A stretch of 64,000 bases of DNA, taken from positions 124,001-188,000 of the forward strand of contig LLYS01000002.1 of NCBI GenBank assembly GCA_002049495.1. The letters are read 5' to 3'. The translations under genes were made by a program, and so were the position numbers. A model generated the notes under the pieces. The model was given only the letters and a program-made list of their open reading frames with translations. It had not been told where the DNA came from and did not search any database. Of this stretch, positions 1 through 64,000 are shown one piece after another (the stretch's first letter is position 1; each line of letters opens with the position of its first letter). Source of the DNA: Epsilonproteobacteria bacterium tcs-49 (GTDB taxonomy: Bacteria > Campylobacterota > Campylobacteria > Campylobacterales > Sulfurovaceae).

Positions 1-79
1 CCAGCGCGTCCGCACCGCAGCTGGCGGCAAACAGGGCGTCCTCAAGGTTGGTGATGCCGCAGATTTTGACGGAGGGCAT
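1..79 (-). CDS. trpF: N-(5'-phosphoribosyl)anthranilate isomerase, 5' end only
   Basis: Partial gene: only the first 26 codons lie in the window, and it continues beyond base 1. Translation from the ATG at 77-79 begins MPSVKICGIT and continues with a stretch ending GADAL, which is the typical amino-terminal beta strand of TrpF (the VKICGI motif carries the catalytic cysteine). TrpF isomerises phosphoribosylanthranilate in tryptophan synthesis. The start lies one base after the rpe stop, so the two are almost certainly one transcript. Known from the family: both are (beta/alpha)8 barrels acting on phosphorylated pentose compounds. The rest of the enzyme cannot be checked here. Confidence 0.85.
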   Translation of the reverse strand, partial: MPSVKICGITNLEDALFAASCGADAL

Positions 80-80
80 A

Positions 81-719
81 CTAAACTTTTAAACTCTCGA
101 TCGCTTTGGCGTAATCGTTTTTGAAAACGTAGCTTCCGGCCACGACCACATCCACGCCGGCGTCTTTGAGGGTGTGGATATTGGCGTCGCTGACGCCGCC
201 GTCGACCTGGATGAGGCACTCGGGGTTGCGTTTTTCGATCAGGGCTTTAAGCTTTTGCGCTTTCTCCACGACGCTTGGGATAAACTTCTGTCCCCCGAAA
301 CCGGGATTGACGCTCATAAGCAGCACCATATCCAGCGATTCTAGCAGGTATTCGATACTTTCGGGAGGTGTATGGGGATTGAGTACAATCGCGGGGCGGA
401 TCCCTAAAGAGCGGATCTTTTGGATCAACCGGTGGGGGTGTTTCTCCTCCTCGATGTGAAAGGAGATGAACTCGGGCTTAAGCGGTGCGAAAAGATCCAC
501 GAAAAAGGTGTTGTTTTCCACCATGAGGTGGATATCCATGGGTTTTGTCGCCGCTTTGGCGACCGCTTCGACCACGACCGGTCCGATGGTCATATTGGGG
601 ACGAAGTGTCCGTCCATCACGTCTACGTGGATATAATCGCAACCCGCTTTGCAGATCGCGTCGATCTCCAGGGAAAGTTTTCCAAAATCGGCTGAAAGAA
701 TACTCGGTGCTACTAACAT
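81..719 (-). CDS. rpe: Ribulose-phosphate 3-epimerase
   Basis: A 212-residue protein of normal length for Rpe, which interconverts ribulose 5-phosphate and xylulose 5-phosphate in the pentose phosphate and Calvin pathways. Visible signatures are the amino-terminal LVAPSILSADF strand, HVDVMDGHFVPN (metal-binding His and Asp), MDIHLMV, the phosphate-binding VNPGFGGQKF loop and QVDGGV with the second catalytic Asp. The start ATG is at 717-719. The gene sits 17 bases downstream of the CheX-like gene and one base upstream of trpF, so it is likely co-transcribed with both. Nothing is unusual in the sequence. Confidence 0.96.
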   Translation of the reverse strand: MLVAPSILSADFGKLSLEIDAICKAGCDYIHVDVMDGHFVPNMTIGPVVVEAVAKAATKPMDIHLMVENNTFFVDLFAPLKPEFISFHIEEEKHPHRLIQKIRSLGIRPAIVLNPHTPPESIEYLLESLDMVLLMSVNPGFGGQKFIPSVVEKAQKLKALIEKRNPECLIQVDGGVSDANIHTLKDAGVDVVVAGSYVFKNDYAKAIESLKV

Positions 720-736
720 AATTATCTATTTCCTTT

Positions 737-2134
737 TTAACTGCTGAGAAAGAAGGTGAAGGGTTGATCTTCAAAGGTAAAGTTGATCTGGATCCCCTTT
801 TTCGGTCCTACCGTTTTATGGACATCCTCCAGGTTGTCGAAATTTCTGGGGATCGTGATGTTGATCGAAACGTTTTCATCGCTTAGGAGGGATTTGGACT
901 TTCCGGTGATGACGTTGACGATTTCGCTCAAGCCGTCTTGAAGCATCTCGTCGCTGTTGACATCACCGAGCAAAATTTCGCAAGCGCGGGTGACGAGGCT
1001 TTTCTCCATCACGATGGTGATCATCCCCTCCAACTCGCCGTAGATGGCGATGGAGCTGGCCATATACTGCTTATCTTCATCCTCGATGGTCAAAGGTTGT
1101 ACCTTCACATCGTGCTTTTTGGGAATAATGCTGGTCATCACCTGCAGGGTATGGACCGTCGCTTCGGTAAACTGAGCGATATGCGATACCAGGTTTTTGG
1201 AAAGTTTTTTTCCTTTTTTCCCGGCGGTGGCTTCCTTTTCTACCGCTTTGACATCCTCATCGTTGTAAAAATCCTCTTCCCGTTCGAAAAAGAGGTAGCC
1301 CGCGTCCTCAAGCTCCTGAATAAAGCTGGGGGGAACTTTGCTCGTATCCAACCCCACGAAGGCAAACAGCGCTCCGTACTCCGCCCCCTCCGCGGAGAGT
1401 TTGAAAAAGAAGTTCGAAGCGTGGATATTGAACGACGAAACCCGCATCGCGTTGAACATGAAGGTTTTAAACCCGATTTTGAGGCAGTTTTGGTGATAGG
1501 TCAAATCAAACTGTTCCAAGATATCGCCGTCGAGGTAATCTTTGAGATAGTAGATGACGGTGTTGCGCACCTTTTGCGCGGCGATCATGTTGGTGGTAAG
1601 ACCGAAGTGGATCTTGTCCAGAATCGCCAGGTAGGTATCTTCGTTTTTCTTCAGGGAAAGATAGTCGTTATAGGTTTGGGCGACGACGGGGTTGTAGCCG
1701 CGGTCAAAGAGTTCGATGGCGATGATGCTGCGCTGGGAAGAGTCCTCCTTCCAGATCAAAACGGAGTTGTTGTTTTGCTTCTGGGTTCCCTCCCTGGTAA
1801 AAAGCAGGGCGTTGTCTTCGGTATCAAACAGGGAGAAGGGAACGTCGTCGTTGAAAAAGTATTTGATCTGGTCGTAGTGCTGCTTGTTCAAGTCGCAGAT
1901 ACCGATATCGCATTTGATCTTGGCGTGGAGATCGCGCAGCACCTTTTCAAAAAAGGCTATCCCGTTTTTATTGAAAGAGATCACCTTTTTAAAAGAGATC
2001 AGGACCATTTCAAACTTTTTAGCCTGGATAAACTGGATATCTTGCAAAGTGATAAAACTGTTGGCGTTTTGACCGTCGATAAAGCCCTGGGGCATAAATA
2101 TCGCAACGGTTTGTTTTTTAATGACCGGTTTCAT
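737..2134 (-). CDS. STAS-like plus CheX-like domain protein
   Basis: A 465-residue cytoplasmic protein. I start it at the ATG at 2132-2134 (MKPVIKKQ), preceded by a GAGG about six bases away; a longer in-frame start at 2173 would overlap the HDOD gene much more. The amino-terminal ~100 residues resemble a STAS/anti-sigma-antagonist fold (GFIDGQNAN, then alternating strand and helix). The carboxy-terminal ~150 residues resemble CheX, a CheY-P phosphatase family: a membrane-protein-like strand (ASSIAIYGELEGMITI) and a helix with E-x2-N (LSEIVNVITGK), the position of the CheX/CheC catalytic residues. The middle is unassigned. Being coupled to an HDOD gene, a role in chemotaxis or stress signalling is inferred, not shown. 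Confidence 0.7.
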   Translation of the reverse strand: MKPVIKKQTVAIFMPQGFIDGQNANSFITLQDIQFIQAKKFEMVLISFKKVISFNKNGIAFFEKVLRDLHAKIKCDIGICDLNKQHYDQIKYFFNDDVPFSLFDTEDNALLFTREGTQKQNNNSVLIWKEDSSQRSIIAIELFDRGYNPVVAQTYNDYLSLKKNEDTYLAILDKIHFGLTTNMIAAQKVRNTVIYYLKDYLDGDILEQFDLTYHQNCLKIGFKTFMFNAMRVSSFNIHASNFFFKLSAEGAEYGALFAFVGLDTSKVPPSFIQELEDAGYLFFEREEDFYNDEDVKAVEKEATAGKKGKKLSKNLVSHIAQFTEATVHTLQVMTSIIPKKHDVKVQPLTIEDEDKQYMASSIAIYGELEGMITIVMEKSLVTRACEILLGDVNSDEMLQDGLSEIVNVITGKSKSLLSDENVSINITIPRNFDNLEDVHKTVGPKKGIQINFTFEDQPFTFFLSS

Positions 2135-2918
2135 CGAACACCTCGCTAAATCGTGGATAGATATCTTGGACAAACTCCACTTTCAATTCCAGGAAATCGT
2201 TGAGCCCCGCTTCGATAAAGAGCTGTTTGCTAAAGATTTTAAACAGCAGCAGGTGCATCATCTTGGCCAGATCGCAAACATCCCCGCTGCACTGTTTGTG
2301 GCCGAAGGAGAGTTCCAGCAGTTTCAAAACCGAAGCGTCCACCTCCCACAGTTTGCCGATGTAGGTAACGAGGTTGGCGAAAGTATAACCGCTGATACGC
2401 TTCAAGATGCCGTCTAAGGAGAGGTCCTGGCTTTGGCGGATAATCGCCACGTCCTCTTTGTGGTCCCCGAAGATCTGGTCGGCGACGACGACGGTGGCGC
2501 AGATGATCGAAGATGCCGACTGGTATTCGCTTTTTTCCAGTTCAAAGGAGCGCAGAATATGGTTGAAATCTTTAATGATTTCAATTTGAAAGTTTTTAAA
2601 GTGTGCCGAGTCGAGTTTGAAATAGTCCCATCTGTTCGGGGACATATAATCGATCATATAGGCAAATACCAACTGTTTCGCCCGGTGTGTTCCCAGAGCC
2701 GAAAAGATCTGCTTCTCATCTTCGAGGGTAGATTTGAAACTGTACGCGGCGCTGTTGACCACCTTTTTTAAGTACACCACCAGCTTCTGGTCGTTTTTTG
2801 CCACAATCGCCGCTTTATCAAGTTCTCCGGCATTGAGATGATCGAGGCACTCTTTGACCACGTTGGGTAAAGCGGGGACGTTTTTCAAGTAGCGTTGAAT
2901 CTCTTCTTTTGTGACCAT
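2118..2918 (-). CDS. HDOD domain protein
   Basis: A 266-residue protein that looks like an HDOD domain over its length: it opens with a helix, LPNVVKECLDHL, and has the characteristic VVYLKKVVNSAAYSF and IFSALGTHRAKQLVFAYMI segments that in the family follow the pattern of a degenerate HD phosphohydrolase lacking metal ligands. HDOD proteins act as signalling scaffolds, often regulating flagellar or c-di-GMP circuits. The gene overlaps the start of the CheX-like gene by 17 bases, so translation is probably coupled. A TATAAT-like -10 box on the minus strand lies at 2968-2973, about 50 bases upstream. No catalytic activity is expected. Confidence 0.75.
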   Translation of the reverse strand: MVTKEEIQRYLKNVPALPNVVKECLDHLNAGELDKAAIVAKNDQKLVVYLKKVVNSAAYSFKSTLEDEKQIFSALGTHRAKQLVFAYMIDYMSPNRWDYFKLDSAHFKNFQIEIIKDFNHILRSFELEKSEYQSASSIICATVVVADQIFGDHKEDVAIIRQSQDLSLDGILKRISGYTFANLVTYIGKLWEVDASVLKLLELSFGHKQCSGDVCDLAKMMHLLLFKIFSKQLFIEAGLNDFLELKVEFVQDIYPRFSEVFDETGH

Positions 2919-2967
2919 GCAAATCTTTCTTAAAACAGAGTTGTACCTGCGGGATTAAATGTCAGAT

Positions 2968-2973
2968 ATTATA
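2968..2973 (-). promoter_or_regulatory. Putative -10 element for the HDOD/CheX/rpe transcript
   Basis: Read on the minus strand the hexamer is a perfect TATAAT, 50 bases before the HDOD start codon. No convincing -35 is visible, which is common for Campylobacterota vegetative promoters. Assignment rests on the hexamer and position only. Confidence 0.4.
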
Positions 2974-3060
2974 CTAAATAGTTAATGAGAAATCAAAGTG
3001 ATCGGGTTTTTCACAGATTTTATACAGGGTTTTGAAACATTTTGATAAAATAAGGTACAA

Positions 3061-3066
3061 TATAAT
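3061..3066 (+). promoter_or_regulatory. Putative -10 element for the coiled-coil operon
   Basis: Perfect TATAAT in an AT-rich tract between divergent genes. A transcript starting about seven bases downstream would have a leader of nearly 80 bases before the start at 3151. No well-spaced -35 box is seen. Confidence 0.4.
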
Positions 3067-3079
3067 GATTATGGAAAGG

Positions 3080-3127
3080 GCACTTTTTGTTACACTTTGA
3101 AACGGTTTACCGTTGTCCGGAAAGTGC
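3080..3127 (+). promoter_or_regulatory. Nested inverted repeats in the leader of the coiled-coil operon
   Basis: An outer stem pairs GCACTTT (3080-3086) with AAAGTGC (3121-3127), enclosing an inner AACGGT/ACCGTT hairpin with a two-base loop (3101-3114). The structure ends 23 bases before the start codon at 3151. It could be a folded RNA leader or a DNA operator. I do not recognise a riboswitch class. Confidence 0.35.
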
Positions 3128-3150
3128 TTTGATCGATATGAGGAAAAATT

Positions 3151-3384
3151 ATGGAAGCTCAAAGTGTATTGGAAAAACTCGATAAAAAGCTCGGTGAACT
3201 CAAAGAGAGTTACCGGCAGATGCAAGAGGAGAACAGGTCACTCAACAATGAGATGATCACGCTCAAAGCGCAAAACGAAAACCAGCGAATCAAAATAGAA
3301 AAGCTCGAAGAGGATCTGCAGCAAAAGGAGCTCGAAGCCGAGGAGATCGTCAAAAAAGTCGAAGATATTTTGGGGAACGTGTAG
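3151..3384 (+). CDS. Small coiled-coil protein
   Basis: A 77-residue protein that is almost entirely one heptad-patterned, highly charged helix (LEKLDKKLGELKESYRQM, then repeated I/L spacing through KIEKLEEDLQQKELEAEE). No signal peptide or membrane segment. A purine-rich ATGAGGAAAA tract precedes the ATG. The length and composition resemble ZapB-type division coiled coils, but I cannot assign that function by sequence. It leads a three-gene string with 3- and 1-base junctions, so the partners may form one complex. Confidence 0.7.
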   Translation: MEAQSVLEKLDKKLGELKESYRQMQEENRSLNNEMITLKAQNENQRIKIEKLEEDLQQKELEAEEIVKKVEDILGNV

Positions 3385-3387
3385 ATT

Positions 3388-3618
3388 ATGAAGAAGTTGT
3401 CGGCAACCTTTCACGGAATACGGTTTCAATTTTCGCTGGATGACGAGTTCGCGGATTACGTCCACAAGGATCTTTGCCTCAACGCCGTGGAGTTTGACAG
3501 GGATAACGAACTGCGCAAACTGCTCAACGCGTATTTGAAAAAGAGCGATGAAGTGTTCCGTCTGGAGAAAAAGCTTGACCGCATTTTGCAAAAGCTTGAA
3601 AGCATAGAGGAGAAGTGA
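3388..3618 (+). CDS. Conserved-looking small protein of unknown function
   Basis: A 76-residue protein I do not recognise. It has an amino-terminal half that could fold as beta hairpin plus helix (KLSATFHGIRFQFSLDDEF) and a carboxy-terminal helix with coiled-coil spacing (LEKKLDRILQKLESIEEK). It follows the coiled-coil gene after three bases and its TGA stop overlaps the ATG of the next tiny gene (TGATG), so translation is probably coupled. A role as partner of the upstream coiled-coil protein is inference from position. Confidence 0.6.
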   Translation: MKKLSATFHGIRFQFSLDDEFADYVHKDLCLNAVEFDRDNELRKLLNAYLKKSDEVFRLEKKLDRILQKLESIEEK

Positions 3619-3701
3619 TGCCCGATTGGGGAGTATACGTCACCTTCGGTGTCTTGACCGCACTGATTATGTATATCAAGATGGCGATCTTTAGAGAGTA
3701 G
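3618..3701 (+). CDS. 27-residue single-span membrane peptide
   Basis: A very short gene: ATG at 3618-3620 overlapping the preceding stop by one base, TAG at 3699-3701. The peptide starts MPDWGVYVTFGVLTALIM and ends in a basic then acidic tail (KMAIFRE), a hydrophobic helix long enough to span the inner membrane once. The upstream AGGAGA inside the preceding gene serves as a ribosome site seven bases away. Coupled placement makes it more credible than a random short frame, but codon-level conservation is needed to prove it. Confidence 0.5.
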   Translation: MPDWGVYVTFGVLTALIMYIKMAIFRE

Positions 3702-3731
3702 CTCGTATTGAAAAGATAAAGAAAGAACAGT

Positions 3732-5036
3732 ATGATTAAACAGATTTTACCCCTAAGCTCCATCATCGCATTGCGGTTTTTGGGGCTTTTTATCGTTATG
3801 CCCGTGTTGTCGGTCTATGCGCTTGGCCTTGAGGGTGCCGATGAGGTACTCGCCGGCGTCGTGATCGGCGGATACGCCCTGACGCAGATGCTTTTGCAGC
3901 TGCCCTTCGGGATACTCAGCGACCGCATCGGACGCAAACAGACCCTGCTGATCGGTTTACTGATCTTTGCGGCGGGATCGGTGGTGTGCGCGCTTAGCGG
4001 CGATATCTATATGCTGATGTTCGGACGCTTTTTGCAAGGTGCCGGGGCTATCGGAGCGGTGGTCACGGCGATGATCAGCGACAGCGTCAAAGAGGAGGTG
4101 CGCGCCAAAGCGATGGCGGTGATGGGCGGAAGTATCGCCGTAAGCTTTGCCGTCGCGATGCTCGCAGGCCCCGTGATAGGAACACACTACGGGGTGGACA
4201 AACTCTTTTGGATCACCGCGTTTTTAGCGCTGGCGGCGATCGCTATCTTATTTACCAAAGTCCCCGCCCCGCCCGTGATCAGCCACGATTACGAGCAGGA
4301 GAAGCTGGGCGTGATTTTGAAAAACCGCGATTTGATGAAGATGAACGTAACGCACTTTCTGCAAAAGGGGTTTATGACGATCGCGTTTTTGGTGATCCCG
4401 CTGATACTGACCCAGGAACACGGTTGGGAGAAAACCGAACTGTATAAAGTCTACCTGCCCGCGATGCTGTTTGGACTGCTTGCCATGGGGCCCGCGGCGG
4501 TGCTCGGCGAAAAAAGGAACCGCTATAAAGAGATCTTTGTTTTCTCTATCACCCTGTTCGGGATCGCGTTTTTACTGATGCTTCTAGGCGGCGGCGGAGC
4601 GCTGTTTATCGTCGGGGTGGTGCTGTTTTTCGTCGCGTTTAATATGTTTGAACCGCTGATGCAATCGCTGACGACCAAGTTTGCCAAAGTCCACCAAAAG
4701 GGCGCGGCGCTGGGCGTTGCCAACTCCTTTGCTTACTTCGGAACCTTCATCGGCGGTCTTTTCGGGGGGATGATCCTGCGCGATTTCGGCTTTGATACGC
4801 TGGTGTATCTGCTTTTAGCCATCAGTGTCGCGTGGGCGCTGGTGACGCTGAGTATGACCAACCCCGCGAAGATGCGAAACCTCTACCTGCCCAAAAACGA
4901 AGCAGCCAATTTGACGGCCTTGGAGGGGAAAGAGGGGATTTGCGAATACTACACCAACGAAACCGAAGGGGTAGCGATCATCAAATATGAAACGGAAAAG
5001 TTCGATGAAGAAAGCATTAAATCCATCGTTGCGTAA
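3732..5036 (+). CDS. YajR-like major facilitator transporter
   Basis: A 434-residue MFS protein with about twelve membrane helices. The loop 2-3 signature GILSDRIGRKQ is the classic motif A, and the start MIKQILPLSSIIALRFLGLF fits TM1. After the last helix there is a soluble tail of ~50 residues (from about 385 on) with beta/alpha spacing ending ETEKFDEESIKSIVA. A carboxy-terminal ferredoxin-like YAM domain and similar length (454 in Escherichia coli) characterise YajR, so I assign it to that subfamily. The substrate is not known. The gene runs into the FlhB-like gene, overlapping by 32 bases. Confidence 0.82.
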   Translation: MIKQILPLSSIIALRFLGLFIVMPVLSVYALGLEGADEVLAGVVIGGYALTQMLLQLPFGILSDRIGRKQTLLIGLLIFAAGSVVCALSGDIYMLMFGRFLQGAGAIGAVVTAMISDSVKEEVRAKAMAVMGGSIAVSFAVAMLAGPVIGTHYGVDKLFWITAFLALAAIAILFTKVPAPPVISHDYEQEKLGVILKNRDLMKMNVTHFLQKGFMTIAFLVIPLILTQEHGWEKTELYKVYLPAMLFGLLAMGPAAVLGEKRNRYKEIFVFSITLFGIAFLLMLLGGGGALFIVGVVLFFVAFNMFEPLMQSLTTKFAKVHQKGAALGVANSFAYFGTFIGGLFGGMILRDFGFDTLVYLLLAISVAWALVTLSMTNPAKMRNLYLPKNEAANLTALEGKEGICEYYTNETEGVAIIKYETEKFDEESIKSIVA

Positions 5037-5289
5037 AGCCGCGGCGCTGAAGTACCAAGACGACGCTCCCAAGGTCCTTGCCAAGGGTTCGGGGGAGTTG
5101 GCGCAAAAGATTTTGGACAAGGCGGAAAAATACGACGTCTCGGTATTTAAAAACCCCGCACTCGCCAACTCCCTGCTGAACGTGGAGGTGGGTAATCAGA
5201 TCCCCCCTGAGCTGTTTCAAGCGGTGGCGGAAGTATTCGTCTGGCTGCTCAAAAGCGAAGAGAAACCCCAGCTCAGTGGCAAACTTTAA
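5005..5289 (+). CDS. Stand-alone FlhB cytoplasmic C-terminal domain protein
   Basis: A 94-residue protein resembling the carboxy-terminal cytoplasmic domain of the flagellar export-switch protein FlhB (ALKYQDDAPKVLAKGSGELAQKIL, then NPALANSLLNVEVGNQIPPELF). In FlhB this domain carries the NPTH self-cleavage site; here the corresponding position is not NPTH, so autocleavage is not expected. I choose the ATG at 5005 because GGAAAAG precedes it; an in-frame ATG at 4987 lacks one. The gene overlaps both neighbours. Family knowledge: such FlhX-type proteins can partly substitute for the FlhB domain in other flagellates. Confidence 0.8.
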   Translation: MKKALNPSLRKAAALKYQDDAPKVLAKGSGELAQKILDKAEKYDVSVFKNPALANSLLNVEVGNQIPPELFQAVAEVFVWLLKSEEKPQLSGKL

Positions 5290-5995
5290 AACCCATTTCG
5301 TCGGTTCGGCCATGCTCTCGGGTGCGCTGGCGAGTGCTTTTTTGACCATGGGCGCGCTGAGCCAGTCCCAAACCATGACCGCCTTTGCGGTGGGGACGTT
5401 GGCGGGGCTCATGCCCGATATCGACGCGGATAACTCCAAACCGCTCAACATCGCCTTTACCGTGATCGCGATCTTTATCTCCTTTTTGACCGTCTTTGCC
5501 CAGGCGGGCAGTCTCTCTATCGCGGAGATGGTGCTGTTTTGGCTGTTTGTTTTTTTCCTGATCCGCTTTGTGGTGATGCGCCTGTTCCAATCGATCACCA
5601 CCCACAGGGGCGTGTTTCACTCCATCCCCGTCGCCCTGCTGCTGGCGGAGGTGACGATTTTGCTGTTTTACCACTTTTTTGACGCCCCCGCGGTGACGGC
5701 GTGGATCTACGGGATCGTGTTTTTTGCGGGGTATCTGGTACATTTCGTACTGGATGAACTGGTCAGCGTCAACCTGTTTGGTTTGAGCGTGCGGCGCTCG
5801 CTGGGGACGGCGATGAAGTTTTTCGATCGGGAAAGTCCCGTTTTATATCTGGTATTGTACTTTTTCGCAGCGGCCGTCGCTTTTATCCTCCCCGATCCGC
5901 AAGCGGCGTGGGAAGCCCTTTCGCAGATGCGGGGGTTTTTCGATATCTGGCTGCCCGAGGGGGAGTGGTTTGCCACCTTCGGCAGCGCTCAGTAA
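5276..5995 (+). CDS. YdjM/DUF457-like inner-membrane metal-dependent hydrolase family protein
   Basis: A 239-residue integral membrane protein beginning at GTG 5276, inside the end of the previous gene (14-base overlap). Family-typical motifs are the amino-terminal THFVGSAMLSG, the acidic GTLAGLMPDIDAD and the histidine motif THRGVFHSIP, followed by a later VHFVLDELVS. Between them are several hydrophobic helices. In this family (YdjM, LexA-regulated in Escherichia coli) His and Asp residues look like a metal site in the membrane, but no substrate is established. Convergent with the patatin gene, whose end it overlaps by seven bases. Confidence 0.8.
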   Translation: MANFKTHFVGSAMLSGALASAFLTMGALSQSQTMTAFAVGTLAGLMPDIDADNSKPLNIAFTVIAIFISFLTVFAQAGSLSIAEMVLFWLFVFFLIRFVVMRLFQSITTHRGVFHSIPVALLLAEVTILLFYHFFDAPAVTAWIYGIVFFAGYLVHFVLDELVSVNLFGLSVRRSLGTAMKFFDRESPVLYLVLYFFAAAVAFILPDPQAAWEALSQMRGFFDIWLPEGEWFATFGSAQ

Positions 5996-6786
5996 AGCTT
6001 GGGGTCGCAGCCGTCCTTTTCAAAGCAGCGCTGCGCACTTTTAAACCCCAGATAAAACAGTTCGTCGAGATTTTTCATATTAAACACCCCGTACCCGTCG
6101 AGCTTGGGATGGGTGATCTCCATATCGCATCCTTGCAAGCCCCGTTTGGTAAATTGTGACCAGCCCAGGAAAAACAGCCGCTTCATATTGGCAAGTATGC
6201 CCTTTTTGACGTAGGGCCGGGGCAGCTGGGGGTAAAGATTGACGCCTACTGTAGGCAGCGGGGATTGGGCAAAGGGGCCGCTTGGCAGGTTATCCACAAA
6301 GCCGCCGTCGACAAAAACCCCTTCGCCCAGCGGCCGGGTGGGGAAAAGAGGGATCAGCGCAGAGGACGCCAAAAGGGCGTCCAGGACGCAGCCCCGTTCA
6401 AAAACCCTCTTCCGCCCGCGAACCAGGTCAAAAGCGGTGGCGTATACGGGCAAAGGCAGCTCCTCAAAGGTTTTCAGCGGCAGCAGGCGGTCCAGTACGG
6501 GAGCGTTTTTATCGATGCGCAGCAGCGAACCGCGCAGCCAGTTGTTTTGGAAAATCCTTTTAAACTCTTTGGATTTGAAAATAGCCAGCTGCTCCTTGGG
6601 GCTGACGCCGCCGGCGTAGCTGGCGCCGATAATGGAGCCGATGCTGCTGCCGCTGATCGCTTCGACGTAGAGTTTGTTTTGGTCCATATACTCCAGCACT
6701 CCCAGGTGAAACGCGCCCCTTGCGGCACCGCCGCCCAGGACGAGATTGTATCTTAATGTTTTATCGGCCACGGTATGATCTTCCAT
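5989..6786 (-). CDS. Patatin-like phospholipase
   Basis: A 265-residue serine lipase of the RssA/patatin type. From the ATG at 6784-6786 (GGAGG four to five bases upstream) the motifs are the oxyanion-hole GGGAARG at 18-24, the nucleophile elbow GSSIG at 46-50 with catalytic Ser48, and the dyad aspartate in VDGGFVDNLP. It has no signal peptide, so it should act in the cytoplasm or at the inner membrane face on phospholipid acyl esters. The frame is open further upstream but that would run through the phosphoesterase gene. It overlaps that gene's end by 34 bases, suggesting coupled expression and a possible shared lipid theme. Confidence 0.85.
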   Translation of the reverse strand: MEDHTVADKTLRYNLVLGGGAARGAFHLGVLEYMDQNKLYVEAISGSSIGSIIGASYAGGVSPKEQLAIFKSKEFKRIFQNNWLRGSLLRIDKNAPVLDRLLPLKTFEELPLPVYATAFDLVRGRKRVFERGCVLDALLASSALIPLFPTRPLGEGVFVDGGFVDNLPSGPFAQSPLPTVGVNLYPQLPRPYVKKGILANMKRLFFLGWSQFTKRGLQGCDMEITHPKLDGYGVFNMKNLDELFYLGFKSAQRCFEKDGCDPKLY

Positions 6787-7493
6787 TCGCCCTCCATCGT
6801 TTCCACCACGGCGGTGCATGATTCCACCCAGTCGCCGCAGTTGAGGTATTCGATCCCGTCGATGTTTCGGATCTCCGCTTTGTGGATATGTCCGCATATT
6901 ATACCGTCATAGTGTTTCATCTTCGCATGTTCGGAAAGCACCTTTTCATAATCGGTGATGAAACTTACCGAACTTTTGACGTTATCTTTGACATATTTGG
7001 ACAGGGACCAGTGTCTCTGGCTGCCCAGCAGCTTGCGCAGCTTTGTGACTTTGTCGTTGACGTAGAGTAAAAAATCGTAACCGTAATCCCCGAGAATCGC
7101 CAACCACCGTTTGGTCATGGTGATGGAGTCGAAAAAATCCCCGTGGGTCAGGTAGTAGCGCTTACCGTTTGCACAGTTGTAATCATAAGAGTTTCGAATC
7201 TCCAGGTTGTCCCCGAGCATCAAAGGGACGAAGGGGCGGAGAAATTCGTCGTGGTTGCCGGTGATAAAGACCACCTTTGTCCCCTTTCTGGCTTTTCTCA
7301 GGATCTTTTGGATCACGTCGGAGTGCGACTGCGCCCAGCGGAATTTGCGTTTAATCGCCCAGCCGTCGATGATATCACCCAACAAAAACAGGTTTTGGGA
7401 GTCATTGTGTTTTAAAAAGTCCAAGAAGGCTTTACCCTGGCAGTATCTGGTACCCAGGTGGAGATCCGATACGAAGATTGATCTATATTCCAT
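6753..7493 (-). CDS. LpxH-like calcineurin-type metallophosphoesterase
   Basis: A 246-residue soluble phosphoesterase. Metal-binding motifs in order: DLHLGTRY near residue 9, GDIIDGW, GNHDEF and GHIHKAE, the set seen in UDP-2,3-diacylglucosamine hydrolase LpxH and its YbbF/LpxH2 relatives. LpxH removes UMP-linked phosphate in lipid A synthesis; LpxH2-type homologues often lack that activity, so the exact substrate is uncertain. The start at 7493 (MEYRSIFVSDLHL) is chosen because the first beta strand begins there; an extension to 7523 adds ten unrelated residues. Overlaps the patatin gene. Confidence 0.82.
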   Translation of the reverse strand: MEYRSIFVSDLHLGTRYCQGKAFLDFLKHNDSQNLFLLGDIIDGWAIKRKFRWAQSHSDVIQKILRKARKGTKVVFITGNHDEFLRPFVPLMLGDNLEIRNSYDYNCANGKRYYLTHGDFFDSITMTKRWLAILGDYGYDFLLYVNDKVTKLRKLLGSQRHWSLSKYVKDNVKSSVSFITDYEKVLSEHAKMKHYDGIICGHIHKAEIRNIDGIEYLNCGDWVESCTAVVETMEGEWKIIPWPIKH

Positions 7494-7606
7494 GGTTAAA
7501 ATAATAGGTAACGGCGGTGACATTACGGTTACAAAGGGGGCAAGCGGCCGGATATGGACGGGGGTGTGCTATAATTGATCGATGAAAATTTTGAAAAGGT
7601 GCTTTG

Positions 7607-10168
7607 ATGATACGATCTCTTTTGCTGCTTTGCTGTACCGCCCTGTTGCTTGCCGCATCGGATATTTTGATTCTGAACTCCTACAGCTCCACTTTCGACT
7701 GGACGAAAAAGCAGGTCGACGCGATGATCCGGATTCTCGAAAACAGCGGGGAGGATATCGAGATCTCGGTGGAGTATATGGATACCAAACAGATCAAACC
7801 CACCGCGGAATACAAGCGTCGGCTCTTTGAGTTTTACCGTTATAAATACGGCGACAATGAACCCGAAATCATCATCGTCACCGATGACAACGCTATGAAT
7901 TTCGTGCTGGAGTTCAAGCAGCAGCTTTTCCCCGATGCCCGGGTCGTTTTTTCGGGGGTGAACAATATGTCGCTGAAGCAGCAGCTGCAGGAGATGGGTA
8001 TCGTGGGCGTTTATGAGCGGATGTCGCCCAAACAAAACGCCGTTTTCGCCAAAATCGTCGATCCCGACGTGGAAACGATCTATCTGATCGGAGATGACAG
8101 CGTGACCTACGGGGCGCTGGAAAAGCTGTTTAAACAAAACCTCTCTATTATCGAGGATTTGCGATTTGTCTATGTGAGTGATGAAAATATTGAAAAAGTT
8201 ACCCGCAAGCTGCAAGATGCCCAACCAAACTCCATGGCGATGCTGGTGATGGTCGCAAGCTTTCGTAACGCCCAAGGGGAGTTTGTCCCCATGAAAAAAG
8301 CGATCGCGCAGATCGCCAACAGTTTTAACGGTCCGATCATCAGTACCGCCGATGCGTTTATAGACAACGATAAAGTGATCGGGGGGCACTGCGTCTACGG
8401 CGCCAAGCAGGGGAGGGAAGCGGCCAAGCTCGCCCTGGACGTGTTGCGCGGCAAAAAGGTCCAAAGTGTTTATAAAAGTCCCAACGTGTATATTCTGGAT
8501 CATACCCAGCTTGAACGCTTCGGGGTCAATGCCGAGCGTTTGCAGCTTGAAAACCCCATGATCATCAATAAGCCCCGCTCCTTTTATAAAAAGTACAAAT
8601 ACTACCTCTGGTTTGTCGCCGGAGTGATGGTCTTGCTGCTGCTGTTTTTGCTGCTGATCGCTAGGAAAAACTACCAACTCAAACAGGTGTTGGAAAACTT
8701 TACCGCGTCGCTAAACGCCACGCTAAATGCGGTGATCATCTACGGGGAGAATCGCAGGATCGTTTATGCCAACGATGCGGCCAGGGAGCTTTTCGGCTAC
8801 GATACCAGGGAGTTGGAACAGATGCAGGTGGATGCCCTGATCCCCAAAAGCTCCTCGATGACGGTGGAGAACCATATCCGGCAAAAAAGTTCCGAAACCT
8901 ACAGCGCAAATATGCTGCGCCAAAACGGCGAAGAGTTTGAAGCGCTGATACGGGGGAAAAATATCCGGCTGCAAAACCGGGAGGTCCGCATCACCTCCGT
9001 CATCGATATCAGTGAGCTCAAAGCCAAAGAGAAGCAGTTGCAGGCGGAAAAAGAGCGCTTCCAACTGGCCATCGACGGTTCCAACGACGGGTTGTGGGAT
9101 TGGGATATCACCACCGATGAGGTGTATTTTTCTCCCCGTTGGAAAGCGATGCTGGGCTATGAGGAGAGTGAGATCGGTACGCAGCTTGACGAGTGGCGCA
9201 AGCGGGTCCACCCCGATGATTTGAAACAGACCCTCAAAGATGTTGCCGCGCATATCGACGGTAAAAGTACCATTTACGAAAATATCCACCGGGTACGGCA
9301 CAAGCAGGGGCACTGGGTATGGATTCTGGACCGGGGTAAAGCCAAATACGACGAAAACGGTATGGCGACGCGTATGGTCGGTTTTCATACCGACATCACC
9401 CGCCAGAAGGAGTTGGAGGAGTCGCTGGAGAGTAAAGTGGCCGAGCAGCTTGAGGATATCCGTACCAAAGACCAGCTGCTGCAGCAGCAGTCGAAACTCG
9501 CGGCGATGGGGGAGATGATCGGAGCGATCGCCCACCAGTGGCGCCAGCCGCTCAATGTACTGAATTTGAGTATCGAAATGCTCGAAGACGATTATGCCGA
9601 CGGACTCATCGATGAGGTCTTTATCCGAAGATTTGTTGATAAGCAAACCTCCATTATCGCCAAGATGTCCAAAACCATCGATGATTTTCGCAACTTTTTC
9701 CGCATCGACAAGGATCGGGATTTTTTCAGCGTCAAAGAGGCGGTGGAGTCGGCGATCAATATCCAGGAGGCGCAGCTGCAGCACCATGAGATCAGTATCG
9801 ATATCGCCGGGGAGGATTTTGAACTCTACGGGTTTAAAAGCGAATTTGAGCAGGTGGTGCTCAACCTGCTCGCCAACGCCAAGGACGCGCTGGTGGAAAA
9901 CCGTAAAGAGGGGCGTTTGATCTCGGTGTGGTTAAAGGATCACTGCCTCTACGTCGAAGACAACGGCGGGGGAATTCAGGAGTATATCCGCGAGCGTATC
10001 TTTGAACCCTATTTCACCACGAAGGAGGAGGGACAGGGTACCGGTATGGGGCTGTATATGTCAAAAATGATTATCGAGGGAAATATGAAGGGGCGTTTAG
10101 AGGTGCAAAGCGAAGGGAAAAAAACGGGCTTTTCCCTCTGCTTCAGTAAAGAGTTTATCGATATTTAA
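7607..10168 (+). CDS. Hybrid-input sensor histidine kinase (ABC-substrate-binding, PAS-PAS, HisKA-HATPase)
   Basis: An 853-residue membrane kinase. It starts at the ATG at 7607 after AAAAGG, with a signal/anchor helix SLLLLCCTALLLAA. Residues ~20-325 form a periplasmic domain like ABC_sub_bind proteins (ILNSYSSTFDWTKKQVDAM, later YGAKQGREAAKLALDVLRG). A membrane helix at ~333-354 (YLWFVAGVMVLLLLFLLLI) leads to two PAS domains (~365-470 and ~480-600, the second with PAC motif), then HisKA with the phospho-acceptor His near 643 (AIAHQWRQPLN) and a HATPase with N, G1 and G2 boxes (GTGMGLYMSKMI). No receiver is attached or adjacent, so its partner regulator is elsewhere. Ligand unknown. Confidence 0.9.
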   Translation: MIRSLLLLCCTALLLAASDILILNSYSSTFDWTKKQVDAMIRILENSGEDIEISVEYMDTKQIKPTAEYKRRLFEFYRYKYGDNEPEIIIVTDDNAMNFVLEFKQQLFPDARVVFSGVNNMSLKQQLQEMGIVGVYERMSPKQNAVFAKIVDPDVETIYLIGDDSVTYGALEKLFKQNLSIIEDLRFVYVSDENIEKVTRKLQDAQPNSMAMLVMVASFRNAQGEFVPMKKAIAQIANSFNGPIISTADAFIDNDKVIGGHCVYGAKQGREAAKLALDVLRGKKVQSVYKSPNVYILDHTQLERFGVNAERLQLENPMIINKPRSFYKKYKYYLWFVAGVMVLLLLFLLLIARKNYQLKQVLENFTASLNATLNAVIIYGENRRIVYANDAARELFGYDTRELEQMQVDALIPKSSSMTVENHIRQKSSETYSANMLRQNGEEFEALIRGKNIRLQNREVRITSVIDISELKAKEKQLQAEKERFQLAIDGSNDGLWDWDITTDEVYFSPRWKAMLGYEESEIGTQLDEWRKRVHPDDLKQTLKDVAAHIDGKSTIYENIHRVRHKQGHWVWILDRGKAKYDENGMATRMVGFHTDITRQKELEESLESKVAEQLEDIRTKDQLLQQQSKLAAMGEMIGAIAHQWRQPLNVLNLSIEMLEDDYADGLIDEVFIRRFVDKQTSIIAKMSKTIDDFRNFFRIDKDRDFFSVKEAVESAINIQEAQLQHHEISIDIAGEDFELYGFKSEFEQVVLNLLANAKDALVENRKEGRLISVWLKDHCLYVEDNGGGIQEYIRERIFEPYFTTKEEGQGTGMGLYMSKMIIEGNMKGRLEVQSEGKKTGFSLCFSKEFIDI

Positions 10169-10170
10169 CC

Positions 10171-10731
10171 CTATTTGAGGATACGGGGCAGGGTGATCCC
10201 CTTTTGGGATTGGTATTTGCCCTTTTTATCCCTGTAGGTGGTTTCGCAGGATTCATCACCCTCTAAAAAGAGGACTTGCGCTATCCCCTCGTTGGCATAT
10301 ATCTTTGCCGGCAGCGGGGTCGTATTGGAGATTTCGATGGTGATATGACCTTCAAAATCCGGCTCAAAAGGCGTGACATTGACGATGATGCCGCATCGGG
10401 CGTAGGTACTTTTGCCCAGACAGATCGCCAAAACGTTCGGCGGCATACGAAAATACTCCACCGTCCGCGCCAATGCAAAAGAGTTGGGCGGGATGATGCA
10501 CTCCTGGCCCACGTAATCGATGACGTTTTCGCTTTTGAAATTTTTGGGATCGACCACGGTGGAGTTGAGATTGGTAAAGATTTTGAACTCGTCGCTGACG
10601 CGGATATCGTAGCCGTAGCTGCTCAGGCCGTAGCTGACCACGCCTTGTCCCACCTGATCGTCGCAAAAGGGTTCGATCATCTTCTCCTTGAGGGATCTCT
10701 CCCGGATCCATTTATCTGATTTAAGTCCCAA
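10171..10731 (-). CDS. dcd: dCTP deaminase
   Basis: A 186-residue Dcd, normal length. It deaminates dCTP to dUTP for thymidylate synthesis. Seen: [17 protein letters not shown], the nucleotide-binding [10 protein letters not shown] and the catalytic-glutamate strand [11 protein letters not shown], plus a carboxy-terminal lid [11 protein letters not shown]. The gene ends two bases from the convergent kinase gene. Its promoter must share the 150-base divergent region with the flagellin gene. Confidence 0.96.
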
Positions 10732-10743
10732 TGTTGCCTCCCC

Positions 10744-10772
10744 TTGACAGAAATTTTTTTTTGTACTATCAT
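10744..10772 (+). promoter_or_regulatory. Sigma70-type promoter of the short flagellin gene
   Basis: TTGACA at 10744-10749 and TATCAT at 10767-10772 are separated by exactly 17 bases. Transcription would begin near 10779, giving a leader of about 100 bases to the ATG at 10883. This is a vegetative-type promoter; no sigma28 (FliA) or sigma54 consensus is apparent upstream, which is notable for a flagellin-family gene. Confidence 0.6.
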
Positions 10773-10813
10773 TTAATTAGGTGAGATTATAGCATAACAT
10801 AAGTCTACATCCG

Positions 10814-10848
10814 TAGCATGGATGCTATTTCGCGCAACCTGCGGCAGG
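10814..10848 (+). promoter_or_regulatory. Structured 5' leader of the flagellin-like gene
   Basis: Two adjacent inverted repeats lie in the predicted leader: TAGCAT-GG-ATGCTA (10814-10827) and CCTGC-G-GCAGG (10838-10848), followed by GC-rich sequence up to the AAGGAG ribosome site. The compactness suggests a folded RNA, perhaps controlling translation or export-coupled expression. I compared it by eye with GEMM/c-di-GMP riboswitches and found only partial resemblance, so no class is assigned. Confidence 0.35.
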
Positions 10849-10882
10849 GATGCCGGGTAACAGGTGTCATAAGGAGTAAGTT

Positions 10883-11581
10883 ATGACAATTAACAGCATG
10901 GATACAAGTGTTTTCAACTATGAAACCACAAAAAATAAAGATAACGTCGATAAAATTTTAGATAAATTGGCCGCGCTGCACGAGGTGGATAACAGTTCCC
11001 CCGCGGATCTGATCCAGTACAATAAGCAGCAGATGGATATGCATGAAGCATCGCAGCGTATTCAAAATGCCAATGAGTCTTATGCGATGATGCAGATCAG
11101 CGATTCGGCGATGGGTTCGCTCAAGGACAATGCCATTGAGCTCAATACCCAAAGTGTCGAGCGCAACAACGCGGCACTCAACAGTGATCAAAAAGCGATG
11201 ATCGATTCCCAGGCCGAAGCACTCAAGCGCTCTATGGACGATACCATCTCCCAAGCCACCTATAACGGCAAACCGCTGCTCGGAGATATGAGTGTTGAAA
11301 ACTTAGATGTTACGAATCCGGACACTATTACGGATTTTATGACGATGCTTGATGACAGACGCGGCGATATCGGTGCGGCAATGAACGCAACGGAGAGTGA
11401 AATCGCCCAATACAGCACGAGAATGGAGTCTTTGGCCGCTTCGATGCAAAACAAAGAACCGGACGTGGCGGAAGTGAAAAATAGTTACGATAGTGCCAAT
11501 ATTAAGATGGAAGCGTCACTTTTTGCACAATCACACGCTACGGATTTCCTTCAAAAACAGGTAGGAACCCTTCTGGGGTAA
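10883..11581 (+). CDS. Short FlaC-like flagellin-family protein
   Basis: A 232-residue protein built of the conserved flagellin D0/D1 ends with almost no variable middle. The amino-terminal ASQRIQNANESYAMMQISDSAMGSLKDN and carboxy-terminal NSYDSANIKMEASLFAQSHATDFLQKQVGTLLG helices correspond to the coiled D0/D1 parts. Campylobacter FlaC is similarly short (about 250 residues) and is secreted through the flagellar apparatus rather than polymerised as main filament; by analogy this may be a secreted or minor flagellin. AAGGAG stands upstream of the ATG. It is monocistronic, between dcd and the nuo operon. Confidence 0.8.
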   Translation: MTINSMDTSVFNYETTKNKDNVDKILDKLAALHEVDNSSPADLIQYNKQQMDMHEASQRIQNANESYAMMQISDSAMGSLKDNAIELNTQSVERNNAALNSDQKAMIDSQAEALKRSMDDTISQATYNGKPLLGDMSVENLDVTNPDTITDFMTMLDDRRGDIGAAMNATESEIAQYSTRMESLAASMQNKEPDVAEVKNSYDSANIKMEASLFAQSHATDFLQKQVGTLLG

Positions 11582-11592
11582 CTATCTGTTAC
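11578..11592 (+). terminator. Weak hairpin at the end of the flagellin-like gene
   Basis: GTAAC and GTTAC are separated by five bases and overlap the stop codon; a short T run (CCTTTT) follows. The stem is only five pairs, so it would be a weak terminator at best. Confidence 0.25.
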
Positions 11593-11685
11593 ACCTTTTG
11601 ACCTCTTGATGTTACCTTTCTACACATAGAAACGGATATGTTTCAATCCTATACACGAAAGCAATTCAAACCTAATCAAAATTCC

Positions 11686-11693
11686 TATACAAT
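11686..11693 (+). promoter_or_regulatory. Candidate -10 of the nuo operon
   Basis: TATACAAT (hexamer TACAAT at 11688-11693) lies in an AT-rich tract 71 bases upstream of nuoA. A poor TTCAAA is found at -35 distance. It is the best match to a vegetative -10 in the 182-base region before the operon. Confidence 0.4.
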
Positions 11694-11710
11694 TACTTTT
11701 AATTAAGCTT

Positions 11711-11740
11711 TGGATACCATTTAACTGGATACCATTTAAC
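11711..11740 (+). repeat. Perfect 15-bp tandem duplication upstream of nuoA
   Basis: TGGATACCATTTAAC occurs twice in direct succession (11711-11725 and 11726-11740), ending 23 bases before the nuoA ATG and downstream of the candidate -10. It lies in the expected 5' leader. It may be a recent slippage duplication or a duplicated binding site. Confidence 0.8.
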
Positions 11741-11763
11741 AATTATGTAATAAAGGGGAAAAA

Positions 11764-12153
11764 ATGACACATGTGGATATGGCACATCCATATTTTGGTG
11801 CTTTTGTACTTTTTGTATTAACATTTGTAGCATTTTCCGCGACGCTGTTTTTACAGCGTTTTGTCAGCCGGAAATTGGCACGACTCGATACGGAAAAATT
11901 GAAACTGTCAATATATGAGTGCGGACCGCAACCGACGAAACAGCCCAACAAGATCGGCACGCAGTTTTATCTGATTGCGCTTTTGTTTATTTTGTTTGAC
12001 GTGGAAATTATCTTTATGTTTCCGTGGGCGATCGATTTTAAACTGCTCGGTTGGTTTGGCTTTGCGGAGATGATGTTATTTATTTTACTGCTTGCGATCG
12101 GATTTATCTACGCATGGAAGAAAGGAGCGCTTGAATGGCACAGCATCAAGTAA
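11764..12153 (+). CDS. nuoA: NADH-quinone oxidoreductase subunit A
   Basis: 129 residues with three membrane helices; the family signature [19 protein letters not shown] and the following [17 protein letters not shown] are intact (the acidic pair in TM2 is conserved in complex I). It is the first gene of the complex I operon and part of the junction between the membrane arm and the peripheral arm. GGGGA precedes the ATG. The end overlaps nuoB by 19 bases. Confidence 0.97.
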
Positions 12154-12647
12154 ATTACGCTGCAAACGGAGGTTTGCCCGTTGCGTTGACGACGGTGGAT
12201 AAGCTGGTTAACTGGGGGCGGAGTAACTCCCTGTGGCCCATGACGTACGGGTTGGCATGCTGTGCGATTGAGATGATGGCTACCGGCGCCAGCCGTTACG
12301 ACTTCGACCGTTTCGGAACGATCTTTAGAGCCAGTCCCAGACAAAGTGACGTCCTCGTAATCGCGGGAACGCTGACAAAGAAGCACGCGGAGTTTATGCG
12401 AAGGCTTTATGACCAGATGGCCGAGCCAAAGTGGGTGATCAGTATGGGAAGCTGCGCCAACACCGGCGGGATGTTCAACACCTATGCTACCGTTCAAGGC
12501 GCCGACCGCGTCGTTCCGGTCGATATCTACCTTCCGGGCTGCGCACCCAGACCCGAGACGCTTCAATACGCGCTCATGCTTTTGCAGCAAAAGATCCGAA
12601 GAGAATCGGCGGATATGAATAAAAACAGAGATAAAAGGGTTGTATGA
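12135..12647 (+). CDS. nuoB: NADH-quinone oxidoreductase subunit B
   Basis: 170 residues. It carries the N2 [4Fe-4S] ligands: the adjacent Cys pair in [10 protein letters not shown], then GSCANTGG and PGCAPRPE. N2 is the last cluster before quinone. Overlaps nuoA by 19 bases and nuoC by 4, indicating translational coupling. Confidence 0.97.
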
Positions 12648-13447
12648 TGAGAAGATATACACCTAAAAACGACGTACAGAAAAAAGCGTATTACAACGAC
12701 CGCTTCTGGGTTGCGCCGCAAACGCCCAAAGGGATCGTCGAGGAAGATGAAAAGTTCGCTACGGACCTGGAGCGGCTCAAAGCCAACTTCACCGTAGGCG
12801 ACAACTATACCGAGCTTGGTTTCTTCGTCGTCAATATCGACGCCAAAGAGAATTTCGAAGTGGTGAAGTTTTGCAAAGAGGAGCTTGGCTACCGGATGCT
12901 TACAGAGGTGAGCGCTATCGATTATCTGGCCGATGACGGAGAGTTTGAAGTGTTTTACCAGATGCTGAATCTCAAGGAGCGCAAGCGTATCCGTATCAAG
13001 TGCCGCGTTAAAGAGGATCAGGCGATCGAAAGCGTGGAACCGCTTTTTAGAAGTGCCGACTGGAGCGAGCGGGAAATGTTCGATATGTACGGGGTCAAGA
13101 TCAACAACCACCCCTATATGAAGCGTATCCTGATGCCCGATGATTGGCAGGGGTATCCGCTGAGAAAAGATTATCCGCTGCAAGGCGACGAGTTTGCCCA
13201 GTGGTATGAAGTGGACAAAATCTTCGGTAAAGAAGCCAGAGATATTATCGGTCCAGAGATCAGAGACGGGGCGATGATCGACCGCTACGATACCGAACGG
13301 TTTGCCCGGCTGGGACATGAAGTGCCCTTTGGTGCCGACATCAGCGACGGTGAGCCCGATACACAGATCCAGTACCAGGAAGAGGGCGGCGTACCGTTGA
13401 TCGGTAAGATGGACCCTAAAAAATCTAAAACGATAGAAAGAAGGTAA
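12644..13447 (+). CDS. nuoC: NADH-quinone oxidoreductase subunit C
   Basis: 267 residues. Peripheral-arm subunit next to NuoD and NuoB. Motifs [12 protein letters not shown] and [13 protein letters not shown] are characteristic of NuoC; the amino-terminal ~60 residues and the acidic carboxy-terminal tail ([17 protein letters not shown]) make it longer than many NuoC proteins. It is separate from NuoD, not fused as in Escherichia coli. Starts inside the nuoB stop (ATGATG overlap). Confidence 0.95.
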
Positions 13448-13449
13448 CG

Positions 13450-14682
13450 ATGCAGCATACAAATAAATTATCACCTTTCTTTGAAAATATCAACTTTGAA
13501 CGTGACGACAACAGTATGGTCGTCAACTTCGGTCCGCAGCACCCCTCGGCTCACGGCCAGATGAGACTGATTCTGGAACTTGAAGGGGAAAAGGTCGTAA
13601 AAGCCGTTCCCGATGTGGGGTACCTGCACAGAGGTATGGAGAAGATGGGCGAGAATATGATTTACAACGAGTTTCTGCCCACTACCGACCGGATGGACTA
13701 TATCGCCGCAACGGCCAATAACTACGCCTTCAGCGCGGCCGTAGAGCGCCTTTTGGGAATCGAGGAGAAGGTTCCCAGACGCGCCAAAGTGATCCGAACG
13801 ATGCTGCTTGAACTCAACCGCATCATCTCCCACCTGTTCTGGCTTGCGACGCACGCACTGGATGTTGGGGCGATGAGTGTTTTCCTCTACTGCTTCCGCG
13901 AGCGTGAATTCGCGATGGATTTGATGGAGGATTACTGCGGTTCGAGATTGACGCACAGTGCGGTTCGTATCGGCGGGGTGCCGTTGGATCTCCCCGCGGG
14001 CTGGATCTCGGATCTGAGTGAATATATCAACAAGCTTGAAGACAACATCGATATGTACGAAAGCCTGTTGACGGAGAATAGAATTTGGAAAATGCGTCTT
14101 GAAAACGTCGGGATGATCGACGAGGAGATGGCGCTGAGCTGGGGTTGTACCGGGCCTACGCTTCGCGGCGCGGGTGTGCAGTACGATATCAGAAAGGAAG
14201 AGCCTTACGAGCTTTACGACGAGCTTGATTTTGATATCCCCGTAACCGATACCGGCGACAGTTACGGACGGTATCTGCTCCACCTGGAGGAGATGCGCCA
14301 GTCCAAGCGTATCTTGACGCAGCTGATCCAGATGTATAAACATACCGATACGCAGTTGATGGCGCACGCGCCGCAGTATATCTCCGCGCCCAAAGAGCAG
14401 CAGATGACGCAAAACTACGCGCTGATGCAGCACTTTGTACTGGTTACGCAGGGGATGCGGCCGCCTGTGGGTGAAGTGTACGTTCCCACCGAATCGCCCA
14501 AAGGCGAACTTGGATTTTATATCAATTCAAAAGGGGAGCCGTACCCGTATAAGTTAAAAGTAAGAGCACCGAGTTTTTACCACACGGGCCTATTGCAAGA
14601 CGTGCTTGTGGGGGTTTATCTCGCGGACGTCGTTACGGTAGTGGGGAATCTCAACATCGTATTCGGTGAAATCGATAGATAG
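13450..14682 (+). CDS. nuoD: NADH-quinone oxidoreductase subunit D
   Basis: 410 residues, normal length for stand-alone NuoD (49-kDa subunit), which lines the quinone site with NuoB. Diagnostic segments: [14 protein letters not shown] with the quinone-site histidine, [23 protein letters not shown] and the end VFGEIDR. It starts two bases after nuoC with AAGGTAACG as ribosome site. Confidence 0.97.
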
Positions 14683-14687
14683 GAGTT

Positions 14688-14918
14688 ATGATGCAACGAT
14701 ATGATTTACGACACTTAAAAGATGATTTCTACGACAAGATGGTAGAGATACTTGATAACTCCAAACCCGAAGAGGTGGTGATCTTTATGTTTGAGATCGG
14801 TGATTTTTCTCCCGTGCAAAAAAGTGCCGACCTGGTCAAGGAGCAGGGGCACGAGTTGATGAATTCGGTGAAGTTTAACGAAGTTGACTGGACTTTAGTG
14901 GTAAAAAGGAAAGCGTAA
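14688..14918 (+). CDS. NuoE-position small subunit of Campylobacterota complex I
   Basis: A 76-residue protein in the position of nuoE. It lacks the four cysteines of the NuoE [2Fe-2S] cluster and has no cysteine at all, so it cannot do NuoE chemistry. Its pattern (RHLKDDFYDKMVEIL, then EEVVIFMFEIGDF) resembles the small Cj1575/HP1264-type proteins which take the nuoE position in Campylobacter and Helicobacter. There these are thought to help dock a non-NADH electron donor; that role here is inferred. TAGGAG precedes the ATG and the stop overlaps the next ATG by one base. Confidence 0.75.
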   Translation: MMQRYDLRHLKDDFYDKMVEILDNSKPEEVVIFMFEIGDFSPVQKSADLVKEQGHELMNSVKFNEVDWTLVVKRKA

Positions 14919-16927
14919 TGGCAAAGGTTTATTTCTCTACTTGGCGAGGCGAGTTTATCGATAACAGAGACTTGCCGGTTGAGGAGCATAAAGAATCACA
15001 ATACAAGCTTCCCGAAACCTATGAAGCTGACCGGGATTCTAAAGCTTTTGTCGGTTGGGACGGTTTGGCCATCTTTGATGCGGACGTGGACGTGGTGAAG
15101 ATGATCACCGAGTACGCGGCGAAGTATCAGGAATACAGCGAAGCCTGCGGCCGCTGTGCTCCGGGACGCTGGGGCGGCAAGATTTTGCATGATCTGCTGG
15201 ACAAGATCGCCAGAGGCGAAGGTGCGCACAGCGACGTGGAGCACCTCAAGCAGATCGCACAATCGATGCAAGAAACCAGTAAATGCGAAATCGGAAAGAC
15301 GGTGCCAAATCCCATTTTGGACGTGCTGGAGCATTTCAAACCGACCATCGACGCGCTGATAGAGGAACAAAAGCCATCGAAGTACTATAACGACGACAGT
15401 ATCAGTTACATCGGCAAGATTACCGCACCCTGTATGGACGCTTGTCCCGCGCACGTGGATATCCCCGCTTATATCGAGGGGGTAAAAGATCTGCGTTTTG
15501 ACAACTCCTTGGCGGCAACGAGACAGACGATGCCGCTGGCGCATACCTGCGGCCGCGTCTGCCCCCACCCCTGTGAAGACGAGTGTAGACGCGCCAACGT
15601 GGATGAACCCGTTTCCATTATGGAACTTAAGCGTTTGGGTGCGGATTACGAAACCGACCACGGCTTTGACTGGTTCCACCCCGACGAGGTGAAGGAGTTG
15701 AAAAACGACGGCAAAAAGGTCGCTATCATCGGTGCGGGCCCCGCCGGCTTGACCGCGGCGTACTATCTGGGACTTGAGGGGATCAAAGTCGATATCTACG
15801 AAGAGCTTCCCGTCCTCGGCGGCGAAGTCGCCGTAGGGGTTCCCGAGTACCGGATGCCTATCGATAAGTACAACGTCGATATCGATCTGGTCGCATCCCT
15901 GCCCGCAGTGGATATCTATACCAACCACCGGGTGGATGCGGATCGGCTCAAAGAGATCGACGGAGAGTACGACGCGACGCTGCTTGCTTTCGGGACGCGC
16001 CTGTCAAAAAAGGTACGCGCCAAAAACGAGCGCGAAGATATGCCCGGATATTGGGGTGCGATCAACTTTTTGGATCAGATCAATCTGTGGGAAAAGTACA
16101 AGATCGGCTCGCCGGTGGACTTGACGGATAAAACGATCGTTTGCGTAGGGGGCGGGTTTACCTCCATGGACGTGGTGCGCTGTTCGGTGCGCGCCAACGC
16201 CAAAAAGATCATTATGCTGTACCGCCGTGACGAGCAGACCATTATCAACAACACGACCTACGAAGAGTACCACGAAGCGGTGGAAGAGGGTGTAGAGTTT
16301 ATCTTTTTCTCCTCCATCGAAGAGATCATCGAGGATGAAAACGGCCACTTAAAAGAGCTCAAGGTTAACCGCTTCGAAATGAAGCCGAATCCCGACGGCG
16401 GACGGCCCAAGCTTGAAAAGATCGAAGGGGCGGATTTCTATATCGAATGTGATTATCTGATCCCCGCGGTTTCACAGTCTGCGGATCTGCAGCTGCTTCC
16501 CGAAGAGTGGGAGGTGGAACTGACGAGCTGGAATACGCTGCTAACCGATGGTAAAACCTACATGACCAGCAGACCCGGGCTGTTTGCGGCGGGGGATTGC
16601 GAGTACGGTCCTATGACTATCGTCAACGCGGTGGGACAGGCCAAGCGTGCCGCTTCGGTAATCGCCCGCTATCTCTATGAGGGGAAAACCTCCCTGAGCG
16701 ATGAAGAGATTATGGAGGATCACCTGCGGAAGCTGCGCGTATACGATAAAGAGGAAAAGGTCACGGGCTGGCTTGCGGGACTTGCCAGGGAAAAAAGCGA
16801 AGTACTCGGGGTCGAGGAGCGCAAAGACAACAATAAAGAGGTGAACTACGGCTTCACCCAGGATCAGGCGATCGCGGAAGCAAACAGGTGCATGCGTTGC
16901 TACTATATCTCAATGGCGGTGGTGTAA
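14918..16927 (+). CDS. Complex I electron-input subunit: NuoF C-terminal domain fused to GltD-like oxidoreductase
   Basis: A 669-residue chimera. Residues ~1-150 resemble only the cluster-N3 tail of NuoF: CGRC at 77-80 and CEIGKTVPNPIL from 123, but the third expected Cys (CxxCxPC) is Gly83, leaving three ligands. The FMN/NADH domain of NuoF is missing. From ~165 it is a GltD/NfnB-type flavoprotein: Fe-S ligands C172, C176, C211, C215, C219, C223, an FAD motif GAGPAG at 272-277, a second dinucleotide fold (CVGGGFTSMD) followed by YRRDE, where the paired arginines fit NADPH, and a terminal CMRC. It likely feeds electrons from NADPH or a ferredoxin-like carrier to NuoG. Inference; sits in place of nuoF. 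Confidence 0.82.
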   Translation: MAKVYFSTWRGEFIDNRDLPVEEHKESQYKLPETYEADRDSKAFVGWDGLAIFDADVDVVKMITEYAAKYQEYSEACGRCAPGRWGGKILHDLLDKIARGEGAHSDVEHLKQIAQSMQETSKCEIGKTVPNPILDVLEHFKPTIDALIEEQKPSKYYNDDSISYIGKITAPCMDACPAHVDIPAYIEGVKDLRFDNSLAATRQTMPLAHTCGRVCPHPCEDECRRANVDEPVSIMELKRLGADYETDHGFDWFHPDEVKELKNDGKKVAIIGAGPAGLTAAYYLGLEGIKVDIYEELPVLGGEVAVGVPEYRMPIDKYNVDIDLVASLPAVDIYTNHRVDADRLKEIDGEYDATLLAFGTRLSKKVRAKNEREDMPGYWGAINFLDQINLWEKYKIGSPVDLTDKTIVCVGGGFTSMDVVRCSVRANAKKIIMLYRRDEQTIINNTTYEEYHEAVEEGVEFIFFSSIEEIIEDENGHLKELKVNRFEMKPNPDGGRPKLEKIEGADFYIECDYLIPAVSQSADLQLLPEEWEVELTSWNTLLTDGKTYMTSRPGLFAAGDCEYGPMTIVNAVGQAKRAASVIARYLYEGKTSLSDEEIMEDHLRKLRVYDKEEKVTGWLAGLAREKSEVLGVEERKDNNKEVNYGFTQDQAIAEANRCMRCYYISMAVV

Positions 16928-16928
16928 T

Positions 16929-19175
16929 ATGGTAAAGTTTTATTTAGACGGAAAAGAAGTAACGGCGAACAAGGGGGAAACGATACTGCAGGCGGCGCGC
17001 CGCAACGGCAGCTACATCCCCACTATGTGTTACCTTTCCAAGGTAAAACCGATCGAATCGTGCCGTATCTGCGTCGTGGAAGTGGAGGGTACCGAAGGGT
17101 TCGTCCTCAGCTGCTCCACGCCTGTTGTCGAGGGGATCAAAGTCCATACAAACAGTCAAAAACTGTTTCAGCACCGAAGCGATATCATGAAGATGTATAA
17201 CGTCAACCACCCTCTTGAGTGCGGTGTGTGCGACAAAAGCGGCGAGTGTGATCTGCAAAACAAAACGCTGGAATTCGGTGTCGATTCCCAGGAGTTCAGC
17301 GCCAAAGATATGCACCGGCCCGTAGAGGACTGGGGCTTTATCAAGTATGATCCGGCTTTGTGTATCATGTGCGAAAAGTGCGTGAGCACCTGTAACGAGA
17401 TCGTCGGAGAGGGCAGTTTGCAAGTCAAACTCGGCGGATACGGTTCTCAGATCGAGTTTACGGGCGACGATTGCGGCAACTGCGGCGAGTGTATGGCGGT
17501 ATGCCCCGTAGGCGCGCTCGTAAGCGAAAACTTCAAATATGAAACCAATGCGTGGGAGTTGCAAAAGGTTCCCGCGGTCTGCGCGCACTGCAGCAGCGGA
17601 TGCGAACTCTTTTACGAAACCAAGCACGCCGGGGCTTTTACGGCGAATGAGGAAAAGATTTACCGCGTCAGCAACGATTTTGAGTATAAATCCCTTTGCG
17701 GCGTGGGGCGTTTCGGCTACGACGTAACGCAACGAGGCGGTAAGGATGAGAAGGAGTTTGACGCCGCTCTTTCCATGCTGCGCAAAGCCGATGCGATCCG
17801 TTTCAACTCGCGTATCAGCAACGAGGAAGCGAAGATTTTGCAAACACTCAAGGAGCGTTTCGGCTATAAACTGCTCAACGGCGAAGCGTATGCGATGCAG
17901 CGCTTTTTGAAAGCGTTTGGCTCTACCAGCGGGGAGCGCTACTACAACGGTACCCTCGAAGATGTAAAAAACAGCGATTTTATCGCCGTGATCGGGACGA
18001 AGGTCGCCGATGACAATCCGATGGTGAAGTTTCATATGAATATGGCTTCAAAGAACCGCAAAGCCCGGATCAGTTATCTGCACCCCATCGAAGATGCGTC
18101 TATCCAAAACCTCGTTACGCAAAATATACGCTACGAGGTCGGAACCGAAGAGGGGGTCGTGGCACTGCTCGTTGCTTCCTTGCTAAAAGGAAATGACCTT
18201 CCAAGTAGCGTGAAAGATTACTTTGAGGAGCTCGATATCGGCAACCTCAGCGCCGAAAGCAACGTCGGCGAAGAGGAGCTGGAGCGGCTGGAGAGAGCAC
18301 TTGTGCGCAAAAACGCAAAAACCCTGATCGTAGGCAGCGACCTCTATACCCACGGGCGCGCCGAAAATATGGCGAAACTGCTGGGGTTGGTGCAAAAATA
18401 CGGGGATTTTAAAATAGTGATGATCCCAAGCGGCACCAATACGCTGGGCGTTGCCAACATTTGTGAGCTGGATGCAAGTGCCGAAGGAACGGTAGTTGGA
18501 TATAATGCACCCGGAGATTACGTAATCGGAATGGACGGGCAACTGTCCACACCGCCGCTTCCCCAGCAGGAGGGGACGTTGACGACCATTGACAAGCGTG
18601 TTGTTCCCACAAACGCGGCGATCCCGTTTGAGGGGTACACGCTCAACGATTTGGCAAACGCATTGGGACTGGATGCGGCCCATACCATCGACTACACCGT
18701 GCAACTGCCTAAAAAAGCGGGCTACAAAGCAGTGGAGTTTGATCGCCTTTTGGAGGAGTATCGCCCCTACAGCCCGGAACAAAACGGCTATCTATTGCAA
18801 AACGGCGCCGAAAGTGTCGCCATGGATTTGGAAGAGATCGCCGAGCTGCCCGAGTATAACGGAACGGTAGTATATAACTGTGATCCGGCAGGGCAGATGG
18901 GCGCGTTGAGCGCAAAATCGAAAAACCTGTGTGCGGACGATGCACTTTTGGGCTCGCAGCAGTTTGCCGTGGCGGCCAAGATCAAAGACGGCGACACGGT
19001 TCGTTTTGAGATCAACGGGGAAAAGTTTGTAAAAGTGTTTAAGATTGATACAAGCTTAAAAGGTGTTGTGGCGATGAACCCCCTATTTAGCAAGGGATTA
19101 AGTGGTGATATGCTATGTTCTGATTACAGATTTCATAAAGTAAATATCAATGTAGAGAGTGGACATAATGAGTAA
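16929..19175 (+). CDS. nuoG: NADH-quinone oxidoreductase subunit G, first copy
   Basis: 748 residues. Cluster ligands seen in order: [2Fe-2S] C34, C45, C48, C62; His/Cys N5 set H94, C98, C101, C107; a full eight-cysteine ferredoxin domain C145, C148, C151, C155 and C182, C185, C188, C192; and the N7-type set C218, C221, C225, C257. The eight-Cys domain is more complete than in Escherichia coli NuoG and is more like the NuoG-related domains of hydrogenases. The remainder is a molybdopterin-oxidoreductase-like fold without evident cofactor site. It begins one base after the chimera and overlaps the second nuoG by eight bases. Confidence 0.93.
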   Translation: MVKFYLDGKEVTANKGETILQAARRNGSYIPTMCYLSKVKPIESCRICVVEVEGTEGFVLSCSTPVVEGIKVHTNSQKLFQHRSDIMKMYNVNHPLECGVCDKSGECDLQNKTLEFGVDSQEFSAKDMHRPVEDWGFIKYDPALCIMCEKCVSTCNEIVGEGSLQVKLGGYGSQIEFTGDDCGNCGECMAVCPVGALVSENFKYETNAWELQKVPAVCAHCSSGCELFYETKHAGAFTANEEKIYRVSNDFEYKSLCGVGRFGYDVTQRGGKDEKEFDAALSMLRKADAIRFNSRISNEEAKILQTLKERFGYKLLNGEAYAMQRFLKAFGSTSGERYYNGTLEDVKNSDFIAVIGTKVADDNPMVKFHMNMASKNRKARISYLHPIEDASIQNLVTQNIRYEVGTEEGVVALLVASLLKGNDLPSSVKDYFEELDIGNLSAESNVGEEELERLERALVRKNAKTLIVGSDLYTHGRAENMAKLLGLVQKYGDFKIVMIPSGTNTLGVANICELDASAEGTVVGYNAPGDYVIGMDGQLSTPPLPQQEGTLTTIDKRVVPTNAAIPFEGYTLNDLANALGLDAAHTIDYTVQLPKKAGYKAVEFDRLLEEYRPYSPEQNGYLLQNGAESVAMDLEEIAELPEYNGTVVYNCDPAGQMGALSAKSKNLCADDALLGSQQFAVAAKIKDGDTVRFEINGEKFVKVFKIDTSLKGVVAMNPLFSKGLSGDMLCSDYRFHKVNINVESGHNE

Positions 19176-21648
19176 AGAGATTACAGTAACAATCGACGGC
19201 ATAGAGTGTAAAGCCGCTGAGGGGGAGTATATCCTCAATATCGCGCGTGCGAACAATATCTTTATCCCGGCTATCTGCTATTTGACACGGTGTTCTCCGA
19301 CCCTTGCTTGTAGACTTTGTCTCGTGGAAGCGGACGGCAAGCGCGTGTATTCGTGTAACGTAAAAGCAAAAGACGGTATGGAGATTACGACCAACAACGA
19401 CGAGATTGCCCAAGAGCGGCGCGCCATCATGGAGGTGTATGACGTCAACCACCCCTTACAGTGCGGCGTGTGCGATAAAAGCGGCGAATGTGAACTGCAA
19501 AACTATACCCTTTATGAGCAGGTGGATTCGCAAAGCTACTCCATCCGCGATACCCTGCGCCAGTCCAAAAACTGGAGCAGCGTGCTGCACTACGATCCGG
19601 GCCTTTGTATCGTGTGCGAACGGTGTACGACCGTGTGTAAGGATATGATCGGGGAAGCGGCGATTAAAACCACCAAACGCGGTGGGGATGCCTTGCCTAA
19701 AGAGCTCAAAGAGGAGATGCCCAAAGACGCGTATGCGATGTGGAACAAGCTGCAAAAATCGATCATCGCGCCGCTCAATGGGGAAAACACCGATTGTGCC
19801 GATTGCGGGGAGTGTATCAGCGTATGCCCCACCGGTGCCATCGTCAGCCGCGATTTTCAATACAAAAGCAACGCGTGGGAGCTTGAAAAGGTACCCGCGA
19901 CGTGTTCCCACTGCTCTACGGGATGCCAAATCAATTACGAAAGAAAGCATACCAGTATCGAAAATCCGGATGAAAGCATCTACCGCGTAACCAACGAGTT
20001 TCACTATGTGAGCCTCTGCGGGGCGGGACGCTTCGGGTATGATTTTGAAAACAGAGACGTCAGCAAGGATGAGGAAGCGTTTGACAAAGCGGTTCAAGCG
20101 CTGCAAAAAGCCGAAACGATCCGTTTTGACAGTTATATCACCAACGAAGAAGCGCTTATCCTGCAGCGCATCAAGGAAAAAACCGGTGCCAGATTGGTCA
20201 ACCCCGATGCCAAACGCTACCAGGACTTTATGAAAAACTACGGCAGCGTCAGCGGCAAAACCCTCTACGCCGGTGATTTGAAAAGTGCGTTTGAAAGCGA
20301 CTTCGTCATCAGCGTCGGGTCCTTCCTGCGAAACGACGCGCCAAACAGCCGCTACGCGTTTAACAATATCCAAAAGCTGAATAAAGGGGCGGGACTCTAT
20401 TTCCACCCGCTCAAAGACGAGCTCGTGGAAAGCTACGGGAAAAACGTGATCCAGTTTGCCCACAAACCGGGCTTGGAAGCGGCCGCACTCTACCTTGTGC
20501 TGGAGCTTTTCGGCAAGGAGCTGCCCGCTGATATTAAAGCTTACCTGGACGGGTTTAAGTATGAAACCACCGAGACCGTGACGGAAACGGTCAAAGAGGA
20601 GATCGTCGAAAACGTTGAAGAGATCGAAAAAGATGAAGAGACCGGCGAAGAAAAAACCGTTATCAAGGAAAAAAAGAAACTTGTTCCCAAGAAAGTGGAA
20701 AAAGAGGTCACGGTGACGAGAAACAGGCTTGTGGAGATGCTCGGCGGTCCCGACGACTTTGACGAGAAGCTTGCGAAGATGCTTAAAAAGAAAGAAAATT
20801 TCACCCTTTTCGTGGGGGAGGACTGCATCGCAAGCGAAAACGCAGCGGAGCTTGCAAAGCTTGCCGCCGCGGTGGAGCGCTACTGCGATTTCAACGTCGT
20901 GGTTATCCCCTCGCAAACCAATACGCTGGGCGTATCGCTGCTGTGCGAGCTGGATGAAGAGGCGAGCGGTTACAGCGTAGGGTACAACGTCAAAGGGGAT
21001 TTTACCCTCAGCGCTACCGGCGAAGGGGATCTGGATATGCCGGCACTGAACCAGCAGGAGGGGACCTTTACCAATATCAACAAACGTGTCGTTCCCACCA
21101 ATGCGGGGATCGGATACGGCGGATATGAACTCAACGATTTGGCAAACGCGCTGGGCGTAGGCGAAGAGCAAACGGTATGTTTCACCGAGCAGCTGCCCGT
21201 AGAGAAAGGCTTTAAAGCCCTAGAGTTTGATGCCCTGCCCAACGAGTATACCAACTCTATGGAGGAAAACAGAGGCTATCTGCTTGCGCTTGGCGAATGC
21301 GAAGCGGCTGAACTTGAGAAGATCGAGCTGGCGCAGCAGGGGATGGAAGGCAATATCGCCTACAGAGCCAATCCGCTGCAGCAGTTCAACCAATTTACGC
21401 GCAGGGCCCATGAGCTTGAAGCGCAAAAAGCGCTGTACTGCTCGGTCACTTATGCCGAGAAAAACGGATTGAAAGACGGTGATAGCGTAACGTGTACCGT
21501 AGCAAACGAAGCGTTTACGCTGGCTGTACAAACTGATAATAAAATCGATGGTGATATCGTGTATGTTCCCGATTTCGACGAAACCCTGGATGCGGATCGC
21601 ATCTTCGGCGGGAAGCGATACAGTAATATCAGCATAGTTAAAGGATAG
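19168..21648 (+). CDS. nuoG: NADH-quinone oxidoreductase subunit G, second copy
   Basis: 826 residues from the ATG at 19168 (GAGAG upstream; a GTG at 19159 is also in frame). It is a tandem paralogue of the first NuoG: the same amino-terminal cluster ligands (AICYLTRC, CRLC, NHPLQCGVCDKSGEC, CIVCERCTTVC, CADCGECISVC, CSHCSTGC) and matching downstream blocks (TNTLGV, QQEGTFTNINKRVVPTNAG, LNDLANALG). It differs by a highly charged insertion of about 55 residues around 464-518, rich in Glu and Lys. Whether both copies sit in one complex or define two isoforms cannot be told from sequence. Confidence 0.93.
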   Translation: MSKEITVTIDGIECKAAEGEYILNIARANNIFIPAICYLTRCSPTLACRLCLVEADGKRVYSCNVKAKDGMEITTNNDEIAQERRAIMEVYDVNHPLQCGVCDKSGECELQNYTLYEQVDSQSYSIRDTLRQSKNWSSVLHYDPGLCIVCERCTTVCKDMIGEAAIKTTKRGGDALPKELKEEMPKDAYAMWNKLQKSIIAPLNGENTDCADCGECISVCPTGAIVSRDFQYKSNAWELEKVPATCSHCSTGCQINYERKHTSIENPDESIYRVTNEFHYVSLCGAGRFGYDFENRDVSKDEEAFDKAVQALQKAETIRFDSYITNEEALILQRIKEKTGARLVNPDAKRYQDFMKNYGSVSGKTLYAGDLKSAFESDFVISVGSFLRNDAPNSRYAFNNIQKLNKGAGLYFHPLKDELVESYGKNVIQFAHKPGLEAAALYLVLELFGKELPADIKAYLDGFKYETTETVTETVKEEIVENVEEIEKDEETGEEKTVIKEKKKLVPKKVEKEVTVTRNRLVEMLGGPDDFDEKLAKMLKKKENFTLFVGEDCIASENAAELAKLAAAVERYCDFNVVVIPSQTNTLGVSLLCELDEEASGYSVGYNVKGDFTLSATGEGDLDMPALNQQEGTFTNINKRVVPTNAGIGYGGYELNDLANALGVGEEQTVCFTEQLPVEKGFKALEFDALPNEYTNSMEENRGYLLALGECEAAELEKIELAQQGMEGNIAYRANPLQQFNQFTRRAHELEAQKALYCSVTYAEKNGLKDGDSVTCTVANEAFTLAVQTDNKIDGDIVYVPDFDETLDADRIFGGKRYSNISIVKG

Positions 21649-21650
21649 AA

Positions 21651-22640
21651 ATGGATGCGATAATTATTGAAACGATAATAAAAGCAGTTGTCGTACTGGC
21701 AATTATCTCGGCACTTGCAGGGTTTGGAACCTACTTGGAGAGAAAGGTTCTGGCATTCATGCAGCGGCGACTGGGGCCTACGCATGTGGGGCCTTTCGGC
21801 TTGTTACAGCTGGCGGCTGACGGGATTAAACTCTTTACCAAAGAGGATCTTATCCCGCAAAACGCCAATAGACTGCTCTTTTCACTGGCACCGGTTATTA
21901 CCGCGGCGACGGCGTTTATCGCCCTTTCCGCCGTACCGCTGCTGCCCGAGTTTGAACTCTTTGGCTATACCGTCAAACCGATCGTGGCTGATATCAATAT
22001 CGGGGTTTTGTTTGTTATCGGCGTGATGGGTGCAGGGCTTTACGGACCGCTGCTTGCGGGGATGAGTCAAGCCAACAAATGGGGACTTTTGGGTGCTGCG
22101 AGAACAACGGTACAGTTTCTCAGTTACGAAGTGGTAACGGGGCTTTCACTGCTGGCGCCTTTGATGATTGTGGGATCGCTCTCTTTGATCGATATCAACA
22201 ACCACCAAACGGGAGGGTTGAGCGACTGGATTTTATGGCAGCAGCCCGTAGCGTTTGTCCTGTTCGTGATCGCCGGGTTTGCGGAAACGAACAGAACGCC
22301 CTTTGACCTGCTTGAGCATGAAGCGGAGATCGTATCGGGGTACGTAACCGATTACTCCGGACTGCGCTGGGGGCTGTTCTTTGTGGGCGAGTACGCCAAC
22401 ATGATCACCATCGGCTTTTTGGCGAGTCTGATCTTCCTGGGCGGGTTTAACGATCTGTGGTTTATCCCCGGCTGGTTGGCGATCATTTTGAAAGTATCGT
22501 TTTTATTCTTCTTTATGCTCTGGACTAGAGCCGCTTGGCCACACGTACGACCGGATCAATTGATGTGGCTATGCTGGAAGATTTTGATGCCTTTGGCGAT
22601 TATCAATATCGTTATCACCGGTTTAGTAATGATGGTATAG
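21651..22640 (+). CDS. nuoH: NADH-quinone oxidoreductase subunit H
   Basis: 329 residues, about eight helices. Connects the peripheral arm to the proton-pumping modules and forms part of the quinone chamber. Signatures: RRLGPTHVGPFGLLQ, DGIKLFTKED and FAETNRTPFDLLEHEAE with the conserved glutamates. Starts two bases after nuoG2. Confidence 0.97.
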   Translation: MDAIIIETIIKAVVVLAIISALAGFGTYLERKVLAFMQRRLGPTHVGPFGLLQLAADGIKLFTKEDLIPQNANRLLFSLAPVITAATAFIALSAVPLLPEFELFGYTVKPIVADINIGVLFVIGVMGAGLYGPLLAGMSQANKWGLLGAARTTVQFLSYEVVTGLSLLAPLMIVGSLSLIDINNHQTGGLSDWILWQQPVAFVLFVIAGFAETNRTPFDLLEHEAEIVSGYVTDYSGLRWGLFFVGEYANMITIGFLASLIFLGGFNDLWFIPGWLAIILKVSFLFFFMLWTRAAWPHVRPDQLMWLCWKILMPLAIINIVITGLVMMV

Positions 22641-22649
22641 GAGAGATTG

Positions 22650-23267
22650 ATGAGTTTAGAACAGTTTAAAGACAGAAACGTGGGAACACAAGAGTACAGA
22701 CATATCCAGGCTTCAACATCTCCTAAAACCCCGATGGAGAAGTTTACGCAGGTGGTAAAGCGTACCTTTAGCAAGGAGCTTTTCGTAGGCTTGAAAGTGG
22801 TTTTTACGCAGATGGCAAAGGGACCCAAGACGTGGCATACGGTCAAGTATCCGCAGGAGAAGCTGCCTATCGGCCCCCGATACAGAGCGATCCACAAACT
22901 CTTAAAACTGCTTGAAAGCGGCAACGAAAGATGTATCGGCTGCGGTTTGTGCGAAAAGATCTGTATCGCAGATTGTATCCGTATGGATACCAGATATGAC
23001 GAGAACCAGCGTAAAGAGGTGACTGAGTACAGTATCAACCTCGGGCGCTGCATCTTCTGCGGTTACTGCGCGGAAGTGTGTCCCGAACTGGCGATCGTAC
23101 ACGGTCCGCGGTTTGAAAATGCGAGTGAACAAAGAGCGCACTTCGTGATCAAAGACGATATGCTCACTCCCGTCGATGCGCTCAAACATCAAAAAGAGTT
23201 CCCTGGCTTTGGTGCATTAAGCGATGACGCCGATAAAAAAGTTAAGAAAACTCCACTGGCTTATTAA
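22650..23267 (+). CDS. nuoI: NADH-quinone oxidoreductase subunit I
   Basis: 205 residues. Two [4Fe-4S] motifs, CIGCGLCEKICIADC and CIFCGYCAEVCPE, ligate N6a and N6b. The ATG at 22650 is preferred over the TTG at 22647 because AGGAGAG ends at a good distance. The amino-terminal part (~80 residues before the first cluster) includes the helix that lies on the membrane arm. Confidence 0.96.
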   Translation: MSLEQFKDRNVGTQEYRHIQASTSPKTPMEKFTQVVKRTFSKELFVGLKVVFTQMAKGPKTWHTVKYPQEKLPIGPRYRAIHKLLKLLESGNERCIGCGLCEKICIADCIRMDTRYDENQRKEVTEYSINLGRCIFCGYCAEVCPELAIVHGPRFENASEQRAHFVIKDDMLTPVDALKHQKEFPGFGALSDDADKKVKKTPLAY

Positions 23268-23278
23268 AGGAGAATGGT

Positions 23279-23839
23279 ATGTATGAAACTATAGCGTTTT
23301 ACCTCTTTGCTTTTTTAACAATTGCAATGTTTTGGATAACGGTAACGACAAATAATGCACTTTATGCGATGAGTTCCTTGGCTGCGGGTATGATCTTTAT
23401 CTCAGCCTTTTTCTTTCTGCTTGACGCCGATTTTCTCGGCGCGGTGCAGATCGTCGTGTATTCGGGAGCCGTGATGGCGATCTACGCCTTCGGGATGATG
23501 TTTTTCGATACGCTCAACGAGGTTAAGGAGCGCAACCCCAAAAAGGTTGTCTTTGTACTGAGCGGTTTGATCGCTTTGATGCTGGTCGTGATCTTTGTTT
23601 CACCCATCATCTCCTCCAAGGTTCAAGCGCTTTATCCGATGGTTGAGGGCGTAAGCAACCCCAAAGAGGTTGGTATCGTACTATTTACCAAATACCTCGT
23701 ACCCTTCGAACTCGCCGCGGTGATGCTGCTTGTGGCGATGATCGCGGGGATTATCCTGGCGGGAAAAAAGATGGAAAAAAGCGAAACGGAAACGGAACAG
23801 GAAGAGGAAGTGGTGTTTGAAAAAGGAGTAGAGCAATGA
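23279..23839 (+). CDS. nuoJ: NADH-quinone oxidoreductase subunit J
   Basis: 186 residues with five hydrophobic helices; TM3 has the conserved VQIVVYSGAVMAIYAFGMM, the pi-bulge region of NuoJ. The carboxy-terminal ~25 residues are strongly acidic (SETETEQEEEVVFEKG). AAAGGAG precedes the start and the stop overlaps nuoK. Confidence 0.95.
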   Translation: MYETIAFYLFAFLTIAMFWITVTTNNALYAMSSLAAGMIFISAFFFLLDADFLGAVQIVVYSGAVMAIYAFGMMFFDTLNEVKERNPKKVVFVLSGLIALMLVVIFVSPIISSKVQALYPMVEGVSNPKEVGIVLFTKYLVPFELAAVMLLVAMIAGIILAGKKMEKSETETEQEEEVVFEKGVEQ

Positions 23840-24141
23840 TGGTAACGTTAAATGATTATCTCATCCTTTCGGCAATACTGTTTAGTATCGGGCTGATAGG
23901 GGTTTTGAGAAGAAAAAATCTTTTGTTGCTCTTTTTTGCAACGGAGATCATGTTAAATGCCGTAAACGTCGCTTTTGCAGCGATTTCGAAATTTTACGGC
24001 GACCTGAGCGGACAGATGTTTGCATTTTTTATTATAGCGATCGCAGCGAGTGAAGTGGCTGTGGGTCTTGGGCTTCTTATCGTCTGGTATAAGAAAAAAG
24101 GCACCCTCGATCTGGATTCACTTGCGACGATGAAAGGATAG
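23836..24141 (+). CDS. nuoK: NADH-quinone oxidoreductase subunit K
   Basis: 101 residues, three helices, typical length. The conserved membrane glutamates are in ATEIMLNAVNVAF and AASEVAVGLGLLI. It overlaps nuoJ by four bases (ATGA). Confidence 0.96.
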   Translation: MMVTLNDYLILSAILFSIGLIGVLRRKNLLLLFFATEIMLNAVNVAFAAISKFYGDLSGQMFAFFIIAIAASEVAVGLGLLIVWYKKKGTLDLDSLATMKG

Positions 24142-24144
24142 TAG

Positions 24145-26034
24145 ATGGAGAGTTTAGTATATATAGCACTATTTGCGCCGCTTCTGGGGTCACTGATCGC
24201 GGCTGCATTTGGTACGACTCCTAAAACACTTTTTACGGGTATCGTTACATCGTCGCTGCTGGCGGTTTCGATGTTTGCATCGATGATTTTGCTTGCGATG
24301 GCGGTAAGCGGTGCCTATATCCACGTAGAATTGATGGAGTGGATCGGAGCGGGGGATCTGTATATCCCTTTTGGGTTTGTGGTTGATGAAGTGAGTGCGA
24401 CCATGATGGTAGTCGTCACGATCGTCTCGACGATGGTACATATCTATTCTATCGGGTACATGGAGCACGATATCGGGTTTAACCGCTTTTTCTCCTACCT
24501 CTCGGCGTTTGTTTTCTCCATGCTCGTTCTTGTGATGAGCGACAACTTCGCCGGCTTGTTTATCGGTTGGGAAGGCGTTGGTTTGTGTTCCTGGCTGCTT
24601 GTGGGCTTTTGGTACCACAAGAAAGATGTTACCAGAGATGTCAACCCCTCAATCTCTCCCTCATGGGCGGCAAACGAAGCGTTTATTATGAACCGTATCG
24701 CCGACCTTGGGATGCTGATCGGGCTTTTTCTCATCTACTGGTTCACCGGAAGCCTGCAGTACAGTGAAGTGTTCGCCGCTATCGGCGACGTGGATATGAC
24801 GATCGTTTACTGGATCGGCATCTTCCTTTTCATAGGGGCGATGGGGAAATCCGCGCAGTTTCCGCTGCATACGTGGCTTGCGGACGCGATGGAGGGTCCT
24901 ACCCCCGTCTCCGCGCTTATCCACGCAGCGACGATGGTAACGGCCGGGGTATACCTGGTCATCCGTGCCAACCCGATCTATGACGTTGTTCCCGACGTGG
25001 GATACTTTATCGCCTGCCTGGGTGCGTTTGTCGCGATGTTTGCGGCGACAATGGCGCTGGTCAATCGCGACATGAAGCGTATCATCGCCTATTCCACCCT
25101 TTCGCAGCTGGGTTATATGTTCGTTGCAGCGGGGCTTGGCGCGTACTGGATCGCGCTGTTTCACCTGGCGACGCACGCATTTTTCAAAGCGCTGCTTTTC
25201 CTCGGTGCGGGGAACGTGATGCACGCTATGGATGATGAACTCGATATCAAAAAGATGGGTGCGCTGTACCGTGTGATGAAGCCGACGGCGATCTTTATGA
25301 TCCTGGCTTCCGTGGCACTTGCGGGTATCTATCCCTTCGCAGGGTTCTTTTCAAAAGACAAGATTCTGGAAGTGGCGTTTAACGAGCAGACCTATATCCT
25401 CTGGTTTGTCCTTTGGGTTACGGCGGGCTTGACGGCGTTTTACAGCTTCCGTCTTATCATGTACGTTTTCTTCGGTAAAGATCGGCACACCGAGTGGGGC
25501 GCGCATCCGCATGAAATGCCCAACTTTGTCCTGTGGGCGATGAGTCCGCTGGCACTGCTTGCGGTGATCGCCGGATGGTTTGAAGGGTGGTTCCACGGGT
25601 ATGCGACCAACCTGCTTCCCGATTACGCCTTCAGCGACGCGACGCACCATATGGTCGCCATGCTTATCGCGGTCACGACGGCGGTAGCTTTGGGCGGTAT
25701 CATCTACGCGATCGTACGTTACAGAGGCAACGGGCCCAAGAAACCGACAAATGTCAACAGCCCGGTATATAAACTGCTGATCAATCAGTACTATATCCCG
25801 GTAATTTATGAAAACGTCGTAACAAAGCCCTACGCAAAGTTGTCAAGTATGGCGTGGTCGATCGATATGAAGGTGGTGGACGCTACGGTGGATTTCATCG
25901 CCAACTCGATCTACGGTGCGGGAAGTACCGCAAGAGGGTTGCAAACGGGTAACCTTTCAAAAATGTTACGGCTGATGGCTGCCGGTGTCGCGGCACTGCT
26001 GGTAGCTGCAGTTGTGTACGGCACACTAAGGTAA
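24145..26034 (+). CDS. nuoL: NADH-quinone oxidoreductase subunit L
   Basis: 629 residues; antiporter-like proton pump at the distal end of the membrane arm, with the long lateral helix near the carboxy terminus. Seen: IGWEGVGLCSWLLVGFW with the essential glutamate, HTWLADAMEGPTPVSALIHAATMV and the broken-helix lysine region ATHAFFKALLFLGAG. GATAG then ATG, three bases after nuoK. Confidence 0.97.
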   Translation: MESLVYIALFAPLLGSLIAAAFGTTPKTLFTGIVTSSLLAVSMFASMILLAMAVSGAYIHVELMEWIGAGDLYIPFGFVVDEVSATMMVVVTIVSTMVHIYSIGYMEHDIGFNRFFSYLSAFVFSMLVLVMSDNFAGLFIGWEGVGLCSWLLVGFWYHKKDVTRDVNPSISPSWAANEAFIMNRIADLGMLIGLFLIYWFTGSLQYSEVFAAIGDVDMTIVYWIGIFLFIGAMGKSAQFPLHTWLADAMEGPTPVSALIHAATMVTAGVYLVIRANPIYDVVPDVGYFIACLGAFVAMFAATMALVNRDMKRIIAYSTLSQLGYMFVAAGLGAYWIALFHLATHAFFKALLFLGAGNVMHAMDDELDIKKMGALYRVMKPTAIFMILASVALAGIYPFAGFFSKDKILEVAFNEQTYILWFVLWVTAGLTAFYSFRLIMYVFFGKDRHTEWGAHPHEMPNFVLWAMSPLALLAVIAGWFEGWFHGYATNLLPDYAFSDATHHMVAMLIAVTTAVALGGIIYAIVRYRGNGPKKPTNVNSPVYKLLINQYYIPVIYENVVTKPYAKLSSMAWSIDMKVVDATVDFIANSIYGAGSTARGLQTGNLSKMLRLMAAGVAALLVAAVVYGTLR

Positions 26035-26046
26035 GGAGTACAAAGA

Positions 26047-27615
26047 ATGGATCATATTTTAAGTGTTTTAATATTCTTGCCTGCAGTGGCTGGGATACTA
26101 GGATTTTTAGTAGATAAAAACAGTGCAAAGACATACGCGATCACCGTAGCGGCGATCGAATTTGTCATTTCACTCTGGTTATGGATGAGTTTTGACGGCA
26201 CCAACAGCGGCTTGCAGTTTGTGGAGATGTTCCCGATCGTAAGCTCTTTTGGGATCAATTACTATGTGGGCGTTGACGGGATCTCTTTGTTTCTGATCGT
26301 CTTGACGACCTTTATGACGATGATTTCGCTCATGTCGCTGACCATTACGGATAACGTCAAAAACCTCGTACTTTCCGTACTGTTTTTGGAGATGACGATG
26401 GTAGGGGTTTTCGTTGCCCTTGATGCGATTTTGTTTTACGTCTTTTGGGAGCTTTCTTTGGTACCGATGCTTTATATCATCGGTGCATGGGGCGGACCCA
26501 GACGTGTATACGCGGCGATCAAATTTTTCCTCTATACCTTTGCGGGGTCGCTGATCATGCTTGTGGGTATGCTGGTTATGGCGTATCTGTACTACGAAGC
26601 GACGGGTGTATGGAGTTTTGAAATCACCGAGTGGCACAAGTTCGTGCTGCCCTTTGAGTATCAGTTGTGGCTCTTTGCGGCCTTTTTCATCGGCTTTGCG
26701 ATCAAAGTACCCATGTTCCCGTTCCATACATGGTTACCCTATGCGCACGGTCAGGCGCCGACGATCGGTTCGGTGATCCTGGCTGCGGTACTGCTGAAGA
26801 TGGGTACGTACGGTTTCGTCCGTTTCTCTTTGCCCATGTTCCCCGTAGCAAGCGTATACTTTATCATGCCCATCGCGATCTTGTCACTGATCATGATCGT
26901 GTATACGGCGATGGTCGCGTACGCCCAAAAAGATATCAAACAGGTGATCGCATACTCCTCCGTCTCACACATGGGGGTGATTATGCTTGGTCTGTTTGCC
27001 ATGAACGCGGAAGGTTTGGGCGGTTCGATCTTTTTGATGATTTCGCACGGGATCGTCAGCGGCGCGCTGTTTATGCTTGTGGGCGTCATCTACGACAGAA
27101 AGCATACCAAGCTTATGAGCGAATTCGGCGGCTTGGCGAGCGTGATGCCAAAATACGCCACGATCTTCGGGATCATGCTGATGGCTTCGGTGGGCTTGCC
27201 GCTGACCATCGGCTTTGTGGGTGAATTCCTTTCCCTGCTGGGCTTTTACAACGTCAGCCACACCATCACCCTGATCGCGGGCTTGACGATCATCCTGGGC
27301 GCGGTGTATATGCTGACGCTGTATAAAAAGACCTTCTTCGGTCCCGTCGAGCATGAGGAGAACAGAAAGCTGCTTGATCTGAACAAAGTGGAGATGGCGT
27401 CACTCGCACCGCTGGTTGCGGTGGTGATCTGGTTGGGTGTTTATCCCAAGCCGGTGCTTGAACCCATCGATAACAGCGTCAAATCACTGCTTTCATTTAT
27501 GGAGGAGAAGACCGAAGCGCTAGAAACACGATATGACAATAGCGACGAAGCACTCGAAGCGATAGAGGAAGCGAAGAATATCATTGTCGTAAGTCAGAAC
27601 AGGGAGGCAGAATAA
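26047..27615 (+). CDS. nuoM: NADH-quinone oxidoreductase subunit M
   Basis: 522 residues; second antiporter-like subunit. Signatures: FYVFWELSLVPMLYIIGAWGG with the conserved glutamate, FHTWLPYAHGQAPTIGSVIL and KQVIAYSSVSHMGVIMLG. The tail after the last helix is acidic. AAGGAG precedes the start, and the stop overlaps nuoN by one base (TAATG). Confidence 0.97.
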   Translation: MDHILSVLIFLPAVAGILGFLVDKNSAKTYAITVAAIEFVISLWLWMSFDGTNSGLQFVEMFPIVSSFGINYYVGVDGISLFLIVLTTFMTMISLMSLTITDNVKNLVLSVLFLEMTMVGVFVALDAILFYVFWELSLVPMLYIIGAWGGPRRVYAAIKFFLYTFAGSLIMLVGMLVMAYLYYEATGVWSFEITEWHKFVLPFEYQLWLFAAFFIGFAIKVPMFPFHTWLPYAHGQAPTIGSVILAAVLLKMGTYGFVRFSLPMFPVASVYFIMPIAILSLIMIVYTAMVAYAQKDIKQVIAYSSVSHMGVIMLGLFAMNAEGLGGSIFLMISHGIVSGALFMLVGVIYDRKHTKLMSEFGGLASVMPKYATIFGIMLMASVGLPLTIGFVGEFLSLLGFYNVSHTITLIAGLTIILGAVYMLTLYKKTFFGPVEHEENRKLLDLNKVEMASLAPLVAVVIWLGVYPKPVLEPIDNSVKSLLSFMEEKTEALETRYDNSDEALEAIEEAKNIIVVSQNREAE

Positions 27616-29102
27616 TGTTAGAGCCTATTAATGTGAGTTTGGAATCACTGAATCTCGGCACCCTTACCCCGATGCTTATTGCTATCTGCGGTGCTTTGGC
27701 TATTTTGATTATCGATCTGATCAAGAAGGATTTGGATAAATCCCTCTACGTCATGTTGGGGATCTTGATCCTGGCTGTGGATCTTGGCAGCGTTTTGGGC
27801 CAGCAGGTGAACGTACGCGGCTTTTTTGACGTAATGCTTATGGACGGTATCGCCATCGTTTCGCAAGTGATCATCCTTGTGGGATCGATCATCTTTTTAC
27901 CGTTGGCACTGGGCAAAAAGCGGTTCCACGAGTATAAATATCCGGAGTATTTCGCGATGTTTCTATTCATGGTCGCGGGGCTGCAGTTTATGGTCGCAAC
28001 GGATAATCTGATCCTGATCTTTGTGGGGCTTGAGACGGCATCCTTGGCGCTGTATACGCTTATCGCGCTGCACAACAGAGAGCGCTCCTTTGAAGCGGCG
28101 ATCAAGTACTTTACCATGGGTGCGCTTGCAGCGGCGTTTTACGCGTTGGGCTCGGCGATTCTGTACGCCCTTACCGGAAGCGTGGAGATCGGCCAGATCG
28201 CGCAGGCACTGGGTGATCGCAACTTTGAACCGATCGTACTTATCCTTGCGGCGGCTATCTTTATGATCGGCGCGCTAGGGTTCAAACTCTCCATGGTACC
28301 GTTTCACACCTGGACGCCGGACGTATATGAAGGCTCCTCCGCGCCGCTTGCGGGCTATATGTCGATCATGCCCAAAGTCGCGGGCTTCGTCGTAGCGATC
28401 CGTTTGTTTGAGTTTATGATCCAAAGCGGGATCTGGTGGGTACACGATACGCTGATGGTGATCGCGGTACTGACGATGGTACTGGCAAATATCACCGCAC
28501 TTGTACAAAACGACGTCAAGCGTATGCTGGCGTTTAGTTCCATCTCCCACGCAGGCTTTTTGATGCTTGCGATCGTGATCGGAACGACCAAGGCAAACAG
28601 TGCACTCTTTTTGTATTTCGCACTGTTTATGTTTACCAACATGGGTGCGTTTACGATGCTGTGGATCTCCAGACACAAGTCCAACAAGTTCCACAACCGC
28701 TACGACCACCCCTTTGAAAAGTTTGCGGGGATGATCCGTATCCAGCCAGTCGGCGCGGTGATCATGGCGCTATTTATGCTCAGTCTCGCCGGAATTCCGC
28801 CCTTTAGTCTTTTCTGGGGAAAAATTTACGTCATCAGTGCGGCGGTGGATTCGCACTATATCACGCTGGCGATCATTATGGCGCTTAACAGTGCGATCGC
28901 GGCGTACTACTACTTGAAACTGATCGTATATATGTTCTTGAAAGATCCGGCGCAAAACGACGGAACGGCGTATGTGAAAAACGCTTCCAAGTCGCTGCAG
29001 ACCGTGATCGGCATCTGCGCTTTTGTGACCCTGGCGTCCATTATGTTCGTAGGTCCGATTTTAGATACAATTACATATATGATGCAAGTCAGCGGATTTT
29101 AA
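27615..29102 (+). CDS. nuoN: NADH-quinone oxidoreductase subunit N
   Basis: 495 residues; third antiporter-like subunit and last nuo gene. Seen: FVGLETASLALYTLIALH, FHTWTPDVYEGSSAPLAGYM and VKRMLAFSSISHAGFLML. Coupled to nuoM through overlapping stop and start. The operon order A-B-C-D-E'-F'-G-G-H-I-J-K-L-M-N is intact. Confidence 0.97.
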   Translation: MLEPINVSLESLNLGTLTPMLIAICGALAILIIDLIKKDLDKSLYVMLGILILAVDLGSVLGQQVNVRGFFDVMLMDGIAIVSQVIILVGSIIFLPLALGKKRFHEYKYPEYFAMFLFMVAGLQFMVATDNLILIFVGLETASLALYTLIALHNRERSFEAAIKYFTMGALAAAFYALGSAILYALTGSVEIGQIAQALGDRNFEPIVLILAAAIFMIGALGFKLSMVPFHTWTPDVYEGSSAPLAGYMSIMPKVAGFVVAIRLFEFMIQSGIWWVHDTLMVIAVLTMVLANITALVQNDVKRMLAFSSISHAGFLMLAIVIGTTKANSALFLYFALFMFTNMGAFTMLWISRHKSNKFHNRYDHPFEKFAGMIRIQPVGAVIMALFMLSLAGIPPFSLFWGKIYVISAAVDSHYITLAIIMALNSAIAAYYYLKLIVYMFLKDPAQNDGTAYVKNASKSLQTVIGICAFVTLASIMFVGPILDTITYMMQVSGF

Positions 29103-29105
29103 CCC

Positions 29106-29126
29106 CTTTCTCCCTTTGGGGGAAAG
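29106..29126 (+). terminator. Hairpin between nuoN and pflA
   Basis: CTTTCTCCC pairs with GGGGGAAAG around a TTT loop (nine pairs including one G-U), starting three bases after the nuoN stop. No T tract follows, so it may only attenuate or stabilise the 3' end; pflA could still be read through. Confidence 0.45.
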
Positions 29127-29143
29127 AGGACCTAAGGTGGTAA

Positions 29144-31492
29144 ATGCGAACGGTTTTTCTTTTCTCCCTCGTTATAACGACTCTGTTTAGCTTCGAGATC
29201 AATATCCGAAGCGGTAAAGAGGCAAATCAGCAATACTCCATTCTCCACGTCAAATCCGAAGAGTTTAAATTCGTCTGTAGCGAAAACAGCGATGAATTTA
29301 TGCGGGTGCAGTCGATCCGCTGCGAAGTTCCCCGGGGATTCCGCGAAAACCTGCAGGATATCAAGCATCCCATGATGCATCTGGATTTTGAAAAAACACG
29401 GGTCAACTTTACCCTGACCGTAACAAGCGATTACAAATTAAAACTCTTTCCCATCAGTCCCCCCTTTTATAAAAAAAACCGCGCGGAGTATTTCGGCGTA
29501 GAGAAATCCCTGCACTGGATCGTGGTTGCGTATAAAAAGGAGTTGCCCTTTTTGCAGGAAAAGCAGAGTTCGGGATTGCGCTTTCCCATCCCGACCGATT
29601 TTGAAACCCTGCCGGCGGTGGGCCCGGTAGATATCAACTCCCTGCCCGTAGCGGCGCAGACCAGCCGGGACGTCAAGCAGTTCGTGCGTCTGGAACAGAT
29701 GTATAAAAACGCGGAGTATGAGAACGCTTCCAAGCTTGCCGCGGATTTGATGGATCGCTACCAAAACTCCATCTTTATGAGCGATTTTATGCGCTATCGC
29801 ATGAAAGCGCTGCAAGCGCAGGGGATCGAGGGGAACTTCGATACGATCATCAACCTGGGCAAACGTTTTATCCGCAACTTTACCTCCGATGAGTATCTGC
29901 CCGAAATTTTGCTGATTATGGCCAATACCTATGCAAAAACGGGCTTTTTAAGCGATGCCAACTACTTTTTCGATCGTCTGATCAATGAGTATGAGGGCAA
30001 CTATTTCAGGGATATGGGGCGCATCGATTATGCGGATATGCGCCAAAGCAACGGCGATGACGAGGAGGCGATCAAGATTTTGCGCGACGTCTTTTACTCC
30101 ACTACCTTTCCCGAAGCCGCGTCCCGGGCCGCCGACCACCTGGGCGAACTGTTCTTAAACGACAAGGTTTACGACAAAGCGGTATTTTACTACCAAAAGA
30201 TTTGGGATAACAACCGGGCGTATCTGCTGGATAACCAGAATAAACTCCACGAGATCGCCACGCGGCTTGCGCAGTCACCGGAGGGACTTGATCTGGCGAT
30301 TGCGATGAATAAAAAGCTGCTGGAGGGCTTGCGCAAGATCCAGGATGAACTGCATGAACCGGTCATGTACGAGATCGCGCTCTGGCTTGACGAGGCGAAG
30401 CGCTACGATGAAGCGTTTGGCGCTTACGAACGCTATATCAAAGAGTATCCCTTCGGCGAATACAGCGAAGAGGTCAAGGAGAAACTTGATATGCTCTTTG
30501 TCAAGCAAGATGACGGCAACGTGACCCAAAAGCTGGGCAACCTGGATGAGATGATCGAAAAATACCGGGGAGAGGATATCGGGAACAAAGCGCTGCTTGC
30601 GAAACTGCAGGTGCTTTACGACGACGGAAAATACGCGGAGGTGATCGCGCAGTACGATGCGGTACAGGCGATGGGAAGCGAGCGGCGCGAGCAGGGGATG
30701 GCAGTTATCCAAAAAGCGCTGCAAAAACAGGCGATTGCCGCCATCGGGGAGCAAAACTGCGGCGAGTTTGCCTCCTTGCAAAGTGATTACGGCGTAGATA
30801 TCAACACCTCGGCGGCAGGCCGCAGGGATCTGTTTGAGTGTTACGTTTCCCTTGCGCGCTACGAACAAGCAAGACAGATCGCCGACGAGCAGATCGCCCG
30901 GGGGGACGTGCAGGAGCGTATCGCGTGGCTGTGTGCCTTGGCGGACGTGCACGTGAAGCTGGGTAAATTCGCCCTGGCGAAGGTAACCTATGACGATATT
31001 TTGGCCCTGGACGGCGATCCCGATTGCCCCGAGATCGACAAGAAGCGTTTCAACGTAGCCGCCCAGCTGCAAGACGGGGCGTTGATGCTGGAGCTGCTGC
31101 CCAAACTGGAGCAGCGGTACGCCGGGCGGGCGTATCTGCTCGAAGCATATAAAAAGATGGTCGAAACCGCCGAAGACAGCACCGTCAAGCGGGTCTATAT
31201 CGATAAGATGCTGCAGTTGCAAAAGCAGCTTGATTTGAGACTTTACTCCCCGTGGGTGGAGCTGCAGGCGGTCAAATACCTTGAGGATAAGCAGCGGCTC
31301 CTGCCGCTGCTGCAAAAGGCGCTGGAGATGGAACTGGAAACGGTCCAGCGTGCCCGGCTGCATTATGAGTTGGGCAATATCTACCAAAGCATGGGTGAAA
31401 ATGAAAAATCCAGACAGAGTTACGAGCGCTGTATGGAGGATGAGAGCATGTGGAAATCGATCTGCCGTGATGCGCAGACCCTGCTGCCGTAG
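29144..31492 (+). CDS. pflA: PflA-like periplasmic TPR protein of the flagellar motor
   Basis: 782 residues with a signal peptide (MRTVFLFSLVITTLFSF) and repeated TPR-type helix pairs from about 180 to the end (e.g. YDEAFGAYERYIKEYPFGEY, YEQARQIADEQIA, RLHYELGNIYQSMGENEKS). Campylobacter PflA has nearly the same length and architecture, forms part of the periplasmic motor scaffold for stator units, and is encoded directly after nuoN. The conserved order nuoN-pflA and the matching size are the basis of the call. An AAGGTGG site precedes the ATG. Identity of individual repeats was judged by eye. Confidence 0.8.
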   Translation: MRTVFLFSLVITTLFSFEINIRSGKEANQQYSILHVKSEEFKFVCSENSDEFMRVQSIRCEVPRGFRENLQDIKHPMMHLDFEKTRVNFTLTVTSDYKLKLFPISPPFYKKNRAEYFGVEKSLHWIVVAYKKELPFLQEKQSSGLRFPIPTDFETLPAVGPVDINSLPVAAQTSRDVKQFVRLEQMYKNAEYENASKLAADLMDRYQNSIFMSDFMRYRMKALQAQGIEGNFDTIINLGKRFIRNFTSDEYLPEILLIMANTYAKTGFLSDANYFFDRLINEYEGNYFRDMGRIDYADMRQSNGDDEEAIKILRDVFYSTTFPEAASRAADHLGELFLNDKVYDKAVFYYQKIWDNNRAYLLDNQNKLHEIATRLAQSPEGLDLAIAMNKKLLEGLRKIQDELHEPVMYEIALWLDEAKRYDEAFGAYERYIKEYPFGEYSEEVKEKLDMLFVKQDDGNVTQKLGNLDEMIEKYRGEDIGNKALLAKLQVLYDDGKYAEVIAQYDAVQAMGSERREQGMAVIQKALQKQAIAAIGEQNCGEFASLQSDYGVDINTSAAGRRDLFECYVSLARYEQARQIADEQIARGDVQERIAWLCALADVHVKLGKFALAKVTYDDILALDGDPDCPEIDKKRFNVAAQLQDGALMLELLPKLEQRYAGRAYLLEAYKKMVETAEDSTVKRVYIDKMLQLQKQLDLRLYSPWVELQAVKYLEDKQRLLPLLQKALEMELETVQRARLHYELGNIYQSMGENEKSRQSYERCMEDESMWKSICRDAQTLLP

Positions 31493-31553
31493 CGGGGGGA
31501 GCGCCGCAAATCGGGACGATTTTGATATTAAGTATCGATTAAGATTGGTTTGT

Positions 31554-31559
31554 TACAAT
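31554..31559 (+). promoter_or_regulatory. Candidate -10 for the ectoine operon
   Basis: TACAAT in an AT-rich tract, ending 14 bases before the ectA ATG. If used, the leader would be only about eight bases, consistent with the absence of a ribosome-binding sequence before ectA. No clear -35 with 16-18 base spacing is visible. Confidence 0.35.
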
Positions 31560-31573
31560 GGATTCACAAAACT

Positions 31574-32080
31574 ATGAAAGGATTTGTTATCAAAGACGAC
31601 GATAGTTATATTATTAGAGAACCTAATATCAAAGATGGGTTAGCCATCTATCGGTTAGTCAAAAAAACTCAGGTTTTAGATGTGAACTCTTCATATCTAT
31701 ACAATCTTATTGGAGAACATTTTTCCAAAACTTCACTGGTTGTAACGGTTGATGATCAAATTGTCGGTTTTATCAGCGCATATTTCCTGCCTGAGGAACC
31801 CGAAACGCTTTTTATTTGGCAAGTGGGCGTAGACAGCTCCATGCGCGGCAAAGGCTTGGCGAAAAAACTTGTTCGCGGCGTTATTGAAAAGCATAAAGAT
31901 CGAATCAAGAGGCTGCATACGACGGTTTCCCCTTCAAACGTACCTTCAAACAAACTTTTCGACTCCATCGCAAAAGAATACGACACGACTATAGAGGAAA
32001 AAGTTTTTTTAGAAACAAGTGACTTTGAAGAGGGCCACGAAGAAGAAATTTTAAAAATAATACCAATAAAGGATAGATAG
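31574..32080 (+). CDS. ectA: L-2,4-diaminobutyric acid acetyltransferase
   Basis: 168 residues, GNAT fold. EctA transfers acetyl from acetyl-CoA to the gamma-amino group of diaminobutyrate, the second ectoine-specific step. Seen: FIREPNIKDG-like opening (IREPNIKDGLAIYRLV), the acetyl-CoA loop FIWQVGVDSSMRGKGLAKKL and TTVSPSNVPSNKLF, all EctA hallmarks. I start at the ATG at 31574 because MKGFVIKDDDSYIIREP is the usual amino terminus; no good ribosome site is present. The stop abuts the ectB ATG. Confidence 0.93.
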   Translation: MKGFVIKDDDSYIIREPNIKDGLAIYRLVKKTQVLDVNSSYLYNLIGEHFSKTSLVVTVDDQIVGFISAYFLPEEPETLFIWQVGVDSSMRGKGLAKKLVRGVIEKHKDRIKRLHTTVSPSNVPSNKLFDSIAKEYDTTIEEKVFLETSDFEEGHEEEILKIIPIKDR

Positions 32081-33361
32081 ATGAGAGTATTTGAAAACAC
32101 GGAATCTGAAGTAAGGGGATATATCAGAAGTTTCCCCACAATTTTTACAAAAAGCAAGGGTGCCGTCTTGACCGATGAGCAGGGCGTTGAGTATATCGAC
32201 TTCTTTGCCGGTGCGGGGGTACTGAACTACGGACACAACAACGATGACATCTCCAAAGCGATGATCGAGTATATCCAAAACGACGGGGTGATCCACGGCT
32301 TGGATATGGCTACGACGGCGAAAAAAGAGTTTATGGAGAGCTTTGTAGGCAACATTCTCGAACCGAGAGGGCTTGATTACAAGATGCAGTTTACCGGACC
32401 TACCGGTGCCAACGTCGTGGAAACGGCGCTGAAGCTGGCACGCCTGGTCAAAGGAAGAAGCAACGTCGTCGCCTTTACCAACGGATACCACGGTCTGAGC
32501 CAGGGCGCACTTGCCGTAACGGGGAACAACGAGTATAGAGATGAGAGTTATATCAGCAGATGCAACGCTACTTTTATGCCTTTTGACGGCTTTTTGGGCG
32601 ATTACAACTCCTTGACCTATTTCAGAAAGTTCCTTGAAGACAGCAGCAGCGGCGTAGATACGCCCGCAGCCGTTATCGTGGAAACGATCCAGGGCGAAGG
32701 CGGAATCAACGTAGCGAGTAAAGAGTGGCTCCAGGAGCTTGCGGAGCTGTGCCAAGAGTGGGATATTTTGCTTATCATCGACGATATCCAGGTGGGCAAC
32801 GGACGAAGCGGTGAATTTTTCAGCTTTGAATTTGCCGATATCAAACCCGATATGGTCACCATGAGTAAATCGATCGGCGGCGGACTGCCCATGTCGCTGC
32901 TTCTGTTCAAGCCCGAGCTTGACCAGTGGAAGCCCGGCGAGCATACGGGAACCTTTAGAGGAAATAACCTGGCGTTTGTCGCTTCCAAAGTAGCGATCGA
33001 TAAATATTGGCAAAATGACGAATTTTCCAAATCGATCAAATACAAAGAGAAGATCATCAAAGAGAGACTCGAAGAGATCGCGGCCAAATACAAAGGCGAG
33101 TACGATATCGAAGTACGAGGTAGAGGCTTTGCGTACGGTTTTGAGATCAAAAACGACGACTCTATGGCCGGCGAAATTTCCGCAAAAGGGTTTGAGCACA
33201 ACCTGATTATCGAAACGGCGGGAAGCGATGACCAGGTGGTGAAATTCCTTCCGCCGCTCATCATCGACGAAGATACGCTAAGAGAGGGACTTAAGCGCTT
33301 TGAAAAAGCGCTCGATCAACTGGTAGCGGAGAGAAAAGAGCAGATCTCCAAAGAGTTTTAA
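32081..33361 (+). CDS. ectB: Diaminobutyrate-2-oxoglutarate transaminase
   Basis: 426 residues, class III PLP aminotransferase that makes 2,4-diaminobutyrate from aspartate semialdehyde. Seen: IDFFAGAGVLNYGHNN, MQFTGPTGANVVETALKLAR, FTNGYHG, the cofactor strand LLIIDDIQVGNGRSG and the PLP-lysine region MVTMSKSIGGGLPMS. Normal length for EctB. Immediately adjacent to ectA. Confidence 0.96.
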   Translation: MRVFENTESEVRGYIRSFPTIFTKSKGAVLTDEQGVEYIDFFAGAGVLNYGHNNDDISKAMIEYIQNDGVIHGLDMATTAKKEFMESFVGNILEPRGLDYKMQFTGPTGANVVETALKLARLVKGRSNVVAFTNGYHGLSQGALAVTGNNEYRDESYISRCNATFMPFDGFLGDYNSLTYFRKFLEDSSSGVDTPAAVIVETIQGEGGINVASKEWLQELAELCQEWDILLIIDDIQVGNGRSGEFFSFEFADIKPDMVTMSKSIGGGLPMSLLLFKPELDQWKPGEHTGTFRGNNLAFVASKVAIDKYWQNDEFSKSIKYKEKIIKERLEEIAAKYKGEYDIEVRGRGFAYGFEIKNDDSMAGEISAKGFEHNLIIETAGSDDQVVKFLPPLIIDEDTLREGLKRFEKALDQLVAERKEQISKEF

Positions 33362-33384
33362 TCAACATTTGGTAAAAGATTTAC

Positions 33385-33418
33385 AAAGGGCTTGTGTCAT
33401 CGGCATAAGCCCTTTTTT
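33385..33418 (+). terminator. Rho-independent-type terminator between ectB and ectC
   Basis: AAAGGGCTTGTG pairs imperfectly with CATAAGCCCTTT around a seven-base loop and is followed immediately by a T run (TTTTTT). It lies 23 bases after the ectB stop. Placement inside ectABC suggests that part of the transcripts end before ectC, or that ectC has its own promoter. Confidence 0.7.
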
Positions 33419-33430
33419 ATTTTCCGGCAC

Positions 33431-33455
33431 GTTTGAAAAGCAAAGCTTCTCAAAC
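33431..33455 (+). repeat. Inverted repeat between ectB and ectC
   Basis: GTTTGAAAAGC and GCTTCTCAAAC form an 11-bp stem with one mismatch around AAA. No T run follows. It could be an operator for ectC or a second 3'-end stabilising hairpin. A further CCGTT/AACGG pair lies just downstream (about 33457-33479). Confidence 0.5.
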
Positions 33456-33523
33456 TCCGTTCACACGCTGACGCAACGGTGAGGCGTATATACATAGAAG
33501 ATTACATAAATATAGGAGAACAG

Positions 33524-33919
33524 ATGGAAATTATCGATATTGAAAAGATCAAAGGAACAGACAGAGAGGTAGAAGCCGAGGGCGGACAGTGGATCAGCCG
33601 AAGAATGCTTTTGAAAAAAGACGGAATGGGCTTTTCCATGCATGAAACAATCATCAAAGCGGGTACAAAAACCCACATCCACTACCAAAACCACCTTGAA
33701 GCGGTCTACTGCGTAGCCGGAAACGGAAAGATCGAAGATCTGGATACGGGTGAAGTACACGAAATCCACGACGGGATCTTGTATTCACTGAACAACCACG
33801 ACGAGCACTACCTCTACGGCGGGACCGAAGATATGCGCCTGATCTGCGTTTTCAATCCTCCCATCACGGGACGCGAGCACCACGATGAAAACGGTGTTTA
33901 CCCCCTCATCGAAGATTAA
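33524..33919 (+). CDS. ectC: L-ectoine synthase
   Basis: 131 residues, cupin fold; cyclises N-gamma-acetyldiaminobutyrate to ectoine. Seen: GGQWISRRMLLKKDGMGFS, HIHYQNHLEAVYCVAGNG with the metal-binding glutamate, and VFNPPITGREHHDENGVYP, all EctC-specific. The ATG at 33524 follows an AGGAGAA; upstream in-frame codons in the hairpin region are rejected. Separated from ectB by 162 bases with two hairpins. No EctD hydroxylase or aspartokinase gene is adjacent. Confidence 0.96.
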   Translation: MEIIDIEKIKGTDREVEAEGGQWISRRMLLKKDGMGFSMHETIIKAGTKTHIHYQNHLEAVYCVAGNGKIEDLDTGEVHEIHDGILYSLNNHDEHYLYGGTEDMRLICVFNPPITGREHHDENGVYPLIED

Positions 33920-34035
33920 TACCGCCGCCGCATCCCCTTTGGGTGCGGCAAATTCCCCAGATCGTCCCCGCATTTACTACAATCACTACAAAAATATACT
34001 ACAATTGCATAGAATCTTTTTTTAAAGGAATTGCC

Positions 34036-34452
34036 GTGTCGACGAAGGAGAAACTTACCCAGTATAAATTCAGTATCGAACTGCTCGTCGCCGTTATATT
34101 GTTTGCGGTGGCGCTGTATATGGATAAGGTGGTGGAGTTTATTATCTATATGCTTTATTTCATCATCTTCGTCGAGATCGTGCGCACCATTTTGAGCTTT
34201 ATCCGTGAACAGCGGGTACGGTTGACGCCGCTGATCGATGCGTTTATTATCCTGGCGCTGCGGGAGTTTATCGTCAACGTCGTAAAGATCAACACGACGC
34301 AGGTACACTCTTTTCAGGATCTGTTTAACTCCCCGATCAATTTTCACATCCTGGTCTTTAGCGGGGTATTGATCTTTTTGTTTATCCTGCGTTTTATGTC
34401 GCAAAAAACCTCCCCCGACCGCTACGGCAAATCCAAAGAGAACCACTCCTAA
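34036..34452 (+). CDS. PsiE-like small integral membrane protein
   Basis: 138 residues beginning at GTG 34036, after AAAGGAA. Four hydrophobic helices and the block LREFIVNVV match the PsiE (phosphate-starvation-inducible) family, whose biochemical role is unknown. The stop is three bases before the kinase gene start, so it is the first gene of a psiE-kinase-regulator unit; a sensory accessory role is possible but is inference only. Confidence 0.7.
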   Translation: MSTKEKLTQYKFSIELLVAVILFAVALYMDKVVEFIIYMLYFIIFVEIVRTILSFIREQRVRLTPLIDAFIILALREFIVNVVKINTTQVHSFQDLFNSPINFHILVFSGVLIFLFILRFMSQKTSPDRYGKSKENHS

Positions 34453-34455
34453 CCC

Positions 34456-35640
34456 GTGCGACCCTTCTTTTTAAGAAACCTCTCCATCCGCCGGGTGGGT
34501 CTGCTCAGCGTTTACCTTGTCAGCTTTTTGATCCTTCTGTTTGCGCTTTTGATTATCGATCAGGAGTACAGTAACTACAAAAAAGAGGTGGCCAAGATCC
34601 AGCATGATATCGACGTCAGCGATGAGCAGAAAAAGCGCATCCTGGAGCAGAAAAAGGAGGAGTTCAAGATCAAAAAGATGCGTTATGTCATCGGTATCGG
34701 CGGCTTGACGCTGTTTATGTTCATCACCATCTACGCCATTATCCGGACCATCGCGTACTTTTTGGAACATGAGTTCAATATCTTTATCAGGCAGTTTGGC
34801 GAAGCGGCGAAAAACCATAAGCATCTCGACGAGAGTGAGTTTGGATTTATCGAATCCAAATCGGTCGTCAAAAACGCCAACGCCATGGTCGCCGAGATCC
34901 AGGAGCGCGAGCTGGAACTTGCCGAACTCAACCGCGATCTGGAAAAACGCGTTTTGCAAAAGACGAAAAAGCTGCAGCACCTGGTCAAAGCGCAGGATGA
35001 GTTTATCAAAAAGTCGATCCACGAGATTAACACACCCTTAAGCATCATCTTGACCAATATCGATCTTTTAAAGATGCAAGACAGCGCAAACCAGCATCTG
35101 ACCAATATCGAATCGGCATCCAAGATCATCCACAACTTGTTTAACGATTTAAGTTACCTTGTTAAAAAAGACCGGGTAGAATACACCAAAGAAAGGATCA
35201 ACCTTTCAAAGTTTTTGCGGCAGCGACTGGAATTTTTCGCCGAATTGGCAAACGTCAACGCTTTGCATATCGTGACCAACATCGAAGAGAATATCGAAGT
35301 GGTTTTCAACGAAACGAAGCTGCAGCGTGTTATTGACAATAACTTATCCAATATAATAAAATACAGTTATAGCCATAGCGGCGTTTTTATCTCCCTGAAC
35401 GCCGAGGGGGAGGAGGCGCTGCTTTCATTTAAAAACAGTTCCGATACCATAGAGGATTGCGAAGAGATCTTTCGGGAGTACTACCGGGAGAACGACGTCA
35501 AGGGGGGATACGGGATCGGACTGAGCATCGTCAAAGAGATTTGCGATGAAAACGGAGTGGCGGTGACGCTGGACTCCAAAGATAATATCACCCTATTTAC
35601 ATATAGATTCAAGGTTGCCAATGAAGATACTACTACTTGA
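34456..35640 (+). CDS. Membrane sensor histidine kinase of the acetate locus
   Basis: 394 residues from GTG 34456. TM helices at ~12-35 and ~77-100 flank a short, very charged loop (36-76), so there is no sizeable periplasmic sensor domain. A cytoplasmic coiled linker (EIQERELELAELNRDLEKR) leads to HisKA with phospho-acceptor H189 (SIHEINTPLS) and a HATPase with N box (DNNLSNIIKYS) and G box (GYGIGLSIVKEI). It overlaps the regulator gene by 20 bases. Its catalytic half resembles the kinase at 40936-42096. Signal unknown; transport-coupled sensing through PsiE or ActP is a guess. Confidence 0.88.
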   Translation: MRPFFLRNLSIRRVGLLSVYLVSFLILLFALLIIDQEYSNYKKEVAKIQHDIDVSDEQKKRILEQKKEEFKIKKMRYVIGIGGLTLFMFITIYAIIRTIAYFLEHEFNIFIRQFGEAAKNHKHLDESEFGFIESKSVVKNANAMVAEIQERELELAELNRDLEKRVLQKTKKLQHLVKAQDEFIKKSIHEINTPLSIILTNIDLLKMQDSANQHLTNIESASKIIHNLFNDLSYLVKKDRVEYTKERINLSKFLRQRLEFFAELANVNALHIVTNIEENIEVVFNETKLQRVIDNNLSNIIKYSYSHSGVFISLNAEGEEALLSFKNSSDTIEDCEEIFREYYRENDVKGGYGIGLSIVKEICDENGVAVTLDSKDNITLFTYRFKVANEDTTT

Positions 35641-36289
35641 GGATGAAACCCTGCTCAACCGCTCCATTACGGAGTTTTTGCAGCAAAAGGGGTATCTGGT
35701 CGAAAGCTTTAGCGACGGCAGGGAAGCGCTGGACGCTATTTTGGAAAATGAGTATGACCTGCTTTTACTTGATATCAACGTACCCAATATCAACGGCTTT
35801 GAGCTGCTTGAAAAGCTCAACTCCATGAAACGCAGCGTTTCGGTGATCTATATCAGCGCATTGATCGACGTGGAGGATATTTTGCAAGGCTATGAGCTGG
35901 GCTGCAGCGAATACATCAAAAAGCCTTTTCATTTGGAGGAGCTGTGCATCAAGATCAACCAGCTGGTCAAAAAGGAGCGCAGTCTCAGTAACCATATGCT
36001 CTTTAGCAAAAACTACAGCTACTGTAAAGACGACAGGACGCTGTATTATAAAAACGAACCCCAGGAGTTGACGAAGAAGCAGCTTGATATCATCCACACC
36101 CTCGCACTCAATATCAATATGGTGGTGGATTTCGAGCGCTTTCGGCTGGACGTATGGGACGGGGGCAACATCGATACGCCCACGATCCGCGCCGAGATCA
36201 GCCGTTTGAAAAAATCCCTCCGTGAAGATTTTATCAAAAACATCCGCGGGCTGGGCTATAAGATAGAACGTTACTATCCTGGACGCTAA
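35621..36289 (+). CDS. OmpR/PhoB-type response regulator
   Basis: 222 residues from the ATG at 35621. Receiver domain with acidic E8/D9 (LLLEDET), phospho-acceptor D51 (LLLLDINVPNINGFE) and lysine in YIKKPF, then a winged-helix DNA-binding domain ending IRGLGYKIER. Paired with the overlapping kinase. The repeats just downstream (36303-36402) are candidate binding sites controlling the DUF485/actP transcript. Close in sequence to the regulator at 42086-42745. Confidence 0.9.
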   Translation: MKILLLEDETLLNRSITEFLQQKGYLVESFSDGREALDAILENEYDLLLLDINVPNINGFELLEKLNSMKRSVSVIYISALIDVEDILQGYELGCSEYIKKPFHLEELCIKINQLVKKERSLSNHMLFSKNYSYCKDDRTLYYKNEPQELTKKQLDIIHTLALNINMVVDFERFRLDVWDGGNIDTPTIRAEISRLKKSLREDFIKNIRGLGYKIERYYPGR

Positions 36290-36302
36290 AAAAATCTCCT
36301 GC

Positions 36303-36340
36303 AACGAAAAGTTACACCGAATATGTAACTTTTCGTTACA
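36303..36340 (+). promoter_or_regulatory. 14-bp perfect inverted repeat and overlapping GTTACA/TGTAAC sites
   Basis: AACGAAAAGTTACA (36303-36316) and its exact complement (36324-36337) are separated by seven bases, and the second arm is also half of a TGTAAC-N5-GTTACA palindrome (36324-36340). As RNA it makes a stable stem following the regulator stop but without a long T tract; as DNA it offers three copies of a GTTACA half-site. A further TGTAAC is at 36364-36369. Terminator and operator roles are both possible. Confidence 0.6.
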
Positions 36341-36383
36341 ACAGCAAAATAAATTTTACAAAATGTAACAAAAATTTACCAAT

Positions 36384-36402
36384 GCTACTTTCAAGCTACT
36401 TT
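36384..36402 (+). promoter_or_regulatory. 11-bp-phased direct repeat, candidate response-regulator site
   Basis: GCTACTTT occurs twice (36384-36391, 36395-36402), 11 bases apart start to start, i.e. one helical turn. OmpR/PhoB-family regulators bind such direct repeats. They end seven bases before a TAGAAT (36410-36415) that could be a -10, so they overlap the -35 position, which fits an activated promoter for DUF485/actP. Confidence 0.5.
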
Positions 36403-36445
36403 AAAAATTTAGAATTTTCCTAGATCATCAAAAAAAGGAGATTCT

Positions 36446-36763
36446 ATGGATTTGGATACGGTTCAAAAGATCAAAAACAATCCAAAGTACCAGCAGCTTG
36501 TTTCCACACGAAGCAAATTTGCCTGGAAGCTTGCTATCGTCATGCTCGTGATTTACTACGCGTTTATCATGACGATCGCTTTTAACCCCTCTGCTCTGGG
36601 TGCGAGTATGAGCGGCGGCGTTACGACCGTGGGGATCCCTGTGGGCGTTGCGATCATTTTGATCGCTTTTGCCTTGACGGGTATCTATACAAAGCGCGCA
36701 AACACCGAGTTTGACGGCTTGACGAAAGAGATCAAAGAGGAATTGAAAAAGGAGCAGGAATAA
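36446..36763 (+). CDS. DUF485 small membrane protein (YjcH-like)
   Basis: 105 residues, two membrane helices, with the family block [20 protein letters not shown]. In many bacteria this gene directly precedes the acetate permease ActP (yjcH-actP) and is thought to be an accessory of symporter function. AAAAGGAG upstream of ATG; the stop overlaps actP by one base (TAATG). Confidence 0.9.
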
Positions 36764-38415
36764 TGGGTAAGATTTTAGCATTACTAACTCTTGGTGCCAC
36801 TGCTCTTTTAGCAGCTGGCGGTGACGCGGGCGTTTCGGGACAAAGAGATTTGAATATCTCTGCAGTTGTTATGTTCTTTATCTTCGTAGGTGCTACTTTA
36901 GGTATCACTTACTGGGCTTCCAAAAGAACAAAGACGGCAAAAGACTTCTATACCGCAGGCGGCGGCATCACCGGTTTTCAAAACGGTTTGGCGATCGCGG
37001 GGGACTATATGTCCGCGGCATCGTTTCTGGGTATTTCCGGTCTTGTATACCTCAAAGGGTATGACGGACTTATCTACTCTATCGGTTTCTTGGTCGGTTG
37101 GCCGGTGATCCTTTTCCTGATCTCCGAGCAGTTGAGAAATCTCGGTAAGTACACCTTCGCGGACGTTGCATCGTACAGATTGCGCCAGCGACCCATCAGA
37201 ACTTTGGCGGCCCTTGGTTCCATCGCGGTTGTTACGCTTTATCTGATCGCGCAGATGGTTGGTTCGGGGAAATTGATCCAGGTTCTTTTCGGGCTTCCCT
37301 ATGAGTTTGCCGTTATCCTCGTGGGCGTATTGATGATCGCTTACGTTGCGGTCGGCGGTATGCTTGCGACCACATGGGTTCAGGTGATCAAAGCGGTGCT
37401 TCTGCTTTCAGGTGCGACCTTTATGGCGATTGCGGTATTGATGTATTTTGATTTCAGTCCCGAAGCGCTCTTTTCCAAAGCGGTTGACGTTCACGACAGC
37501 GGACTCGATATCATGACTCCCGGCGGTTTGGTCAGTGACCCTGTCTCGGCGATCTCTCTTGGTATCGCGCTGATGTTCGGTACGGCGGGTCTGCCCCACA
37601 TCTTGATGCGGTTCTTTACCGTTGCGGATGCGAAAGAGGCGAGAAAATCCGTATTCTTCGCGACAGGCTTTATCGGATATTTCTATATCCTTACCTTTAT
37701 CATCGGTTTCGGTGCGATCGTTCTCGTATCCACGAATCCGGAGTATATCGATGCGGCCAAAGGTGTATTGATCGGTGGTAACAATATGGCGGCGATCCAC
37801 TTGTCTCACGCAGTCGGCGGCGATCTGTTCCTCGGCTTTATCAGTGCGGTTGCATTCGCGACGATCCTTGCGGTTGTATCGGGTCTGACGCTTGCCGGTG
37901 CCAGTGCGATCTCCCACGACCTCTACGCAAACGTATTTGCCGCGGGTAAAGTGGATGAGAAAACGGAGATGAAAGTTTCCAAATACGCGACCATCGCTAT
38001 CGGTATCGTTGCGATCATCCTCGGTATCGCCTTTGAGAAACAAAACATCGCGTTCATGGTCGGGTTGGCGTTTGCTATCGCGGCATCTGCGAACTTCCCG
38101 ATTCTGTTCCTTTCCATCTACTGGAAGAAGTTGACTACAAGAGGTGCGGTTATCGGCGGTACGCTCGGGCTTGCGACGGCGGTTATCCTTGTGATCGCAG
38201 GGCCTATCGTATGGCAGCAGATTCTGGGTAACGAAGAAGCGCTCTTCCCATATAAATACCCGGCACTCTTTAGTGTAACGGTAGCGTTTATCGGTATCTG
38301 GTTCTTCTCTATCACGGACAACAGTGCCGACGCGAAAGCGGAGAGAGAGAAGTTTGAAGCGCAAGATATCAGATGCCAAACCGGTATCGGCGCAGAGGGG
38401 GCGGTAGATCACTAG
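36763..38415 (+). CDS. actP: ActP-like acetate/solute sodium symporter
   Basis: 550 residues, matching Escherichia coli ActP (549). It has a signal-like first helix ([17 protein letters not shown]) and about thirteen further helices of the sodium:solute symporter (SSS) family; [30 protein letters not shown] and [16 protein letters not shown] are typical of the acetate/glycolate group. It probably imports acetate or a similar short-chain carboxylate with Na+. Substrate is inferred from family and from the conserved neighbourhood (DUF485, CBS/DUF294, exonuclease). Confidence 0.88.
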
Positions 38416-38431
38416 AATCTACACCCTTTTC

Positions 38432-38459
38432 GGGGTTGCGAATCGCGGTTTGCAACCCC
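38432..38459 (+). terminator. Hairpin after actP
   Basis: GGGGTTGC (38432-38439) pairs with GCAACCCC (38452-38459), and inner bases can extend the stem. TTGTCTTT follows. It lies between actP and the CBS/DUF294 gene, so it may reduce downstream expression relative to actP. Confidence 0.6.
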
Positions 38460-38484
38460 TTGTCTTTATAGATGAGGACGAAAT

Positions 38485-40320
38485 TTGAGTTTGCTAGAAC
38501 AACACAGCTTTATCAAGGGGATCATCCCCTTTGACAGCTTGAAAAAAAGCGTGATCGAAAGAATCGCACAAGCTTTGGATATCGAGTATTTCAAAAAAGA
38601 TGAACTGCTCATTGAACGTGATAAAGAGGCGCAGTATCTGTACTTTATCATCAAAGGCGCCGTCTTGGAGAAAAACGGCGATGAAGTGGTTTCACTCTAT
38701 GCGGACAATGAATTTTTTGATCCCATAACCCTGGTTGAAAAAAGAGCCAAGCACGATTTTATATGTTCCAACGAAACGATATGCTACCTCCTTCCTAAAG
38801 ATATTTTTTTACAAGTAATGTATGAAAATCGTGAATTGGAAAGCTACTTTTTTCAATCCATCGCGCAGAAACTGGGCGCAAATATTAACAGAAACTCAAA
38901 CAGCGAACTGGTCAACTTCATGGTAGCGCGCGTCAAAGACGCCTACCTGGAAGAGGCCGCCATCGTTCATGAACAAAAGAGTATTTACGAGTGCGTCGCT
39001 ATGATGAAAGAGCAAAAGCTGGGCGCACTGCTGGTACGCTGTGAAGATGACGAGTATGCGATAGTCACCGATACGGACTTTCGCGAAAAAGTGATTTTGC
39101 AGCGGCTGGATTTTGACACCGCAATAGGGCAGATCGCGACACGCGGATTGCGGTACGTCAATGAAAACGAGTTTCTGTTTAATGCCCAGCTGCAGATGAC
39201 AAAGTATGGGATCAAAAGATTGATTGTCAAAGACAAAAGCGGCGAGATCAAAGGCATCCTCAGCCAGATTTCGCTGGTGAGTTTCTTTGCTTCGCACACC
39301 TACGCCCTTTCCAACGAGATCGAGCGGGCACGCACCATCGCCGAGTTGCAAAAACCGGGCAAAAATTTTGTGCGCATCGTCAAAGCGCTTTACGCCAAAG
39401 GCGTGAAGGTACGTTATATCTCCAAACTCCTGAGCGAGTTGAACAAGAAGCTGTTTCAAAAGGTGTTTGATCTGATCGCTCCCAAAGGGTTGGGAGAGAG
39501 CTCCTGTCTGGTCGTGATGGGCAGTGAAGGCCGCGGGGAGCAGATCATGCGTACCGATCAGGACAATGCGCTTATCATCGCCGACGATTGCCCGGTAGAG
39601 ATGAGATTGATCGAAGCGTTTACCCAGCGTTTTACCAGGATATTGCTGGATTTCGGCTATCCCGAGTGTCCGGGTAATATCATGCTCAGCAATCCCTACT
39701 GGCGCAAAAACGTCAAAACCTACAAGCATGAATTGCAGGAGTATATGGACAGGGGAGATGAGCAAAGCATGATGTATCTGGCGATCTTTTTTGACGCTAC
39801 GGCGGTGGCGGGCAAAGAGGAGCTGCTCATTGAACTCAAGCGCCACACCTTCAAAACGGCGAAAACCTTTCCCCAGTTTTACTCCCGCTTTGCAAAAGTA
39901 GCGCTGAGCTTTGAAACCCCGCTGGGCTTTTTTAACGATTTTATCGTCGATAAAAACGAACACAAAAACGAGCTTGATATCAAAAAGGGCGGAATCTTCC
40001 CCATCGTCCACGGCATCCGCAGTCTCAGCCTGGAATACGGCATCAGTCCCACCAACAGCGTCGACCGTATCAAGGAGTTGAACAATAAAACGATCATCGA
40101 CAAGGAGATGGCGGGGGAGTTGATCGAAGCATTCAACTTCTTTTTGACCATGCGCTTAAAAAGCCGTCTGGAGAAGATGGAGCAGGGGATCGATACGGAC
40201 AACTACATCAACCCGGGCAACCTGAGCAAACTGGAAAAGGATATGCTCAAAGACTCCTTTAAAGTGGTCAACGGGTTTAAAAAGTTCCTGAACTACCACT
40301 ACAAGCTCAACTATGTTTGA
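38485..40320 (+). CDS. cNMP-binding/CBS/DUF294 putative nucleotidyltransferase
   Basis: 611 residues beginning at TTG 38485 with GAGGA upstream. Domains: a cyclic-nucleotide-binding-like barrel (~20-130, LYFIIKGAVLEKNGDEVVSLYADNEFF split by the turn), two CBS motifs (~150-270), a DUF294 nucleotidyltransferase-like domain with GSEGRGEQ (~345) and a paired DxD-like TDQDNALI, and the DUF294 carboxy-terminal helical domain. The GS-x-GR-x-E-Q motif matches GlnD/protein-PII uridylyltransferase-like enzymes. In other bacteria this protein is a constant neighbour of ActP. Its target is unknown. The stop overlaps the exonuclease gene. Confidence 0.83.
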   Translation: MSLLEQHSFIKGIIPFDSLKKSVIERIAQALDIEYFKKDELLIERDKEAQYLYFIIKGAVLEKNGDEVVSLYADNEFFDPITLVEKRAKHDFICSNETICYLLPKDIFLQVMYENRELESYFFQSIAQKLGANINRNSNSELVNFMVARVKDAYLEEAAIVHEQKSIYECVAMMKEQKLGALLVRCEDDEYAIVTDTDFREKVILQRLDFDTAIGQIATRGLRYVNENEFLFNAQLQMTKYGIKRLIVKDKSGEIKGILSQISLVSFFASHTYALSNEIERARTIAELQKPGKNFVRIVKALYAKGVKVRYISKLLSELNKKLFQKVFDLIAPKGLGESSCLVVMGSEGRGEQIMRTDQDNALIIADDCPVEMRLIEAFTQRFTRILLDFGYPECPGNIMLSNPYWRKNVKTYKHELQEYMDRGDEQSMMYLAIFFDATAVAGKEELLIELKRHTFKTAKTFPQFYSRFAKVALSFETPLGFFNDFIVDKNEHKNELDIKKGGIFPIVHGIRSLSLEYGISPTNSVDRIKELNNKTIIDKEMAGELIEAFNFFLTMRLKSRLEKMEQGIDTDNYINPGNLSKLEKDMLKDSFKVVNGFKKFLNYHYKLNYV

Positions 40321-40915
40321 AGCCCTCAAGCGATACCGCAATAGAAAAAAGCTCACCGACGAGCGTTACAGCTATCTGTTTGAGCCCTACGAGGGGGATG
40401 AGTATGTCTGTTTTGATTGTGAAACCACGGGGTTGAACCCCAAAGTCGACGATATCATCTCCATAGGGGCGGTCAGGATCAAAGGTAACCGCATCCTCTC
40501 CAGCCAAAAGTTTGAACGCTTTATCAAACCCCGCACCCGCCTGCAGGCCGAGAGTATCAAGATCCACCACATCCGCGAGTGCGACCTGGAGGATGCCAAG
40601 GAGATGGATACGGTGCTCGAGGAGTTTCTGGAATTCATCGGCAACCGTCCGCTGGTGGGGTATTATCTGGAGTTTGACGTGGCGATGATCAACAAGTACT
40701 TGCGCTACAAACTGGGCATCACCCTGCCCAACCGGCAGATCGAGGTCTCGGCGATCTACCACGACCAAAAGATCGGTCTGATCCCCCAAAGCAACGTGGA
40801 TCTGCGCTTTGATTCGATCATGAAAGATCTGCGGCTGCCCATCATGGGCAAACACGACGCCATCAACGACGCCTTGATGACGGCGATGATCTTTTTGAAG
40901 CTGAAAAACAGATAG
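40313..40915 (+). CDS. DnaQ-type 3'-5' exonuclease
   Basis: 200 residues with the DEDDh exonuclease set: FDCETTGLNP (Exo I Asp and Glu), LVGYYLEFDVAMINKY (Exo II Asp) and GKHDAINDALMTA (Exo III His and Asp). It resembles the epsilon proofreading subunit but lacks polymerase-binding features I can identify. Overlaps the DUF294 gene by eight bases; the pairing of such an exonuclease with DUF294/CBS and ActP occurs in other proteobacteria, reason unknown. Confidence 0.85.
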   Translation: MFEALKRYRNRKKLTDERYSYLFEPYEGDEYVCFDCETTGLNPKVDDIISIGAVRIKGNRILSSQKFERFIKPRTRLQAESIKIHHIRECDLEDAKEMDTVLEEFLEFIGNRPLVGYYLEFDVAMINKYLRYKLGITLPNRQIEVSAIYHDQKIGLIPQSNVDLRFDSIMKDLRLPIMGKHDAINDALMTAMIFLKLKNR

Positions 40916-40935
40916 GGCCAAAAGCTGTAAAGAAG

Positions 40936-42096
40936 TTACTGTGGCACCGCATTATCTTTAAAAGTGTATGTAAAAGTACTGCCGCGCCCTACCCGTGAAG
41001 TTACGTTAAAAGCAACGCTGTTTTTCACGCAGATATTTTTTACTATATTCAGACCGATTCCAAAGCCTCCACTCACCTTATCACCTCTGTAGTATCTGTT
41101 AAATATCCTGCTGGTATCTTTGATGCCGATGCCGTTATCTTCAAAGCGTAAAAGAATCAAATCTTTTTTTTGCAGGGAGATTTTGATAAAAGAGCCCTCT
41201 TTGGAATATTTTATCGCGTTGGATATATTGTTATCGATCACTCTGTACAGTTCTATCTCATTAAACTGAAGTAAGATTCCATCTTCGATATGCGTTATAA
41301 GTTGTATATTTTTTGCCGTTACCAGGTCGTTGAAAAACTCAACCCTTTGTTCCAAAAGGTGAGAAAAGTTGATGGTTTTTTTTTCATCTTTTAAAAGGTG
41401 GCTTTGTATGTAATACTCCAAATCCTCATACACAACGGTCATATTCTTTAAAGCCGACGTAATACGAAGCAGGTGTGTATTGTTTTTGAGTCTCATCCGT
41501 AGCATATCCAGGTTGATTCTGGCTACCCCGATAGGGGTTTTTAACTCATGCATGGCATCTTTCAGGAAGTCGTCGAGGTATCTGTTTAACTGTTTATAGG
41601 GTTCGATGCTCTGTTTTATCGTAAAAAAGGAGGAGAGAAAGATCAAGCAGGTGATGGTCAAAAGCAAAATGATCGCATTGTAGATCACTTGGGAATTGTC
41701 AATATCTTTACATACGACGATATATTTAGCACCGAAAATATTGTCCGGCAGATACTCCTTATAGCATATCCGCTGCTTTTGTTTGAGAAACTGCGTATTA
41801 AAGTTAATCTGGGTATCGTCTTGCAAAAGTGAGAAGATCGCTTTGTCATCTTCTCCGTAGATTCCCGACGTGAAAATGTTGGAGCGCGGGTAGTAGAAGA
41901 AATCGCTATTTTCTTGCTCAAAGGCTTTGATTTTAAATATTACCGAGGAGGAGTAGTTTTTAAGAAGCATCTTGTTTTTCATTTTTTGGTTCTCAAAGGA
42001 GGCATCAAGGTAAAAGGATATAGGTATAAAGGCGATTGCTAACGTGAGCAAAACCTGAATGATAATGAACTTTATCTCATTTGGCTTACTTATCAA
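40936..42096 (-). CDS. Membrane sensor histidine kinase of the TsdA locus
   Basis: 386 residues. TM helices at ~8-30 and ~139-160 bound a ~108-residue periplasmic domain with two cysteines (C111, C129) that could respond to redox or thiols. HisKA phospho-acceptor is H183 (DAMHELKTPIG), followed by N box (DNNISNAIKYS), DNGIGI and GFGIGLNIVKN. It overlaps its regulator by 11 bases. The region is noticeably AT-richer than most of the window, hinting at different ancestry. It belongs to the same kinase subfamily as that at 34456-35640. Confidence 0.88.
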   Translation of the reverse strand: MISKPNEIKFIIIQVLLTLAIAFIPISFYLDASFENQKMKNKMLLKNYSSSVIFKIKAFEQENSDFFYYPRSNIFTSGIYGEDDKAIFSLLQDDTQINFNTQFLKQKQRICYKEYLPDNIFGAKYIVVCKDIDNSQVIYNAIILLLTITCLIFLSSFFTIKQSIEPYKQLNRYLDDFLKDAMHELKTPIGVARINLDMLRMRLKNNTHLLRITSALKNMTVVYEDLEYYIQSHLLKDEKKTINFSHLLEQRVEFFNDLVTAKNIQLITHIEDGILLQFNEIELYRVIDNNISNAIKYSKEGSFIKISLQKKDLILLRFEDNGIGIKDTSRIFNRYYRGDKVSGGFGIGLNIVKNICVKNSVAFNVTSRVGRGSTFTYTFKDNAVPQ

Positions 42097-42745
42097 TTTT
42101 ATATCCTACAAACCGCTTGGTTGTGATAAAGGTTTTATCGGTTTTATCCCGTATTCTTTTTATGCACATTCTAATATCTGCGTAGGAGATATCTCTGTTG
42201 CCCCAAATATTTTCATGCAGGTTTTCAATGGAGATATAGATTCCCCTGTTTTGAATGAGAAAAGATATCACTTCCCGCTCCTTCTGGGTCAACTCAACAA
42301 CGTTTTTATCTTTATAAAGGGTGTTTTTCTGTATGTCAAAACTATAGGTGCTGTTGAGCATTATCAAGTTTTCGTCGGAGTGGAAACATATGCTTTTTAT
42401 AAGCTGTTTTATTCTGTATTTCAATTCCAGCAGTTCAAAAGGCTTTTTGAGATAATCGTTGCATCTGAGTTCATACCCTTTACTTAAACTTGAAATATCC
42501 GTCAGTGACGTAAGTATGATTACGGGTGTTTGAATGTGGCTTTGCCGAAGGCTTGCGACTAGTTCAAACCCATCCATCCCGGGAACTCGGATATCTAAGA
42601 GTAAAAGATCATAATGGTTTTCATATATGGCATTCAGGGCTCTGTCCCCATCTTCAAAATCATCTATGACAAACCCGTTGTCAAGCAGATACTCTTTTAT
42701 GGATACCCTGTAGAGGTAATCATCTTCAAGCAGCAGTATTTTCAT
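42086..42745 (-). CDS. OmpR/PhoB-type response regulator of the TsdA locus
   Basis: 219 residues. Receiver with LLLEDDY, phospho-acceptor D51 (LLLLDIRVPGMDGFE) and YLKKPF; winged-helix domain with TQKEREVISFLIQNRG and ending TKRFVGYKI. Start overlaps the Cache-like gene stop by one base and its end overlaps the kinase. Likely controls tsdA and/or its own operon; the palindromic sequences upstream of tsdA (44670-44718) are candidate targets. Confidence 0.9.
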   Translation of the reverse strand: MKILLLEDDYLYRVSIKEYLLDNGFVIDDFEDGDRALNAIYENHYDLLLLDIRVPGMDGFELVASLRQSHIQTPVIILTSLTDISSLSKGYELRCNDYLKKPFELLELKYRIKQLIKSICFHSDENLIMLNSTYSFDIQKNTLYKDKNVVELTQKEREVISFLIQNRGIYISIENLHENIWGNRDISYADIRMCIKRIRDKTDKTFITTKRFVGYKIDK

Positions 42746-43674
42746 TACTTTATCACTACCTCCCTTTTTTCCACCGGGGCTCGGAAGTACCGGTGGGAAT
42801 TGACCATATCTCCGCTGTATTCATACTTTGGCAGATAATTAAAATCTTCGTACACCTTTTCAAAACCCGCGGCGAGATAACCGACGCTCATTCCTTTTCT
42901 AGTGCCGATGGGTATTAGGGTTATGATTCTGTCCCCTATCTCATGGTACAGCTTTTTCTTTTCAAGGATTGTTTTATTATGTTTTAAAAGGTCAAAAAGC
43001 TTTTTATTATAGTTTTTATCGATGACGACAAAGTCATAAAGTCTTTGGTTGTTTTGATGGTATTTGGCAATTTTTAAAAACTTGCTGTCAAGCAGGGGTA
43101 GTACTTCGATCCCCGCTATATGCAATCTTCTTCTTAATGGGGTGTAATCTGTAATCACTTCAAGTGATCCTATGTAGTTGCCTTTATCGTAGATGGGTGC
43201 GATCGCTTTTATGTTGAACCGTTTGCCCAGTTCATTGGAAACATGAGGCTGTTTGGTTGTTTTGACTTTTACCAAACCGTGTCTAAAGTCTTGCAGACTC
43301 AACCCCGTATCTTTATCTTCCCACGTTCTGACAAAGACTTTTAAATCTTTCGTATGAACCTGTATCTGGATTTTTTGTTCCTTTGTATTGTTTGATATGA
43401 GCTGTATTAGGGAGTTGAGTTCCTGTTTAAGCTTTTGTCTTTGATCGCTTTTAAAATAATCAATGATATGTTGGTTTTTGGCAAAAAGTATCGCGAGCGA
43501 GAGGGCGTGTTTTTTCTGATAGGAAAGTTCACTGTTGATAAACTCTACTCTTTTTGATACCAGCATATCCAATCTATTTTGATTTAAGATATCGTTGTAT
43601 TTTTTTAAAAAAAACAGCAGTGTCATGATGAAGACGGTAAAGAGGAGTATAAAGCTTTTATATGTTTTTGCCAT
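42745..43674 (-). CDS. Membrane-anchored Cache-like sensor protein without output domain
   Basis: 309 residues with one amino-terminal membrane helix (SFILLFTVFIMTLLFFL, residues ~7-23) and the rest apparently periplasmic. A long helix (~30-65) is followed by mixed alpha/beta sequence with VSNELGKRFNIKAIAPIYDKGNYIGSLEV split across strands, typical of double-Cache/sCache ligand sensors (the final strand pair GxYIGSLEV). No HAMP, kinase, GGDEF or methyl-accepting domain follows. It is coupled to the regulator (one-base overlap), so it may present ligand to the kinase. Function is inference. AT-rich like its partners. Confidence 0.7.
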   Translation of the reverse strand: MAKTYKSFILLFTVFIMTLLFFLKKYNDILNQNRLDMLVSKRVEFINSELSYQKKHALSLAILFAKNQHIIDYFKSDQRQKLKQELNSLIQLISNNTKEQKIQIQVHTKDLKVFVRTWEDKDTGLSLQDFRHGLVKVKTTKQPHVSNELGKRFNIKAIAPIYDKGNYIGSLEVITDYTPLRRRLHIAGIEVLPLLDSKFLKIAKYHQNNQRLYDFVVIDKNYNKKLFDLLKHNKTILEKKKLYHEIGDRIITLIPIGTRKGMSVGYLAAGFEKVYEDFNYLPKYEYSGDMVNSHRYFRAPVEKREVVIK

Positions 43675-43680
43675 CTTCGT

Positions 43681-43686
43681 ATTATA
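43681..43686 (-). promoter_or_regulatory. Candidate -10 of the Cache/regulator/kinase transcript
   Basis: On the minus strand a perfect TATAAT ends six bases before the Cache gene ATG (43672-43674). A start site at normal distance would fall on or next to the ATG, giving a leaderless mRNA. It directly abuts the tsdA 3' hairpin. No -35 is obvious. Confidence 0.4.
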
Positions 43687-43718
43687 GCCAAAAAGAGGGG
43701 TAACCTCTTTTTGGCTAT
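43684..43718 (-). terminator. Strong 15-bp hairpin at the end of tsdA
   Basis: ATAGCCAAAAAGAGG (43684-43698) and its exact complement (43704-43718) flank a five-base loop. The tsdA stop codon lies within the stem, and each arm holds a run of five A or T, so the element can act in either direction. It separates tsdA from the downstream Cache/two-component genes. Confidence 0.75.
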
Positions 43719-44659
43719 TTTATCTTTGTATCGCCGCGGATCTCATCGATATCTAAACCTAAAGCTTTGAAATTGCTTCTAACTGTGTGTTTCTCCTCTA
43801 AAACGATAGAGTTGTAATGTCCCATCTTTTCCTTTGGCAGCAAGCCCTTTTGAAGATCAAAATCGGCTCTTTGCTGGGCATTCATATAGAGCACCACATC
43901 AGCGGTTTCCTGATCACTTAAACTGTTTTCCTGCCCCAGCGGCATATTGGATTGAACCCATGCGGCACCTTTGTCCAGTTTGCTCATACCCGCACCGGTA
44001 TTGTAGCTTAACCAGTTTCCCTGAGAATCTTTTCCCCATAGCGGAGGAAAAGTCCCGGAAATTCCCTCACCGTTCACCCCGTGACAGGAAGCACACTTTT
44101 GCTTATAAACTTTTTCCCCTGCGACATAGTTTGCATGTGTCGCTTTTTTTTGAATAGTCTTGAATTTTTTGACACTTTCTGGGTAGAGTTTGGTATTGTG
44201 CGTACTCCAGGGACCTTTTGCATTCATTTTTACAGGTATGCCCTCTGAAAGCCAAGTGATATAAGTTGCCATGGCGATACTCGCTTTGGAATCGATGACG
44301 GGTCTTTTGCCGTTCATACTTCGCATGAAGCAGTTATTGGACCTGTCCTGAAGCGTTTGTACTGTTTTTTCCCTTTTGGACCAGGCGGGAAAAGCCGCTG
44401 CGGTACCGATCCAGCTGGATATTCCGTCAGCGGTTCCCGGTTTACCGTCCGGACCAGGCAGATGACAGTTTTTACACTGCAGCTTGTTACCGACCAAGTC
44501 CTTTGTCAGCGGGTGGGTGTCGGTATTGTTCATGATATCCTCACCCAGTTTAACCATCTTTCCCAGTTCACCTTTGGGGTACTCTTTAGGGGCACTTCCT
44601 GCGATTACATAAGCAGTTGACAGCAACCCTAAGATACCGATTTTTAATACTGTCTGCAT
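43715..44659 (-). CDS. tsdA: TsdA-like diheme cytochrome c (thiosulfate dehydrogenase / tetrathionate reductase)
   Basis: 314 residues with a signal peptide (LKIGILGLLSTAYVIAGS). Heme 1: C62-x2-C65-H66. Then DRSNNCFMRSMNGK with C110, the position of the unusual cysteine ligand of the active-site heme in TsdA. Heme 2: C189-x2-C192-H193, with a distal methionine in SNMPLG. These features match TsdA, which couples two thiosulfates to tetrathionate; Campylobacter TsdA can run in the reductive direction. AAGGAGAG precedes the ATG. Neighbours are rhodanese and DoxX genes on one side and a sensory operon on the other, supporting a sulfur-oxyanion role. Direction of catalysis here is unknown. Confidence 0.87.
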   Translation of the reverse strand: MQTVLKIGILGLLSTAYVIAGSAPKEYPKGELGKMVKLGEDIMNNTDTHPLTKDLVGNKLQCKNCHLPGPDGKPGTADGISSWIGTAAAFPAWSKREKTVQTLQDRSNNCFMRSMNGKRPVIDSKASIAMATYITWLSEGIPVKMNAKGPWSTHNTKLYPESVKKFKTIQKKATHANYVAGEKVYKQKCASCHGVNGEGISGTFPPLWGKDSQGNWLSYNTGAGMSKLDKGAAWVQSNMPLGQENSLSDQETADVVLYMNAQQRADFDLQKGLLPKEKMGHYNSIVLEEKHTVRSNFKALGLDIDEIRGDTKIK

Positions 44660-44669
44660 TCTCTCTCCT

Positions 44670-44718
44670 TATGGTGAAAATTGTTACCATAAAGAAATAA
44701 TAATATATCAATGTAACA
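44670..44718 (-). promoter_or_regulatory. Palindromic and TGTAAC-type sites upstream of tsdA
   Basis: TATGGT and ACCATA (44670-44675, 44686-44691) form an inverted repeat just upstream of the tsdA ribosome site, and GTTAC (44683-44687) and TGTAACA (44712-44718) lie 24 bases apart in an AT-rich tract. The TGTAAC element also occurs upstream of the DUF485/actP unit. Likely regulator binding region; exact sites are unproven. Confidence 0.4.
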
Positions 44719-44826
44719 TGAAAATAACAAAATGGTTTTAAAAAGTGTGGATAAACCATATGATCTGCAGCGGTTGTGTGCCCGTTACGTCAATGATCGT
44801 CGCAGTATTTCTTCGGGAGGGAAACG

Positions 44827-44842
44827 CCGCCCGGGAGGGCGG
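44827..44842 (-). terminator. GC-rich hairpin after the rhodanese gene
   Basis: CCGCCC and GGGCGG around a four-base loop, 12 bases past the rhodanese stop on the minus strand, followed by CGTTTCCC. Short T run only. The rest of the ~190 bases between this gene and tsdA holds the tsdA regulatory sequences. Confidence 0.55.
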
Positions 44843-44853
44843 GGTTTGAAAGG

Positions 44854-45681
44854 TTACAGCAGATCCGAAAGATCGGGGTTTGGTTCTATCTCACACTCCG
44901 TACCTTCACACTCGACTTTCGCATCAAAATACAGGGCGCGATTGGCCGCTTCTTTGCTCAGCGACATATACGCATCCGTCGACATCATCCCCGTGTTGCA
45001 ATAGAGGATGCTGAGTTTGTCCTTTGGCAGTTTCGACTCGTCCAAACTGTCCGAATCGGAGTCATACACCACGTTGATAGCACCTTTTAAGTGCCCCTGT
45101 TTAAACTGCTTGGCCGGTCGCGTATCCACAAGTTGGATATTGCTAGGCAGCGCACCCTCTTCGATCAGTTTGGCAAGCCAGAATTGGTCCACCATCCCTT
45201 CCGAACCGCCGGGGTAAGCCATGACGCCGTTTTTCATAATGGAGTCCCGTTTTGGCGTGTACTCCCCGTCTTCACCGCCTTTACACTCTCTGACGATTCC
45301 CATGAGCGGATGGTCGTTCTCCTTCCATTCCGGGTAGCCTCCGGGGTATACCACGACGTCGGTATAGCCAGCTTTTACGAGTTTCTCCGCCAATTTGTCC
45401 GATTTGTGGCATTTGTAACCGTTACAAAAGGAGACGATCTTGGCATCTTTGTTTGCGGGTAAAAGTCCCTGCAACTGTGAAAACTTTTTTGGGGGAAGAC
45501 TGAGCGACCCCATGATCGTTTCGATCTGATAAAGTTTAAATCCGCGTGCGTCTAAAAACAGAGCGGTTCCTTTATCGTAGATCGCTTTTGCCTCCTCCGT
45601 GGAAATCTTTTTCAAATCCGCGGCGATCGCCGAAGAAAACAGCAAAGCGATCCCCACCGCTACTATCCATAAACGTCTCAT
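44854..45681 (-). CDS. Periplasmic double-rhodanese sulfurtransferase
   Basis: 275 residues, starting at the ATG at 45679-45681 (AAAGGAT upstream) with a signal peptide (WIVAVGIALLFSSAIAA). Two rhodanese domains: the first has the active loop CNGYKC (VSFCNGYKCHKS), the second CNTGMM (ILYCNTGMMST), each with the expected catalytic cysteine. Conserved DARG and DTRPAKQFKQGHLKGA strands are present. Additional cysteines (RECKGG and CEGTEC near the end) are noteworthy. It likely handles sulfane sulfur in the periplasm, in line with TsdA downstream. Donor and acceptor unknown. Confidence 0.87.
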   Translation of the reverse strand: MRRLWIVAVGIALLFSSAIAADLKKISTEEAKAIYDKGTALFLDARGFKLYQIETIMGSLSLPPKKFSQLQGLLPANKDAKIVSFCNGYKCHKSDKLAEKLVKAGYTDVVVYPGGYPEWKENDHPLMGIVRECKGGEDGEYTPKRDSIMKNGVMAYPGGSEGMVDQFWLAKLIEEGALPSNIQLVDTRPAKQFKQGHLKGAINVVYDSDSDSLDESKLPKDKLSILYCNTGMMSTDAYMSLSKEAANRALYFDAKVECEGTECEIEPNPDLSDLL

Positions 45682-45797
45682 TACTCTATCCTTTATCTTG
45701 GGTTTATCAATTATGACACACATAACTTTAAATAAAGCTATAGAATAATAAAGAACGGTTATCTTTTTATATTAGCAAAAGTTACTTACCGTAAATA

Positions 45798-46193
45798 TCA
45801 ATCCCTATCGATGGAATATTTCCCGCTTCCCAAAAAGATGATCGCCAGCGACGTCAGGATATAAAAATAGATCACTTCCAGCTCAAGCGCGCCGTGCTTG
45901 GTCAGTGCCAACAGTTCATCGGCATGGACCAGATAGATCGCCGTGAGCATGGTAAAGATCAAAAATCCCGCGGCGATACGGGTTTGATAGCCGATGATCA
46001 AAAGTGCCGGAGCGACCAGTTCTCCAAGGTAAACGCCGTAGGCCAGAAATGCGGGCAAGCCTTTGGACTCGAGCATCCCCTCGATGAATCCCACCCCGTG
46101 CATCAGTTTGGAGTACCCGTGAAAAAGCATCATCACGCCCACGGCAAGCCGGAGCAGCAGTTTGGCCAGATCGGGATTGTGTAACATTGGCAT
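45798..46193 (-). CDS. DoxX-family membrane protein
   Basis: 131 residues, four hydrophobic helices, from the ATG at 46191-46193 with GGGGAG upstream. Family features: [22 protein letters not shown] and [13 protein letters not shown]. DoxX relatives include the membrane subunit of thiosulfate:quinone oxidoreductase (DoxD) but many have other or unknown roles. Its position upstream of rhodanese and tsdA makes a sulfur role plausible. The 116 bases to the rhodanese gene show only AT-rich sequence. Confidence 0.82.
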
Positions 46194-46242
46194 AATTTCT
46201 CCCCTTTGATAATGGTATGGTGTAAAAAGTAACCCTATTATA

Positions 46243-47811
46243 TCAGGTTTCTTCGCTCTCCACCCTGTTGCGGCCGCCGTTTTTGGCTTTGTAGAGTGCG
46301 TCGTCGGCCCGCCTGATGAGGCTTTGCACCGAATCGCCGCGGCGGTACGCCGCAACGCCGAAGCTGGCGGTTTTCGTACCGATGACGGGAAAGTTGTGCT
46401 TTTGTATCACTTCCCGCAGCCGCCGGGCAAGCTGTACGCTATCGTGCAAAGAGGTGCCCGGCAGGATCAAAATAAACTCCTCTCCGCCCCATCTGCCTAT
46501 GATATCGCTATCGGAGCGGTTATTGCGGCGTAAAATCTCGGCAAAGGTTTGCAGGGTCGTATCGCCGACCTGGTGGCCGTGGGTATCGTTGACCTGTTTG
46601 AAAAAATCGATATCGATGATCACCACGCCAAAAGGGGTATCGCTTTTTTCTGCCTCTTTCAGCTGGTGGTGCAGGGTTTCATTGATCTTGTGGCGGTTAT
46701 ACAGGTTTGTCAGCGAGTCGGTCGTGGAGAGGTGTTTGATCTTTTGCTGATCGCGCAGGGCAACGATACCAAACGCCAGGTTAGCCGCCAGTTCGTGCAG
46801 CAAGGCGATCTCCTCGTCGATAAAGGCGTTGGTCTCTTTGGCGTAGAGAGTCAGCGCTCCGATCACGTGATCTTGTATGGCGATGGGGAAAGCGGCGCAG
46901 GAGTAGTAGCCAAACTCTCGTGCCCGCTTTTTCCACGGGGTAAACAGCGCATCTTTTTGGGTATCGTTGATGATGACGTCGCGGTGTTCTTTGATGCAGA
47001 TTCCCGTCGGGCCGTTACCTTCGGGGCCGTCGCCGTAGTTGATCGTAATACCGTCGAGATAGAGGGTGCTCTCTCCGCTGCTTGTGACGATATCTATCTG
47101 CCGGTTTTTTTCGGCATACCCGATCCATACCAGCGGGTAGCCGCAGACTTTGTGGATATTTTCACAGATGCGGTGGAGCAGTTCCTCCTCATTTTTGGCA
47201 TGGGTGAGGGCAAAGTTGGATTTGCTCAGCGCTTCGTGGGAGCGGTTGATGATGCGCAACCTGTTTGTGTGGTGGTCGATCTCCGCTTTCAGCGGTAGCA
47301 AAATCCAGCGTGAAAGGATCATCCACAGCAGCGTCCCGAACCCCACGGTCAAGATAACGCTAAAGGTGCCCAGCTTGAAAGCGAGGTCTTGAAGCATCGC
47401 CGTAAGGTTGTGGGTGTCATGGGCCAGGTGCAGCGTTACCCTGGTCTCACCCGCGAGGAGTTCCCGCTGTTTTTCGATGATATGGCGATTATGGACGGCG
47501 TGTTCCAAAGAACCGAAGTTGTAAAAATCCAGTCCGTTGAGTTTGATATCGAGATACTCGATACTGGGCAGACGGGTTTGCCATTTTTGCAAAAAGTTTT
47601 TCGCTTCGGCATAGTCGTGGCGCTGCAGGTTATCACGCAGAAACTCCGCCAGCAGGTTGATCTCGATTTCAACGCGTTTTTCCATATCGTGCAGCATCTT
47701 GTTCTTTTGCGATTCGTACATATAGACGGCCACGGAGGCCAGAAAGATAAAAAGGGTGCTGAGGATAAAAATGATCAGCCGGTTTTTTTGCCTCGTATAG
47801 GTGTGTGTCAT
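46243..47811 (-). CDS. Membrane GAF-GGDEF diguanylate cyclase
   Basis: 522 residues. TM helices at ~11-31 and ~145-165 enclose a ~110-residue periplasmic domain; then a GAF domain (~200-345) and a GGDEF domain (~355-518). The active site reads GRWGGEEF, an allowed GG(D/E)EF form, and the ion-binding [14 protein letters not shown] precedes it, so c-di-GMP synthesis is expected. No RxxD inhibitory site is obvious five residues before GGEEF (it reads SDIIG). The start overlaps the stop of the PhnD-like gene in TAATG, which suggests it receives its signal from that binding protein. Confidence 0.9.
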
Positions 47812-48632
47812 TATTTTTCCAATATCGGCAGCACGGTTTGCAGCATTGCGCGATGGTAGTCGTAATAACTGTCTTTGACCGGAACAAAACCGGTGAGATT
47901 AGCGCTGATCGCTTGCAGTACCTTCGGGTCGTCCAGCTTCAAAAGCGCCCGGCGTATCTTTTGGCGCAGGGGTTTTGGCATTGTCGATGCCGTGGTGAAA
48001 AGGTGTGTGGAGAGGCGGGGGGAGTAGGCGAGGGCTTTTAACCCTTCGCTGCGCTTTTCCAAAAACACCTCCTCCGCGACTGCCCCCGCGTCAAAATCCC
48101 CAAACAGCGTCCCGTAAACGACGTTTTCATGGTTGCGCATATGCAGATAGGCTTTGAGGTCTTTGAGCTCGACCCCCGCTTGCAAAAGCATAAAAAGCGG
48201 CACCTGCGTACTGAGCGTGGAGTTGGTATTGCCAAAGGCGAAGCGTTTGCCCCGAAGCTCTTTTAAAGAGGTCAGAGGTGAGCGCTGGGCGGTGATGATA
48301 ACGGAGCGGAAAGTGGGCTTTCCCTTGAACTCGTAGCGCACGAGCAGGGGTTTTGGACCGTACTTATCGGTGATAAGTACGTAGGGACTGCCGCCTAAAA
48401 AGGAGATGTCGAGTCTGTCTTTGCCGCTGTTGACGATGTGGCTTTCATAATCTTTGGCGATGACGATCTTGACGTCACGGCCCAGCTCTTTTGAGAGATA
48501 TTCCGCCAGCGGGGTGTATTTTTGCAAGAGCGCCGAGGAGCTGAGATAGGGCATGAATCCAAGCGTCAGTGCCCTTTGCTGGGCAAAAAGCGCAAGGCAG
48601 GACAGTAAAAGTACAACGAGTATCTTTTTCAT
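47811..48632 (-). CDS. PhnD-family periplasmic substrate-binding protein
   Basis: 273 residues, beginning at ATG 48630-48632 with a signal peptide (KKILVVLLLSCLALFA). It resembles phosphate/phosphonate-type (PhnD) binding proteins: LGFMPYLSSSALLQKYTPLAEYLS is the characteristic opening, then LDISFLGGSPYVL and the hinge LRGKRFAFGNTNSTLS. No ABC permease or ATPase is adjacent. Instead its stop overlaps the diguanylate cyclase start, so it is probably a ligand-sensing partner rather than a transport component. Ligand unknown. Confidence 0.85.
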   Translation of the reverse strand: MKKILVVLLLSCLALFAQQRALTLGFMPYLSSSALLQKYTPLAEYLSKELGRDVKIVIAKDYESHIVNSGKDRLDISFLGGSPYVLITDKYGPKPLLVRYEFKGKPTFRSVIITAQRSPLTSLKELRGKRFAFGNTNSTLSTQVPLFMLLQAGVELKDLKAYLHMRNHENVVYGTLFGDFDAGAVAEEVFLEKRSEGLKALAYSPRLSTHLFTTASTMPKPLRQKIRRALLKLDDPKVLQAISANLTGFVPVKDSYYDYHRAMLQTVLPILEK

Positions 48633-48726
48633 GGCGGCACCTTTCAACGGTTGCATAAAAACAGCTTTTATTGTATTGTAGCATATAGGAGTCGCACATA
48701 GTGAGACTGGAGATAAAGGAGAGCAA

Positions 48727-50601
48727 ATGGCAAACCGTTTGGCGGGGGAATCCTCCCCCTATCTGCAGCAGCACCGCCACAACCCCCTGGATTGGTACCC
48801 CTGGGGCGAAGAGGCGTTTGCACGGGCGAAAGCGGAGCAAAAACCGATCTTTCTCTCCATCGGCTACAGCAGCTGCCACTGGTGCCACGTGATGGAGGAG
48901 CGTGTTTTTGAGGATGAGGCGATCGCGCAAAAGAGCAACAAGAAATTTATCTGTATCAAAGTCGACCGCGAAGAGCGTCCTGATATCGACAAGCAGTACC
49001 AAAACCTGTATCAAATCATGAGCGGCGGCGGGGGCGGCTGGCCCCTTTCGATCTTTTTGACCCATGAGATGCAGCCCTTTTACGCCGCGACCTACATTCC
49101 CCCCGAAACCTTTATCCAAGTGATCGAATATTTTGCCAGGGAGTATGCAGACAACCGTGAGGAGCTGCTGCAAAAAGCGCGCCAGATCGGCGGCTTTGAG
49201 CGGATGCTGTATAAGCCCAAAAAAAGCGTACGCTTCGCACGGGATTTTCTCCCCGCGCTCAAAGCCCAGATCGAGGGGATGTACGATCCCGACAACGGCG
49301 GCTTTTCCGGGGCTCCAAAATTCCCCCGGGCTTCGCTTTTGGGGTTATGTATGCAGCTGGGACTAAAGAAACAGGCGCAAACGAGTATGGAGTTGATGGC
49401 TCAGGGAGGGCTGTATGATCATGTCGACGGGGGCTTTTGCCGCTACAGCGTGGATGAGCGGTGGCTGGTGCCGCATTTTGAAAAGATGCTTTACGACAAC
49501 GCATTGTTGCTGGAACGTTATGTTTTTGCGTATCTGCAAAGCCAAAACGGTTTTTTTCTTAAAATCGCGGAGCAAACGGCGGCGTTTTTAACGCAAAAGA
49601 TGCAGGCGCAAAACCTCTTTTTCAGTGCCAGCGACGCGGACAGTCCCGATGAAAACGGCGATAAAAGGGAGGGGGCGTACTTTACCTACGGCTACAAACA
49701 GTTAAAGGAGGTACTGGAGGCGGAGGTTTTTAAAAGTTTGGACGTTTCGCGCTTTGGCAATTTTGAAGGAGCCAACATCATACGCCTGTCCCGGGGTAAA
49801 CTGCTCGATCCCCAAAGCCGCGAAACGCTGCAGCAAATCCGCCAAAAGCGAAGCTGCCCCTTTATAGACAAAAAGATCATCACCGCCTGGAACGCCATGG
49901 CAATCAGCGCTTTTTTTACCCTGGGGGTTATTGATCAGCGTTCTGAAAAGCAGGCGCACGAAAGCCTTCAAGCGCTGCTGCAAACCCTGTATAAAGAGGA
50001 TAAACTCTACCACTGCGTTCTTTACGGGCAGGATGCAGCGCCAAGCATCGAGGGGTTTTTGGAAGATTACGCCTATCTGGTCCGCGCGCTTTTGCGAGGG
50101 TACCAAGTATGCCTCAAGCCCGAGTATCTGCAAGAAGCGGTGATCTTAAGCCAAAAGGCGATTGCAAAGTTTTACGCAAACGGCCGCTGGTTTTTCAGCG
50201 TCGATGAGGTGCGCGTCGAAGCCGATATCTACGACGCTTCCTACCCCTCCTCCATGGCGGTGATGCTTGATAATCTGCTGACGCTGGGAGCGCTGGGAGA
50301 GGATGGATTTTTTGAGATCGTGGAGAAAAGCGTGGAGTTTTACTCGGAATTTCTGGCCAAAAACCCCGCCGCGTGCGCTACCTTGTCGCAGGTGGTCATA
50401 CGGTTGTTGGACGAGGAGACGGTGATCAAAGCCAACCAAAGCAGGCTCAAAGCGGTTCAAGCCTCATTAAAGGGTGAACAGCGGTTGCGTTATCTGTTTT
50501 ACGATGACGGTAGTGACAGTTTCTCCCTATGCGGGCGCCGAAGCTGCAGCGGGGTTTTTCACAGTGCGGAGGAGTTGGCAAAGCGGTTAAGAGAGCATTA
50601 A
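48727..50601 (+). CDS. Thioredoxin-fold DUF255 protein (YyaL-like)
   Basis: 624 residues. The amino-terminal ~150 residues are a thioredoxin-like DUF255 domain with [12 protein letters not shown] (C-H-W-C in the redox position) and [24 protein letters not shown], both diagnostic. The rest is an (alpha/alpha)6-barrel-like domain, as in N-acylglucosamine epimerase relatives, with [25 protein letters not shown] and [11 protein letters not shown]. Family length (~620-680) is normal. Activity is not established. GGAGAGCAA precedes the ATG. Divergent from the PhnD-like gene. Confidence 0.88.
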
Positions 50602-50610
50602 TAAAAAACC

Positions 50611-50633
50611 GATAAGATGATATCAGTTATCAT
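50611..50633 (+). promoter_or_regulatory. Fur-like palindrome upstream of the metal permease gene
   Basis: ATGATA-TCAGT-TATCAT (50617-50633) is a perfect six-base inverted repeat; with GATAA at 50611-50615 and TTATC at 50627-50631 it resembles Fur-family operators. It lies 24 bases upstream of the permease ATG. Could be a Fur, Zur or similar metalloregulator site; not proven. Confidence 0.4.
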
Positions 50634-50656
50634 TTATACTCCGGGAAGGACAGGGC

Positions 50657-51679
50657 ATGGTCGAATTTTTTACCCTCTTTTTTCAAATCACCGAAGCCAT
50701 AGCGATCTATATCGTTATCGGGCTGTTTTTAGCGGGAGTGCTGCACGTTTATATCGATGACGGTTTTATCAAAAAGCATCTGGGCAAGGGGGGATTTGGC
50801 GACGTCTTTAAAGCCGCGCTGATGGGCATCCCTCTGCCCATGTGTTCCTGCAGCGTCATCCCCTTTTCGCTGAGTTTGCAAAAAAGCGGCGCAAGCAGGG
50901 GGGCGGTGAGCAGCTTTTTTATCTCTACTCCTATGACAGGTGCCGATTCGATCCTGCCTACCTATGGGATTTTCGGTCCCCTGATCGCGTTTTTTCGGGT
51001 GCTCTCCTCCCTGGTTTCGGCACTGCTGTGCGGAGTATTGGTGCAGCTTTTTGACAAGGAGAGGCTAGAAAAGGCACAGCCGCAGCAAAGCTGTGAGAGC
51101 GGATGCTGCTGCAGCTGTGAAGCCGCACCGCCCAAAGCGGGCTTTGCCGCCAAAATGAAAGAGGCGTATATCTACGCGTTTAAAACCCTGCTTCCCGATA
51201 TCGCCAAACAGCTGCTGATCGGTTTGATCGCCGTAACCTTGATTACGATGTTTATGCCCGAGGATTTCAGCGGTTACCTCAGCGACAGCCTTTGGCTCAA
51301 CTACCTGGCGGTGCTGGTGCTGGCCATTCCCATGTATGTGTGCTCCATCTCCGCTATCCCCATCGCCATGTCGCTGCTTGCCGTAGGTTTTAGTATGGGG
51401 GCGGCCTTTGTGTTTCTCAGTGCCGCTCCGGCTACGAATATGATCACCATAGGCGTGGTCAAAAAGCTTTTGGGAGTGCGCTCGACGCTGCTGTATCTGC
51501 TTGCCATCATCGCTTCGACGCTGGCATTTGCCTTTGTGATCGATCTGTTGTTTACCTTTGACACCGCCGCGATCGTTTCGCAAGTCGCCCGGGAGCAGTA
51601 CGGCTGGATAGAGGCTGCGTTTGCCGTGGTCTTGCTGCTACTGCTGCTTAAGGAGTCGCTGCCCCGCCGTTCATTCTAA
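50657..51679 (+). CDS. Permease of the SO_0444/DUF318 (ArsP-like) metal efflux family
   Basis: 340 residues, about eight helices. Signature PLPMCSCSVIPFSLSLQKSGASRGAVSSFF is split by the CSCS metal motif at ~54-58, and IPMYVCSISAIPIAMSL repeats a C-x-I motif in the second half, as in permeases exporting copper, zinc or trivalent arsenicals. A central cytoplasmic loop contains a cysteine cluster (CESGCCCSCEA). The short tail ends without a metal-binding domain. A Fur-like palindrome precedes the gene. Specific metal unknown. Confidence 0.83.
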   Translation: MVEFFTLFFQITEAIAIYIVIGLFLAGVLHVYIDDGFIKKHLGKGGFGDVFKAALMGIPLPMCSCSVIPFSLSLQKSGASRGAVSSFFISTPMTGADSILPTYGIFGPLIAFFRVLSSLVSALLCGVLVQLFDKERLEKAQPQQSCESGCCCSCEAAPPKAGFAAKMKEAYIYAFKTLLPDIAKQLLIGLIAVTLITMFMPEDFSGYLSDSLWLNYLAVLVLAIPMYVCSISAIPIAMSLLAVGFSMGAAFVFLSAAPATNMITIGVVKKLLGVRSTLLYLLAIIASTLAFAFVIDLLFTFDTAAIVSQVAREQYGWIEAAFAVVLLLLLLKESLPRRSF

Positions 51680-51734
51680 ATTCATTTTGACCCGTTACGC
51701 TTATACGAAAATTGTGTAAAAGCGGGGGCGGGCC

Positions 51735-53309
51735 ATGCAGATTCGAAGCTTTGTAAAAACAGCTTTTGCCGCGATCATAGTATTACTTGTCGTAATGGTT
51801 GCGATCAACGGCGTGATGCTTTACAAGATAGATGAGTACAGTATCTCCAAAGATCGGATCGCCAAACTGGTCAATTGGCAGGAGGATATGAACCTGGTCG
51901 TGCAAAAAACGCTCAAAGCGCGAGAAAATACCGAGCTGGATCGGCTACAGCGCAGATTTAGCGGCTATGAGCGTGCCTTTGAGGATTTGAAAAACAGTTT
52001 TATCGTCCAGGACAGCGACGATCTGCTTGATTGGATCATTACCGACTTGCACCGCTTTCCTCCCGTTCGCCAAAGTTTGGAAAAGCTTTTTTCCCACGAA
52101 CAGATCATCGAAACCTACTATGGACGTTTGATTTTGCTGCAGAAGGAGAAAAACACCCTTGCACGTGAGATCGAAAGAATCTATCCCGAAGAAAAAGCGC
52201 TGCGAAAAGCGTTTGCCGCCCGCATAGACGCTACTGCGGATATGGAGGCTGTTAAAGCCTTTGCACGGCTCCAATACTACAGTAAAGAAGCGCTTTATCA
52301 ATACCGCGACCGTGCCCATGTGGATCTGTGGCTCGGGGCGCTTCAAAGGGTGCAAGCCCTTCTTCCCGCTATCGACTTCAGTGCGTATGAGCAGCGTATC
52401 GCCCGCCTTGGAAATCTGGTCATAGCCATATCGGGGGTTGAAAAACTGGAGCGGCGGCTCGCGACAAAGATCGAAAACGTTTTGCAGCAAAACAGACAGA
52501 TACATATGCGGATTCAGGCGCAGACGGGAAATCTCTCTGGCCGCTTTTTAAACCGTACGTTTCTTTTGATCGCTGTACTTTTTGCGGTGACGCTGCTGCT
52601 GATATTGTGGTTGGCGTACAGGGTCAGTAAAAACGTGGGGCTCTCCTTTGGACAGATCGAAAGGAGGGTGCAGCGGGGGTTGGCAAAGATAAAGGAGTTA
52701 AATAAAGAGATCACGGATACGCAAAAGGAGGTGGTTTTTACCATGGGGGCCATAGGCGAGCGCCGAAGCAGGGAAACGGGCAACCACGTCAGGCGCGTGG
52801 CGGAGTATTCCAGGCTGCTGGCGAAGCTGCACGGTTTGCCCGAAGAGGAGGCGGAGATGCTCAAGCAGGCTTCACCCATGCACGATATCGGCAAGATCGC
52901 CATCCCCGATGCGGTTTTGAACAAGCCGGGGAAACTCGATAAAGCGGAGTGGAAAACGATGCAGACCCATGCGCAGCTGGGCGAAGATATGCTGCGCCAC
53001 TCCAAGCGCCCTTTGCTGCAAACGGCGGCGATCGTAGCCGGACAACACCATGAAAAATATGACGGCAGCGGTTATCCCAGGGGACTCAAAGGTGAAGATA
53101 TCCATATCTACGGGCGTATCACCGCCGTTGCGGACGTCTTTGACGCGCTGGGAAGCGACAGGGTATATAAAAAAGCGTGGGAGGATGAAAAGATATTCGC
53201 GCTTTTCAAACAAGAGCGCGGCAAACATTTCGATCCACGGTTGATCGATCTGTTTTTTGCGAACTTGGACCGTTTTATGAGTATTCGCCGCCGCTTTAAC
53301 GACAGGTGA
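51735..53309 (+). CDS. Membrane HD-GYP cyclic-di-GMP phosphodiesterase
   Basis: 524 residues. TM helix ~9-31, a ~240-residue helical periplasmic sensor region, TM ~275-297, coiled linker, then HD-GYP domain (~330-520). The catalytic set is complete: ETGNHVRRVAEYS, HDIGKIAIPD (near residue 383), THAQLGEDML, HHEKYDGSGYPRGL and DVFDALGSDR. It should hydrolyse c-di-GMP, opposing the GGEEF protein 4 kb upstream. No receiver domain. GGGGGCGGG precedes the start. The 55-base gap to the permease shows no terminator. Confidence 0.9.
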   Translation: MQIRSFVKTAFAAIIVLLVVMVAINGVMLYKIDEYSISKDRIAKLVNWQEDMNLVVQKTLKARENTELDRLQRRFSGYERAFEDLKNSFIVQDSDDLLDWIITDLHRFPPVRQSLEKLFSHEQIIETYYGRLILLQKEKNTLAREIERIYPEEKALRKAFAARIDATADMEAVKAFARLQYYSKEALYQYRDRAHVDLWLGALQRVQALLPAIDFSAYEQRIARLGNLVIAISGVEKLERRLATKIENVLQQNRQIHMRIQAQTGNLSGRFLNRTFLLIAVLFAVTLLLILWLAYRVSKNVGLSFGQIERRVQRGLAKIKELNKEITDTQKEVVFTMGAIGERRSRETGNHVRRVAEYSRLLAKLHGLPEEEAEMLKQASPMHDIGKIAIPDAVLNKPGKLDKAEWKTMQTHAQLGEDMLRHSKRPLLQTAAIVAGQHHEKYDGSGYPRGLKGEDIHIYGRITAVADVFDALGSDRVYKKAWEDEKIFALFKQERGKHFDPRLIDLFFANLDRFMSIRRRFNDR

Positions 53310-53377
53310 GACCATAAACGTTTATCCTGGTTTAACGTCGGGAGGTACAATATGAAAAAAGGATTAAAGGAGAGAAG

Positions 53378-53995
53378 ATGACGGATGAAAAACCGATGGC
53401 GCAAAAACTGTTTCACTGGCTGTTTGTGCTGGGCTTTGCGGGGGCGTATCTCAGCGCCGACGATGATACGCTGCGGCTGCACCTGATTTTCGGTTTTATG
53501 GCGGGGGGATTGGCGGTTTTGCGTCTGCTGCTGTTCATAACCGGCCCGGGCAGCTGGCACGGACGGGAGTTAAACCTCTCCGTAAAGGATTTGAAAACCT
53601 ATCTGCTGCGCTACTTTCACAAACCGGCCCTGCGCGGTAATCCCGCCGCTTCCTTTGCCGCGGTGACGATGCTTGTTTTGGCGGTTGTGACCGCACTCAG
53701 CGGTTACTTCAGCGCCGACTCGCATACCCTCGAAGAGATCCATGAAGCGGCGGGGAACCTGTTTTTGTTCGTCGCCCTGGCTCACATAGCCGGCGTCGTC
53801 GCCGACACGCTTTTTCGGGGCAGCGGCGCTTACAAACAGATGGTGGGCAAAAGTACGGTGCAGTGGCCGATGGCGGTTTTGGTCGTGCTCGTTGCCGCAT
53901 CGGGTGTGCTGTGGTCTTTGAGCGTGGATACGGGTATCTACGATGATGAGCATGGGGAGCGCGAACATTATGAATATGAAGATTACGACGATTAA
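53378..53995 (+). CDS. Cytochrome b561-type membrane protein
   Basis: 205 residues with four membrane helices and histidines spaced as in b-type cytochromes: H13 in KLFHWLFVLG, H34 (LRLHLIFGF), H and H in the third and fourth helix region (LEEIHEAAGN, VALAHIAGVV). This matches b561/hydrogenase-cytochrome families, which bind two hemes b and shuttle electrons to or from quinone. The carboxy-terminal tail is extremely acidic and rich in Tyr (DDEHGEREHYEYEDYDD). No soluble redox partner gene is adjacent. Stop overlaps the stop of the convergent AraC gene. Confidence 0.83.
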   Translation: MTDEKPMAQKLFHWLFVLGFAGAYLSADDDTLRLHLIFGFMAGGLAVLRLLLFITGPGSWHGRELNLSVKDLKTYLLRYFHKPALRGNPAASFAAVTMLVLAVVTALSGYFSADSHTLEEIHEAAGNLFLFVALAHIAGVVADTLFRGSGAYKQMVGKSTVQWPMAVLVVLVAASGVLWSLSVDTGIYDDEHGEREHYEYEDYDD

Positions 53996-54870
53996 AATTT
54001 GATCGAGAGATAAAAGCAGATGTGAAACTCCGGATCGTTTTTGGAGAGGTAACTGTTTTTTTTGTAGATGACGTAGGAGGGTTTGGTGGTGGTTTCATAC
54101 TCGCTTGCCGGCAGCCATTCGTGGTATACCCAGCGGATAAATTTGAGTAGATCCCCGTGTCGTCCCCGTACGTCGAATCTGGCGTACACGCCGTCGCTGA
54201 TTTTAAAGCGGGGCAGCCGGTCACCCGTGATCTTTGGGACCTGGTCGGTTTTGACGCAAGCGACGTATTCGCACTCTTTAAGCGGGGTGATCGCGGGGTT
54301 GTCGTGAAACAGCGCGATCTGTTCATGCTCGGTAAGGTTGTTGCTAAAGATCCAGGTTTGCAGCTTTTGCCACGTCTGTTTGATATTTTCCCCGTAACCG
54401 CGGTGGCGGATGTAGTAGCTTTCCAGCAGCGGCTGCTTGACGATCTCGGGTTCGATTTTTGAAAAATCCGCCGTGGATTGTACCGCCCGGGGCGATTGCT
54501 GCAAAATCTTTTTGGAGTAGGCTTTGTATCCGCCCTGGCGCCACTTTTTGGGCGTCATGTGAAAACGCTCTTTGAAAACACGGATAAAGGAGGATTGGGA
54601 GCTGTACCCGCACATATTCGCGATCTCGGTGATGGTGGAGTAGCGGTTGGTCAAAAGCAGGTTGGACGCTTTTTGCAGGCGGATCGATTTGATACTTTCA
54701 TAAATATTTCTGCCAAACACCTCTTTAAAGATGCGCTGCATATGAAACCTGCTTACCCCCAGATCTTTGCTGAGGGTTTCGAGGTTGATATCAATCTCGA
54801 TGTGGGTATAGATATAGTACATGATATCGTTGGCGATACGGGTCCGTTTTTTTAGCGTTTCTTTCTTCAT
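53992..54870 (-). CDS. AraC-family regulator with GyrI-like effector domain
   Basis: 292 residues from the ATG at 54868-54870. Amino-terminal DNA-binding region of two helix-turn-helix motifs (IDINLETLSKDLGVSRFHMQ, then TITEIANMCGYSSQSSFIRV followed by FHMTPKKWR) and a carboxy-terminal GyrI/AraC-effector-binding domain (~130-292; YYIRHRGYGENIKQTWQKL, SDGVYARFDVRG). This is the Rob/MarA-SoxS-like arrangement with a drug- or small-molecule-binding sensor. Upstream in-frame codons to 55071 run into the promoter of the carboxylase and are not used. Target genes unknown. Confidence 0.88.
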   Translation of the reverse strand: MKKETLKKRTRIANDIMYYIYTHIEIDINLETLSKDLGVSRFHMQRIFKEVFGRNIYESIKSIRLQKASNLLLTNRYSTITEIANMCGYSSQSSFIRVFKERFHMTPKKWRQGGYKAYSKKILQQSPRAVQSTADFSKIEPEIVKQPLLESYYIRHRGYGENIKQTWQKLQTWIFSNNLTEHEQIALFHDNPAITPLKECEYVACVKTDQVPKITGDRLPRFKISDGVYARFDVRGRHGDLLKFIRWVYHEWLPASEYETTTKPSYVIYKKNSYLSKNDPEFHICFYLSIKF

Positions 54871-54997
54871 GCATATTATCTTAGCAAAAACAGGTTGTGA
54901 AAAAAGCAAAAATAGATAGCTCTTTGCACAAATCGGGTGAAGATTTATTTTTTGAAACACTTTACAATAGGAGGAAAAATTTGCAGGAGAAAGAGTG

Positions 54998-56455
54998 ATG
55001 AAACGGAAAATCTCAAAGATACTGGTAGCTAACCGCGGGGAGATCGCTTTGCGTATCATCCGTGCGTGCAAGGAGTTGGAGATCGCAAGCGTGGCGATCT
55101 TTTCGGAGGTGGACGTTGAAGGGGTGTGGGTAAGAAAAGCCGATGAGTGCTACCCTATTATGGGCAATCCGCTGCAGGCGTACCTGGATTTTGAGCCCAT
55201 TATCAATCTGGCGCTCAAGGCCGGTTGCGACGCGATCCACCCGGGATACGGCTTTTTGTCCGAAAGTGCGGAATTCGCCAAAGCGTGTGAGGAAAACGGG
55301 CTGATCTTTATCGGTCCCAAAGCCGAACATATCAGCCTCTTCGGCGATAAGATGGCGTCCAAAGAAGCGATGAAAGAGATCGGCGTTCCCGTCTTGGAAG
55401 GGACGGTAGAACCGGTCAGGGATAAAAAGGATGCCGAAAAGATTATCGCCGCCAAGATCGGTTTTCCCGTCATCATCAAAGCCGCTTACGGCGGTGGCGG
55501 CAAGGGGATGCGCATCGTTAAAAAGGCCAAGGAGTTTAGCGCCATGTTCGATTCCGCCACGGCCGAGGCGGAAAAGTTTTTCGGCAAGGGGGACGTGTTT
55601 ATCGAAAAGTACGTGGAAAACCCGCGCCATATCGAGGTACAGATCGTTGCCGATAAATACGGCAACGTCGTGCATCTGGGCGAGCGGGACTGCTCCATCC
55701 AGCGAAAGCACCAAAAGGTGATCGAGATCGCCCCCTCGCCGCGCCTGAGTGAACAGGTGCGCAAGGAGCTCTACCGCGTCGCGACCAAAGCGATGTACAA
55801 GCTGGGCTATGAAAGCGTGGGAACGGTGGAGTTTCTCGTTGATGAGGATGACAACATCTACTTTATCGAGATGAATACCAGAGTCCAGGTCGAACACCCC
55901 GTGACCGAGATCATCTCCGGGATCGACATCATCCAAAGAATGATCCAGATCGCCGAGGGGGATCCGCTGCGGTTTATGCAGGATCAGATCAGTTTTCGCG
56001 GCTACGCCATCGAGTTTCGGCTTAACGCGGAAAATCCGCAAAAAAACTTCATGCCCTCCGCCGGTACCATCGAAAAATACCTCACCCCCGGCGGTCCCGG
56101 GGTGCGCTTAGATACCAGTGCGTACAGCGGCTACAAGATCCCGCCCAATTACGATTCCATGATCGGCAAGCTGATCGTGTGGGCACTGGATTGGGAAGGC
56201 GCGGTGAAAAAGGCCAGACGGGCACTGGACGAATTTTATATCGAGGGGGTCCCCACCAACCTGCCGCTGCACAGAGAGATCGCCAAGGACGGGGATTTTC
56301 TGCGGGGGCACCTGCGTACCGATTACCTGGATAGAAAGATGAGCGTTTTTAACCTCGGAGCCAAAGATACCATGGAAAAGGAGGAGAAAAAGCTCTCCTA
56401 TATCGAGCGGCTGATCAAAAAGATCAAGGAGCATAAACTCACCGTTCGCCAATAA
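54998..56455 (+). CDS. Biotin carboxylase (PycA or CfiB/AccC type)
   Basis: 485 residues. Biotin carboxylase chain with ILVANRGEIALRIIRACKEL, the ATP-grasp glycine loop YGGGGKGMRIVKK, ERDCSIQRKHQKVIE, EMNTRVQVEHPVTE and RGYAIEFRLNAENP, all conserved. The length exceeds AccC (~445) by ~40 residues and matches the separate A subunit of pyruvate carboxylase in Campylobacter (PycA, ~480) or of 2-oxoglutarate carboxylase in reductive-TCA organisms. No biotinyl/transferase subunit is adjacent, so I cannot choose. ATG 54998 chosen, with AGGAGA upstream; GTG at 54995 is also open. A TACAAT at 54963-54968 may be its -10. Confidence 0.88.
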   Translation: MKRKISKILVANRGEIALRIIRACKELEIASVAIFSEVDVEGVWVRKADECYPIMGNPLQAYLDFEPIINLALKAGCDAIHPGYGFLSESAEFAKACEENGLIFIGPKAEHISLFGDKMASKEAMKEIGVPVLEGTVEPVRDKKDAEKIIAAKIGFPVIIKAAYGGGGKGMRIVKKAKEFSAMFDSATAEAEKFFGKGDVFIEKYVENPRHIEVQIVADKYGNVVHLGERDCSIQRKHQKVIEIAPSPRLSEQVRKELYRVATKAMYKLGYESVGTVEFLVDEDDNIYFIEMNTRVQVEHPVTEIISGIDIIQRMIQIAEGDPLRFMQDQISFRGYAIEFRLNAENPQKNFMPSAGTIEKYLTPGGPGVRLDTSAYSGYKIPPNYDSMIGKLIVWALDWEGAVKKARRALDEFYIEGVPTNLPLHREIAKDGDFLRGHLRTDYLDRKMSVFNLGAKDTMEKEEKKLSYIERLIKKIKEHKLTVRQ

Positions 56456-56515
56456 TGCTGTTCATACTCCTTTCATCTTCATAGTCTATACTGTGAAAAA
56501 AGATAAAGGAGTGCG

Positions 56516-57595
56516 ATGCGTGCTACGTTGCAAGCCCTGCGGGCCAACCGGGGGAAAACGGCGCTTACCTTTGCCAGTTTGCTCTTTGCGGTGGTCTCCA
56601 TCTTTTTAATAACCGCCGTAGCAAAGGGTGTGGTGGGGATGTATAGCCAGATTTTGCAAAACGACGGCGACATCATCGTCACCCAGGCCGATATCTCCGA
56701 TACCTTTTTCAGTCAGGTGGATAGGGGCTTGATGGAGCGCTATCGCCGGGTTGAGGGGGTGCGCTCGGTTTCGGCGATGATCGTGGGGGCATCGCCCGTG
56801 GGCAAACTGCCCATCGCCGCGATATACGGGGTAAGTTCCAACCGCTACGGCCGCTACGATCTTTTGCGGGGAAGCTACCCCCAAAAGGGCGAAGCGCTTT
56901 TAGGCAGCGCGCTTTTTGAGCGCTTGGGGCAGCCCGAAGTGGTCAATGTCGCGGGCAAAAGCTTCGGGGTATCGGGGGTATTTGAAAGCGGTATCGGCTT
57001 TGAAAAGGGCGGCGTGGTGTTGCCGCTGGAAGATGCCGGAGCGATTTTTCACAAGGAAGCTTCCATGCTGCTTGTGAAAACTGCGCTCCATACCGACCGT
57101 AACGCGCTCGTAAAGCGGTTGCGGGGTATCTCAAAAAAGGTGGAGGTCAAAACCACCGAAAACTTCATCGACAGTTACAATCAGTTTAAAATCATCGAAA
57201 CCTCCTCCTGGGTGATCTCTTCGGTCGCCTTTGGTATGGGGATTTTAAGTATCGTCAGTATTATGAGTATCGGCGTCAATGAGCGCCGCAGCGAATTTGG
57301 CATCATGCGCGCTTTGGGTATCCCCATGCGGCGTATCCTCGCTATGCTGATGTTTGAGGCTCTGGCCGTCACGGTAAGCGCCTATCTGGCGGGCGTACTG
57401 CTAAGCCTGGGGGCTTTGTTTGTGATGAAACACGCAGCTTTTTTACAGGGCTACGTCAGCGGAGAGATCACCTCCGGGCTGGCTTTATACGTTTTTGCGG
57501 CGACGGCGGCCATGGGGGTGCTTGGGGCGATCCTGCCCGCGATGCAGGCGGCAAAAACCGATCCGCTTCTGCTGATTCAGGGGAATAAAACATGA
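56516..57595 (+). CDS. FtsX/MacB-family ABC transporter permease
   Basis: 359 residues with the MacB/LolC-E architecture: TM1 at ~18-38 (TFASLLFAVVSIFLITAVA), a ~200-residue periplasmic domain, then three helices (~235-350) including the motif GVNERRSEFGIMRALG that contacts the ATPase. Such permeases drive periplasmic mechanical work, such as lipoprotein release or export, without a transmembrane substrate channel. Four-base overlap with the ATPase gene. A GGAG site precedes the ATG. It opens the eight-gene block that runs to the window end. Confidence 0.88.
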   Translation: MRATLQALRANRGKTALTFASLLFAVVSIFLITAVAKGVVGMYSQILQNDGDIIVTQADISDTFFSQVDRGLMERYRRVEGVRSVSAMIVGASPVGKLPIAAIYGVSSNRYGRYDLLRGSYPQKGEALLGSALFERLGQPEVVNVAGKSFGVSGVFESGIGFEKGGVVLPLEDAGAIFHKEASMLLVKTALHTDRNALVKRLRGISKKVEVKTTENFIDSYNQFKIIETSSWVISSVAFGMGILSIVSIMSIGVNERRSEFGIMRALGIPMRRILAMLMFEALAVTVSAYLAGVLLSLGALFVMKHAAFLQGYVSGEITSGLALYVFAATAAMGVLGAILPAMQAAKTDPLLLIQGNKT

Positions 57596-58206
57596 TACGC
57601 GCGCGAAATCTCAACCACTTCTACGGCAAAGAGCAGGTGCTTTTTGATATCGACCTTGATCTCGAGGCGGGAAAGCTGCACGTTTTTACCGGAGAAAGCG
57701 GCAGCGGCAAATCGACTCTGCTTTCTATCCTATCGACCCTGCTGCGTCCGGGCAGCGGAGAACTGTTTTTTGATAATACCCCCTATGAACGGCTTTCCAA
57801 TCTCGACGCGCTCCGTCGGGAGAGGATCGGTTTCGTGTTTCAATTCCACTACCTGATCGAGTATCTGAATCTGCGGGAAAATATCCTGTTGGCCTCTGAT
57901 AAAAAGGAGCCGGATATGGAGCTGCTCTCTTTTTTGGGGCTGGACGGTTTGCTGGACCGGTTGCCCGCGGAACTTTCCGGGGGACAGCGGCAGCGGGGAG
58001 CTTTGGTGCGGGCTTTGGCCAACGATCCTGACGTTCTGTTTGCCGATGAACCCACGGGAAACCTGGATTCAAAAAACTCCGCGCTGGTTTTTGAACTTTT
58101 GGAAAAGATCGCTTCGCGCGGGACGACGGTGGTGGTTGCGACCCACGATCGGGAGTTGGCCCGGCGAAGCGACAGGGTATATGAGGTGCGAGATGGCAGA
58201 ATTTAA
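57592..58206 (+). CDS. LolD/MacB-type ABC transporter ATPase
   Basis: 204 residues, compact ABC ATPase: Walker A GESGSGKST, Q-loop, signature LSGGQRQRGALVRALA, Walker B VLFADEPTGNLDS and H-loop VVVATHDRELA. These match the LolD/MacB subgroup that pairs with FtsX-like permeases. It partners the preceding permease. Its stop overlaps the next gene by 14 bases. Confidence 0.92.
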   Translation: MIRARNLNHFYGKEQVLFDIDLDLEAGKLHVFTGESGSGKSTLLSILSTLLRPGSGELFFDNTPYERLSNLDALRRERIGFVFQFHYLIEYLNLRENILLASDKKEPDMELLSFLGLDGLLDRLPAELSGGQRQRGALVRALANDPDVLFADEPTGNLDSKNSALVFELLEKIASRGTTVVVATHDRELARRSDRVYEVRDGRI

Positions 58207-59749
58207 CGACTTTGTACACAACCGTTTGCAACTTTCATTGGTGTTTTTCGCGGCGGGATTGGGCTTTGGTCTGCTCTACGCGCTGAATCTGTTGGGCGTT
58301 ACCCTCCCGGGGAGTCTGCTTACGCCCCAGGGGGCGCGCAGTATCCACATTACGCTGATGCTGTACGGGTTTATCCCGCTGATGCTTTCCTTTTTGCCCT
58401 TTTTGCTTATCGCCAAGGAAGCAGGGGTGAACCAAAGGGGGCTGTACTATCTGCGGCTGTTTACCCTGCTGTGGTACATCTTTTTGATCACTGCCGTTTT
58501 GACTCTGGCTTTCGGGCTTGACCGGGGGCTTCCTTTTTACGATTTTATCTACGGACTGAACTTTCTGCTGGCTTTTGCGGGGGTGTTTTATATCATCGCT
58601 TTGATCAAGTTTTTGCAAGAGTATGAGCGCTATCCTCTCTGGGTCAAAGTATCGCTTTTTTTGACCGTAATCGCGCCGCTGCTTTTGCTCTTTTTGATGA
58701 ACCCCGAGTACGGACAGGTGGAAAAAACCCTCTCCGGACCCCACGGGGACAACACGTTGGGGATGAGTCTGGCGCTTATTCCGCTGTATTATCTGATCAT
58801 CAAGTATAAAAGCGGTGAACCCTTTATCGCCCGCTGGAACTGGATGTGGGCACTGCCCCTTGGGTTTTACCTGCTTTCTGTGTTGCATCGGAGTTTCGTG
58901 GGGGAGTTAACCTATAATCAAGAGTGGTTTTTACAGTATTTGACCCTGCTGTACCTGCCGCTGCTGTACCGGTGGTATAGCGACGCGAAGCTTGAACGGG
59001 ACGCGCGGTGGCTGCTGCTTGTTTCCCTGGCGGCGTTTTTCTTCGTCGATATCGAGGGGAACCTGCTTTTTATCCCCCAGATACGCTGGCTAATCCATCG
59101 CAACGATCTGGTGATCGCCCACGCGCATATCGCCATGGGGATCGGGGTGCTGTTTATGGTCGCGGCTTTGTACAGCGGTTATCTGTACGGGTATATGCGG
59201 CGTATAAAGGGGTATCTTCTGTCCATGGCGGGCTTGGCAGCGGCGCTGAGTCTTTCGGGGGTGCTGCAAGGCTTTGGCTATGTCCAGTGGATTTTCTGGC
59301 TGTGGCTGCTGCGCTTTCTTTTCGGTGCCGCGGCCTTTGGTTTTGTTCTGAATCCGCCCCTGCGTCTACCCTCCGGCGCGCTGGGGCGGTATAACCTGCT
59401 TGGAGCGATCAGTGACGGTTTGGGTGGGGTGGTGCTGCTGTTTTTCGGCGAAAGTCTGTACCGCTTAGCGGGGTTTGATTTTGTCCCGGGCTATATCTAC
59501 GCGGTATTTGCTTTTGTGATCACGACCGGGGTGATCCATCTGTTGAGCCTGCTCTATCCGGTGCATGCGGTGCTGCTTACCCGTTTGAGTGCGGGGGTGC
59601 GTGTATTGCTGGCTTCGGTGTTTCTGTCTCTGTTTTTAAAAGAAACGCTGGGGCTTGAAGCGCTGCTTATCGCCGCGGCGGATTTCGGTTTTGTACTGTT
59701 GTATCTTTTTTGGATCTACGGAAAAAACGAGGGGGAGGCATATGCATAG
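58193..59749 (+). CDS. Degenerate CcoN-like heme-copper oxidase subunit I homologue
   Basis: 518 residues, 12-14 membrane helices, start at ATG 58193 with GAGG. It resembles cbb3-type CcoN: helix II heme-ligand His52 in ARSIHITLMLYGF, and helix X H302-x7-H310-A-H312 (IHRNDLVIAHAHIAMG), with the same spacing as the paired heme ligands of heme-copper oxidases. The Cu(B) site looks altered: the helix VI block is GDNTLGMSL where CcoN has GHNAVGFFL, putting Asp in place of the Cu(B) His, and only a single His (LH232R) stands where helix VII has His-His. Oxygen reduction is therefore doubtful; it may be a quinol/heme sensor, NO-reactive or heme-transfer protein. No CcoO or CcoP is adjacent. Confidence 0.65.
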   Translation: MAEFNDFVHNRLQLSLVFFAAGLGFGLLYALNLLGVTLPGSLLTPQGARSIHITLMLYGFIPLMLSFLPFLLIAKEAGVNQRGLYYLRLFTLLWYIFLITAVLTLAFGLDRGLPFYDFIYGLNFLLAFAGVFYIIALIKFLQEYERYPLWVKVSLFLTVIAPLLLLFLMNPEYGQVEKTLSGPHGDNTLGMSLALIPLYYLIIKYKSGEPFIARWNWMWALPLGFYLLSVLHRSFVGELTYNQEWFLQYLTLLYLPLLYRWYSDAKLERDARWLLLVSLAAFFFVDIEGNLLFIPQIRWLIHRNDLVIAHAHIAMGIGVLFMVAALYSGYLYGYMRRIKGYLLSMAGLAAALSLSGVLQGFGYVQWIFWLWLLRFLFGAAAFGFVLNPPLRLPSGALGRYNLLGAISDGLGGVVLLFFGESLYRLAGFDFVPGYIYAVFAFVITTGVIHLLSLLYPVHAVLLTRLSAGVRVLLASVFLSLFLKETLGLEALLIAAADFGFVLLYLFWIYGKNEGEAYA

Positions 59750-60710
59750 TATCGCCGCAACACTCGTGATCTTTGCGGAGTTGACCTACTATCTGCTGAT
59801 CGCCCAGACGGGGATTGTGGAGTATCTGCACTCCGATATCTACAGCGTCGCGCCGCTGCCCCTTGGGGGGATCGTCGGCTCCCTGGGAGTCGCGTTTTTA
59901 CCCCTGGGGCTTCGGGGCAAACTGCTGCTGGTTCTGGCCGTGCAAACGGGCATGAGTCTGTTCTATCCCGAGTTCAACGCCGCGGGCTTGTTTGTCCTGG
60001 GACTGGGAGTCGGTGGGGCCGCCCCGCTGGTGGTCATGCTCAGCGGCCGGGTCAAAAGCGGATATATCGCTGCGGCGCTGATCGCCTCCTATGCGGTGGG
60101 AACGCTGCTGTTTAACGGTATCGCCCCCATGCACCGCATGCCCCTGGGAGTAGCGCTCGCGGCGCTGGGGTTTGGGGCGGCGCTTTTTATCAAACCCGTC
60201 GCTTCGCTGACCCAACCGGTCAAAACGTCGGCCCACTCCCTGCTGCTGATGGCTACCTGGGTTTTTCTGGATTCGGCGCTGTTTGAAACCCTCTCCAGAG
60301 AACCCGAGATCGCTATATGGCGGGGGGGATACACGGCTGAAATCGTTTTTTTCCACGGCGTCGGGGTGGTGGCGGCACTGCTGCTGCCGCTGAGTGAGAT
60401 CCGCAGGGAGACGGTGATCTTTGCACTGTTTGCGCTGAGTTATCTGCTGTATTTTTTGCACGAACCCTGGCTGCTCAGCGTCGCTTATCCCTTCGTGATC
60501 TCTTTTTACAATATGACGATTTTGCAAACCCTGCGCAGATTGCGCGGGGCAAAACGTATCGGCGTGTATATGGTGGCTATCGGCTGGCTGGCTTCGGGGG
60601 CGGGGCTGCTTAGCGCCTTGGAACACTGTATCATCTATCTGCCCACGATTATGGCGCTGGGAGCGATGCTTAAGCCCCCCGTTTCATTTCAATTAAGGAG
60701 TAAATCATGA
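59742..60710 (+). CDS. Polytopic membrane protein of unknown function
   Basis: 322 residues, about ten hydrophobic helices, beginning at ATG 59742 just after GGGGGAGG and overlapping the CcoN-like gene by eight bases. It has several small-residue helices rich in Gly (LGLGVGGAAPLVVMLSGR) as in transporter bundles, a possible MFS-type two-fold, but I cannot see family motifs. Two histidines lie in or near helices (FFHGVGVV, LEHCIIY). Strict overlap with both neighbours implies one complex or pathway. Function unknown. Confidence 0.72.
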   Translation: MHSIAATLVIFAELTYYLLIAQTGIVEYLHSDIYSVAPLPLGGIVGSLGVAFLPLGLRGKLLLVLAVQTGMSLFYPEFNAAGLFVLGLGVGGAAPLVVMLSGRVKSGYIAAALIASYAVGTLLFNGIAPMHRMPLGVALAALGFGAALFIKPVASLTQPVKTSAHSLLLMATWVFLDSALFETLSREPEIAIWRGGYTAEIVFFHGVGVVAALLLPLSEIRRETVIFALFALSYLLYFLHEPWLLSVAYPFVISFYNMTILQTLRRLRGAKRIGVYMVAIGWLASGAGLLSALEHCIIYLPTIMALGAMLKPPVSFQLRSKS

Positions 60711-61228
60711 AAAAACTGTTTCTAAGTATTATCTTTGCTGCGCAGGTGCTTTTTGCCGCGCAGGTACAGATCCAAAGCGGTATGGTCAAAGCGCATACGG
60801 AGGTCTTCGGCGATAGCGATATCGATCCCGTTTCCAAAACGTTTGAGGCGGATCTGCGGATGCCCGCGGGGATGCGGAGCCTGCGGGGGGTGATCTTGAC
60901 CAAAGTGCTGGACCTGCGCAGCGATAACGCTTCCAGGGATGAACATATGCATGAACTCTTTGAGTATGAACAATATCCCGATATCCGCTACGAGATCAAG
61001 GAGTTGGTTGCGCAAAAACAGGGTTATGAGATTCGGGGCGTCTTGACCATGCACGGCGTTTCCAAAGCGGTCACCACAACCGCCGAACCCGTAGAGGGCG
61101 CTTCCCGCTCGCTGAAAGGCGAGTTTTCGGTGCTGCTGACGGATTACGGGATGGAGCCGCCGAAACTGCTTTTTCTAAGCGTGCGCAACCGGGTCGATAT
61201 CGCTTACCGCTTTGTCTTTGACAAGTAA
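60707..61228 (+). CDS. YceI-family periplasmic lipocalin-like protein
   Basis: 173 residues with signal peptide (LFLSIIFAAQVLFAA). Pattern of alternating strands with the YceI-type blocks HTEVFGDSDIDPVSKTFEADLR, SDNASRDEHMHELFEYEQYPDIRYEI and GVLTMHGVSKAV. YceI relatives bind polyisoprenoid or amphiphilic ligands in a beta barrel. Four-base overlap with the preceding gene. A ligand such as a quinone or lipid would fit an association with the ABC exporter and the heme protein, but this is inference. Confidence 0.88.
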   Translation: MKKLFLSIIFAAQVLFAAQVQIQSGMVKAHTEVFGDSDIDPVSKTFEADLRMPAGMRSLRGVILTKVLDLRSDNASRDEHMHELFEYEQYPDIRYEIKELVAQKQGYEIRGVLTMHGVSKAVTTTAEPVEGASRSLKGEFSVLLTDYGMEPPKLLFLSVRNRVDIAYRFVFDK

Positions 61229-61231
61229 GCG

Positions 61232-61981
61232 ATGCAAAGCTACACAAAGCGTACGATCACGTTAGGGTGCGACAAGCCGGTACCGCAGCTGCGCTTTGTG
61301 CAACTCAGCGATCTGCACCTAAGCAGCGATACCGATCCCCAAAGGGTCGCACAAATCGTCAAGGAGTGCAACGCGGCGAAGCCGGAGTTTATCCTCATAA
61401 CCGGGGATCTGGTTGATTGTGATCCGTCGCTTCTGCTGCCGGTGCTGCACCGCCTTGGCGGGCTCCAAAGCCCCGTATACTACGTCAGCGGTAACCATGA
61501 TCTGTTTTACGGGATGCGGAAATTGCGCAGGATATTAAACGGGTTTGGTTTTGTCTGCTTGGATAACAGATCGGTGCGGTTACGCTATAATGAAAAAGAG
61601 ATTATTTTAGCCGGTATCGCCGACCGCTTCGCGCGGTTTTTCGCCTATCCCCGCCGTTTGCCGCAAATCACCGCGTCAAAGGATACGGCGGTGATCTTTT
61701 GCGCCCACCAGCCCAAAGATTACAAGATAGCGCAAAAGGCGGGAGCGTCGGTTTTTGTCTGCGGGCATACCCACGGCGGGCAGATATATCCTTTCCACCT
61801 TCTTGTGCGTTTGGTACAACCCTACCTTTCGGGGCTGCACCGTTTCAAGGGGATGTGGATCTATGTCAATAACGGTTTGGGAACATGGGGGATAAAACAC
61901 CGGTACAAAGCCAAAGCGGAGATAGCACAGTTTGTACTGAAACAGGGGGAGATCGATGAGGTTGCTGCTGGTAGAAGATGA
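61232..61981 (+). CDS. YkuE/YaeI-type metallophosphoesterase
   Basis: 249 residues. Metal motifs: QLSDLHLSSDTD near residue 23, ITGDLVDCD, VSGNHDLFYG, FCAHQP and CGHTHGGQIYP. The GHTHGGQI form is typical of membrane-associated YaeI/YkuE phosphodiesterases that act on UDP-diacylglucosamine-like lipids. No signal peptide is seen; the hydrophobic LLVRLVQPYLSGL segment could bind membranes. Three bases after YceI, with GTAAGCG before the start; its end overlaps the regulator by 26 bases. Confidence 0.87.
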   Translation: MQSYTKRTITLGCDKPVPQLRFVQLSDLHLSSDTDPQRVAQIVKECNAAKPEFILITGDLVDCDPSLLLPVLHRLGGLQSPVYYVSGNHDLFYGMRKLRRILNGFGFVCLDNRSVRLRYNEKEIILAGIADRFARFFAYPRRLPQITASKDTAVIFCAHQPKDYKIAQKAGASVFVCGHTHGGQIYPFHLLVRLVQPYLSGLHRFKGMWIYVNNGLGTWGIKHRYKAKAEIAQFVLKQGEIDEVAAGRR

Positions 61982-62627
61982 TAAAAAGATCGCCAAAACC
62001 CTGCAGCGGGGATTGCAGGAGGAGTATTACAGCGTCGACGTAAGCCATGACGGTAAAGAGGGGCTCTATCTGGCAACGACCAATGAATACGACGTGATCT
62101 TGCTGGATCTGATGCTGCCCTCGATGGACGGGGTGAACCTTTGTAAAGCATTGCGCCGAAAACGGGTGCATACGCCGGTGATCATGTTGACCGCAAAGGG
62201 CGAGATCGAAGAGCGTATCGAGGGGCTTGACAGCGGGGCGAACGATTATCTGCCAAAACCCTTTGCCTTTGAGGAGCTGCTTGCGCGCATCCGCGTACAG
62301 CTGCGCACTCCCGAACAAGGCGGCGATACGCTGCAGGTTGCCGATCTGGTACTTGATCGCGGGAAAAAACAGGTGTCGCGCGGGGGTGTGCCGATCCGCC
62401 TGACGGCAAAGGAGTTTGCCCTGCTGGAGTATCTGCTGCGCAGAAAAAACGCGGTCGTTTCCGAAGGGATGATCCGGGAAAATATCCAGTCTCTGGATGA
62501 AGACAGTAGCAGCAACGTCATCAGCGTTTATATCTACCGCTTGCGCAACAAGATCGACAAACCCTTCGACAAACCGCTTATCCATACGCTGCGGGGCATC
62601 GGCTACCGGGTGGGCGAAGATGTATAA
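61956..62627 (+). CDS. OmpR/PhoB-type response regulator
   Basis: 223 residues. Receiver with LLLVEDDKK, phospho-acceptor D51 (ILLDLMLPSMDG), T (MLTAKG) and K (YLPKPF), followed by a winged-helix domain with LTAKEFALLEYLLRR and ending HTLRGIGYRVGED. GGGGGAGAT lies before the start inside the phosphoesterase gene. Overlaps the kinase by eight bases. Close to the CusR/QseB type; probable target is the upstream eight-gene unit itself. Confidence 0.92.
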   Translation: MRLLLVEDDKKIAKTLQRGLQEEYYSVDVSHDGKEGLYLATTNEYDVILLDLMLPSMDGVNLCKALRRKRVHTPVIMLTAKGEIEERIEGLDSGANDYLPKPFAFEELLARIRVQLRTPEQGGDTLQVADLVLDRGKKQVSRGGVPIRLTAKEFALLEYLLRRKNAVVSEGMIRENIQSLDEDSSSNVISVYIYRLRNKIDKPFDKPLIHTLRGIGYRVGEDV

Positions 62628-63981
62628 AACTCTCTCCATCAAAACCCGGCTGCTGCTTTACGGCATCGCTATCCAAGCGGGGGTTTTGCTGCTGTTTGGG
62701 TACAGTCTTTATAAAACGCTGGAGCTCAGCAGCAAGGAGCGGCTGCAAACATCTTTGAAAGTAATTGTGCTGGATATCTACGACGATCTGGCCGAACATA
62801 CACAAATCGAGGATATCGAACTTGACGAGGAGGGGGAGTATGAGTTTACCCCCCTTTTTATGCGGGTCAGCCGCGTCGTAGAGGGAGGGTTGCAAACGGT
62901 CAAAGCTACCGCTTTCCCCGAGGAGGTCGCTTCCGTTGAGCCCTCGAAGCTGCCCTTGCGAAAAGTACGCTTTAGCCAAAGCGGCAGCTATATCACCGCA
63001 GCGCTTCGGGTCCGTCTGGCGGGAGAAGAGCTGCTTATCGAAACGGCGACTTCGTACAAACTGTTAAACGATACGCTCAAAAACCTCTTTTACAGCCTCG
63101 CGTTTATTACCCCCATCATTTTACTGTTTGCCACGCTGGGGGCGAAATTTCTGATCCGGCGCTCCTTCGCCCCGGTGCGGGAGTTGATCACGCGGCTGCG
63201 CGGCATCGAAGCGAACAACCTCTCCAGTCGCCTTCCCCTGCGGGGCAGCGAAGATGAGATCGATGCGCTCAGCAAAGAGATCAACGGCGTTTTGACGCGC
63301 CTGGAGGAAGCTTTTGAGCGGGTTTCGCAATTTAGCGGCGATATCTCCCATGAACTCAAAACCCCCCTGACGGCGATGCGAAGCGAATTAGAGATCACCC
63401 TGCGCAAACCCAGGCAGCGCCAAGAGTACGAAGAGGTGATGCGCAGCGCCCTCGAAGAGATCGGGACGATCGAAGAGATTGTGCACAACCTTTTATTTCT
63501 TTCCCGGGCAAAGCTGCAGAGGAATCTGCCCAAAGAGCGGGTGGAACTTGGCACTTTATTGTCGCAGCAGTGCCGTCTTTTGCAAGATCAAGCGCAACAA
63601 AGGGGGGTGGCGCTGCGGCTGCGGGGAGTTGGGGAAGTGTTTGTCCGCGGCTACGAGCGGCTCATCAAGATCGCGCTGTATAACGTGATCCACAACGCGA
63701 TTCTTTATAGCGACAGGGGAACGGCGGTTGCGGTGACGCTGGGAAAAAGAGGGGGCAGAGCCTGCGTCACAGTCAGCGACGAGGGGGTCGGAATCGACGC
63801 CGAGCATCTTGCGCACGTGACCAAAAGTTTTTACCGGGTTGACCGCAGCAGAACCAGGCATACGGGCGGTTCCGGATTGGGATTGGCGATCGTGCAAAAG
63901 ATCATGGAACAGCACGGCGGAAAGCTCGAGCTCGAGAGCCAAAAGGGAGTGGGAACGGTCGTAACGCTGCTATGGGAATAA
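62620..63981 (+). CDS. HAMP-HisKA membrane sensor kinase
   Basis: 453 residues beginning at ATG 62620. TM ~10-30, a ~120-residue periplasmic domain, TM ~152-172, HAMP (FAPVRELITRLRGIEANNLS, ~180-235), HisKA with phospho-acceptor H244 (DISHELKTPLTAM), N box (NVIHNAILYSD), DEGVGI and GSGLGLAIVQKI. This is a CusS-type arrangement. It is the partner of the overlapping regulator. The last 19 bases of the window after its stop hold nothing identifiable. Confidence 0.92.
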   Translation: MYKTLSIKTRLLLYGIAIQAGVLLLFGYSLYKTLELSSKERLQTSLKVIVLDIYDDLAEHTQIEDIELDEEGEYEFTPLFMRVSRVVEGGLQTVKATAFPEEVASVEPSKLPLRKVRFSQSGSYITAALRVRLAGEELLIETATSYKLLNDTLKNLFYSLAFITPIILLFATLGAKFLIRRSFAPVRELITRLRGIEANNLSSRLPLRGSEDEIDALSKEINGVLTRLEEAFERVSQFSGDISHELKTPLTAMRSELEITLRKPRQRQEYEEVMRSALEEIGTIEEIVHNLLFLSRAKLQRNLPKERVELGTLLSQQCRLLQDQAQQRGVALRLRGVGEVFVRGYERLIKIALYNVIHNAILYSDRGTAVAVTLGKRGGRACVTVSDEGVGIDAEHLAHVTKSFYRVDRSRTRHTGGSGLGLAIVQKIMEQHGGKLELESQKGVGTVVTLLWE

Positions 63982-64000
63982 AAGCTCAAATATGATACTA

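Follow-up and report, generated by a model that had tools for sequence, protein, structure and literature searches.

The closest described systems are two sensor pairs encoded beside enzymes of sulfur oxyanions. ThsSR of Shewanella halifaxensis is a thiosulfate-sensing two-component system located beside PhsAB/PsrC, where it activates the reductase promoter, and its kinase ThsS was identified through a PhnD-like sensor domain within the protein (PMC5408782). TtrSR, present in Salmonella, Shewanella baltica and Vibrio parahaemolyticus, is also encoded beside the enzyme that it controls, a molybdenum tetrathionate reductase, and has a PhnD-like sensing domain. Campylobacterota are major sulfur oxidisers of vents and sulfidic waters, and their sox and tsdA enzymes are described in the literature searched, where a dedicated regulator of either was not found. 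In Arcobacter butzleri the genetic switch between sulfite oxidation and reduction was still to be identified according to the genome paper (PMC2147049).

The locus analysed here comprises six open reading frames in the same direction, all confirmed by the ORF list and by Pfam, within a window of 64 kb (the whole stretch of DNA under analysis). The features are listed in Table 1. The sequence-only reading had joined the six genes in one sulfur-oxyanion module; its gene list was right, but the six are not conserved together as one module. What is conserved is tsdA with a trio of translationally coupled genes for a dCache protein, an OmpR-type response regulator and a histidine kinase, and this part of the proposed module stands, whereas DoxX and the double rhodanese drop out of it. 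Judged by its domains, the trio is neither TtrSR nor ThsSR, and would fill a similar role although it is built differently. ThsSR works like the proposed trio, being a sensor beside a thiosulfate reductase whose promoter it activates, but the PhnD-like domain is inside ThsS, whereas the trio has a kinase with a small non-PhnD periplasmic domain, a separate dCache protein as candidate sensor and a regulator of the OmpR type. With TtrSR the trio shares the position beside a sulfur-oxyanion enzyme, its control of that enzyme being predicted; the PhnD-like domain and the molybdenum reductase are both absent from the trio and from the tsdA linked to it.

Table 1. Features of the tsdA-trio locus and its neighbours (positions within the window).
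Feature	Position	Strand	Evidence
Histidine kinase	40936..42096	-	His183; HATPase 1.2e-17; HisKA just below Pfam cut-off
OmpR-type response regulator	42086..42745	-	PF00072 5.9e-25; PF00486 (Trans_reg_C, winged-helix) 1.1e-12; phospho-acceptor D51
Stand-alone periplasmic dCache_3 sensor protein	42745..43674	-	dCache_3 PF14827 8e-13; one N-terminal membrane helix
Perfect 15-bp-stem hairpin between tsdA and Cache gene	43684..43718		-22.6 kcal/mol; z -8.2
tsdA, predicted dihaem thiosulfate dehydrogenase / tetrathionate reductase	43715..44659	-	SoxA/TsdA cytochrome domain and C-terminal cytochrome c
-10-like TATTAT for tsdA	44697..44702	-	Consensus scan; -10-like position in aligned promoters
Predicted regulator box GTTATTTTCATGTTAC, two GTTAY half-sites, 11-bp period	44713..44728	-	About 55-70 bp before tsdA start
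G+C-rich hairpin after rhodanese gene, ahead of tsdA promoter	44822..44847	-	-15.3 kcal/mol over the stretch; z -2.0
Periplasmic double rhodanese	44854..45678	-	PF00581 2.1e-28, two stretches
DoxX-family membrane protein, 131 aa	45798..46193	-	Pfam DoxX 1.3e-20; likely start 46193

The Cache protein has no output domain and must therefore act through another protein. Its AlphaFold2 model (pLDDT 87, with low confidence beyond residue 276) has an intact two-module dCache fold. The best structural matches were dCache structures, the nearest solved fold being the DctB sensor (3by9, 10% identity), and the search of PDB by sequence gave no match. In DctB the Cache domain is within the kinase, whereas the Cache protein of the trio is stand-alone, membrane-tethered and encoded by its own gene across the phylum. 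The Cache sequences of the trios are highly divergent (20-30% identity). An R-W-R motif in the pocket was considered as an oxyanion signature and discarded, the conserved Arg and Trp being common to other dCache_3 receptors; Gln105 (His elsewhere) is the only pocket residue that sets the trio protein apart from these.

The Pfam search of the kinase identified only HATPase_c and the sub-threshold HisKA, with no Phosphonate-bd match, and the distinction from TtrSR drawn from the sequence alone is thus borne out by the lack of a PhnD-like domain. In the kinase model (pLDDT 84.6) two membrane helices flank a small alpha/beta periplasmic domain, and in the kinase alignment this region is partly conserved, with Pro70 invariant and Arg71 nearly so. 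Both observations would suit an arrangement where the ligand is sensed by the kinase's own domain, with the Cache protein in an accessory role, either tuning that domain or linking it to another signal. This is rather unlikely, since the Cache protein is a dedicated, translationally coupled partner with its fold intact, and it would alter the wiring and leave the regulon as it is. Control of a kinase by an accessory protein is known in principle, as for QseG-QseE (PMC12691602).

TsdA contains two c-type haems (CKNCH at 62-66 and CASCH at 189-193), the N-terminal SoxA/TsdA domain, the Cys that is the sixth ligand of haem 1 and the Met of haem 2, as in the TsdA family. In the comparison with the Allochromatium vinosum enzyme (PDB 4wq7, E 8e-38) both haem motifs, Cys110 and Met239 align, and C110, which had been singled out as diagnostic, falls on the haem-1 Cys ligand. 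The protein of the window is predicted from these features to be a thiosulfate/tetrathionate-interconverting enzyme. The position two before the haem-2 Asn is known to shift the reaction direction; it is Gln236 here and Lys252 in Campylobacter jejuni TsdA, and the sequence assigns no direction. The C. jejuni protein, a bifunctional tetrathionate reductase, otherwise resembles that of the window in the catalytic Cys ligand and in the haem-2 pair, Asn254-Met255 there (PMC5146829) and Asn238-Met239 here.

A search for the Cache protein covered 149 relatives, the neighbourhoods were fetched and the kinase alignment was then run on a named collection of genomes. About 100 trio loci were examined and, among the matches listed, all belong to Campylobacterota. 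The gene order is Cache, regulator, kinase. In the window the first two genes overlap as TAATG (stop/start), and this 4-bp overlap was identified in 43 of 50 same-strand pairs of the relatives, where regulator and kinase usually overlap by 8-14 bp. The neighbours of the trio are tsdA, soxXYZAB, genes of a phsABC-type reductase or, in a minor branch, multihaem cytochrome genes. SoxX, SoxY, SoxZ, SoxA, SoxB and PhsA were all above the NCBIfam cut-offs, although the model for PhsA may fail to distinguish thiosulfate reductases from those of polysulfide. The trio accompanies tsdA in Malaciobacter halophilus DSM 18005, tsdA and phs in Sulfurospirillum diekertiae, and sox in genomes of Sulfurimonas, Sulfuricurvum, Sulfurovum, Nitratiruptor and Hydrogenimonas; in Campylobacter concisus phs is found with the regulator and the kinase, the Cache gene lying a few genes off. 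One genome (L058) contains two trios back to back, one linked to sox and the other to tsdA. The gene tsdA is placed before, after or divergent from the trio depending on the lineage, so the linkage has outlived rearrangement. The sensor had been claimed to be dedicated to sulfur oxyanions, a claim made to depend on its co-conservation with tsdA; tsdA, sox or phs are indeed alongside the sensor genes in distant relatives, and a promoter box is shared.

The kinase tree comprises 99 trio rows and an outgroup, with 82 rows labelled by four contexts. The kinases linked to tsdA and phs form one supported clade and those linked to sox and cytochromes the remainder, the root being uncertain because of long branches. 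Sulfur contexts account for 79 of the 82 labelled rows, and the labels need 3 changes on the tree against 31.7 when shuffled. With only about three changes the associations appear old and mostly vertical; for the same reason, the loci being related, their number is not a count of independent associations.

The box upstream of tsdA is the single match within the window, and the same element precedes trio-linked tsdA, soxX and phsA in the relatives, overlapping the predicted -35 region of these promoters. OmpR/PhoB-type regulators bind direct repeats in tandem, one helical turn apart. Window tsdA and its kin have GTTAY-N6-GTTAY upstream. An unseeded scan for repeated 5-mers identified TTTAC repeats with an 11-bp period upstream of 42 of 49 soxX genes (shuffle maximum 4). 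The joint pattern KTTAY-N6-KTTAY, a direct repeat of 11-bp period chosen after the promoters had been inspected, was present before 48 of 51 trio-linked soxX (1.3 expected), 4 of 10 phsA (0.24 expected) and 15 of 26 trio-linked tsdA as scored, or 17 of 27 with two loci added by eye (L049, where the Cache gene is adjacent, and L121, where the ORF start is over-extended). In tsdA without a trio it was identified once in 13 cases, which include 8 without it from one genus with other tsdA surroundings; the difference between linked and unlinked tsdA (17/27 vs 1/13) gives a Fisher p of 0.0017, with kinship ignored and those two loci scored by eye. About one third of the trio-linked tsdA lack the strict box, some having TTAC or GTGAC variants and others none that could be seen. 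Before soxX the box starts mostly 61-66 bp upstream of the gene, with a -10-like element after it. The tsdA and sox clades have different half-sites (GTTAY and TTTAC) and also different residues in the recognition helix of the regulator.

Genome-wide, tighter lineage forms of the box were nearly unique, being single and at tsdA in three genomes (G096, G142 and G047). Two others (G032 and G041) have two copies each, both in the sox cluster, where one is at soxX and the other at a gene that lies 4-5 kb beyond soxB, and the remaining genomes tested have up to four, some elsewhere. In the genome of the window there are two copies, the other lying before a pstS-like gene and probably being a Pho box. 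The loose pattern KTTACN6KTTAC was discarded for naming the regulon as too unspecific, with 31 genome-wide matches against 14 for the reversed control. In another genome (L250, G023) three near-identical tandem blocks of 3.9 kb (cytochrome-like, 145-aa and 333-aa genes) follow the sox cluster, each with a box; they may be due to genuine amplification or to the assembly.

The reading that we favour, with a probability of about 0.7, is that the trio is a three-component system activating sulfur-oxyanion enzymes, tsdA plus this switch being the conserved unit. A periplasmic sulfur oxyanion, most likely thiosulfate and alternatively tetrathionate, would be bound by the tethered dCache protein, which would contact the kinase at its small periplasmic domain. 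The OmpR-type regulator, once phosphorylated by the kinase, would bind the direct repeat over the -35 region and activate, rather than repress, tsdA. Between tsdA and the Cache gene, the hairpin has no U tract on the tsdA strand and may thus be a partial barrier and not a clean terminator; it may be either a partial terminator or an RNA-stability element. Read-through past it would also raise the expression of the sensor itself. As the trio recurs beside genes for thiosulfate oxidation or reduction with a shared DNA switch, it probably tells Campylobacterota at which times sulfur oxyanions should be used.

Sox, TsdA and Phs have a single substrate or product in common, thiosulfate, which is for this reason the leading candidate as ligand and the most economical one; tetrathionate and polysulfide are possible too, as is a respiratory cue of a broader kind. 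The trio may also control sulfur genes while sensing something else, for example sulfide or polysulfide, an organic anion, or a redox or respiratory cue, as a general switch for respiratory donors and acceptors. The wide differences among Cache sequences, a dicarboxylate sensor as nearest solved fold and the possibility that Phs-type enzymes are polysulfide reductases point in that direction, as does the cytochrome branch, where the same box precedes multihaem c-type cytochrome genes; because of this branch, sulfur sensing need not extend to every trio. Even so, such a general switch is quite unlikely given the predominance of sulfur contexts among the labelled rows of the kinase tree. In the trios of that branch (L082, L096, L097 and L128) the box lies 62-65 bp before a gene for a multihaem c-type cytochrome of about 230 aa. 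Genes for an NHL-repeat protein and a PpiC-type protein come next in L082 and L128, a layout like that of extracellular-electron-transfer clusters, and genes similar to enzymes of sulfur amino acids in L096 and L097.

The double rhodanese has two intact active loops, as had been proposed (CNGYKC at 85 and CNTGMM at 227, with the Cys kept in both), and its first listed start (45723) is probably over-extended. The same probably applies to the long DoxX ORF, which reaches 46355 and overlaps the GGDEF gene. The DoxX-family match is the only one in the whole genome; the thiosulfate:quinone oxidoreductase DoxDA, considered as an identity for this protein, is formed by DoxD plus DoxA subunits. Both proteins are local neighbours outside the conserved unit. 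That DoxX, rhodanese, TsdA and sensor make one functional module is very improbable, in spite of the six genes being adjacent on the same strand: among about 120 relative loci no DoxX match and a single, weak rhodanese-like one (28%, in L058) were identified near the trio, in the relatives the rhodanese homologues are either distant from tsdA or on a different contig, and the rhodanese-tsdA gap of 194 bp holds a hairpin and the promoter-like region of tsdA itself.

Other signalling genes were identified around the locus and in the same genome. Directly upstream of DoxX (46243-48656, minus strand) lie a PhnD-like substrate-binding protein (PF12974, 7.6e-63) and then a GAF-GGDEF diguanylate cyclase; TtrS has a sensor domain of this PhnD-like type. 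In L121 a pair with loose similarity to this one stands before tsdA. With that exception the PhnD homologues at other loci lie away from tsdA, and the pair was rejected as a second conserved sulfur sensor. At 34456-36289 (plus strand) a second, related pair of kinase and OmpR-type regulator without a Cache gene precedes a sodium/solute symporter gene, an arrangement also present in L185, L194 and L198. A separate sox cluster of the window's own genome (L118, G000:C3), with the other SoxB type (about 42% identity), has no adjoining trio, and no GTTA-type box was found there. The best candidate for a second trio in the genome (G000:C1:165236, L010) was discarded, being a frame-broken chemoreceptor: in L010 and L119 (G000:C1, about 165200-167300) a dCache_3 chemoreceptor gene is frameshifted, with ORFs overlapping in two frames, and is either a pseudogene or an assembly error.

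The trio system was not described in the literature searched, subscription papers being mostly outside that search, and its novelty is provisional on that account. Tentatively, and at slightly less than even odds, it may be an ancestral three-component sensor of Campylobacterota with a detachable dCache protein, vertically inherited across the phylum and serving the enzymes that oxidise (Sox), interconvert (TsdA) or reduce (Phs) thiosulfate, with the half-sites of a single promoter box of 11-bp period adjusted by lineage. The predicted sensor, its binding box and a short list of targets are directly testable. As a biosensor part, too, a new type of thiosulfate sensor would be useful and, if the ancestral reading is true, one thiosulfate regulon would extend through the phylum Campylobacterota and its sensor would be of a new design.
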